NCBI GenBank assembly: GCA_022563455.1
Contig: JADFNI010000004.1
Span: 1-40,021, forward strand
Source of the DNA: Nanobdellota archaeon
GTDB lineage: Archaea > Nanobdellota > Nanobdellia > Pacearchaeales > GW2011-AR1
DNA length: 40,021 bases
Reading direction: 5' to 3'
The position numbers and the translations under genes were made by a program. Numbering within the stretch: position 1 is the first letter of the stretch; every line of letters starts with the position of its first letter. Under the pieces are notes generated by a model that did no database searches, had not been told where the DNA came from, and worked only from the letters and a program-made list of their open reading frames with translations. Below are positions 1-40,021 of this stretch, in pieces.

Positions 1-136
1 ATAATATTGGATACACTTTATTTTCCTTATATACTGATCTTACGTATCTCTGTTACGCTTCCGGCAAATAAAAAGTTCGGTCATTGATGAGGAAATTAGG
101 GACATCAGAGTAAAAATTCAAGATAATTAGTATCTA

Positions 137-991
137 TCAGGGTTTGTCCCGAGTTAATATACTTTTAAGTTTAAGAGATGTTTCTTCATCTATCAGCCCG
201 GCATCCCGACACAATTCAACTGTTTTGAATGCCATTTGTAAATAAACAGCCCGATTCTCATCTTTTTTGCCCATAGAATCCAAATGTTTACGCACAGAAT
301 CAACATCACCCCGGGCAATTGAACCTGTTATGGCAGAAAAACCCGCTTCATCCCAACCTTCCAAAGCTGAACCAGCTAAATCGCTGATTATATTTTTCGG
401 TGATTCAACTTCCGCTTGTTCCATTAGCTCCTCTGAAACCGTTAGAAGTGTGTTGAGATATCCACTGGCAACTGTACATGCGGCATGATACAATGCTTTT
501 TTTCCTGTCTCGATCAAAAATGGTATGCCGCCTATAGACCTCACCAGCTCGGCAGCTTCCTCAGAGTTATTTCCCTCTACGCCGAAACGAACATCTCTGA
601 GTGGGAGTATTTTGTTTTGCGGGAACGAAGCAGCCGGATGTATTGACGCAATTTTGGCTCCCTTTTGCAAAAGTGAATCCAAAATTTTTGATTCCTGAAT
701 GCCAGATGTGTGAACTATTAGAGTTTCGGAATCAAATTTCGAGGTGGAGGCTAAGTTCGCTACTACATTTTCGAGACTATCATCCGGAACGGCTATGACG
801 ATCAGTTCACTATCTTCAGTTAGGATATTATAACTCGTTCCAAAGTTATCTGCGCCGACTATGTCAGCCAAAGATTTTGCGGATCCTTCAGACCCGCTTA
901 TGATAGCGGATGGGGTAAAACCGGCATCAACAAGCGAAACTAATATTGAACGACCCACTCGCCCTGCTCCGATGAGGGCAGCTTTTTTACT
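137..991 (-). CDS. Rossmann-like / DUF2520 domain protein, N-terminus truncated at a junction
   Basis: Reverse-strand reading extends upstream of the given ORF as ...TSKKAALIGAGRVGRSILVSLVDAGF (Rossmann glycine motif) and contains HTSGIQESKILDSLLQKGAKIASIHPAASFP, typical of DUF2520 proteins. No start codon before the sequence changes character. Confidence 0.75.
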   Translation of the reverse strand, partial: SKKAALIGAGRVGRSILVSLVDAGFTPSAIISGSEGSAKSLADIVGADNFGTSYNILTEDSELIVIAVPDDSLENVVANLASTSKFDSETLIVHTSGIQESKILDSLLQKGAKIASIHPAASFPQNKILPLRDVRFGVEGNNSEEAAELVRSIGGIPFLIETGKKALYHAACTVASGYLNTLLTVSEELMEQAEVESPKNIISDLAGSALEGWDEAGFSAITGSIARGDVDSVRKHLDSMGKKDENRAVYLQMAFKTVELCRDAGLIDEETSLKLKSILTRDKP

Positions 992-3970
992 TGTGAGATT
1001 AATATAACTACTAGGGAAGAGACTGAAGAAATTAATATTACTAGTTTAGCATATTATAAAAATAGCGCTTCATGGAGTGTATTTAACGATACATTTTTTT
1101 ATGGAGGATCAACTACTAACGCTGTTAATTTTTCTAAGACTGTAAATATTTCGTTTACTCCTACAAAAGAAAACGTTGGAAATTATACAATTAATTTTAG
1201 TGTGGATCCTGATGGGGGTGGGTCTACGGCTTATGAAGGAATTAGCATTTATGTTAATTGGACTGAAGACAGTGTCTCTCTTGGATCAATAGCTGATGTT
1301 ACCCTTTATGAAAATTATACTTTTTATGTAAGTGGGACTGATGACGATTTACTCATCCAGGATTTTAGTGTTCGAGATGAAAATTTAACTTTTGCGTCTA
1401 ATACTAGCTTTGTTAGCGTTACTCAACAAGGTCTTGGGAGCTTTCAGAATTTTATTAATTTGACTGTAGATATCAATTGGGATAATATTAGCTCTGAGGG
1501 AGACGCTAATTATTCGGTTCTTATTAATGTAACTGATGTTAATGGAAGTGTAGATTCTAAAGTATTTACTGTTGAAATACTCTCAGACGTTGCTGCAGAA
1601 TGGAACGAAAGTAAAATTTATATTAATGTTAGTAATGAAGGGGATGAAGTTTATATTAATCTAAGTGAATATGTTAACGATAACGATACTTTGACTTTCT
1701 CATATACAAATGATTCGAGGTTTGATAATTTTAGTTTGACGTCTGCTGGAATAGTTAATTTTACTTCGAGTGATGTTGATGTTGGATACCATAATATTAC
1801 CTTTAATGCATATGACGGAAAGTTGAATAGTTATCATATTTTTAATTTTACGATTTATAATGTTGATGATAATCCTTCAATTTCTAGTCTTACTCCTGCA
1901 GGAAGTAGCGTTAGTCCTCCTGGATCAATCAGTGAAGGGGATAGTATTTCTACTGCTGAAGATGATGAGGTAAATTTTACAATTCTTTTGAATGATGACG
2001 ATTTTTTAATTCCTAGTGGGCAAAAATCTCAATTTTATGATGAAAGTTTAAGTATAAATGTTAATGCAACAAATTCTACGGGTGGCGTGGTTGATTTGTT
2101 TAACTTTTCGTTTGTTAGTTCTGGGCCTGATCCTAATCAAGTTCAATATAAGGCCAATTTTACTCCTGATTTTACTCAGATTGAAAATTATACAATCGTT
2201 CTAAATATAACTGATGTTCTTGGGTTATCTGTTACTCGAACTTTTGGGTTTAATATAAGTTCAGTTAACGATGCCCCTAATTTGACTTCTTTTTCAAATC
2301 AAACTCAAACTATAAATGATACTTTTTATTTAGACATTAATGCAACAGACCAAGAAGATGGAAATGATACTCTTGGAGTTATAAATTTTACACTTAGTAA
2401 TTTGACTGTTGGAGGAGATTTTTTGAGTATTAATATTACTACTGGAGTTATTAATTTTAGTTTGAATGAAACTTATGTTGGTATTTGGGAATATAATGTT
2501 AGTGTTAATGATACTGGGGGGGCTGTTGATTATCAAATTTTTAGGTTGACAGTTTATGGATATCCGAACATTACAGATCCAATGGCAGACAACGTTTTTA
2601 ATTGGGTTGAGAATGTTGCTACAGGGGATTTATATTTTAACGTTTCCTATGGGGTTAATGATACTTTGCTCACCTATAAGATTTATATTGATAGGATAGT
2701 TTATTCAACCAACTCCAGTTTTAATTATACAGATTTGATAAATGATTCAAGTCTTCGGAATAATACGAATTTTACTCTTCATACAGGTAATAATTTTACC
2801 TGGAATTTTACACCAAATTTTACGGATGAAACATATTCATTATATAAGAACATTACATTGGTTGTTTTTAATCCAACTTATCCTGAATTTAATACTAGTC
2901 TGAATTGGAAGGTTAATATTAGTCATACAAATGCTCCGATGCGACAAATTAGTGGCGCTGGAATAGGAATTCTCCAGGCAGATTATAATAGTAATATTAA
3001 TCTTGTTATGAGCAAGTACTTTGTGGATGAAGATGTTGACGATCCTTTTTATAACCAGAACACTACGTTTTCTAAGAGTGATGGACATTCAGATATTTTC
3101 TTGAGTCATTCTAATGATTGGGATGTTAGTATTTTTACGAATATTAATTCTGCATTTTCAGGTTTTATTTCTATATTTGGAAGTGATGGTTCAACAAATG
3201 ATACTATTGAAAATATAGAGGTTGTGTTTATTGAGCCTACGACGACCCCAGCACCAGTATCTTCAGGAGGAGGAGGTGGAAAGACTAAGATTAAACATTT
3301 TTCATTGAAGCTAATTGTTCCAGATAATATTATTATTTCAGATCAGAATTTTATTGAAATTCCGTTTAAGATTCAAAACAATGGTCAAGTTGATTTTAGG
3401 GGAATTAACTTGACTAGTTATGTACAATTTAATAATGAGTTTACTGAAGATGTATCAATTTCTCTTGGGGAGGACTATATTGAAGAGTTGAAGTTTGGGC
3501 AAAGTGAAAATTTTACTCTGAGGATTAACGCTAATACTCAAAGATCTGGGAGGTATAAAGCTACAATCTATGCCAATGTAACTTCGCCTAAGTTTTCAGA
3601 TTTTGGAGATTTCTTTATCGAACTTAGAAAAACTAATGAAAGTGTTGCTGAACAGCTTCTGATTTTTACACAGAAGTTTCTTTCGGCAAATCCTGAATGT
3701 ATCGAACTTACAGAACTTCTTAGGGAGGCTAGGAGTTTGTTTGATATAGAAGATTTTTCAGGATCTGCAAGAATTGCAAGGGAGGTTACTGAAGCTTGTG
3801 AGGATTCAATAAGTTCTAATGAGCAAATCAGTTTTTCTGCAGGAGCTATTGTTGAAGAGAATCTCTATTACTTATCTTTTATGATGCTTACGTTATTTCT
3901 TGGAGGAATTATTTTTTATATCTATAAAAGAGTAAGGTTTAATAAATCTAAAATAGAGGACTACATATAA
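989..3970 (+). CDS. Large surface/secreted protein with cadherin/Ig-like repeats and C-terminal TM helix, 5' truncated
   Basis: Frame is open upstream of the listed GTG at 1202 (TCEINITTREETEEINITSLAYYKNSASWSVFNDTFF...NYTINFS). Very many N-x-S/T sequons; C-terminal hydrophobic helix (LYYLSFMMLTLFLGGIIFYIYKRVRF). Confidence 0.8.
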   Translation, partial: TCEINITTREETEEINITSLAYYKNSASWSVFNDTFFYGGSTTNAVNFSKTVNISFTPTKENVGNYTINFSVDPDGGGSTAYEGISIYVNWTEDSVSLGSIADVTLYENYTFYVSGTDDDLLIQDFSVRDENLTFASNTSFVSVTQQGLGSFQNFINLTVDINWDNISSEGDANYSVLINVTDVNGSVDSKVFTVEILSDVAAEWNESKIYINVSNEGDEVYINLSEYVNDNDTLTFSYTNDSRFDNFSLTSAGIVNFTSSDVDVGYHNITFNAYDGKLNSYHIFNFTIYNVDDNPSISSLTPAGSSVSPPGSISEGDSISTAEDDEVNFTILLNDDDFLIPSGQKSQFYDESLSINVNATNSTGGVVDLFNFSFVSSGPDPNQVQYKANFTPDFTQIENYTIVLNITDVLGLSVTRTFGFNISSVNDAPNLTSFSNQTQTINDTFYLDINATDQEDGNDTLGVINFTLSNLTVGGDFLSINITTGVINFSLNETYVGIWEYNVSVNDTGGAVDYQIFRLTVYGYPNITDPMADNVFNWVENVATGDLYFNVSYGVNDTLLTYKIYIDRIVYSTNSSFNYTDLINDSSLRNNTNFTLHTGNNFTWNFTPNFTDETYSLYKNITLVVFNPTYPEFNTSLNWKVNISHTNAPMRQISGAGIGILQADYNSNINLVMSKYFVDEDVDDPFYNQNTTFSKSDGHSDIFLSHSNDWDVSIFTNINSAFSGFISIFGSDGSTNDTIENIEVVFIEPTTTPAPVSSGGGGGKTKIKHFSLKLIVPDNIIISDQNFIEIPFKIQNNGQVDFRGINLTSYVQFNNEFTEDVSISLGEDYIEELKFGQSENFTLRINANTQRSGRYKATIYANVTSPKFSDFGDFFIELRKTNESVAEQLLIFTQKFLSANPECIELTELLREARSLFDIEDFSGSARIAREVTEACEDSISSNEQISFSAGAIVEENLYYLSFMMLTLFLGGIIFYIYKRVRFNKSKIEDYI

Positions 3971-3972
3971 GG

Positions 3973-4947
3973 GTGAAACTAATGGAAAAATCTAGTGAAC
4001 TAAGCGTTCAAAAAATGGTTAAAGAGATTGAAGATGAGATGTCTAGGGTTGTTGTTGGTCAAAAGGCTATTATTCGTGGGATAATTAGAGCAGTTATTTG
4101 TAATGGCCATGTGTTAGTAGAGGGTGTTCCTGGAGTTGCTAAAACTTTAATTGTTAAATCTATGGCTAAAATTCTTGGATGTGATATGAAGAGGATTCAG
4201 TTTACAGTGGATCTTCTTCCGACAGACATTACAGGTATTATGAGTTATACTCCCCAAAAAGGTTTTGAGATGATTAAAGGTCCAGTTTTTACAAATTTTG
4301 TTTTAGCTGACGAGATTAATCGTAGTCCTCCAAAAACTCAGTCAGCTTTGCTTGAAGCTATGCAGGAGGGCTCAGTTACAATTTCTAGAAAAACATATTC
4401 TCTTCCAAGCCCATTTTTTGTAATGGCAACGGAGAATCCTGTAGAGGTTAGTGGGGTTTATAATCTTCCTGAAGCTCAAATTGATAGATTTTTATTCAAA
4501 CTTTTGATTTCATATCCTGAGGATTTAGAAGAGCAAAAAGTTTTGAGTCAAAATATTACTATTCATGAGTTTGAAGATTATCAAATAAAAAGTATTCTTA
4601 ATCCTTCTAAAATTCTGGCTCTTCAGGAGGCTGCTCGTGAGGTTTTTGCATCGAAAACTATTGAAGAATATATAGTAAAAATAGTTAGGCAGACAAGGAG
4701 CAAGGACTTTGAATATTCAAAATACATTTCTTATGGAGCTAGTCCTAGGGCTTCTATTGCGCTTTATATTGCTTCTAAGGCTGAAGCTTTAATGAATGGC
4801 AGAACCTTTGTCACTCCAAAAGATGTAAATATGGTTGTTTATCCAGTTCTTCGGCATAGAATTATTTTAAACTATGAGGCAGAGGCAGAAAAAATAACTA
4901 CGGATAAGGTCATTAAACATATACTCGGTAAAGTAAGTGCGCCTTAA
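3973..4947 (+). CDS. MoxR-type AAA ATPase
   Basis: GVPGVAKT Walker A, VLADEINRSPPKTQSALLEAMQE Walker B/MoxR motif; start is GTG 3973 or ATG 3982. Confidence 0.92.
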   Translation: MKLMEKSSELSVQKMVKEIEDEMSRVVVGQKAIIRGIIRAVICNGHVLVEGVPGVAKTLIVKSMAKILGCDMKRIQFTVDLLPTDITGIMSYTPQKGFEMIKGPVFTNFVLADEINRSPPKTQSALLEAMQEGSVTISRKTYSLPSPFFVMATENPVEVSGVYNLPEAQIDRFLFKLLISYPEDLEEQKVLSQNITIHEFEDYQIKSILNPSKILALQEAAREVFASKTIEEYIVKIVRQTRSKDFEYSKYISYGASPRASIALYIASKAEALMNGRTFVTPKDVNMVVYPVLRHRIILNYEAEAEKITTDKVIKHILGKVSAP

Positions 4948-4948
4948 A

Positions 4949-5881
4949 ATGGGTAAAGATATTCCTCCAAGTGACGCTCCAGTATTGGATCATGGTAGCA
5001 AGTTTCTTATCAATTTTCCTCGTGCCATTAGTGAATTTGAAGGTGTGATAAAGAGTTTTCCAATGAAGAAAGTTATTTATCAATCTGTTTTTCAAGGAAG
5101 GGGCCTTGAATTTGATACCTATAGACAGTATACTCCTCAGGATGATTCTAACCTTCTTGATTGGATGGCAAGTCTTAGGGCAAATCAACTCTTAGCAAGA
5201 AAGTATGTTGAGGAAAGAAATCTGAATATTTATTTTTTGGTTGATGTAAGTAATAGTATGCTTTTTGGATCTAAAAATCGCTTGAAGTCTGAATATGTTG
5301 CGGAAGTTGTTGTGGCTTTAAGTCATTTTATTCTTGGCTCTGGGGATCGTGTTGGGTTGATACTTTTTAATGATGGAATTGTCAAAATCTTAAGACCAAC
5401 TAATAGTCGAACTCAACTTTTTCTTTTTATGAAGTTTTTAGCAGATCCAGAATTTTATGGAGGGGGTTTTGAGTTGGGAAATGCAATAGAATATGCATTG
5501 AATAATATTTCTTCAGATTATACTTCTTTTATTTTGGTATCTGATTTTATTAAAGTTCGTCGTGATACTGGGAGGAATCTTAAGCTTATTGGATCTAAAT
5601 TTGAAACAATGGCCATAATAGTTCGCGATCCAATGGACGAGATTTTACCAGATGTTCAGTATCAAATGTCTGTGCAAGATCCTTATTCTAGTAAGCAGAT
5701 GATTTTAGATTCAAAAATTGTTGCAGAAAAATTTAAATTAAGTGCAGCTAGACAGAAGGGAATTTTAAAAGATCTTTTTAAAAAATCAAAGATTGATTTT
5801 GTAGAATTGTTAACTAAGGATCATTTTGCTATTCCTATTGTAGTTTTTTTGAAAAATAGAGCTCTTGGTAGGAAGATATAA
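4949..5881 (+). CDS. DUF58 domain protein (vWA-like)
   Basis: GRGLEFDTYRQYTPQDDSNLLDWMASLRANQLLARKYVEERNLNIYFLVDVSNSM is characteristic of DUF58; ATG 4949 overlaps the moxR stop region. Confidence 0.9.
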   Translation: MGKDIPPSDAPVLDHGSKFLINFPRAISEFEGVIKSFPMKKVIYQSVFQGRGLEFDTYRQYTPQDDSNLLDWMASLRANQLLARKYVEERNLNIYFLVDVSNSMLFGSKNRLKSEYVAEVVVALSHFILGSGDRVGLILFNDGIVKILRPTNSRTQLFLFMKFLADPEFYGGGFELGNAIEYALNNISSDYTSFILVSDFIKVRRDTGRNLKLIGSKFETMAIIVRDPMDEILPDVQYQMSVQDPYSSKQMILDSKIVAEKFKLSAARQKGILKDLFKKSKIDFVELLTKDHFAIPIVVFLKNRALGRKI

Positions 5882-6807
5882 TGGAATTTTCATTTTTTTA
5901 CCCGCAATTTTTAGTAATGTTTTTTCTAGTTCCTTTTTTTATCTTAGTTTATTTTGGGAGTATCATGTTTAACAAGAAGAAAGCAGTTTTGTTTGCCAAT
6001 TTTGAAGCGATGGAAAGATTTTATGATATAGAGTTTTTTTCTAAAAATTTTTTGGCCCTTTATGCAAATATTGGTATTTTGATGATCTTTATACTTGCAC
6101 TTTCTGGTCTTACCGTATCTTTTGATGTAGATACAAGCTTGTTTTCCTATGTAATTTTAATTGATTCTTCAGGGAGTATGGCTACTACAGATGTTTTTCC
6201 AAGCAGGTTTGAGGCTGCGAAAATTGAGGCAAAGAATTTTGTAGATCTTCTTCCTCTGGGGGTGGAGGTCGGTATTATTGGATTTTCTGGAGACTCAGTG
6301 GTTTATCAGGAACTGGATAATTCAAAGCTGAAAGTTAAACTTGCAATTGACAATGTCGATTATGGGATTATTCAAGGTACAAATGTTTACAATGCATTAA
6401 TTAATTCAAATAAATTATTTGGGAATGATCAGTTGAAGTCAGTTATTTTAATAAGTGACGGGCAACTTAATGTTGGAGATGCTCCTCAAATTATTCGTTA
6501 TATTAATCGAAATAATCTTCTTGTTAATACTATAGCTGTTGGAACTATTGAAGGTGGGACTACAGAATTTAATACAATTTCTAAAGTTGATGAGGATTTT
6601 TTGAAAGCCTTGGCTTTTAATTCTGGAGGGCAATTTTTTAGAGTAACTGAAATTGATGGATTTGGGGATTCTTTTGAGTCCCTTATTAGGGAGACTAATA
6701 AATCTGTTACTATCGACTTGACAACATATTTATTAATTTTTGGAATAGGCTCGCTTTCGCTATTGTGGGTTATTCATTCGTTTAAATTTCGAGTTTTGCC
6801 ACTTTAA
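5881..6807 (+). CDS. BatA-like von Willebrand factor A domain membrane protein
   Basis: MIDAS motif ILIDSSGSM, N-terminal and C-terminal TM helices, directly downstream of DUF58 CDS. Confidence 0.88.
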   Translation: MEFSFFYPQFLVMFFLVPFFILVYFGSIMFNKKKAVLFANFEAMERFYDIEFFSKNFLALYANIGILMIFILALSGLTVSFDVDTSLFSYVILIDSSGSMATTDVFPSRFEAAKIEAKNFVDLLPLGVEVGIIGFSGDSVVYQELDNSKLKVKLAIDNVDYGIIQGTNVYNALINSNKLFGNDQLKSVILISDGQLNVGDAPQIIRYINRNNLLVNTIAVGTIEGGTTEFNTISKVDEDFLKALAFNSGGQFFRVTEIDGFGDSFESLIRETNKSVTIDLTTYLLIFGIGSLSLLWVIHSFKFRVLPL

Positions 6808-7610
6808 ATCTTGTAATCATCCTCGTAAAACTTTTCTCTTAAAATCATTCTATTGACTTTTTCTTTTCCTAAAAATTCTTTTAATGGAAGAATTCTTTGG
6901 AAGAAATTTGATCCTTCTGAAATTCCACATAAGGCTGAGGAGAAATTCTCTACTTCTCTTGCTACTACATTTCTTGAGTCTAAAATTGTTATTGGGATTT
7001 TTTTACTTAGTGCTTCTGCCATTTTTTTATGGTCTTTTATCTTTGCTAAAACTGGGATTTCAGACATTTCTTCAATTGTTCTTAGGTCAAATTCATGTTT
7101 TGGATTCCTTATTTTGTTTACAATAATACCTTCTATTGGTGTGTTTTGTTCCTTTGCTAATTTTGCTGCTTTTAATGTTGTTTTCAGAGTCACATTGTCT
7201 GGAGAAGTAATTAAATAGATTTTGTCTGCGGCAGCTATTACAGGTTTTAATTCTTCATAGTTTGGGCTTGAATCTAAGATAATAAAGTCATATCTTTTTT
7301 TGAATTTATTTATGATTTTTTTTAATTTTGAAGTATCTGCATCTCCTTTGTAGTGTAATGATGTAAGGATTATATCTACTCCGTTGCATTCGTAGATTGC
7401 ATTATGGACAGGAGTTCCTTCGAGCGCATCGTGTAAATTTATGTCATTTGTTAGGTCAAGATAGAGTCCTATGTTTGGGGCTGAAAAATTTGCATCAATC
7501 AATAAAACTTTTTTATCAAAATTTTTTACAAGAGAGGTTGCTGTTTCTAGAGCTAGTGTTGTTTTTCCTACACCTCCTTTAATTGACACAAATGCTAACA
7601 CGTTACCCAT
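6804..7610 (-). CDS. MinD/ParA-family P-loop ATPase
   Basis: MGNVLAFVSIKGGVGKTTLALETA deviant Walker A, IILDSSPN motif. Confidence 0.92.
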   Translation of the reverse strand: MGNVLAFVSIKGGVGKTTLALETATSLVKNFDKKVLLIDANFSAPNIGLYLDLTNDINLHDALEGTPVHNAIYECNGVDIILTSLHYKGDADTSKLKKIINKFKKRYDFIILDSSPNYEELKPVIAAADKIYLITSPDNVTLKTTLKAAKLAKEQNTPIEGIIVNKIRNPKHEFDLRTIEEMSEIPVLAKIKDHKKMAEALSKKIPITILDSRNVVAREVENFSSALCGISEGSNFFQRILPLKEFLGKEKVNRMILREKFYEDDYKI

Positions 7611-7658
7611 CTTTCACCTCATCTAGAATAATTGTTTTAGGTATTTAAATTTGATGGA

Positions 7659-9359
7659 CTAAAGTTCTTTAAACTTTAAATTTCCAGAAATAAGTTTTCT
7701 TAGGATATCTTCAATTGAATCTATTGAAATTCTTTTTTGTTCTCCATTATCTCTGTTTCTTATTGTAACATCTGAGTTAATTATTGAATCGTTGTCTATT
7801 GTTATACAAAATGGTGTTCCTATTTCATCGTTTCTTGCGTATCTTCTTCCAATTGAACCTGTTTCATCGTAAGTTGCATTAAAATTTTCCTTAAGAGAAT
7901 TATAGATCTTCATTGAGATTTTTACCAAATTTTTGTCTTTTTTGACAAGGGGTAAAATTGCTACTTTTATCGGGGAAAGTAATGGGTTTAATTTAAGAAT
8001 AATATTCTTTTTTTCTGAATTGCTATATGCTTCGAGCATGAAAACAATGAAAGCTCTTTCCACTCCCAGGGATGGCTCAGCGACTACCATCGGTAGAATT
8101 TTTTTAGAATTTCCAGTAATTATTTTAAGATCTTTTTTGGAAAATTTTTCATGTTCTTCTAAATCATAAGTTCCTCGATCTGCAATTCCTTCCAATTCCT
8201 TCCAGCCAAAAGGAAATTCATATTCTATATCCCAAGTGTCTGTTGCATAATGGGATTTTTCTTCTTTGGTATGTTGTCTAAGTCTAAAGTTATTGATATT
8301 TGCTCCTAGGCCGATGAACCAATTAAGTTCTGTTGCTAACCAGTAAGCGTGCCATGGGAGTTTGATAAGCGAATTTTTCAGTGCAGCTGAGATTTTCATT
8401 TTAATTGGGTCAAGGTTTTTTTCTTGCATTTGGCTAGAGTAAATATTTACTTTTAAATTTTGAATTTTTTTAAGATCTTGTGGAACTTCTTCGGATTTTT
8501 CTGGATCAATAAAATATTCTATTTCCATTTGTTCGAATTCTCTGCATCTAAAGATAAAATTTCTCGGAGCGATTTCGTTTCTAAAACTTTTACCTATTTG
8601 GGCAATTCCAAATGGAAGTTTTAATCTTGCATTTTCTTGAACTAATTTAAAGTTTGAAAATATTAATTGGGCTGTTTCAGGTCTTAGGTATGCTAAGGTT
8701 GAATCGTCTTTTATTGGGCCGACAAGAGTAGTAAACATTGGGTTGAATTCTCCTTTGGACTCAAGTTCTCCGTCGCATTTTTCACAAGTGGCAGTATCTA
8801 GTTCATGTTTATCTACTTTTGATTTTGTGCCACATTTTTTACAAACTACTGCGATGTCCACAAAACTTCTGACATGGCCAGATGCTTCCCATACTTTTGG
8901 ATTAGTAATTATACTTCCATCTATTCCTACAATGTCCATTCTTTTTTGAACGTGAAATTTCCACCACGCTTTTTTGATGTTATTTTTAAATTCTGTTCCT
9001 AGATGTCCATAGTCCCAAAATCCTGCAAGGCCTCCATATATCTCTCCTGAAGGATAGACAAACCCTTTTCTTTTACAAAAATTAGTTAGTTCTTCAATTG
9101 ATATTTTGATATTTGTTGTTTTGAATATATTGCTTGATTTTTCTTTTTCTTTTTCCATCGAATTTTTTATTGATTTTGTTTTATGACTCTTCGAATCACG
9201 AGAACTTTCATCAAGGTATTCTTTTGCTTTTTTTTCTGCTTCGCTTTTATCTTTTCCTAAGTAAGCCAATGTTTTTGCTTTTACTTTTCCATCAACTCTT
9301 ACACTTTTTCGAAGGTAGTAATAGACACTCCCTTTGATTGTCTTTTTAACTATGAACAT
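7659..9359 (-). CDS. glyS: Glycyl-tRNA synthetase with ~80-aa N-terminal extension
   Basis: Class II GlyRS motifs: RKGFVYPSGEIYGGLAGFWDYGHLGTEFKNNIKKAWW, FRNEIAPRNFIFRCREFEQMEIEYF, ELEGIADRGTYDL. Extra N-terminal segment MFIVKKTIKGSVYYYLRKSVRVDGKVKAKTLAYLGKDKSEAEKKAKEYL. Confidence 0.95.
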   Translation of the reverse strand: MFIVKKTIKGSVYYYLRKSVRVDGKVKAKTLAYLGKDKSEAEKKAKEYLDESSRDSKSHKTKSIKNSMEKEKEKSSNIFKTTNIKISIEELTNFCKRKGFVYPSGEIYGGLAGFWDYGHLGTEFKNNIKKAWWKFHVQKRMDIVGIDGSIITNPKVWEASGHVRSFVDIAVVCKKCGTKSKVDKHELDTATCEKCDGELESKGEFNPMFTTLVGPIKDDSTLAYLRPETAQLIFSNFKLVQENARLKLPFGIAQIGKSFRNEIAPRNFIFRCREFEQMEIEYFIDPEKSEEVPQDLKKIQNLKVNIYSSQMQEKNLDPIKMKISAALKNSLIKLPWHAYWLATELNWFIGLGANINNFRLRQHTKEEKSHYATDTWDIEYEFPFGWKELEGIADRGTYDLEEHEKFSKKDLKIITGNSKKILPMVVAEPSLGVERAFIVFMLEAYSNSEKKNIILKLNPLLSPIKVAILPLVKKDKNLVKISMKIYNSLKENFNATYDETGSIGRRYARNDEIGTPFCITIDNDSIINSDVTIRNRDNGEQKRISIDSIEDILRKLISGNLKFKEL

Positions 9360-9361
9360 AG

Positions 9362-9452
9362 TTTAGGCACTACTTATTGTTATTTAAAAGTTTTGTTAGG
9401 CACTACTTTAGGCACTACTTATTATTGGGAGGCGATTAATTGTAGTGCCTAA
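9362..9452. promoter_or_regulatory. Operator-like cluster: three direct and one inverted copy of TTAGGCACTAC around the glyS promoter
   Basis: TTAGGCACTAC at ~9363, 9396 and 9408; reverse complement GTAGTGCCTAA at 9442-9452; TATA-like TATTTAAAA between copies, upstream of the glyS ATG (9359, minus). Confidence 0.6.
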
Positions 9453-9506
9453 CTGTTTATAGAGCTAAACATAAATTTTTAAACTATTTAAAATATTTAA
9501 TTTGAG

Positions 9507-9609
9507 GCTCTCGTAACTCAGCCTGGATAGAGTGTCTGCCTTCTAAGTGTACTCCGAAAGGATGAATGGAGTAAGCAGAAAGTCGCAGGTTCAAATCCTG
9601 CCGAGAGCG
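9507..9609 (+). tRNA. tRNA-Arg (TCT) with a 28-nt intron at canonical position 37/38 (approx. 9546-9573)
   Basis: Acceptor GCTCTCG/CGAGAGC, anticodon stem TCTGC/GCAGA, loop CTTCTA...A, T-arm GCAGG TTCAAAT CCTGC; intron contains TACTCC/GGAGTA stem. Confidence 0.92.
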
Positions 9610-9662
9610 TAGCTGGTTGCAGAAGTATAGATTTATAATTCTTGTTTATCAGTATAATTTAG

Positions 9663-9733
9663 GCAGGCGTAGCCAAGTGGTAAGGCAAGAGGCTGCAACC
9701 CTCTGATCCTGAGTTCGAATCTCAGCGTCTGCT
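9663..9733 (+). tRNA. tRNA-Cys (GCA)
   Basis: Acceptor GCAGGCG/CGTCTGC, anticodon arm AGAGG CTGCAAC CCTCT, T-arm CTGAG TTCGAAT CTCAG. Confidence 0.95.
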
Positions 9734-10183
9734 TTGAAATTAGTTAATCGAATAATAAGTATTGGAGAGAAATACCATTTAGACCTGGGCCTTTATTTTA
9801 TTATATCTATTTGGATAATTTTAAATTATTTTTTATTTCAATATTATAATTATATTGGAATTACTTTGATTATATTTGGATATTTAATATGGATTCTTGG
9901 TTTAATTACTTTAAAGGATGCTTTTCAGATTAGGGCTGATGCGAAAATATTAATTGAGAATGGAATTTATTCTAAAATTAAACATCCAATTTACCTTGGA
10001 GGATTTATTATTGATCTGGGGTTAATAATATTTACATATCATACATTTTTATTTTGGTATTTAATAGGGTATACAATAATTGGTAATCTTATACAATTAT
10101 TTAGGATTAAAAATGAAGAAAAGATTTTACTTGATAAATTTGGAAAAAAGTATATTATGTATAAGAAAAATACTTGGTTTTAA
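9734..10183 (+). CDS. Isoprenylcysteine carboxyl methyltransferase-like (ICMT/PEMT superfamily) membrane protein
   Basis: Multiple TM helices with GIYSKIKHPIYLGGFIIDLGL and C-terminal NEEKILLDKFGKKYIMYKK motifs of ICMT-like methyltransferases; TTG start. Confidence 0.75.
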   Translation: MKLVNRIISIGEKYHLDLGLYFIISIWIILNYFLFQYYNYIGITLIIFGYLIWILGLITLKDAFQIRADAKILIENGIYSKIKHPIYLGGFIIDLGLIIFTYHTFLFWYLIGYTIIGNLIQLFRIKNEEKILLDKFGKKYIMYKKNTWF

Positions 10184-10235
10184 GATATAGATATCAATTG
10201 AACCTCAATATCCTCTGACTTCATAAGTGGATGCA

Positions 10236-10268
10236 GTATTTACTAGCAAACAATAAATACCCTTTTTT
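10236..10268 (+). terminator. Hairpin plus T-tract, candidate terminator
   Basis: GTATTTA (10236-10242) / TAAATAC (10254-10260) inverted repeat followed by CCTTTTTT. Confidence 0.4.
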
Positions 10269-10280
10269 CATTTGATTAAC

Positions 10281-11189
10281 ATGGTAGAAAATATTAAAGT
10301 AACGTTTCTTGGAACTGGTTCTTCAATTCCAACTGCGAGAAGGAATCATACAGCTGCGCTTATACAATATAAGAATGAAATGATTCTTCTTGACTGTGGG
10401 GAAGGGACTCAAAGACAATTTCGAAAGGCTAAGATTAGTATGGGAAAAATTACTAGGATTTTGCTTAGTCATTGGCATGGGGATCATTCTCTTGGGCTTC
10501 CAGGTCTTTTATCTACTATGATTATGGGAGGATATGGCAAAAATTTGAAGGTTTATGGTCCAAGAGGGAGTAAAAAGAAAATGAGAGATTTTCTTGATTT
10601 ATTTGGAATAGATCCTGGAAAGCTTCGTTTGGAAGTTTTTGAAGTTGAAGACACAGTGTTTTTTGATGAGGGAGATTTTATACTTGAAGCTAAATCACAG
10701 GACCATTCTTGTCCTGTAAATGGATATTCATTTATTATTAAAGAGAAAAATAGAATTGATCGGGAAAAATTAGCAAAACTTAAAATCCCTAATTCTCCTT
10801 TGATTGGAAAGTTGAATATGGGGGAAACTGTTGAGATTGATGGGAAAAAAATTGATGGGAAGAAATTATTGTATAAGGAGAAGTCCCGAAAGATTAGTTT
10901 TATAGTTGATAGTCGATATAATGAGAATGCTATTGCCCTTTCTAAAAATGCCGATTTACTTATTTGCGAATCTTCTTTTTCGAAGGATGAGGGAGATCTT
11001 GCACGAGATCATGCTCATATGACTAGTAAGGAAGCCGCTACAATTGCTAAAAAAGCCAAAGTACAATCTCTTGCATTAATTCATTTAAGTCAACGGTATG
11101 ATATGATTCCTAAGAAAATTTTGAGCGAGGCTAAAGAGACATTTAAAAATGTTATTGTTGCAGAGGATTTAGATGAAATTATTTTATAA
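10281..11189 (+). CDS. rnz: Ribonuclease Z (tRNase Z)
   Basis: FLGTGSSIPTARRNHTAALI, LLSHWHGDHSLGLPGLLSTM metallo-beta-lactamase motif, AHMTSKEAATIAKKA C-terminal motif. Confidence 0.95.
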   Translation: MVENIKVTFLGTGSSIPTARRNHTAALIQYKNEMILLDCGEGTQRQFRKAKISMGKITRILLSHWHGDHSLGLPGLLSTMIMGGYGKNLKVYGPRGSKKKMRDFLDLFGIDPGKLRLEVFEVEDTVFFDEGDFILEAKSQDHSCPVNGYSFIIKEKNRIDREKLAKLKIPNSPLIGKLNMGETVEIDGKKIDGKKLLYKEKSRKISFIVDSRYNENAIALSKNADLLICESSFSKDEGDLARDHAHMTSKEAATIAKKAKVQSLALIHLSQRYDMIPKKILSEAKETFKNVIVAEDLDEIIL

Positions 11190-11191
11190 AA

Positions 11192-11671
11192 TTAGCCCCT
11201 AGTAAAGATTCTTTCTAATCCTAGAGATTCTCTAAGCTGTTCTCTTCTTCTATCTGTTATCTCATGTTCCTTTTCGGAGTAATAAGATCCACAAGGTTTT
11301 CTGGATTTCGTTTCCAATCTTTCGACAATTGCTTTTGCGTCTAATTGATCTAAATAACTTGAAATTCCAAGGATGACATCTTTTGGAGCAGAATCTATGG
11401 GTTTGGAGGGATTTACTAATTTCCCTGTTGCTAGATCGACCATAATTCTATAATATCCATGTTGTGAAGAGCCTTCAATCGCCCAACGTCCTTCACTATA
11501 GGCCCTATTCAAATTTTCATCAAAACCCGTTCTTCCATCGGCCTCAAGCGCTAAATAAGGGATTCTTTGCCAGAAAACTTTTTGGGAAACAGAATATTCA
11601 TTTATTTTTTGAACAATGCTTTTAGCTTGTCGGAGTATTCCTTCCCTCATAGCTTCCCCTCGATCTTTCAT
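11192..11671 (-). CDS. Hypothetical protein
   Basis: 159-aa ORF with balanced composition; no family recognised. Confidence 0.55.
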   Translation of the reverse strand: MKDRGEAMREGILRQAKSIVQKINEYSVSQKVFWQRIPYLALEADGRTGFDENLNRAYSEGRWAIEGSSQHGYYRIMVDLATGKLVNPSKPIDSAPKDVILGISSYLDQLDAKAIVERLETKSRKPCGSYYSEKEHEITDRRREQLRESLGLERIFTRG

Positions 11672-11796
11672 GTTTCTCTAAAACTATTAGTCTTTTTATT
11701 CTTTATTGTGCCTAGATATATATTTTAGATACTTCTCGCTACAGATAAGTTTGAAGAATTTATCCATGCGAAATTAATCGGACAAAAACGCTTCAA

Positions 11797-12042
11797 TTAA
11801 GCTTTAGCAGCAGCTGACGGAGAAATGAAGATTATTGTATCGCCCCTGAGAAATGTTAATCCATAACTCCTGGTTTGTTCTCCGTTTTCTACCTCTTTAG
11901 CATTGTCTAAAACCACATTGATGTGGATGTCAAATGCTAGTAAAGTTCCGACAAATTGTTTGCCGGTTTTTAGCTGTACTAAAATCTCTTTACCTTTTGC
12001 TGAATTAAGCAAATCCAAAGGCCTTTCGATTCCATTTACCAT
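11797..12042 (-). CDS. Sm-like (LSm) archaeal protein
   Basis: RPLDLLNSAKGKEILVQLKTGKQFVGTLLAFDIHINVVLDNAKEV...RGDTIIFISP: Sm1/Sm2 motifs. Confidence 0.95.
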   Translation of the reverse strand: MVNGIERPLDLLNSAKGKEILVQLKTGKQFVGTLLAFDIHINVVLDNAKEVENGEQTRSYGLTFLRGDTIIFISPSAAAKA

Positions 12043-12163
12043 GAAGATACTCTACAAAATCTCTTTTTAAAACTTTTGGAGGAGATTTGTTGATACTAGT
12101 ATCATGGAATAGAGTTTTTTCTTTTGAAGTAACCTTTTTATATACAAAAATATTGTAGGATCT

Positions 12164-14596
12164 ATGGGGTGGTATGCATTTATTAGTTTGGCGCAAGACG
12201 GACGTATAAAGTTTTTACTCGTTTTTATCTTCGTCGCTGTTGGAATTGCATCCGTTCTTACATTTGTAGAATTTAGACTTAATAAAAGAAAAAAGGCCCA
12301 CGAAGAAAGAAGTAATGAACAGTCTTTGGTGGATTATTTGAATAGATCCTCTATGTCTAATAATACTCCTGTGGAAAAATTGAAAATATTAGATTATTCA
12401 GTCAAGGTTTATTTTAGAGATGCATTTGGATTTAAATTGAGTAATAGTTATTCTGAATTAATAAAATTATTTGAGCAAAGAGGAAAAAATAATTTAGCTA
12501 AATTTTGTAATGAAATTTTTGAAGCACATTACTCTCCCAATGAAATTAGCGAGTTAAAAGTTAAGGAATTATTTTCTTCTTTTGAAAGAATAGTTAGATC
12601 GAGTAAGAAAAAAATTGAGGATGTTAAAGATTATAAAAATGGCTTTAATAAAATTGGGAATAAATTTTCTGTTTTGACAAATTATTTTTCAAGAAATTTA
12701 AAAATTATTAAATCAAAAAGAATATCTCGAAAGGTTGAGTCTAATGTTCGAAAGAATGCTAGGGAGAATGCTAGGGTGGCTTCCTTGAATGATAAGGTTC
12801 AGCAAAGAGTATTTAAGATTCAAGAAAAAGAGGATAAAAAGAAAACGAAGATTGAATTAAATAATAAATATAAATTGGTTAGGATAGCTTATGCAAAGAA
12901 AAAGGGGGTCGAAAAGATTCAAAGAAAGAATAACAGGAGAAAGGTAGTTAATAATTTGAAGAAAGAGGCCGTCATTCAGATGTTTAATGGAGTTAGATTT
13001 GTTCGGAAAAAGAAAATTAATTTTAAAAGAAGAATTGAAAAATCAAGAGATTTGAGAAAAATTTCTAAAGAAAGAAAAAAAATATTGGCAGAGAAAAAAG
13101 AACTTTTTAGATTAAATGCTCGAAAAATTGAAGAAAGAGAAAGAGCACATTTGAGGCATGGTGTTTTATTAAAAAAATTATCTCGGAAAAAAGAAAAAGA
13201 AGAAAAGAGAAGGCAGAGAAAAGAGACGAAAGAAAGAAAGAAAAAACTAAAGAAGGCAAATAAGCTAAAAATCCTCGCAAGAAAAGATATTTTGAAGAAG
13301 CAAAAAATTGCTATTAAGGAAGAACAGAAAAGAGTTAGAAATTTACGAAAAGAACAGAAAAGAAAAGAAAAGAAAGCAAAGAGACTAAAAATCCTCGCAA
13401 GAAAAACTATTTTGAAAAGGAGAGCTGTGGCTGTTAAGGGAGAGAGAAAAAGAGTTAGAAATTTGGAGAAAGAAAGAAAAATTTTTTTAATTCTGGAAAA
13501 AAAGAAGAAGAAAAAGATAGCGAGGGAGAAAGAAAGAAGAATTAAGGAAGCTAGGGAGAAAATTTTGACAGATGAGGCAAGATATAAAAAAGAGCAAATT
13601 TCTAAAGAGAAGAGAGTAAAGTCTGAACAAAAAAGAAAAGAAAAAGAAGCCAAAAAGAAGCTGAAGATATTATTGAAAAGGCAAAGAAAGGCTCGAGCGG
13701 ATGAATTAAAAACAGAAAAACAGAGAAATCTTTTAGAAAATAAGAGAATTCGTCAGATAAAGCTTAATGAAATAAGGATTAGCAGAGCTAAGGTTATCAA
13801 AAGCGAAAAATCTTTTGAAAAAAGAGAGATTAATTCTAAGAAAAAATTAGGATTTCTTTTAAAAAAATCTAAATTGTTAGATCTAACACAGGGCAAAAGT
13901 GAAAGAAGTATACAATCTGAAATTTTGAAAGATGAAAAACAGCTTGGAAAGAAAAATAATTTTTGGGCCTTTGATCTTTTTAAGAAGATTAAGAAAAGGA
14001 ATGGACAAAGAAAAATTGCACGAGATCTTTCTAGAAAGAAAAAATTAGCCGAAAAAATTCGAAAAAGAAATATAATCCAAAAGGCTAAACAGAACAAAAA
14101 AATTGAAATTCAAAGAAAACGTGAACAAGCGACTGCCTTTAAACTTGCACAGAAAAAATTAAAAGATTTTGATAAAAATAAACAAAAAGAGATAAGGCAA
14201 AAGATTAAGCTTGCAGGAATATTGAAAAGAAAACGAGTTAGAGATCAAAGAAAACTTGACCGGAAAAAGGAGAAGTTATTAAAAAAGGAGAGAAAGCGAA
14301 AAGAAAAGGCTTTGAGGATCCAAAAAAGGGAAGAGGCTAAGACTCTAAAGAAAGAGCTTTTGGAAGTGAGGAAGAAGGCACTTGAAAAAAGGAAGCGTGA
14401 ACTAGGTGTTCAAAATAAGCTATCAGCAGCAAAAAAACTTGGAGCAAAAAGAGATAGTTACTTGAAAAGTAAATTGTTAAGAGAGAAAAATAAGAAAATG
14501 AAAGATATAGCATCTCGAAGACAAAAAATTATTAAGATTTATCCTATTGGGAGCCTGGAATGGATGAAGGAATTAGATAGAAATTCTAGGAAATGA
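12164..14596 (+). CDS. Single-TM, extremely Lys/Arg/Glu-rich long helical protein
   Basis: N-terminal TM (FLLVFIFVAVGIASVLTFVEF) followed by ~750 residues dominated by K/R/E with essentially no Pro; continuous 810-codon ORF. Confidence 0.85.
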   Translation: MGWYAFISLAQDGRIKFLLVFIFVAVGIASVLTFVEFRLNKRKKAHEERSNEQSLVDYLNRSSMSNNTPVEKLKILDYSVKVYFRDAFGFKLSNSYSELIKLFEQRGKNNLAKFCNEIFEAHYSPNEISELKVKELFSSFERIVRSSKKKIEDVKDYKNGFNKIGNKFSVLTNYFSRNLKIIKSKRISRKVESNVRKNARENARVASLNDKVQQRVFKIQEKEDKKKTKIELNNKYKLVRIAYAKKKGVEKIQRKNNRRKVVNNLKKEAVIQMFNGVRFVRKKKINFKRRIEKSRDLRKISKERKKILAEKKELFRLNARKIEERERAHLRHGVLLKKLSRKKEKEEKRRQRKETKERKKKLKKANKLKILARKDILKKQKIAIKEEQKRVRNLRKEQKRKEKKAKRLKILARKTILKRRAVAVKGERKRVRNLEKERKIFLILEKKKKKKIAREKERRIKEAREKILTDEARYKKEQISKEKRVKSEQKRKEKEAKKKLKILLKRQRKARADELKTEKQRNLLENKRIRQIKLNEIRISRAKVIKSEKSFEKREINSKKKLGFLLKKSKLLDLTQGKSERSIQSEILKDEKQLGKKNNFWAFDLFKKIKKRNGQRKIARDLSRKKKLAEKIRKRNIIQKAKQNKKIEIQRKREQATAFKLAQKKLKDFDKNKQKEIRQKIKLAGILKRKRVRDQRKLDRKKEKLLKKERKRKEKALRIQKREEAKTLKKELLEVRKKALEKRKRELGVQNKLSAAKKLGAKRDSYLKSKLLREKNKKMKDIASRRQKIIKIYPIGSLEWMKELDRNSRK
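13265..13504 (+). repeat. 120-bp (40-aa) diverged tandem repeat inside the K/R-rich CDS
   Basis: CTAAAAATCCTCGCAAGAAAA occurs at 13265 and 13385; protein LKILARKDILKKQKIAIKEEQKRVRNL... vs LKILARKTILKRRAVAVKGERKRVRNL... Confidence 0.8.
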
Positions 14597-14626
14597 TTAT
14601 TTAAACTCATTTTTACTTAATTTATT

Positions 14627-15961
14627 ATGCAAAAGAGATTGATGGTCATACTAAATGTTCTAGTTTTATTAGTGCTTATTGGTTTTTTGGTGTATATTAT
14701 TAGTATTTTTTCGGAGGAGGGTGATGGTGATGGTTTAGTTTTGGAGTGTATTGATGTTAATAATGTTGTTAGTTTTATTTATGATGCTTGTTATGATGCG
14801 TTTACGAAGAATATACTTTTGGAAGTTCGACGAGGTCAAGATTACTACAATCTTCGAAATTTTAAATTTTCATTTTTTGATTTTTCTCAGCAATCTTATA
14901 TTTTAGATGATATTCCCGTTGTAGGAGGTGTTAAAGCTTATAAAATTCCAAGTGAAAAAAATCCTGGAAATATGGAAGTCATTTTAGGAGTTGTAAAAGA
15001 TTTTTCTGCTCCCATATGTGGAGAGCCTCGAAGGATTTTTGTAAAGTATTGTCCTGATGGAATTTCTGAGGATGGAATTTCGGTTACCATTAGTCCTTTT
15101 GAGGAAAGTAAGGTTGAGGATTTTGTTGAGATTGTGAAATATTCTAGGGAAGACTCTGATATTTTATCTTTGGATCTGGTTGAAAAAGAAAGAATTTGGA
15201 AATCTAAATGTGAGTCTCGATGGGAATGTAGTGCTTGGGAATCTTGTGTGGATGGTTTTCAGAGGAGGACGTGTGATGATTTGAAAGAATGTTTTATTCC
15301 AACAGGTTCTCCTGAAACTGTAAGGAATTGTGATGGGACTTGTACGGAAAAATGGGAATGTGAATGGGGCAAATGTAGTGCAGGATTTACCAAACCTGTT
15401 TGTAAGGATAAAAATAGGTGTGGAACAAAATTTGATTTGCCAGGTCCGTTAAAATGTGCTGTGGGTAGAAATAAATGTGTACCTGATATTACTTGTGGGG
15501 TTTGGACCGAATGTGCTGTGGACTACAATTTTTTAGACCTTGTTGGGGGCGTTATTAGTGAACTTGATGGACTTAAATCTAGAGTTTGTAGAGATCAAAA
15601 TCAATGTGGAATTGATATAAATGAAGTTAGGTCTTGTTCTATTGGGGTGGACGTTTATACAAAAAGAATAGATAAATGTGGGAGCAGCTATATTGGTGTT
15701 TATGATAGGCTTGACAATCGTCTTATTGCTAGTGTTGAAGAGGGAACTGATGATAATCCATATTTAAATATTAATTTAGATACCGAACTTGATAGTCAAT
15801 ATTGTCCTTATTGTTTTGATGGAATTAAAAGCGGGGATGAAGAAAAAGTTGATTGTGGAGGAAGTTGTAAGTCTTGTTCTGAGAAATATAAAAAGATTAG
15901 TTTTAGTAAGAAAGGTTTTTGGGACTTGATTGGAGATTGGATTAAGAGGTCAATTACATAA
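14627..15961 (+). CDS. Membrane-anchored cysteine-rich surface protein with thrombospondin-type-like motifs
   Basis: N-terminal TM; repeated W-E-C-S-x-W-x-x-C motifs (SRWECSAWESCVDGFQRRTCDDLKEC; EKWECEWGKCSAGFTKPVC); CFDGIKSGDEEKVDCGGSCKSC motif. Confidence 0.8.
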   Translation: MQKRLMVILNVLVLLVLIGFLVYIISIFSEEGDGDGLVLECIDVNNVVSFIYDACYDAFTKNILLEVRRGQDYYNLRNFKFSFFDFSQQSYILDDIPVVGGVKAYKIPSEKNPGNMEVILGVVKDFSAPICGEPRRIFVKYCPDGISEDGISVTISPFEESKVEDFVEIVKYSREDSDILSLDLVEKERIWKSKCESRWECSAWESCVDGFQRRTCDDLKECFIPTGSPETVRNCDGTCTEKWECEWGKCSAGFTKPVCKDKNRCGTKFDLPGPLKCAVGRNKCVPDITCGVWTECAVDYNFLDLVGGVISELDGLKSRVCRDQNQCGIDINEVRSCSIGVDVYTKRIDKCGSSYIGVYDRLDNRLIASVEEGTDDNPYLNINLDTELDSQYCPYCFDGIKSGDEEKVDCGGSCKSCSEKYKKISFSKKGFWDLIGDWIKRSIT

Positions 15962-15968
15962 CTTTTAG

Positions 15969-16055
15969 CAGTATCTCAATTGAGATACTGAGCGGCAATT
16001 TTTTCTGCTGAAAAATTGCACATTCCACTTTTCCATGAGGTATGACCCTGGAAAA
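15969..16055 (+). other. Three consecutive inverted repeats (structured 3' region or ncRNA candidate)
   Basis: Perfect 22-bp palindrome CAGTATCTCAATTGAGATACTG (15969-15990); GCAATTTTT/AAAAATTGC (15995-16019); TTTTCCA/TGGAAAA (16029-16055). Confidence 0.55.
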
Positions 16056-16210
16056 ATGAGATATTTTTGATCTGATCTGCTTAAGGGATTTGTCTATAAG
16101 GGTTTTTAAATTAGAAGTCTTTTTAAATGAATTTTGTTAGAAATTATTATAATGGCTTTTCCAGAGCAATTAAAAACGTAAATGTTTTGTTTTGGTTAGT
16201 CGTTTTCAAT

Positions 16211-16282
16211 GGCTCTGTAGCTCAGCGGTAGAGCGCCGCTCTCATGAGGCGGAGGCCGGGAGGTCAGCACTCCCCAGAGCCA
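16211..16282 (+). tRNA. tRNA-Met (CAT) with atypical T-loop GTCAGCA
   Basis: Acceptor GGCTCTG/CAGAGCC, D-arm AGCTCAGCGGTAGAGC, anticodon arm CCGCT CTCATGA GGCGG, T-stem GGGAG/CTCCC. Confidence 0.85.
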
Positions 16283-16333
16283 TTTTTCTTTTTCAAAATA
16301 GTTATAAAGGCTATTGTAGTTTATCTAAATAGA

Positions 16334-16663
16334 ATGGTGTTTGGAATATTTAATGAAAGTCTTAATAATCTTTTAGGCATTTTGCCTCCGTATTTTTCTG
16401 AGAATGTTGAGTGGTTTCTTGCTATTTTGAAAGCTCTTGGAATTTTGGCAGTTGTTTATTTGTCATATCTTATTACTATGGTCTGCCTTAATGTTCGTAA
16501 AGTTAGGCAGCTTGGAAAAATTAGAGCGCGTATGGAGAATATTGATTCTAAATTGGACTTGTTGATTAAGAAAGAAAAGATTAGAGTTCCTAAGAGCTTA
16601 ATAACGGTTTCTTCTACAAAGGTTGGGTTTTGGGAAAAGATTATGAAAAGATTTTCAGAATAA
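16334..16663 (+). CDS. Small single-TM membrane protein
   Basis: ATG at 16334 (the listed ORF start lies inside the tRNA); TM LAILKALGILAVVYLSYLITMVC then basic tail. Confidence 0.65.
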   Translation: MVFGIFNESLNNLLGILPPYFSENVEWFLAILKALGILAVVYLSYLITMVCLNVRKVRQLGKIRARMENIDSKLDLLIKKEKIRVPKSLITVSSTKVGFWEKIMKRFSE

Positions 16664-16665
16664 TC

Positions 16666-16971
16666 CTAGGGGTTTCTCTTAAGAATGATCTCCATTGTGG
16701 AAACATTTATTGATTTTCCTTCTTTGTTTTCGAATTTTTCGCTTCCGATTTTTACATCTTCTACAGAAATATTTTTATCTGCGAGAAATTTTCTTCTTGC
16801 AATTTCTGCTACATCAACAGCCTTTCCAATAAATTTTCCGCGTGATTTTATAATTACTTTTACTGCATTGTTTGTTGTAAATTGCATAACAACTCCAGTT
16901 ACGTAGTTGATAAATGGTTTTCCTCCAATAAAAACAATGTTTTCTCTAGTTTTTTTTAAGTTTTCAGTCAT
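16666..16971 (-). CDS. albA: DNA/RNA-binding protein Alba
   Basis: NIVFIGGKPFINYVTGVVMQFTTNNAVKVIIKSRGKFIGKAVDVAEIARRKF is the Alba fold signature; ATG 16971 adjacent to the upstream S17e stop. Confidence 0.93.
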   Translation of the reverse strand: MTENLKKTRENIVFIGGKPFINYVTGVVMQFTTNNAVKVIIKSRGKFIGKAVDVAEIARRKFLADKNISVEDVKIGSEKFENKEGKSINVSTMEIILKRNP

Positions 16972-16972
16972 C

Positions 16973-17182
16973 TTAATTGTTGTCAGTGTCATCGATAATA
17001 GTTTTCTTATTTTTTTTAAGTCTTCCGATATATCCGGCTATTTGATTTCTCATTCTTTTGCTTGGTAGGATACTCCCAAGTACCTTTTTATTTTCTTCGA
17101 ATGTATTCTTGAATGAATCTTCGGAATTTTCTAAAAGTTGCCTTGAAGTTCTCTTAATCAATTTAGTTTTGATTCTTCCCAT
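16973..17182 (-). CDS. rps17e: Ribosomal protein S17e
   Basis: MGRIKTKLIKRTSRQLLE...F..NKKVLGSILPSKRMRNQIAGYIGRLKK matches archaeal S17e. Confidence 0.93.
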   Translation of the reverse strand: MGRIKTKLIKRTSRQLLENSEDSFKNTFEENKKVLGSILPSKRMRNQIAGYIGRLKKNKKTIIDDTDNN

Positions 17183-17319
17183 ATTTTAACTTACGATTAG
17201 GGCTTTAAAAGTATTATGGTTGCCGTTCTTTGTATTGGGATAGTTTTGTTAAAATTACTAAATGAAGTTATGAATAGATTTTGTATAATTATTTTGATCT
17301 AGGTTTATCATAGGCCTCA

Positions 17320-18192
17320 TCACATTACTTTCAATTTTATTAGGTGATTATTTTGGAGCAATTCTTTTATATTTTTTGGAGGCTCTTTTCGAATGATTAA
17401 AAGACATGGCATGTTGTTGTAGTTTCCTTGCTGAAGACATGAATTTATTTCTTCTTTTGAAATAGTCATTTTGTTTTTTGCTATTAATAAGAAATTTATA
17501 TCTCCTAGTGTTGTGGATATATTGACTTTTGCTACTATTTCCTTTTTTTCTGTTTTGATTTCTTTTAAAAATTCAATTTTTTCAGACTTAAGATATTCTT
17601 TTAGCTCAATTAAAAATTCTGGTTTTTGAATTTTAACGCTTTGGTTTTCTTTATTAAATATTTTTTCTATCTTTTTGGATTCTGTTTTTTCTTTAGGAGT
17701 TTCTTCCTTGGCTCTTGACTCAGTTTTTTCGGAGGACTTTAACTCTTCTTCAGAGGTTTCTTCTTTGTTAATTATATTTTTGATCTCCTCTTCGGGTGTG
17801 AATGCATATCTCCAAGCAATTTTATCTTGTAGTCTGAATGGTTTTGCAAAATCCTTGAGATCTCTAAGGGCCACTCTTATTCTTGGTTCTTCGGATTCGT
17901 CTATGAGGATTTTCTTTTCTTTTAACCTCATGTAAGCTTCTTTTTCAATAGATCTTAAATGTTCTACCTGATCTTCTAATTTTTTTTCTTGGCCTGGAAT
18001 TAAATATAACGGTGAAGCACCAATTTTCATATGGCTCATTTTTATATCTTTAGAATTTAGGAGTTCTGATAAAATGGCTGACGCAAAAACTGGATCCATT
18101 TCTATTGTTTTTGCAATTCTTACAGGAATTGAAGGACCTACGAGTTTTAGGTGAGACAATATTTTTTCTTTTTTTTCTTTTATATCTATCAT
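17320..18192 (-). CDS. Conserved-looking winged-helix-type N-terminal domain protein of unknown function
   Basis: MIDIKEKKEKILSHLKLVGPSIPVRIAKTIEMDPVFASAILSELLNSKDIKMSHMKIGASPLYLIPGQEKKLE looks like wHTH; charged linker; C-terminal nuclease-like alpha/beta segment. Confidence 0.55.
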   Translation of the reverse strand: MIDIKEKKEKILSHLKLVGPSIPVRIAKTIEMDPVFASAILSELLNSKDIKMSHMKIGASPLYLIPGQEKKLEDQVEHLRSIEKEAYMRLKEKKILIDESEEPRIRVALRDLKDFAKPFRLQDKIAWRYAFTPEEEIKNIINKEETSEEELKSSEKTESRAKEETPKEKTESKKIEKIFNKENQSVKIQKPEFLIELKEYLKSEKIEFLKEIKTEKKEIVAKVNISTTLGDINFLLIAKNKMTISKEEINSCLQQGNYNNMPCLLIIRKEPPKNIKELLQNNHLIKLKVM

Positions 18193-18238
18193 TAAAATAA
18201 GACTTTCAGGGAGATTATAAATTTAGCGGGGGTGGAGA

Positions 18239-18751
18239 CTATGGTTTTGTCCATTTAACTTCAAAATAAGAAACATTGTTTTCTTCATCCGTGACTGCAA
18301 TTAGTAAATTCTTTTTCGCATTGTTTGCCACTCTATTTTTTGCGGCAAAATCTTGCCAAGATAGATTTTTTGTTTCTTCTACTGGAAAAAGAATCCATTT
18401 TGAATGTTTGCTTGTTTTTCTTTCATATACCCTAAAAACTGAACCGAATTTTAAGGCAGTTTTTACGATATATCCTAAGTTTCTAAGGTCTTTAAAAACG
18501 ATGAATTTTGTCTTGAAATCTTTGTCGAGTCTTTCAAACTTTTTATTAATTTTATCGGTAGATAGTTCTTGATCTCTATGATCTAAGATTTTCATTTGAT
18601 TTTTTTCAACAAGGTATAAGGCTTCTGATCTAGAGTAATAAACTTTTTCTCCAGATTTTTCTCCAAATTTTCTTGTTGAAAAAAGATTTACTGCCTCAGT
18701 TGTATTTGAGAAGATCTTTCCAGAGATTAAATATGCTAGTATTTTTTTCAT
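18239..18751 (-). CDS. endA: tRNA-splicing endonuclease (single-domain, homotetramer-size)
   Basis: FKDLRNLGYIVKTALKFGSVFRVYERKTSKHSKWILFPVEE...AKNRVANNAKKNLLIAVTDEENNVSYFEVKW with catalytic Y/H/K context. Confidence 0.92.
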   Translation of the reverse strand: MKKILAYLISGKIFSNTTEAVNLFSTRKFGEKSGEKVYYSRSEALYLVEKNQMKILDHRDQELSTDKINKKFERLDKDFKTKFIVFKDLRNLGYIVKTALKFGSVFRVYERKTSKHSKWILFPVEETKNLSWQDFAAKNRVANNAKKNLLIAVTDEENNVSYFEVKWTKP

Positions 18752-18793
18752 GGTTTATAGAGTAAAAATGGGATTATAAGATTATTGGGTAGA

Positions 18794-18803
18794 TTTTTAA
18801 ATT
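18794..18803 (+). promoter_or_regulatory. TATA-type tRNA promoter element upstream of the tRNA-Gln repeat array
   Basis: TTTTTAAATT begins 33 nt before the first AGTCCCG unit; the same TTTTTAAATT begins 32 nt before tRNA-Lys (30371 vs 30403). Confidence 0.6.
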
Positions 18804-18826
18804 GAGATTTATATGGTGAATTGTAA

Positions 18827-19048
18827 AGTCCCGTAGTCTAAAGTAACTTTAGAAAAGTTTCATAAAGACTACTGAACTGAAATAGAAGTCCCGTAGTCTA
18901 AGGTGACAAGCAGATGTCTCCAAAAGACAACGTGATTAAGAGTCCCGTAGTCTAAGGTGACAAGCAGATGTCTCCAAAAGACAACGTGATTAAGAGTCCC
19001 GTAGTCTAAGGTGACAAGCAGATGTCTCCAAAAGACAACGTGATTAAG
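18827..19048 (+). repeat. Tandem array of four units each beginning with the first 14 nt of tRNA-Gln (one 60-bp divergent unit, three perfect 54-bp units)
   Basis: AGTCCCGTAGTCTA at 18827, 18887, 18941, 18995 and again as the 5' end of the intact tRNA at 19049; 54-bp unit AGTCCCGTAGTCTAAGGTGACAAGCAGATGTCTCCAAAAGACAACGTGATTAAG repeated exactly three times. Confidence 0.97.
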
Positions 19049-19121
19049 AGTCCCGTAGTCTAGTGGTCAAGGATCTAGCCCTCTGAAGGCTGGGACCCCG
19101 GTTCGAATCCGGGCGGGACTA
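19049..19121 (+). tRNA. tRNA-Gln (CTG)
   Basis: Acceptor AGTCCCG/CGGGACT, anticodon arm TAGCC CTCTGAA GGCTG, T-arm CCCGG TTCGAAT CCGGG. Confidence 0.95.
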
Positions 19122-19239
19122 TTTGAACTTGCAGTTATAACGACGTTTCGAAGAAATTTGCAAGATTACCTCCAATACTAGCGAGATTATAATATTCGAT
19201 CACGATAATTTTTAAAAGTAAGATAAACAATATTTCTTT

Positions 19240-19773
19240 ATGAAAGTATTCATTGGATCTGAAAATCCTGTAAAAATAGCTGCTGTTAGAGAATTGCTTA
19301 ATGAATATAAATTTTTAATGGATGCGAAATTATTTTCTAAAAGAATAAATTCTGAAGTCTCTGAGCAACCAAAATCTCTTGAAGAAACCGTACAAGGTGC
19401 GGTGAATCGAGCGAAAACAATCTTTTATGAATGTGATTATAGTTTTGGAATTGAAAGTGGAATGATGAAAGTTCCCCAGACAAGAACTGGAAGTATGGAT
19501 TTTTGTGCTTGTGCAATATATGATGGAGAAAGTTCTTACTTAGGATTATCGTGCGCATTTGAATTTCCAGTAGCTGTAACAAAAATGATACATGAAGAAG
19601 ACATTGATGCTAGTGAAGCATATTATAGATTGGGATTAACAAACGAAAAGGATATAGGGTCTTTACAAGGGGCAATTGGATTACTAACTAGGGGACGAAT
19701 AACTCGAAAAGATTATACCAAACAAGCTGTTAGGATGGCCTTGATTCAGTTAGAAAATAGAGACCTTTATTAA
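19240..19773 (+). CDS. Inosine/xanthosine triphosphatase-like (DUF84/YjjX family)
   Basis: MKVFIGSENPVKIAAVRELL...SEQPKSLEETVQGAVNRAK...YSFGIESGM. Confidence 0.88.
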   Translation: MKVFIGSENPVKIAAVRELLNEYKFLMDAKLFSKRINSEVSEQPKSLEETVQGAVNRAKTIFYECDYSFGIESGMMKVPQTRTGSMDFCACAIYDGESSYLGLSCAFEFPVAVTKMIHEEDIDASEAYYRLGLTNEKDIGSLQGAIGLLTRGRITRKDYTKQAVRMALIQLENRDLY

Positions 19774-19799
19774 TATTATTTTATTGTTAGGGTGTGATA

Positions 19800-20099
19800 A
19801 TGAAAACATTCAACGAAAGGTGTTACGATAAACTGAAGAAAGTTCCTAGAGGTAGAGTTACTACATATAGGGAACTTGCACGCAGTCTTGGAACTTCTGC
19901 TTATCGGGCTGTTGGGAATGCTATGAATAAGAATCCTTATTCTCCTGAGGTTCCGTGTCATAGGGTGGTGAACAGTGATGGGAGGGTTGGTGGATATGCT
20001 GGCGGTGAGGTTGAAAAAATCCAAATGTTAAAGGGTGAAGGAATTAAGATTTCTAATGGGAAGATAGTTGATTTTGAAAAAAAGTTGTTTGTTTTCTGA
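19800..20099 (+). CDS. Methylated-DNA-protein cysteine methyltransferase (single domain MGMT)
   Basis: VPRGRVTTYRELARSLGTSAYRAVGNAMNKNPYSPEVPCHRVVNSDGRVGGYAGG with PCHRV active site. Confidence 0.93.
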   Translation: MKTFNERCYDKLKKVPRGRVTTYRELARSLGTSAYRAVGNAMNKNPYSPEVPCHRVVNSDGRVGGYAGGEVEKIQMLKGEGIKISNGKIVDFEKKLFVF

Positions 20100-20200
20100 A
20101 TTTTTCAAAATTTTTATCCATAGGTTTTTAAAGTGAATTTTGTGATTATTTGTTATGAAAAGTAAGGGCAAAAGTTCTTTCGATTCTTTTTACAAATAAA

Positions 20201-20311
20201 ATGAAGAGATCTAGTAGACGATGGAAAAAGAAAGGTCAAATGCGTTGGAAGTGGCAGCGTAAGAGACTTAAAAAGGAAAAGCGAAAAAGGAAGCTTAAGA
20301 GGGGAAGGTAG
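20201..20311 (+). CDS. Ribosomal protein eL41-like micro-CDS
   Basis: MKRSSRRWKKKGQMRWKWQRKRLKKEKRKRKLKRGR*; MRWKWQRKRLKKEKRKRKLKR resembles the tiny Arg/Lys helix eL41. Too short for the ORF track; an inner ATG lies at 20240. Confidence 0.7.
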   Translation: MKRSSRRWKKKGQMRWKWQRKRLKKEKRKRKLKRGR

Positions 20312-20381
20312 CTAGGTCTTATTCTCGGCCTTATTAACTTATTATCGAAATTGTTAAATACTCTATTTTTTCTTCATATGG

Positions 20382-20963
20382 ATGAAGAATGTGGTTAATT
20401 TTTTATTTGAGATTGGGATTTTGGCTAAAACTCCACGTAGTGGATTTCATTTTTTAGGGACTGGAGACCAGTCAGTATCTGAACATTTGCTTAGAACTGT
20501 CTTTGTTGGTTATTCTTTGGCTTCCCTTAGTAAGGATGTTGATGTAGATAAGGTTTTGAAGATGTGTCTTTTTCATGATTTGGCTGAAGCTAGGGTATCT
20601 GACTTAAATTACATTCATCAAAAGTATGTGGAGAAAAAAGAAGAAATTGCTATTAATGATTTAACAGAGACCCTCCCCTTCGGAAACGATATAAAAGAAA
20701 TTTTGGAAGAATATGAAAAGAGGGAGAGTAAGGAAGCGATTCTTGCAAAAGATGCAGATAATATTGAGTGGATTTTGTCATTGAAGGAACAATTTGATAC
20801 AGGAAATTCGAAGGCAAAAGATTGGATAGATATTGCAATTAACAGACTTAAGACAGAAGTTGGGAAAAAGATGGGTGAGGAAGTAGTTAATACGAGTTCT
20901 GATGATTGGTGGTTTTCAAATAAGAAAGATGATTGGTGGGTAAACCGTAATAGGGATAAGTAG
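20382..20963 (+). CDS. HD-domain phosphohydrolase (YfbR/HDDC2-like)
   Basis: SVSEHLLRTVFVGYSLA...CLFHDLAEARVSDL...AKDADNIEWILSLKE: HD motif residues. Confidence 0.85.
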   Translation: MKNVVNFLFEIGILAKTPRSGFHFLGTGDQSVSEHLLRTVFVGYSLASLSKDVDVDKVLKMCLFHDLAEARVSDLNYIHQKYVEKKEEIAINDLTETLPFGNDIKEILEEYEKRESKEAILAKDADNIEWILSLKEQFDTGNSKAKDWIDIAINRLKTEVGKKMGEEVVNTSSDDWWFSNKKDDWWVNRNRDK

Positions 20964-21012
20964 TTTTGCTTAGCACAATAATGCTTATAAAGAGGGCTTG
21001 ACTTTTTTTCTG

Positions 21013-22011
21013 ATGAGTGTTGGATTTGATTCTGAGGTATGGACTGAGAAATATCGTCCGAAGAAATTTGAAGATATGGTTGGTCAGGTGGAGATTATTA
21101 AGAGAGTTAAGGCACTCACGAATTCATTAAATATTCCTCATCTTCTTTTTGCGGGGCCTGCTGGAACTGGAAAATCTACTCTTGCACTTATTATTGTTAA
21201 AACTTTATTTGGGGAGTCTTGGAGAGAGAATTATTTGGAGCTTAATGCATCAGATGAGCGAGGGATTGATGTTATTCGACAAAAAGTTAAAGATTTTGCT
21301 AGGACGAAGGCTATTGGGGATGTTCCCTTCAAGATAATATTCTTAGATGAAGCTGATGCACTGACAAGAGAAGCCCAGCAAGCACTTAGACGAACTATGG
21401 AGAATTATACGTCTACTTGTAGGTTTGTTATGTCTTGTAATTATTCTTCCAAGATACTAGATCCAATACAATCTAGGGCGGTTGTGTTTCGTTTTCAGCT
21501 TTTAGAAAAGAAGGACATTAAGAGAAGGGTTGATTTGATTAGTGATGGAGAGGGTTTGTCGATTACTGCTGATGCGTTTGATGTTTTGTATGAAGCTAGC
21601 GAGGGAGATTGTAGACGAGTCATTAATCTTTTGCAGGCGACGGCGTCAATTTCACCAAATATTACTCCAGATCTTGTGAATACGATTGTTTCTAAGGCTA
21701 AGCCATCAGACATAAAAATTGTATTAGACTATGCTCTTAGTGGGGACTTTGTTAGTTCTAGAGAAAAACTTCTGGATATAATGCTTAAGGAATCAATCTC
21801 TGGACAAGATGTTATAAAGGCTATTCAAAAAGAGGTTTGGAATTTGCCAATTGATAATTCTTTGAAGGTGAAGCTTACTGAAAAAACTGGGGAGGCTGAG
21901 TTTAGACTTGTTGAAGGGAGTGACGAATTTATTCAGTTAGAAGCTCTTTTAGCTGGATTTATACTAGCTGGTGAAGGTGGGATTAAGGAAAAAAAAATAG
22001 GAGATATTTAG
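21013..22011 (+). CDS. rfcS: Replication factor C small subunit
   Basis: WTEKYRPKKFEDMVGQ, FAGPAGTGKSTLAL, LDEADALTREAQQALRRTME, clamp loader signature. Confidence 0.96.
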   Translation: MSVGFDSEVWTEKYRPKKFEDMVGQVEIIKRVKALTNSLNIPHLLFAGPAGTGKSTLALIIVKTLFGESWRENYLELNASDERGIDVIRQKVKDFARTKAIGDVPFKIIFLDEADALTREAQQALRRTMENYTSTCRFVMSCNYSSKILDPIQSRAVVFRFQLLEKKDIKRRVDLISDGEGLSITADAFDVLYEASEGDCRRVINLLQATASISPNITPDLVNTIVSKAKPSDIKIVLDYALSGDFVSSREKLLDIMLKESISGQDVIKAIQKEVWNLPIDNSLKVKLTEKTGEAEFRLVEGSDEFIQLEALLAGFILAGEGGIKEKKIGDI

Positions 22012-23202
22012 ATGATTAATATGGATAACATTCCATGGTGTGAGAAGTATCGAACAAAGTCTTTTGAGGATATTCAGGGTCAAGAGCTTGCGGTTGACAA
22101 GGTACGGTTTTTTTTGAGGAGTTTTCCTAAGAAGAAAGCAGTTATTCTTCACGGGGCTCCTGGGACTGGAAAAACTAGTCTTGCTTATGCTATTGCTTAT
22201 GAAACTGATTCGGAGATACTTGAACTTAATGCTAGTGATCTACGAAATAAAGAAAAGATCGCAGCAATAATCGGTCCTGCTAGTAGGCAGAAAAGTTTGT
22301 TTAATAAAAGTAAAATTATTTTGGTTGACGAGGTTGATGGAGTTTCTGCTATAAAGGATCGTGGTGGGCTTGGAGAATTACTTAGTTTGTTAGAGAAATC
22401 TGCTTTTCCTGTTATTATAACTGCGAATGATATTTGGCAGAAAAAGTTTAATCTTCTTAGACAAAAGTCTGAAGTTGTGGGTCTTAAGGAGGTTGATTAT
22501 AAAATTATTCTTGGAATATTGAATGAGGTTTGCGAGAAAGAAAATTGTGCGGTTTCTGGTGATATATTAACTTCAATTTCTATTCGAGCTCGGGGGGATA
22601 TTAGGGCTGCAATTAATGATTTACAGATATTGTCTAAAATGGATTCTCCTGAACTTATGAAGGAAGTTGGAGAGAGAAATAAAGAGCAATCTATTTTTAG
22701 TGCTTTGCAATTCGTATTTAAGAATTCGAAAATTGATGACGCTATGATTAAGGTTTTTGATGAAGTTAATATGCCACTTGATGAGATTTTTTTATGGATT
22801 GAAGAGAATATTCCTTTAGAATATAGTGGAGCTGAACTTGTGAAGGCATATGACGCGCTTTCTTTGGCTGATGTTTTTAGGGGCAGAATTCAAAGACAGC
22901 GATACTGGAGATTTATGGTTTATGAATATTTTTTGCTAGGGGCTGGTGTTGCTAGTGTAAAAAAATATAATCGGGCTGGATGGACGGGATATAAAAAACC
23001 TAGTAGAATTCTTAAAATTTGGCTTCAAAATCAAAGGGCTATGAAGAAAAAAACTATATGTATTAAGTACGCCAAGGTTTGTCATATATCTATTAAAACT
23101 GCGATGAAGGATTTTTTGTTATTGAAAATTATACTTGAGAATTCTAAAATTAGGGAACAAATGAGGCTTAGCAGTGAAGAGATTGATTATTTGGAAAAAT
23201 AA
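22012..23202 (+). CDS. rfcL: Replication factor C large subunit
   Basis: WCEKYRTKSFEDIQGQ, HGAPGTGKTSLAYAIA, ELNASDLRNKEKI, directly after rfcS. Confidence 0.94.
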   Translation: MINMDNIPWCEKYRTKSFEDIQGQELAVDKVRFFLRSFPKKKAVILHGAPGTGKTSLAYAIAYETDSEILELNASDLRNKEKIAAIIGPASRQKSLFNKSKIILVDEVDGVSAIKDRGGLGELLSLLEKSAFPVIITANDIWQKKFNLLRQKSEVVGLKEVDYKIILGILNEVCEKENCAVSGDILTSISIRARGDIRAAINDLQILSKMDSPELMKEVGERNKEQSIFSALQFVFKNSKIDDAMIKVFDEVNMPLDEIFLWIEENIPLEYSGAELVKAYDALSLADVFRGRIQRQRYWRFMVYEYFLLGAGVASVKKYNRAGWTGYKKPSRILKIWLQNQRAMKKKTICIKYAKVCHISIKTAMKDFLLLKIILENSKIREQMRLSSEEIDYLEK

Positions 23203-23209
23203 TATTAGT

Positions 23210-23632
23210 TTATTGGTTAATTATATTGTTAGTTAGAAGTTCTTTGTTTGCATTGTTGTTTGCTATGGAGTTTCCAGTTAATGGTACTAGGCTTGGGATT
23301 AGGTTTTTTCCATCTTTTGTAACATACATTGTGAAGTTTTCACTCTCTATAGATAATCTTATTTCATAGAATTGTCCGCCGTCTATTGCACTTATTACCC
23401 TAGCTGTTGCTCCTTGTGTCTCTGCGAAATCGATTAATCTTTGTCCTGCAACAGCTGCTGGGACATTTGAACTTGAGTTGGAAATTCCGGATCCATTAAA
23501 GATTACTATTGCGAGAATGATTGCTAAAATAATTGAGAGAATAGCATAACCATTACCAAAGATGTCTTTTAGTGCTTTTCCAATTGCTTTTTTATATTTT
23601 CCAATTGGAATTTCGATCTCTTTTTTTGACAT
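23210..23632 (-). CDS. Single-pass membrane protein, N-terminal domain resembling that preceding DsbA-like domains
   Basis: TM AILSIILAIILAIVIFNGSG; FYEIRLSIESENFTMYVTKDGKNLIPSLVPL. Confidence 0.55.
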   Translation of the reverse strand: MSKKEIEIPIGKYKKAIGKALKDIFGNGYAILSIILAIILAIVIFNGSGISNSSSNVPAAVAGQRLIDFAETQGATARVISAIDGGQFYEIRLSIESENFTMYVTKDGKNLIPSLVPLTGNSIANNNANKELLTNNIINQ

Positions 23633-23725
23633 AATTGGTTTACAAAATTATTATTTATAAAGTTTTAGGAGTTATATATAGTTTAGAATATAAGTATTTA
23701 TTAAATGATCTTGATTTTATATGAA

Positions 23726-24805
23726 ATGAAAGCTTATTTAGATTTACAAAAAAGAATTCTTGTTGAAGGTGATGTTGAGTTTGAACCAAGAACAAAAACA
23801 TATACAATTGGAATTTCAGGTCATCAATGTGAATATAATCTTAGTGATGGATTTCCTATGATCACTACTAAGAATGTTCCTCCAAGATTACCATTTGAAG
23901 AATTGTTTTGGAAGCTTAGGGGAGAGAGAAATGTTAAAGGTCTTGTTGATAGAAATGTGCATATTTGGACAGCAAATGCATTTGATAAGTATTTAACAGA
24001 TACTGGTCAAAGTGAGACTATTCCAAAACATACTCCAGAATGGAATGAGCAATTTAAAATTTATTCTAAAAAACTTAAAGAAGATCCTGATTTTGCAAAA
24101 GCTTCAGGGGATTTAGGACCTGTTTATGGGAATCAATGGAGACATTGGCCAAGAATTGGTGGGGGAGAGGTTGACCAATTAGAGAATCTTATTAAGGGAA
24201 TTAAAAAAAATCCTGGATCAAGATATCATGTCTTATCTGCATGGAATGTTGGAGATTTAAAAGAAATGGCACTAGGGCCTTGTCCATTTTGGCATCAATT
24301 TACTGTTTATGGAGACCAGTTAGATTTACATATGGTACTAAGGAGTTGTGATACTTATCTTGGAATTCCTTTTAATATTGCTCAGGATTCATTATTAGCC
24401 CATATGGTTGCAAAAGAGACTGATTTGATTCCTCGAAAATTTATACATACCACAATCAATACACACATATATCTTGGAGTAGAGCCTAGAGCAATTTTTT
24501 GGAGTGATGAAGATAATGTTATTGAATTTAAAAGACGAATTGGTGCAATTAAAGGTAAAGAAGAATATCTTGGATTAAAAGAATGGTACATTAATAATGC
24601 TCCTGAAGAGAGCGAGGGAAATGAGGGAAAAGACCATGTACCTTTTGTATTGGAACAGCTTTCTAAGGAACCTAGATGTCTTCCAGATATAACTATTAGA
24701 GACATTCCACTGTTGGAGGCAATTAAACTTCCAGTTAAAGAAGTGGTATCTTGGGAAGGGTATGATCCTCATAAATGGGATTCTAAGGCTGAGATGGCTG
24801 CTTAA
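23726..24805 (+). CDS. thyA: Thymidylate synthase (ThyA family)
   Basis: DLGPVYGNQWRHWP, LGPCPFWHQF (catalytic Cys), RSCDTYLGIPFNIAQ. Confidence 0.93.
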   Translation: MKAYLDLQKRILVEGDVEFEPRTKTYTIGISGHQCEYNLSDGFPMITTKNVPPRLPFEELFWKLRGERNVKGLVDRNVHIWTANAFDKYLTDTGQSETIPKHTPEWNEQFKIYSKKLKEDPDFAKASGDLGPVYGNQWRHWPRIGGGEVDQLENLIKGIKKNPGSRYHVLSAWNVGDLKEMALGPCPFWHQFTVYGDQLDLHMVLRSCDTYLGIPFNIAQDSLLAHMVAKETDLIPRKFIHTTINTHIYLGVEPRAIFWSDEDNVIEFKRRIGAIKGKEEYLGLKEWYINNAPEESEGNEGKDHVPFVLEQLSKEPRCLPDITIRDIPLLEAIKLPVKEVVSWEGYDPHKWDSKAEMAA

Positions 24806-24809
24806 AATT

Positions 24810-25520
24810 ATGGAGAAGGGAAAATTAATTGTTATTGAAGGGACGGATTGTTCTGGAAAGGAGACTCAGACTAAGATGCTTGTGGATCGTTTAAAAAATG
24901 AGGGAGTGTTTTGTGATACTCTTAGTTTTCCTCAGTACGGTACTTCTACAGGGAGGATAGTTGGGGAATGTTATCTTGGAAAACCAGGGATGGGGCCTTC
25001 TTGGTTTAAAGATCCCAGTAAACTTGATTCAAAGATAGCTTCTCTTTATTATGCTGCTGACAGGAGGGCTTTACTTCCAAGGATTAATGAGACACTAGAT
25101 CGTGGGATGCATCTTATTCTGGATAGATATGTTTCTTCTAATATGGCTCATCAGGGTGGGAAGATAGATAACGATGTTGAACGAGAAGAGTTCTATATTG
25201 GCCTTGATGAATTAGAGTATGGGTTTCTTGAGCTTCCAAGACCTGATCTGACATTGTTCTTGTATATGCCATATAAAATGGGAATGGGGCTTAGGGGAAA
25301 TAGGGATGAAGGAGCAGATGCTCATGAGGCGGACCAGAATCACTTGAGAGATGCAGAAAGAGCTTTTTTACAATTGGAAGAGTTACAATTTGAAGAGCTA
25401 GACTATTGGATGAGGATAAATTGTGTTAGTAAAGGTCTTGATGGAGATATTATTAGAACTCCAGAGGACATTCATGGTGATGTTTTTGATTATGTTTCTA
25501 ATTTAATTAACGATTCGTAA
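24810..25520 (+). CDS. tmk: Thymidylate kinase
   Basis: MEKGKLIVIEGTDCSGKETQTKML P-loop, FPQYGTSTGR, LILDRYVSSNMAHQG. Confidence 0.93.
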   Translation: MEKGKLIVIEGTDCSGKETQTKMLVDRLKNEGVFCDTLSFPQYGTSTGRIVGECYLGKPGMGPSWFKDPSKLDSKIASLYYAADRRALLPRINETLDRGMHLILDRYVSSNMAHQGGKIDNDVEREEFYIGLDELEYGFLELPRPDLTLFLYMPYKMGMGLRGNRDEGADAHEADQNHLRDAERAFLQLEELQFEELDYWMRINCVSKGLDGDIIRTPEDIHGDVFDYVSNLINDS

Positions 25521-25588
25521 TTCTTAAGTAACGTTACCAAAAATCACAATAATCTTTAAATACTCTTTAAATTTTAATAACCTTGCGG

Positions 25589-25636
25589 CTACAACAAATT
25601 GTATGTAGGCTTCGTACAAGATACAATATCTTGTAC
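25589..25636. promoter_or_regulatory. Two adjacent palindromes upstream of nrdR, candidate NrdR boxes
   Basis: CTACAACAAATTGTATGTAG (25589-25608, imperfect) and GTACAAGATACAATATCTTGTAC (25614-25636, perfect 10-bp arms), just downstream of TATA-like sequence and before the nrdR ATG. Confidence 0.6.
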
Positions 25637-25647
25637 TTGATAAAAAA

Positions 25648-26088
25648 ATGCAGTGTCCATATTGTAATTCAGGCGACTCCAAGGTGACGAATAAAAGAGA
25701 TAGTGAGAGTATTACTCGGAGGCGACGGGAATGTTTGAAGTGCGGTAGACGATTTAGTACTTATGAAAGAGTTGAACTTGAACTCTCTGTTATAAAAAAG
25801 GATGGGAAGCGACAAGGGTTTAATCGTGCTAAGGTTTATGAGGGTGTTGTAAAAAGTCTTGAGAAAAGACCTTTTACAGGACTTCAAATTGAAGAAATTG
25901 TAAATGACATTGAGGCTCGAATACATCGGGTTGCGAAGGACAAGGACATTGCAAGTTCAAAAATTGGAGAAATAGTGATGGCAAAATTAAAAAAAATAGA
26001 TAAGGTAGCATACATTAGGTTTGCCTCAGTTTATAGGGATTTTGCGGACCTTGATGATTTTACTAAAGAGCTTAGGGGGTTGAAATAA
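25648..26088 (+). CDS. nrdR: Transcriptional repressor NrdR
   Basis: MQCPYCNSGDSKVTNKRDSESITRRRRECLKCGRRFSTYERVE zinc ribbon plus ATP-cone. Confidence 0.97.
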   Translation: MQCPYCNSGDSKVTNKRDSESITRRRRECLKCGRRFSTYERVELELSVIKKDGKRQGFNRAKVYEGVVKSLEKRPFTGLQIEEIVNDIEARIHRVAKDKDIASSKIGEIVMAKLKKIDKVAYIRFASVYRDFADLDDFTKELRGLK

Positions 26089-26092
26089 AAAG

Positions 26093-29000
26093 ATGGCTGC
26101 TGGGGTGGAAATGGGTGCTATGGGATCTGATTATCTTGAACCGATAAGGTTCCAGGAAATTAGGAATGAAATTTCTGGGCGCCTAAGTAAGTATATGAAT
26201 ATTAGTCCTAATGCACGATTTGTTGCTGATGGGGTTTATGATAAGCGTTTAGAAAATGGGGAAAGGGAACAGTTTGAAGATAGGATTGCAGGGGTTGTTC
26301 TTGATATTGCGAGTGCGGATTTAAGATATCTTCCTGTGGAAATGGATGCTCCAGATAGGGAAGAACACGTAATTCGTAGGGCTAATGAGTATGCTGATTT
26401 ATATATGGCTAATAAATTTAGGGCAAATACTCCAACCAATCTAAACATGGGTCGTTTAAATACCACTTATGATATTGATGGAGAACTTAAGGGTTATAGT
26501 TTTAAGTCTCAGATGGGGTCAGCCTGTTTTGTTCTTCCGGTTGAAGATACTTTTGGGTCTTCTGCTGATGATCTTGATGGAATCTTAGAATCTTGGGTAA
26601 TTCAACAGCAACTTCATAAAGGAGGTGGTGGAACTGGTTTTTCATTTTCTTCTCTTAGACCTAAGGGATCTTTGATAGGGTATAATCCTGCAGTGGATGG
26701 GATGAATTCTTTTGATTGGGATTCAAATAGAGGAGTTTCTTCAGGTTATGGGTCTTTTTTAGATCATTTTTTTAATGAGGCAACAGATGCAGTGAAACAA
26801 GGGAACAGTCGAAGAGGGGCAAATATGGGGACTATTCGGATAGACCATATGGATTTTTTAGATCACATGTATGCTAAGAAAGGAACTTCAATAGCCGATG
26901 GATTTAAGATTAAGAATTTTAATTTGAGTTATGCTATGCCTGATGAATTTATGGAGGCTGCAGAGGTCGGTGGTTCTTACACATTGTTTAATCCTCAAAG
27001 AGCTAAGCCTGAAATAAAGAGAGTTTTGGAGAAAAAATTTGGGGTTACTAATCCTGAAGTTGTTAGAAAGAGAGATCTTGCAACAAGAGAACAGTTTGAA
27101 ACTATTTTAGATAAAAATTCTAAAAATCCTTATGCACCTTTGACTACACCAAGTCTTTATTTGGACAGTGATGGTAGAACGGTTGTTAATGCATATACTG
27201 GAGATAACATAGGGACTATCGTTAATGATGAGGTCCATATAGACGCTAGAACTGTACTTGATCTCTTCTCTAAGTCCTCTCACTCTAATGGAGAGCCTGG
27301 GGCTATTTTTATTGATCGGGTAAATGAGATGAATGCAGTATTATTTCATAAAGAGATGGATGCGACTAATCCTTGCGGTGAACAACCTTTGATCCCTTAT
27401 GAGGCATGTAATCTCGGATCTATAAACCTTGGAGAATTTGTTAACTATACTAGATTGGAAGTGGGCACAGATATGAGTTGGGCCGATAAGATTGTTAAGG
27501 ATGATAAGTTTGCAAAATTTGATGAAGAGAAAGGAGAGGTTATGTATATGGACTGGGATTCTCTTGATGATACTATTAGAACTGCTACTAGATTTTTAGA
27601 TGGTGTGATTGACAGGAGTAGTTTTCCTTCTTCAAAGGTAACCGAGGCTGTAATCAATACCCGAAAGATTGGACTTGGATATATGGGGGTTGCTGATGCG
27701 ATGATTCTTTTAAAGCAGAGATATGGTAGTGAAGAGTCTTTTGAATTTGCAGAGGCTCTTGCTAAGAGGCTTCATGATGTTAGTCTTGAAGAATCTGTGA
27801 AGCTTGCTGAAGAAAGGGGAGAGTTTCCACTTTGGGATATTAGTTTTTATAATCCTGAATCTGAACACTCTAAATGGTTTGAATCTAATGATGGAAAACC
27901 TAGAACTATTGTGGATCAATTTAGGGGGAGAAGGGAACTTAGTGATAAAGTTGAGCGAGAGCATGTTATGACTTATGGTGTTAAACTTAGGAATGCTTGT
28001 AGGACTACTCAAGCCCCAACTGGAACTATTAGAAGAACTTCTGGGCAAATGTTTAATGATATGGATTTATCGATTTCTTCAGGTATAGAATCGCATTATA
28101 CTCTTGTTGGAATTTCAAATATATTAAATTCCCAGGTAATTGATACGGCTCTTGGTGCAGTTAAGTTACTTGATAGGGAGGGGCTTGATTCTAAAGAAAT
28201 TATGGGGGCTATTGAAAAGAATATGGGTAGTGCATTTATTTATAGTTATACAACTCCTGAAGTTGCAAAAGTTTTAGAGACTATTCCTAAAGATGTAAGA
28301 GATGTATTAGTTACTGCTGCTGGGGGTGAAGGGGACATTTATGAGGTTACTCCAGATCAGCATGTTCGTATGATGACAATGTTTCAAAGATGGAATGACA
28401 GTGCAATTAGTAAAACTATGAATTTGCCACCATCTTCTACTCCTGAAGATATGGCTCATACTTGGATGGATATTTGGAAACAGGGAGGGAAGGGTGGAAC
28501 TGTTTATCGGGATGGAAGTAGAGAATTTCAGATTCTTGAAACTGTTAGTCTAGAGAAAACTGTAAAAGAAGGAAATGGAGATTCAGGATTTAGAAGAACA
28601 CTTCTTCAACCTTCATTTACTATAGAACTTCCATTTATTGATTATGGTGTTGCTACAGATAATAATGGTTTAGATTTTGATCCTGAAAGATGTTTTACAA
28701 CAGTTACCTTGGATCCTACGAGGGGAAGGATAACTGGAGTATTTCAGAGTGTTGCATCAGTTAATCCTGAAACAATTTCAAGTATGACTCGGGCAAATAT
28801 AGAATTATCTGGAAGATTAAAAGGGGGCAGAAGTCTTGAAGATGTTATTGGAGATCTTGAAAAGGTTAGAGTTACAGGGAGTAGGAGTGGACGAATAAGT
28901 GATCTTGGGGCTATGGATATTCAAGATTCAAAAGAATCTGGAAGACATAGTGTTGATGGAGCAACGTCTGTTGAAGCACTTTTAAATAGTTTGTATGTAG

Positions 29001-29230
29001 TTAATTTTTTAACTCAGGGTGGAAAGAATTTTGATCCTACAGAGATGGAGGCTAGAAGATCTGCTTATTTAGCTGGAGATGCTACTATAAGAACTATTGT
29101 GAATACTCGTGGAGATTTAGATTTAGTTCAAAATACTAGTGAGCGACCGTCAATTCCTAGTGGAGAGTCTGAAAAAGTGTTAAAAGCTGGGGACTCAGTT
29201 CCTCCAGAACTCTGTCCTGAATGTCTTTGA
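26093..29230 (+). CDS. nrdJ: Ribonucleoside reductase, class II-like (adenosylcobalamin-dependent)
   Basis: GSACFVLPVEDT, GGGGTGFSFSSLRP, ATNPCGEQPLIPYEACNLGSINL, APTGTIRRTSG, SISSGIE; C-terminal CPEC. Confidence 0.9.
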   Translation: MAAGVEMGAMGSDYLEPIRFQEIRNEISGRLSKYMNISPNARFVADGVYDKRLENGEREQFEDRIAGVVLDIASADLRYLPVEMDAPDREEHVIRRANEYADLYMANKFRANTPTNLNMGRLNTTYDIDGELKGYSFKSQMGSACFVLPVEDTFGSSADDLDGILESWVIQQQLHKGGGGTGFSFSSLRPKGSLIGYNPAVDGMNSFDWDSNRGVSSGYGSFLDHFFNEATDAVKQGNSRRGANMGTIRIDHMDFLDHMYAKKGTSIADGFKIKNFNLSYAMPDEFMEAAEVGGSYTLFNPQRAKPEIKRVLEKKFGVTNPEVVRKRDLATREQFETILDKNSKNPYAPLTTPSLYLDSDGRTVVNAYTGDNIGTIVNDEVHIDARTVLDLFSKSSHSNGEPGAIFIDRVNEMNAVLFHKEMDATNPCGEQPLIPYEACNLGSINLGEFVNYTRLEVGTDMSWADKIVKDDKFAKFDEEKGEVMYMDWDSLDDTIRTATRFLDGVIDRSSFPSSKVTEAVINTRKIGLGYMGVADAMILLKQRYGSEESFEFAEALAKRLHDVSLEESVKLAEERGEFPLWDISFYNPESEHSKWFESNDGKPRTIVDQFRGRRELSDKVEREHVMTYGVKLRNACRTTQAPTGTIRRTSGQMFNDMDLSISSGIESHYTLVGISNILNSQVIDTALGAVKLLDREGLDSKEIMGAIEKNMGSAFIYSYTTPEVAKVLETIPKDVRDVLVTAAGGEGDIYEVTPDQHVRMMTMFQRWNDSAISKTMNLPPSSTPEDMAHTWMDIWKQGGKGGTVYRDGSREFQILETVSLEKTVKEGNGDSGFRRTLLQPSFTIELPFIDYGVATDNNGLDFDPERCFTTVTLDPTRGRITGVFQSVASVNPETISSMTRANIELSGRLKGGRSLEDVIGDLEKVRVTGSRSGRISDLGAMDIQDSKESGRHSVDGATSVEALLNSLYVVNFLTQGGKNFDPTEMEARRSAYLAGDATIRTIVNTRGDLDLVQNTSERPSIPSGESEKVLKAGDSVPPELCPECL

Positions 29231-29323
29231 GACTTCTAAGGGGTATGATTTTGGAAGTAATGATGTTTAAAATATATTTTGGGTCTTGATAATTCTTATA
29301 AGTAGTGGTGAGTAATAAAATGG

Positions 29324-30349
29324 ATGATGATTATTGGACTTACAGGAAGTATTGCTGCTGGAAAGGGTGTTGTGTCTGATTTTTTAAAAGATAAGGGGTT
29401 TGTTTATCTTTCTTTGTCAAACGAATTAAGAGAAATTGCTCGGAAGAGGAAAATTGAAATTACGAGAGTTAATCTTCAAGATCTTGGAAACTCACTTCGA
29501 AGAGAATTTAGTCCAAGTGTTCTTGCTAATACTGTTATTGAAAAGATAAATAAACAGGCTCTTGAGAAAGTCATAGTTGATGGGATTAGGAATCCTAGTG
29601 AAATTAAGGAACTTAAAAAGTTGAAGAATTTTTTTCTGGTATCTGTTGATGCACCTATTGAACAAAGATTTCAAAGATGTGTTGATAGGAACAGGGAGAG
29701 TGATCCTATAAGTTATATGGATTTTTTGTCTATTGATGAGAGAGATAAAGGAATGGGAGAGGATTTACTTACGGGTCAAGGTGTTGCAAGGTGTATGAGT
29801 GAAGCTGATTTTACTTTTACTAATTCTGGGACTCTTGACGATGCAAAAAAAGATATAGATATCTTGTTTGATAAAATAAATGATTCAATACCTCGGCCTA
29901 GTTGGGATGAGTATTTCTCGGATATAAGTAAGGCTGTTGCAAAAAGAGCTACATGTAACAGGGGAAAAGCTGGGTGCGTTATTGTAAAAAATAAACATAT
30001 ACTTGTTTCTGGATATGTTGGTTCTCCGAATGGGCTCCCCCATTGCGATGAGGTAGGGCATCAGATGGAGTCTACTATTCATGAGGATGGAGTTGAAAGA
30101 GAGCACTGTATTAGAACTACACATGCCGAGCAAAACGCAATTTGTCAAGCGGCAAAGCTTGGAATATCAATTGACGGTGCAACTATTTACTGTAAGATGG
30201 AGCCTTGTTCTGTTTGTGCAAAAATAATAATTAATTCTGGAATTAGAAGAGTTGTTTGTGAGAAGAGGTATCAATCAGGAGCACAGAGCTTACTGGAAGA
30301 AGGTGGGGTTTTGGTAGATGTTCTTAATGAAGAAGTTGAAGGATATTAA
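29324..30349 (+). CDS. Fusion: P-loop nucleotide kinase-like domain + dCMP deaminase domain
   Basis: N-term IIGLTGSIAAGKGVVSDFL; C-term CVIVKNKHILVSGYVGSPNGLPHCDEVGH...TTHAEQNAICQAAKLGISIDGATIYCKMEPCSVCAKIIINSGI zinc deaminase motifs. Confidence 0.93.
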   Translation: MMIIGLTGSIAAGKGVVSDFLKDKGFVYLSLSNELREIARKRKIEITRVNLQDLGNSLRREFSPSVLANTVIEKINKQALEKVIVDGIRNPSEIKELKKLKNFFLVSVDAPIEQRFQRCVDRNRESDPISYMDFLSIDERDKGMGEDLLTGQGVARCMSEADFTFTNSGTLDDAKKDIDILFDKINDSIPRPSWDEYFSDISKAVAKRATCNRGKAGCVIVKNKHILVSGYVGSPNGLPHCDEVGHQMESTIHEDGVEREHCIRTTHAEQNAICQAAKLGISIDGATIYCKMEPCSVCAKIIINSGIRRVVCEKRYQSGAQSLLEEGGVLVDVLNEEVEGY

Positions 30350-30402
30350 AGAATATTAATTTTCACAACCTTTTTAAATTGATTATTTGATATTAGTTTA
30401 AT

Positions 30403-30477
30403 GGCTCCGTAGCTCAGCCTGGTTAGAGCACTGGACTTTTAATCCAGGTGTCGGGGGTTCAAATCCCCTCGGGGCCA
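30403..30477 (+). tRNA. tRNA-Lys (TTT)
   Basis: Acceptor GGCTCCG/CGGGGCC, anticodon arm CTGGA CTTTTAA TCCAG, T-arm GGGGG TTCAAAT CCCCT. Confidence 0.95.
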
Positions 30478-30582
30478 TTTCATTATTTGAACCAAGGTTC
30501 AACCAAATAGGTACAATATTCTTTGTGATCTCCGACGTCATTAATTGGATATATACTTATACTATAAAACATTTAATGAGTT

Positions 30583-30864
30583 ATGAAGAAGATTGCTGAA
30601 ATGAATATGGAGGTTATTGGAGAATCATTTCCAACAGTGCAAAAAATTCAATTGAAAGATTTTTTGAAAGATGAGAAATTTGAATTTTTAATTCCAAGAT
30701 ATAATCCATGGGCTGGGTGGATTGAAATTTTTTTTATTTCTCCACAAGAGGAATGGATAGTTATAGGTGATGATCCATTTGAGGGGACTTTAAGTGGGAG
30801 TCTTGAAGGTAGTAAGTTTGAAGAAACGGTTTCTTGGAAAAAGGATTTGATAAAATGTATTTGA
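30583..30864 (+). CDS. Hypothetical protein
   Basis: 93-aa ORF overlapping the start of the next ORF. Confidence 0.5.
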   Translation: MKKIAEMNMEVIGESFPTVQKIQLKDFLKDEKFEFLIPRYNPWAGWIEIFFISPQEEWIVIGDDPFEGTLSGSLEGSKFEETVSWKKDLIKCI

Positions 30865-31442
30865 GTGGGAATGTTCGAAGGAAGTATAATGGTTTTGAAA
30901 GTAATGCTGAATTTATGGAAAATTGGAAAAACTTTCCGAGAGTAGAGTATACATGGACAGAAAATCATGATTTTGGAAAACTGGAAACAAAAATAACAAA
31001 AAATAAAATTGATGAAAATACTGCAGATGAAACCTTGGTTAAGATGATAGGTGCTGTAAAAAATAGGATTAATATGCTTGGAATGGGAGAGAAGTTAAAT
31101 GAAATAATTGTATGGAAAAAAAAATGGGAAACGATTGGAAAATTGCCTTCTTGGAAGGAAAAATACTGTCCAATAAAATCTCCAATAGCGGGAGGTACAT
31201 TAACTGAAATTGGAGCGATTTATATTGAAGGTCATGGTAATTGGTATAAATTTTTAGAGTTAGATGATGATAGAAAATATTTAATTATTGAAGAAGGATT
31301 TACGTGGGGGGAGTTTTTTTACAATGATAAAAAAACTCTTGGAAAAAAAGGATATAATCTTTATTTGTACGAAATTTTTGATATTGATGAGGGAATTAAG
31401 ATAATTAGGGATAAATCTAGTGGAATTTTGGAAAGTCGTTAA
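30855..31442 (+). CDS. Hypothetical protein
   Basis: ATG 30855 inside the 3' end of the preceding ORF; ~195-aa ORF, no family recognised. Confidence 0.5.
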   Translation: MYLSGNVRRKYNGFESNAEFMENWKNFPRVEYTWTENHDFGKLETKITKNKIDENTADETLVKMIGAVKNRINMLGMGEKLNEIIVWKKKWETIGKLPSWKEKYCPIKSPIAGGTLTEIGAIYIEGHGNWYKFLELDDDRKYLIIEEGFTWGEFFYNDKKTLGKKGYNLYLYEIFDIDEGIKIIRDKSSGILESR

Positions 31443-31546
31443 TTGAGATTAAAATTTTTAAAACTACTCTAAAATAATAAAAGTCGAAAGGTTTTTAAAG
31501 CCATTTTTTGGTATTTATTTTATCTAAAAACTTATCCTAACTTAAG

Positions 31547-31750
31547 ATGCACGTACTACAACCGACTCATACAAAGCTTTCTTCTAGTGATTCTGAGAAG
31601 TTGTTGGTTAAGTTTAATATTGCACTTTCTCAACTACCAAAGATATCTAAAAAAGACCCTGCTATTCCGGAGGGATGTGATACTGGGGATGTTGTGAAAA
31701 TTGAAAGAACAGGAGAGTATGCGGAAACTTATTACCGAGTTGTGATTTAA
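31547..31750 (+). CDS. rpoH: DNA-directed RNA polymerase subunit H
   Basis: HVLQPTHTKLSS...LPKISKKDPAIPEG..TGDVVKIERTGEYAETYYRVV (Rpb5 C-terminal family). Confidence 0.95.
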   Translation: MHVLQPTHTKLSSSDSEKLLVKFNIALSQLPKISKKDPAIPEGCDTGDVVKIERTGEYAETYYRVVI

Positions 31751-34700
31751 TGGCCAAGCATATTTTAGTAAAGGAGTTTTTGAAGAATCATTCACTTGTT
31801 GAATCTAATATTAAATCCTTTAATGATTTTATTGAGAACAGGGTTCAGGAAATTGTTGCAGAGCTAAGCAAAACTCTTCCTACTGAAGATTTTGAAATTA
31901 ATCTTGGGAAGGTAAGAGTTGGAAAGCCAAATATTATTGAGTCTGATGGGTCTAGTAAACCAATTACTCCTGCGGAGTCTCGTCTTCGAAAACTTACCTA
32001 CTCTGCACCTATTTGGATGGAGATGACTATTAATTATGCTGGGCAGGTTGAATCTGAAGAAGTTCAGCTCGGTAGAATTCCTATCATGGTCAAAAGTAAG
32101 GCATGTAATCTTGAAGGAATGAATGAAGAAGAACTTATCAAAAATTATATTGACCCAAAAGATCATGGAGGATATTTTTTGATTAATGGGAATGAAAGAG
32201 TTATGGTTATGGCTGAGGATTTAGCATCTAATCAGACATTTATTGAATTTCAGAAGCTAAAAAATAGACTTATGCTTAGGCTTTTTAGTCAGCGAGGAGC
32301 TTATAAGATTCCTGTAGCTTTGGTGGAAAGTTCTGAAGGACTTTTGGAAATTTCTTTTTCTAGATTTAGAGATATTCCTGCAATTGTTTTATTGAAGGCC
32401 TTGGGACTCACTAGTGACGCTGAAATTGTTTCTTTAATTGGAAAACAAACAGATAGTTTAATTGTTAATTTATATGAATTTGCAAGTATTGGGAATATTA
32501 ATGATGCTTTGATGTGGATTGCTGAGAAGAGTTCTCTTCAAGGAACTAATAAAGAAATGCTTGACAGAGTAAAACAGAGAATGGATTCTTATTTTTTGCC
32601 GCATATTGGACTTGATAAGACGTCGCGTCTAGAAAAGGCTAAGACACTTTGTAAATTTATTAAACAATTTTATGTTGCTCGAGAAAATCCAAAGGGATCT
32701 ATGACAGACAAGGATCATTATGCTAATAAAAGAGTGAGACTATCTGGAAATTTGCTTTCAGATTTATTTAGAGTTAATATGAATATTCTTCTTCGGGAAG
32801 TTCAGCATACTTTGCAAAAAACTGTTAAAAGAAGGAAGTTTTTTTCTATAAAAACTATTGCTAAATCTACATTATTTACTCATCGGATTGAAAGTGCGAT
32901 TGCAACTGGATCTTGGATTGGAGAGCGAAACGGGGTTACGCAGAATATGGATAAGAATAATTCTTTTTCTGTTATGAGTCAGCTTCAAAGGGTTACTTCT
33001 ACGCTTCCAGGAGAGCAGGAGAATTTTGCTGCTAGAACTGTTCATCCAACACATTATGGCCGGTTTTGTCCAATTGAAACTCCTGAAGGAACTGAGATTG
33101 GCCTTAGAAAAAATTTAGCTCTTCTTGCAAAAGTATCTACTAGAACTGTTGAAGACTATAAAAATACACTTTCAATTTTAAATAAGGCTGGGATGAAAGA
33201 AGATGGTGGGAAAATAGATATATTTTACAATGGGCGTTTTGTTGGATCTGTAGACGATGCGGATTCGTTTGTTACTGAAATTAAGAATATAAGACGACAT
33301 GGTGGGTTAACTCATGAAATGTCTGTTCGGTACCAAAAAGTACTTGAGACCGTGTTTTTGAATTCTGAGGAAGGTCGAGTTTTGAGACCGTTAATTATTG
33401 TTGAAAATGGGGTGCCAAAACTTACTCCAGAACACTTGCAGCTTGTTGAAGATGGAGCTCTTTCTTGGGAAGATTTGATTAGCAAAGGAATTATTGAATA
33501 TTTAGATGCTGCAGAAGAGGACGATTCTTTTATTTCTCTTGAGGAAGATGCATTAACAAGTGAGCATACTCATTTGGAGATTGATAAGATTGATTGTTTT
33601 GGTGTTAGCGTTTCTCTTATTCCCTTTGGAAATCATGATCCCCCTGCTCGTATGGTTAAGGGAGGATCTCGGGCCTATCGTCAGGGACTTGGAATTTATG
33701 CTGGGAACTTTCCAGTTAGGATTGATACTGATGTTTCGATTTTACATTATGCACAAAAACCATTGGTTAGAAGTTTTGTTTATGATACCTTAAATGTTCA
33801 CCCTGCAGGACAAAATGTGGTTCTTGCGGTTATGCCTTATGAAGGGTATAATGTTGAAGACGCTACAGTTCTTAATCAGGGGTCGGTGGACAGAGGGTTT
33901 GGTAGAAGTTCTAAATTTAAGCCTTATATTTCTGTTGAACTTAATTATGCTGGTGGACTTCGAGATGATATTTTAATTCCAGAGAAGGATGTTTCGGGAT
34001 ATAGACTTGAAGAATCTTATCGGTTTTTGGAAGAGGATGGGATTGTTTATCCTGAAGCTGAGCTTGAAGAGGGAGAAGTATTAATTGGAAAAGTTAGTCC
34101 TCCAAAATTTCTTAGTGAGGCTAGAGAGATATCTATTCAGACAAAGAAGGAAAATAGTTCGGCTATGAAGCAAGGAGAAAAGGGAATAGTTGATGCTGTA
34201 TTTGTTACTCAGGATAAGGAGGGAAATAAGATTATTCAAGTTAGGACAAGATCGCTTAGAATTCCAGAAATCGGGGACAAGTTTTCAGTTCCTCATGGAC
34301 AAAAGGGTATTGTTGGTTTCATTGCTCCTGAAGAAGATGTTCCATTTACTGTAAGTGGGATTCGACCAGATATAATGTTTAATCCTCATGGTATACCTTC
34401 TCGTATGACTGTTGGATATTTGATGGATGTTCTTGGTGGAAAGCTTGCAGCACTTAGTGGTCGAATTGTGGATGCTTCTGCATTTTCTGGAGAAACAATT
34501 GATTCACTTGAAAATAATTTGAAGAAGCTTGGATTTAGAAAAAATGGAAAGGAAGTTATGTATAATGGAATTACAGGTAAACGAATGCCTGTTAAGATTT
34601 TTATTGGAAGCATGTTTTATTTGAAGCTTAAGTATATGATCGCTGATAAGATGCATTCTAGGGCGTCCGGAAAAATTGCACTCTTGACACGTCAGCCTAT

Positions 34701-35004
34701 TGAAGGAAGGAGTCGTGGAGGGGCACTTAGACTTGGAGAAATGGAGCAGCAAGCCTTAGTTGGCCACGGAGCTTCACTTTTACTTAAGGAGAGATATGAT
34801 TCAGACAAGGTTGTGATAAATATTTGTACAAAGTGTGGCGCGATTGTAATTGACGATCAAATTCATAATAAAAAAGTTTGCTCTCTATGCAATAGTAATC
34901 AGGTTGAGCCTATTGAATTGTCTTATGCTTTTAAGCTTCTTGTTGAGGAGCTTCAAGGACTTCATTTATTGACTAAATTTAAATTGAAGAATAAATACGA
35001 ATAA
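31750..35004 (+). CDS. rpoB: DNA-directed RNA polymerase subunit B (unsplit)
   Basis: Full-length Rpb2 homologue: FLINGNERVMV, GRFCPIETPEGTEIGL, MPYEGYNVEDATVLN, GEMEQQALVGHGAS, zinc CTKCG..CSLC. Confidence 0.97.
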   Translation: MAKHILVKEFLKNHSLVESNIKSFNDFIENRVQEIVAELSKTLPTEDFEINLGKVRVGKPNIIESDGSSKPITPAESRLRKLTYSAPIWMEMTINYAGQVESEEVQLGRIPIMVKSKACNLEGMNEEELIKNYIDPKDHGGYFLINGNERVMVMAEDLASNQTFIEFQKLKNRLMLRLFSQRGAYKIPVALVESSEGLLEISFSRFRDIPAIVLLKALGLTSDAEIVSLIGKQTDSLIVNLYEFASIGNINDALMWIAEKSSLQGTNKEMLDRVKQRMDSYFLPHIGLDKTSRLEKAKTLCKFIKQFYVARENPKGSMTDKDHYANKRVRLSGNLLSDLFRVNMNILLREVQHTLQKTVKRRKFFSIKTIAKSTLFTHRIESAIATGSWIGERNGVTQNMDKNNSFSVMSQLQRVTSTLPGEQENFAARTVHPTHYGRFCPIETPEGTEIGLRKNLALLAKVSTRTVEDYKNTLSILNKAGMKEDGGKIDIFYNGRFVGSVDDADSFVTEIKNIRRHGGLTHEMSVRYQKVLETVFLNSEEGRVLRPLIIVENGVPKLTPEHLQLVEDGALSWEDLISKGIIEYLDAAEEDDSFISLEEDALTSEHTHLEIDKIDCFGVSVSLIPFGNHDPPARMVKGGSRAYRQGLGIYAGNFPVRIDTDVSILHYAQKPLVRSFVYDTLNVHPAGQNVVLAVMPYEGYNVEDATVLNQGSVDRGFGRSSKFKPYISVELNYAGGLRDDILIPEKDVSGYRLEESYRFLEEDGIVYPEAELEEGEVLIGKVSPPKFLSEAREISIQTKKENSSAMKQGEKGIVDAVFVTQDKEGNKIIQVRTRSLRIPEIGDKFSVPHGQKGIVGFIAPEEDVPFTVSGIRPDIMFNPHGIPSRMTVGYLMDVLGGKLAALSGRIVDASAFSGETIDSLENNLKKLGFRKNGKEVMYNGITGKRMPVKIFIGSMFYLKLKYMIADKMHSRASGKIALLTRQPIEGRSRGGALRLGEMEQQALVGHGASLLLKERYDSDKVVINICTKCGAIVIDDQIHNKKVCSLCNSNQVEPIELSYAFKLLVEELQGLHLLTKFKLKNKYE

Positions 35005-35005
35005 A

Positions 35006-38000
35006 ATGGTACTTCATGTAAAGAAACAAGTTAAGGAAATGACCTTTCATCTTCTTAGTCCTGAGCAGATAAAGAAGTTGTCTGTTGCAAAGATTGTGAC
35101 TCCAGAACTTTATGATGTTGATGGTTATCCTGTTGATGGAGGTCTTATGGATCTTAGACTAGGGGCAATTGACCCAGGGGTTCGATGTAGAACTTGTGGT
35201 GGACGTTTAAAGGAATGTCTTGGGCATTCTGGGGTTATTGAGTTTGCAAGACCTGTGGTTCATATTAAATATTTACCAATTATTGATTTAGTTTTAAGAT
35301 CTACGTGTGAGGCTTGTGGCAAGGCTTTGATTAAGGAAGAAAAAGATTTGGCGAAAAATTTGATTGACCGGATCAAGAAAGCGAAAGATGGTAAGAAATG
35401 TCCTCATTGTAGCATCATTCAGGAAAAAGTTAAGTTAGAAAAACCAACGACTTTTAGAAGTGGAAGGAGAAGGCTTTTTCCGTCGGAAATTAGGGAAAGA
35501 CTTGTTAAGGTTAGTGACGATGATTTGAAAATTCTTGGGATTAATGCAGAAACTCTTCGACCTGAGTGGGCAATTATGACTTCTTTACTCGTTCCACCAG
35601 TTACTGTTAGACCGTCTATTACATTGGATTCTGGAGAGAGGTCGGAAGATGATTTGACCCATAAGTTGTCTGATATTATTCGATCGAACCAAAGACTTTG
35701 GGAGAATTTGAATGCTGGAGCACCTGAAGTTATTATTGAAGATTTATGGGATTTACTTCAGTATCACATTACTACATTTTTTGATAATTCTATTGCAAAG
35801 ATTCCTCCTGCACGGCATAGAAGTGGGCAGCCATTGAAGACTATAACTGAGAGAATTAAAGGGAAGGAAGGAAGGATTAGAAAGAATTTAGCTGGTAAAA
35901 GAGTTAATTTTTCTGCTAGAACTGTTATTTCGCCTGATCATAATTTGAATCTTAATGAGGTTGGAATTCCGTTTGAAGTTGCGAAAATTTTAACTGTTGC
36001 TGAAAGAGTTACAACATTGAATATAAAAAGGATGAGGAAAATTGTTCTTAGTACTGAATATCCTGCTGCAAACTATATTCTTCGGCCCGACGGGAAAAGG
36101 AAAAGAATTACTAAGGACCTTCAAGAAGAGTTAAGTAAAGAAATTGAGTCTGGTTATATAGTTGAGAGACATTTAGTTGACGGAGATATCGTATTGTTTA
36201 ATCGACATCCGTCGCTTCACCGGGCCTCGTTAATGGCTCATTATGTTCGAGTTCTTCCGTGTAAAACTTTTAGAATTCATCCAGCAGTTTGTGATCCTTA
36301 CAATGCCGACTTTGACGGGGATGAAATGAATATTCACGCACCTCAGACTGAAGAAGCTCGAGCCGAGGCAGAAGTTTTGCTTAATGTTAATTCAAATTTG
36401 TTTTCTCCTAAAAATAATATGAATCATATGGGGTGTGTTAGAGACTCATTAACTGGAAATTTTATGTTAAACGAATCTGTTCTTTCTAAGGAAGATGCGT
36501 CTCAGTTACTCCATGAATCCAGAGTTGAAGGCATTGTACTTTCTAAGACTAATCCTGGTTTAGAATTATTTAATAAGATAATGCCTAAGGAAGTCGCGAA
36601 CAGTGGTGGAGATTACAGGGGATTTAAGAGTGGGAAGGGAGAGGTATTGAAGAAAGTAGACAATACACTTGGAAGGGAGGCCGCTATGGATATACTTCGT
36701 AAAGTTTATGCTCTTGGAACTATCTTTTTATCAAGGACTGGTTTTACTTTATCTGCTGAAGATTTGGATGTTCCAAGGAGTGTTAAAATAAAGACTGCAA
36801 AAATTATTGAATCTGCAGAAGTTAAGACACAAGAAATAATTGAAAGCTATTACAAAGGTACGATGGAACTTCTTCCTGGAAAGACTGCAGAAGAGACGAG
36901 AGAATTAGGCATATTAAAAGTTCTTAATGGAACCAGGACTGAGATTGGAGAGGCTACAAAGATTGGTTTTCCTCAAGATAACTTAGCTAATAAGATGATT
37001 AAGGGAGGGGCTAAAGGATCTATGCTTAACATTACTCAGATTGCTTGCTCTGTTGGTCAGCAAGTTCTTAATGGGCGAAGAATCGATTTTGGGTACAGTG
37101 AGCGAACACTGTCTTCTTTTAAGAAGGGGGACTTGTCGCCTAGAGCTCGAGGATTTATTTATAGTTCTTTTATGAAAGGACTTAGTCCTGATGAATTTTT
37201 CTTTGGAGCAATGACTGGGAGGGATGGCCTGATGGATACTGCTCTTAGGACTCCAAAATCTGGTTATTTGTATCGAAGACTTGCAAATGCTCTTCAAGAT
37301 TTAATTATGGCTTATGATGGGACTGTTAGGGATGCCTCGAATAATCTTGTACAATTCAAATATGGGATTGATGGGGTAGACGTTTCTGAGGAACATAATG
37401 GAAAAGCAGTTGCTCCTGGAGAAGCAATTGGAGTTGTTGCTGCTCAGTCGTTTGGTGAATCTGCTACTCAAATGGTTTTGAATGTATTTCATTCTGCCGG
37501 AGTTGCCGAAATGCAGGTTACTCAAGGATTGCCAAGAATTATTGAAATTTTTGATGCTAGGAAAAGTCCCAAGACTCCAGTTATGGAGGTATACCTTGAT
37601 AAGGATCATAATAATGAAAAAGACGCTAAGATAATTGCTGAGAAAATTAAGGAAGTAAAACTTAAAGAAGTAATTACTAATATAATGATTGACTTTGGAA
37701 GTAAAAAAATTAAGATTGGAGTGGACCTCAAGAGACTCAAAAGTGCTCATATTGGACTTGATAAGGCTGTTGAAGTATTGAACGAAAAAGGTTTTGATTC
37801 AAAGAAACTTAGTGACGGAATTACTCTTAATATGGAAAAGGCAGATTTCAAAGAAATTTATAAAACTAAAGAGAAAATTAAGGAAGTAATTCTTACAGGT
37901 ATTAAGAACATTGCACAAGTTTTGGTTGTTAAGAGGGGACGTGACTTTGTTATATTGACTGCTGGATCTAATCTGAAAGATTTGATTGTGTTTAAGGGAA

Positions 38001-38593
38001 TTGACAAGGACAAGATTCTTTCTAATGACATTCATGAGGTTGCTAAGATTCTTGGAGTCGAGGCGGCTCGTCAAGTAATTATTAATGAAGTCGATAAGGT
38101 AGTTATTTCACAGGGTCTTGCGGTGAATAGAAAACATGCAATGCTTGTGGCTGATACGATGGTACTTAGTGGGACTGTAAAGGGAATTACTCGTATGGGT
38201 ATTATTTCTGACAAGAATTCTATCTTGGCACGTGCTTCATTTGAGACTCCAGTTCCTCATTTTGTTCAAGCAACAAAAACCGGAAAGAAAGATAAACTTG
38301 CTTCAGTTATTGAAAATATAATTTTAAATCAACCAGTTCCTGTAGGGACTGGTCTTCCAGGTCTTCTTGTAAAAGTTACTGGACCTTTGGCAGATCAAAA
38401 AACTAAAGCTGCATTTAAGGAAAAGGCAGAAGCTAAATTAAAAGCTGAGAAAACTGTTCCCTTAAAGTCTGGAAAGAAAGTAGTTAAAAAAGTAGCTATA
38501 TCTAAAGGTATACCTTCTAAAGAGAGTAAGGCCAAGGTGGCTGCACTGCTCAGTGTACCCCAAGAAAAGCCGAGTATGGGAGCAAAGAAATAA
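35006..38593 (+). CDS. rpoA: DNA-directed RNA polymerase subunit A, A' and A'' in one ORF
   Basis: NADFDGDEMNIHAPQ catalytic motif, LANALQDLIMAYDGTVRD bridge/foot region continuing into GEAIGVVAAQSFGESATQMVLNVFHSAGVAE. Confidence 0.96.
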   Translation: MVLHVKKQVKEMTFHLLSPEQIKKLSVAKIVTPELYDVDGYPVDGGLMDLRLGAIDPGVRCRTCGGRLKECLGHSGVIEFARPVVHIKYLPIIDLVLRSTCEACGKALIKEEKDLAKNLIDRIKKAKDGKKCPHCSIIQEKVKLEKPTTFRSGRRRLFPSEIRERLVKVSDDDLKILGINAETLRPEWAIMTSLLVPPVTVRPSITLDSGERSEDDLTHKLSDIIRSNQRLWENLNAGAPEVIIEDLWDLLQYHITTFFDNSIAKIPPARHRSGQPLKTITERIKGKEGRIRKNLAGKRVNFSARTVISPDHNLNLNEVGIPFEVAKILTVAERVTTLNIKRMRKIVLSTEYPAANYILRPDGKRKRITKDLQEELSKEIESGYIVERHLVDGDIVLFNRHPSLHRASLMAHYVRVLPCKTFRIHPAVCDPYNADFDGDEMNIHAPQTEEARAEAEVLLNVNSNLFSPKNNMNHMGCVRDSLTGNFMLNESVLSKEDASQLLHESRVEGIVLSKTNPGLELFNKIMPKEVANSGGDYRGFKSGKGEVLKKVDNTLGREAAMDILRKVYALGTIFLSRTGFTLSAEDLDVPRSVKIKTAKIIESAEVKTQEIIESYYKGTMELLPGKTAEETRELGILKVLNGTRTEIGEATKIGFPQDNLANKMIKGGAKGSMLNITQIACSVGQQVLNGRRIDFGYSERTLSSFKKGDLSPRARGFIYSSFMKGLSPDEFFFGAMTGRDGLMDTALRTPKSGYLYRRLANALQDLIMAYDGTVRDASNNLVQFKYGIDGVDVSEEHNGKAVAPGEAIGVVAAQSFGESATQMVLNVFHSAGVAEMQVTQGLPRIIEIFDARKSPKTPVMEVYLDKDHNNEKDAKIIAEKIKEVKLKEVITNIMIDFGSKKIKIGVDLKRLKSAHIGLDKAVEVLNEKGFDSKKLSDGITLNMEKADFKEIYKTKEKIKEVILTGIKNIAQVLVVKRGRDFVILTAGSNLKDLIVFKGIDKDKILSNDIHEVAKILGVEAARQVIINEVDKVVISQGLAVNRKHAMLVADTMVLSGTVKGITRMGIISDKNSILARASFETPVPHFVQATKTGKKDKLASVIENIILNQPVPVGTGLPGLLVKVTGPLADQKTKAAFKEKAEAKLKAEKTVPLKSGKKVVKKVAISKGIPSKESKAKVAALLSVPQEKPSMGAKK

Positions 38594-38594
38594 G

Positions 38595-38831
38595 ATGTCT
38601 ATAAAAGAAATAAAAGATGCAATGGAAACGAAGACAGTTTCTTTTGGAATTAGACAAGCTCTAAAGGGGAATAAATCTAATGTTGTTTTTATTGCCAAGG
38701 ATGCGCGGGATTTTACTGTTTCTAAATTGGAAGACGGCGGAATTGAATTTTCTGTTCTGAAGAGTAAAGAAGATTTGTCAAAGGAATTAAACCTTGATTT
38801 TGAATGCGAGGTTTTTTCTCTAAAAAAATAA
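38595..38831 (+). CDS. rpl30e: Ribosomal protein L30e-like (L7Ae family)
   Basis: ATG 38595; SFGIRQALKGNKSNVVFIAKDARDFTVSKLEDGG; position after rpoA as in archaeal operons. Confidence 0.8.
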   Translation: MSIKEIKDAMETKTVSFGIRQALKGNKSNVVFIAKDARDFTVSKLEDGGIEFSVLKSKEDLSKELNLDFECEVFSLKK

Positions 38832-38832
38832 T

Positions 38833-39258
38833 ATGGCTAGAGAAATTGATATGCAGGTGATGAGATATTTGAACTTATTTTCTAAGGTTACTCGGGTTTC
38901 TACAATGAATTGCTTTGTTTATAATAATCAAATTCTTTTTGCAGTTCCAAAATCTAAGGTTTCTTTTGCGATTGGAAAAGATGCTGTAAATATACGGAAG
39001 TTAAGGGATATTTTAAGACGGAAAATTAAAGTTGTTGCTATGCCTGAACAAGAAGACCGAAGTGGGATTTCGAAGTTTGTAGAGGATGTTGTGAAGCCAA
39101 TAGAATTTACAAAGTTAGATTATAGGGATGGCTCAGTTGTTGTTACTGCTGGTCGTCAGAGTAAGGCTGCTTTGATTGGGCGAAATCGTATACGGGAAAA
39201 AGAGATTGGTTATGTTTTGAAAAACTTGTTTGGGATTGAGAAATTCAAAATAATGTAG
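38833..39258 (+). CDS. nusA: NusA-like KH domain transcription factor
   Basis: Two KH-like segments (VSFAIGKDAVNIRKLRDILRRKIKVV; KAALIGRNRIREKEIGYVLKNLFGI). Confidence 0.92.
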   Translation: MAREIDMQVMRYLNLFSKVTRVSTMNCFVYNNQILFAVPKSKVSFAIGKDAVNIRKLRDILRRKIKVVAMPEQEDRSGISKFVEDVVKPIEFTKLDYRDGSVVVTAGRQSKAALIGRNRIREKEIGYVLKNLFGIEKFKIM

Positions 39259-39406
39259 GAAGTGAATTTGATCAAAGGAAACTTTATAAACCAATTTTTC
39301 GCCTAAAATACTATAAGATGAATACAAAAATAACTAAAGTTGGAGAATGGATTGTGAACTGAGCTTTAGTTTTGCTCATTTGCTCAAAAATTCAAAATTT
39401 TTTCGT

Positions 39407-39829
39407 ATGGGATTGATGAATGCTAGAAAATTGAGAAAGGATCGGAAGACTTTTAGAGATAACAGGCTTCCTGACAAAAAGAAAAGGCTTGGAATTAGTT
39501 TAAAGTTTGATCCTCTTGGACGATCTTCTCAAGCAAAAGGAATTGTTATTAAGAAAATTCAAAAAGAAGCTAAGCAGCCTAATTCAGCGATGAGGAAATG
39601 TTGCAGGGTTCAATTGATTAAGAATGGAAAGGAAGTTACTGCTTTTATTCCTGGAAATTTAGCACAAAAGTTTGTTGATGAGCATGATGAAGTTATAATT
39701 GAAAGAATCGGTGGGAAACAGGGACGGACAAAAGGGGATTTATCTGGAGTTAGATTTACAGTAATTAAAGTGAATGATCAACCACTTGACAGACTTTGGC
39801 AAGGGAAGATCGAGAAGGGAAGAAGATAA
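39407..39829 (+). CDS. rps12: Ribosomal protein S12
   Basis: ATG 39407 MGLMNARKLRKDRKTFR...LGRSSQAKGIVIKKIQKEAKQPNSAMRKCCRVQLIKNGKEVTAFIPG. Confidence 0.96.
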   Translation: MGLMNARKLRKDRKTFRDNRLPDKKKRLGISLKFDPLGRSSQAKGIVIKKIQKEAKQPNSAMRKCCRVQLIKNGKEVTAFIPGNLAQKFVDEHDEVIIERIGGKQGRTKGDLSGVRFTVIKVNDQPLDRLWQGKIEKGRR

Positions 39830-39830
39830 G

Positions 39831-40021
39831 ATGGGGGTTGTATTAAGTCTAAGACCTATGACGGAACCTTGTGGATCTAGAAATCTTGAGGTAAGAACTT
39901 CTCAAAGAGGACTAAATAGATTTGATACTTATTTAGGAAGTATACCTATTGGGAATGAAGTTAGATTAATTTATGAGGTTGATAAGAAAACTAGGAGGGT
40001 TAGGATTATAGGAGTAAATAA
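39831..40021 (+). CDS. Partial CDS, unknown (C-terminal part slightly RelE-like)
   Basis: Open from ATG 39831 to window end: MGVVLSLRPMTEPCGSRNLEVRTSQRGLNRFDTYLGSIPIGNEVRLIYEVDKKTRRVRIIGVN... Confidence 0.45.
   Translation, partial: MGVVLSLRPMTEPCGSRNLEVRTSQRGLNRFDTYLGSIPIGNEVRLIYEVDKKTRRVRIIGVN

Follow-up and report, generated by a model that had tools for sequence, protein, structure and literature searches.

Small inserted hairpin cassettes that copy gene start signals in a genus of Nanoarchaeota: a possible strand-exchange switch

What kind of sequence repeats the beginning of a tRNA gene directly in front of that same gene, and what might the repetition do? The window analysed here (the whole stretch of 40,021 nucleotides, contained in a 0.97-Mb archaeal MAG) carries an intact tRNA-Gln(CTG) at 19049-19121 (+), detected by ARAGORN and Rfam, whose first 14 nucleotides, AGTCCCGTAGTCTA, occur five times, at 18827, 18887, 18941, 18995 and 19049. 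A sequence search confirmed these exact positions, previously reported in a first-pass annotation of the window, whose sum of 60 + 3 x 54 = 222 bp from the first copy to the tRNA is also correct. TRF reports a period of 54 with 100% matches over 18887-19062; the copy number of the array in this MAG rests on its assembly. The best explanation of the array is the tandem expansion of a small inserted cassette.

An array of four modules in front of tRNA-Gln

The features of the array are the following.

18794..18803 (+), TATA box TTTTTAAATT, with its start 33 nt ahead of the first head; no other tRNA promoter was seen
18827..18886 (+), module U1 (60 bp, diverged): head 18827-18840, upper hairpin 18845-18859, anti strand 18866-18878, linker 18879-18886
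18887..18940 (+), module U2 (54 bp): head 18887-18900, upper hairpin 18905-18918, anti strand 18925-18937, linker 18938-18940
18941..18994 (+), module U3 (54 bp, same as U2): head 18941-18954, upper hairpin 18959-18972, anti strand 18979-18991, linker 18992-18994
18995..19048 (+), module U4 (54 bp, same as U2): head 18995-19008, upper hairpin 19013-19026, anti strand 19033-19045, linker 19046-19048
19049..19062 (+), target, nucleotides 1-14 of tRNA-Gln, identical to all four heads; free to pair with U4's anti strand or with the acceptor strand at the tRNA 3' end
19114..19120 (+), 3' acceptor strand of tRNA-Gln; its partner can be either the target or any head

Modules U2, U3 and U4 are defined by the TRF repeat and by matches to a core model, R2. 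The first unit also matches R2 (56.3 bits, E 4.5e-9; fold z -2.35), and its initial description as divergent stands, but it is a homologous, diverged module and not an unrelated leader. The predicted fold of U2 has -15.8 kcal/mol (z -4.33). As had been noted, the distance from TTTTTAAATT to the first module is 33 nt, counted from start to start, and tRNA-Gln itself has no TATA-like sequence before it.

Elsewhere in the window, Rfam identifies a tRNA at 9507-9609 (+) with 56.7 bits, immediately 5' of tRNA-Cys, which appears to contain an intron and was overlooked by ARAGORN without intron search. A separate ORF of 810 aa, at 12164-14596 (+), consists nearly entirely of charged repeats rich in Lys, Arg and Glu, and encloses a 120-bp DNA tandem repeat.

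The module has a covarying structure

As judged from sequence comparison, the module is a member of a previously unnamed family of small inserted hairpin cassettes. Its parts follow a fixed order: a head, which copies the downstream start signal, an upper hairpin, an anti strand complementary to the head, a linker, and then the target. Four helices covary, GTCT (nt 10-13) with AGAC (39-42), CGT with ACG, AGTC with GATT, and GACA with TGTC, and the first three join the head with the 3' part of the unit; the D-arm-like pairing of GTCT with AGAT proposed at first is not the conserved one. In an alignment of 15 modules, comprising the head:anti helix and the upper hairpin, 88% of the cells are paired and 11 of 15 pairs are doubly changed. 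With 58 cores, double changes occur in 11/11 pairs, 89% of the cells are paired, and the covariation score is 0.568, against 0.135 when shuffled and at most 0.145 in slid controls; covariance folding of the unit, advised in the first pass, thus found a covarying structure. Fold z-scores of the modules range from -1.5 to -5.8, and linkers are shared between sites, in a cassette-like manner.

The array matches no Rfam family, either at gathering thresholds or at E<=5, and hence no riboswitch; likewise, no C/D or H/ACA guide RNA was found in it by Rfam, even at E<=5, and on this ground these and other known RNAs were rejected as the identity of the module. A CRISPR array, in which identical repeats enclose differing spacers, does not fit, as the 40-bp intervals of U2-U4 are identical and the 3' part of the interval covaries with the head.

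Distribution of the cassette

A search of relatives for repeats headed by tRNA 5' ends, another suggestion of the first pass, showed that the module recurs at tRNA-Gln and other genes in MAGs of the genus. We located about 110 sites in 15 of the 17 genomes of this single Nanoarchaeota genus; the core model R2 gives 114 matches in the same proportion of genomes (15/17), with 33 in one genome and zero in two. All genomes compared are MAGs. The recurrence at tRNA-Gln and at many genes of independent MAGs is far beyond chance, and the presence of the same module in them argues against an assembly artefact.

In 211 genomes of the order that lie outside this genus, R2 yields almost nothing, the exceptions being two weaker matches in one sister genus. 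Core-like sequences of 41 and 32 bits in a sister genus (L185 and L186, in G191 and G032) have no tRNA or long ORF assigned as target. When the repeated tRNA 5' end was used as a pattern independent of the core, another genus of the family (G068, G132 and G208) proved to have this architecture too, with divergent cores. Over 382 genomes of the phylum, this pattern showed no other lineage, bar one unrelated tRNA-Pro duplication in a distant family (L246, G290:C32:7595-7658), a partial 5' copy without an anti strand that looks like a separate event.

A GTDB-wide scan for the exact core returned 14 matches. Most are MAGs of this genus whose deposited names are 'archaeon' or 'Nanoarchaeota archaeon'; about five are unrelated bacteria, a number near chance expectation. 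A viral carrier was discarded, the single exact core match in IMG/VR lying within a phage coding sequence and being taken as chance. Literature searches found no description of such an element, and we know of none that copies the start signal of whichever gene is its host, brings an antisense strand to match, and is found at all three of tRNA genes, start codons and TATA boxes.

Three kinds of target

The cassette has three classes of target: the 5' ends of tRNAs for ten amino acids, the start codons of protein genes that are essential, and TATA boxes. Genes for tRNA are the target at 45 of the 110 sites examined. Many members of the genus carry a module, usually single, directly 5' of tRNA-Gln; the other hosts are tRNAs for Val, Ala, Ser, Glu, Arg, Asp, Gly, Tyr and Thr, and the head always copies the 5' end of its own tRNA. 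At many other sites the head copies the start codon region, as with ATGGCTAAAG, present twice at EF-1A, and heads of the third class reproduce a TATA box that lies some 25 nt upstream of a leaderless start.

The original view of the module as specifically a tRNA 5' fragment, or tRNA-like, is not supported, since start codons and TATA boxes carry the same cassette with heads that copy those signals. This also weighs on the idea that the module is a source of stable small RNA or an RNase P decoy, cut at a tRNA-like 5' end and active in trans, for example like a 5' tRNA fragment encoded by the genome. The head does begin exactly at tRNA nucleotide 1, the module folds well, and tandem copies would raise dosage; but there is nothing tRNA-like at start codons or TATA boxes, and the anti strand would mask a tRNA-like head, so we regard this explanation as very improbable.

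Pfam assigns to the target genes the ribosomal proteins S2, S10, S12, S28e, L6 and L7Ae, together with EF-1A, eIF2 gamma, Rpb2, an RpoD-type RNAP subunit, TBP and SecY, and also FtsZ and a SNF2 helicase; further carriers are an RNase J-like protein, an Elp3-like radical-SAM protein, a copper-type ATPase and a nitroreductase (the Elp3, RNAP D and RNase J identities are our reading of Pfam domains). The series from S2 to SecY would suit a riboswitch or protein-binding leader in which the conserved loop and the upper hairpin form an aptamer for a signal co-regulating tRNAs with translation or transcription genes, as would the high conservation of the loop TAAAGTAAC...GTTTCATGA within one genus. 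Nevertheless, the core sequences diverge in the second genus although its architecture is retained, there is no Rfam match, the exact core is essentially confined to this genus in the GTDB-wide scan, and FtsZ, the copper-type ATPase, the nitroreductase and others carry the cassette too, all of which make an aptamer improbable.

Promoters and leader processing

At the leading modules of tRNA sites, a TATA-like box occurs 24-40 nt before the head in 29 of 33 cases (mode 30 nt), and before the tRNA itself in 2/33. This bears out the early proposal of a promoter before the first unit, with the tRNA behind a structured leader. In tRNAs without modules, the TATA box is at the same distance from the tRNA (mode 29-30). 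Given this spacing, and a box A that in Nanoarchaeum equitans lies 26 nt before the transcription start (PMC3491384), transcription probably starts at or near nucleotide 1 of the head, and the tRNA is probably transcribed behind the cassette.

A full-length RNase P RNA candidate, below the Rfam cut-off, was found in the genome of the window (E 7e-21), and candidates for RNase P RNA and Rpp30 are present in most genomes, so the leader would be removable in principle. A loss of RNase P as in N. equitans was rejected for the same reason.

A putative strand-exchange switch and its predicted folds

We give about an even chance to the cassette being a strand-exchange switch of the start signal, closed either as head:anti or as anti:target. 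This reading builds on what the sequences display (architecture, covariation, identity of head and target, an anti strand that tracks the target, insertion at gene starts, tandem growth and promoter placement); from these we infer that both states interconvert in the cell, with a ligand and a benefit.

In transcript order, the strands would be the head (H), the conserved upper hairpin, the anti strand (A) and the target (T), and A would pair with H or with T, like segments 1:2 versus 2:3 of an attenuator, leaving one start copy masked at a time. At tRNA genes, the 3' acceptor strand (C) would act as a fourth strand. In state 1, H:A would be closed and T:C would give the normal tRNA fold, ready for RNase P; in state 2, A:T would be closed and H would occupy C, producing an unusable precursor. 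If the head must then also replace the target against the acceptor strand, identity of head and target would be needed at tRNA genes. At protein genes, A:T would cover the start codon, with a Shine-Dalgarno-like sequence in the loop, and translation of a small ORF from H, ending on the real start codon, would reopen A:T. The balance between states might be set by folding kinetics, by a bound protein or ligand, or by ribosome movement.

RNAfold computations on the window give a native acceptor pairing of 1.0 when the tRNA is folded by itself, 0.22 when U4 precedes it and 0.00 when U1-U4 do; the favoured structure places a head on the acceptor strand and the anti strand on the tRNA 5' strand. 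Over 33 tRNA sites, median native pairing is 0.30 with the module and 0.95 with a shuffled leader, and native pairing is 0.65 when the head alone is shuffled and 0.0 when the anti part alone is shuffled, values that depend on multiloop parameters, as does the H:C state, and that ignore cotranscriptional folding, which favours head:anti first. The computed folds show that the states are near-degenerate, and not which of them the cell uses.

Several results count against a switch. At most sites (37/40, 20/29 and 15/15) the computed stability of H:A exceeds that of A:T, so that the off state may be rare; shuffling A alone brings the computed native state to 0; and in the TATA-box class the target lies about 25 nt upstream of a leaderless start, with no obvious RNA-level logic.

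The computed H:C fold leaves the core and A:T as an insertion in the D-loop, which could recall an archaeal bulge-helix-bulge intron lying between head nucleotide 14 and tRNA nucleotide 15 (in mRNAs, after about codon 3) and flanked by direct repeats; native upstream flanks that join the head would also fit. However, when 10 repeat-equivalent junctions were tried at each of 40 tRNA sites, only 14 sites could form the 4-bp central helix at any of them; the helix is not conserved, and an intron cannot apply to TATA-box sites. Of all the explanations weighed here, we consider this the most improbable.

Matching of head, anti strand and target

The strand-exchange reading concerns mutually exclusive pairings, one of which would mask the start codon, and these exist at the level of sequence complementarity, the anti strand being able to pair with head or target. 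Pairing of anti with target exceeds all 2000 shuffles in each of the three classes (0.78, 0.89 and 0.74 against 0.62, 0.52 and 0.53). At start-codon sites, the anti strand fits the target better in 17 cases and the head better in none, with 8 ties (p 1.5e-5, an optimistic value since sites share ancestry and their counts are not independent events). Part of this excess comes from the A-run ahead of the ATG, but several of these sites differ within codon 2, for example in G003, G015 and G016. Target-site duplication alone was rejected as an explanation, as it does not account for an anti strand that tracks each target.

At tRNA genes, head and target agree at 393 of 400 positions, 84 of which are left unpaired by the anti strand. 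The head thus equals the target even where the anti strand pairs with neither, which indicates that it is more than a partner of the anti strand; its identity could reflect a fit to the tRNA 3' acceptor strand, or simple duplication. Differences between head and target are too rare here to tell which of them the anti strand serves.

Of 25 start-codon sites, 19 have no stop between the head ATG and the real start in the frame of that ATG, compared with 0/25 and 3/25 for the other frames, and in those 19 the small ORF stops at +1, +4, +5 or +17 of the real start codon. At tRNA sites, where no such ORF occurs, a TAG lies inside the hairpin in the same frame in 8/27 cores. Judging by its layout, the ORF from head to target is what translational coupling would need.

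Insertion and tandem growth

Relatives provide empty sites to set against occupied ones with a duplicated target, as broadly expected of an insertion element. At L6, one relative is empty and reads TTTCTATTAAG-ATGAATAAAGATTT, and the sequence in two genomes is TTTCTATTAAG-ATGAAYAAAG-cassette-ATGAATAAGGATTT. Two genomes have a cassette at EF-1A, which most genomes lack there, and the tRNA-Gln(TTG) locus, whose promoter spacing stays the same, carries one in some genomes but not in others. At occupied sites, the native upstream flank joins the head. The earlier suggestion of repeated insertion at the tRNA 5' end comes close to this picture, but its integrase attachment origin found no direct support: units of 54-60 bp leave no room for an integrase gene between repeats.

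This genome has further tandem arrays at tRNA-Ser and tRNA-Ala, and other genomes have them at the tRNAs for Thr, Gly, Glu and Val. Several of them, as in the window, have a diverged first module followed by identical ones adjoining the tRNA. Within about 1.3 kb (L092, G000:C34:9800-12400), a two-copy start-codon array at S10 and a three-copy array at tRNA-Ser(GGA) occur together. Another two-copy array, which has a divergent core and was missed by the core model, precedes tRNA-Ala(TGC) shortly after what looks like the 3' end of a 16S rRNA (L242, G000:C12).

The patchy distribution over functionally unrelated genes looks like spread and not like a tuned regulon. The main rival to the switch, which we hold to be rather unlikely, is a selfish insertion that masks itself: a small mobile hairpin would insert at gene starts and duplicate the start signal, it would be tolerated since its antisense arm hides the surplus head, no regulation would be selected, and arrays would arise by direct-repeat recombination. 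Such an insertion would agree with empty sites that are clean and a target that is duplicated where the cassette sits, with a copy number from 0 to 33 per genome, with targets of three unrelated kinds, with shared cassette-like linkers, and with arrays whose tRNA-proximal copies are identical; moreover, in the computed ensemble a head without the anti strand would take the acceptor strand (native 0.0). Conversely, an anti strand that only masks should fit the head at least as well as the target, against the 17 to 0 in favour of the target at start codons, and the frame ending on the real start codon is kept. In addition, the mover would have to supply an inverted arm specific to each target, and no transposase was found. 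For the Y1 transposase (PF01797), there is no match in G013 (33 elements), G002 (17) or G000, MAGs that are incomplete, and the domain is present in G006, which has no elements, so that its number does not follow the number of elements.

A strand-exchange switch and a selfish insertion can be combined, as a spreading cassette put to use. Tentatively, with somewhat less than even confidence, we propose a new class of element: a mobile or proliferating cassette that would carry a direct and an inverted copy of the host start signal at each site, act as a two-state switch on tRNA maturation, translation initiation and perhaps promoter use, and be stackable in tandem to tune output. The arms would be matched to a new target either by selection on a few bases after insertion or by a copying mechanism, and under both readings how a short repeat gains arms matched to each target becomes testable. 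If switching is real, the folding of a precursor tRNA would be regulated in cis by strand exchange, for which we know of no precedent, and the cassettes may be built-in switches on essential genes; if there is only self-masking, they would show a novel means by which very small genomes can bear an insertion in essential genes without harm.

Comparison with known systems

Translational attenuators of the ermC/ermB type have alternative pairings 1:2 and 2:3, a short leader ORF and a masked start codon. The start-codon class of the cassette has a comparable layout in sequence, with an open frame from head to target that might serve as a leader ORF and a start codon that would be masked. In contrast, segment 1 of the cassette repeats segment 3, the start signal itself; its small ORF terminates on the real start codon; and the cassette is not confined to start codons but is also found at tRNA genes and TATA boxes. 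Leader-peptide attenuation is described for ErmB in PMC8274638.

With prokaryotic 5'-leader riboswitches, the cassette shares a conserved structured leader, covarying stems and a strand-competition geometry; unlike them, it has no Rfam family, is restricted to one family of organisms with a core not conserved across genera, sits on tRNA genes, and has a head that copies the target.

Rickettsia palindromic elements, REP sequences and MITEs are short, multi-copy, hairpin-forming and inserted in or beside genes, all of which applies to the cassette. It differs in that its head and antisense arm match each new target, in its position at gene starts, and in having no terminal repeats of its own and no linked transposase found.

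In the Thermoproteales, transposed tRNA introns bring short sequences that resemble one another into different tRNA genes and spread inside a lineage (reviewed in PMC4090602). The cassette is alike in both respects, but has no conserved bulge-helix-bulge, is flanked by a copy of the tRNA 5' end, and occurs also at protein genes and TATA boxes. Finally, the tRNA-C/D box sRNA dicistrons of N. equitans have an sRNA with C/D boxes downstream of the tRNA (PMC3491384). As with the cassette, a small RNA is joined to a tRNA gene in a related lineage; the cassette, however, lies upstream of the tRNA, shows no guide-RNA match, and carries a head and an anti strand.
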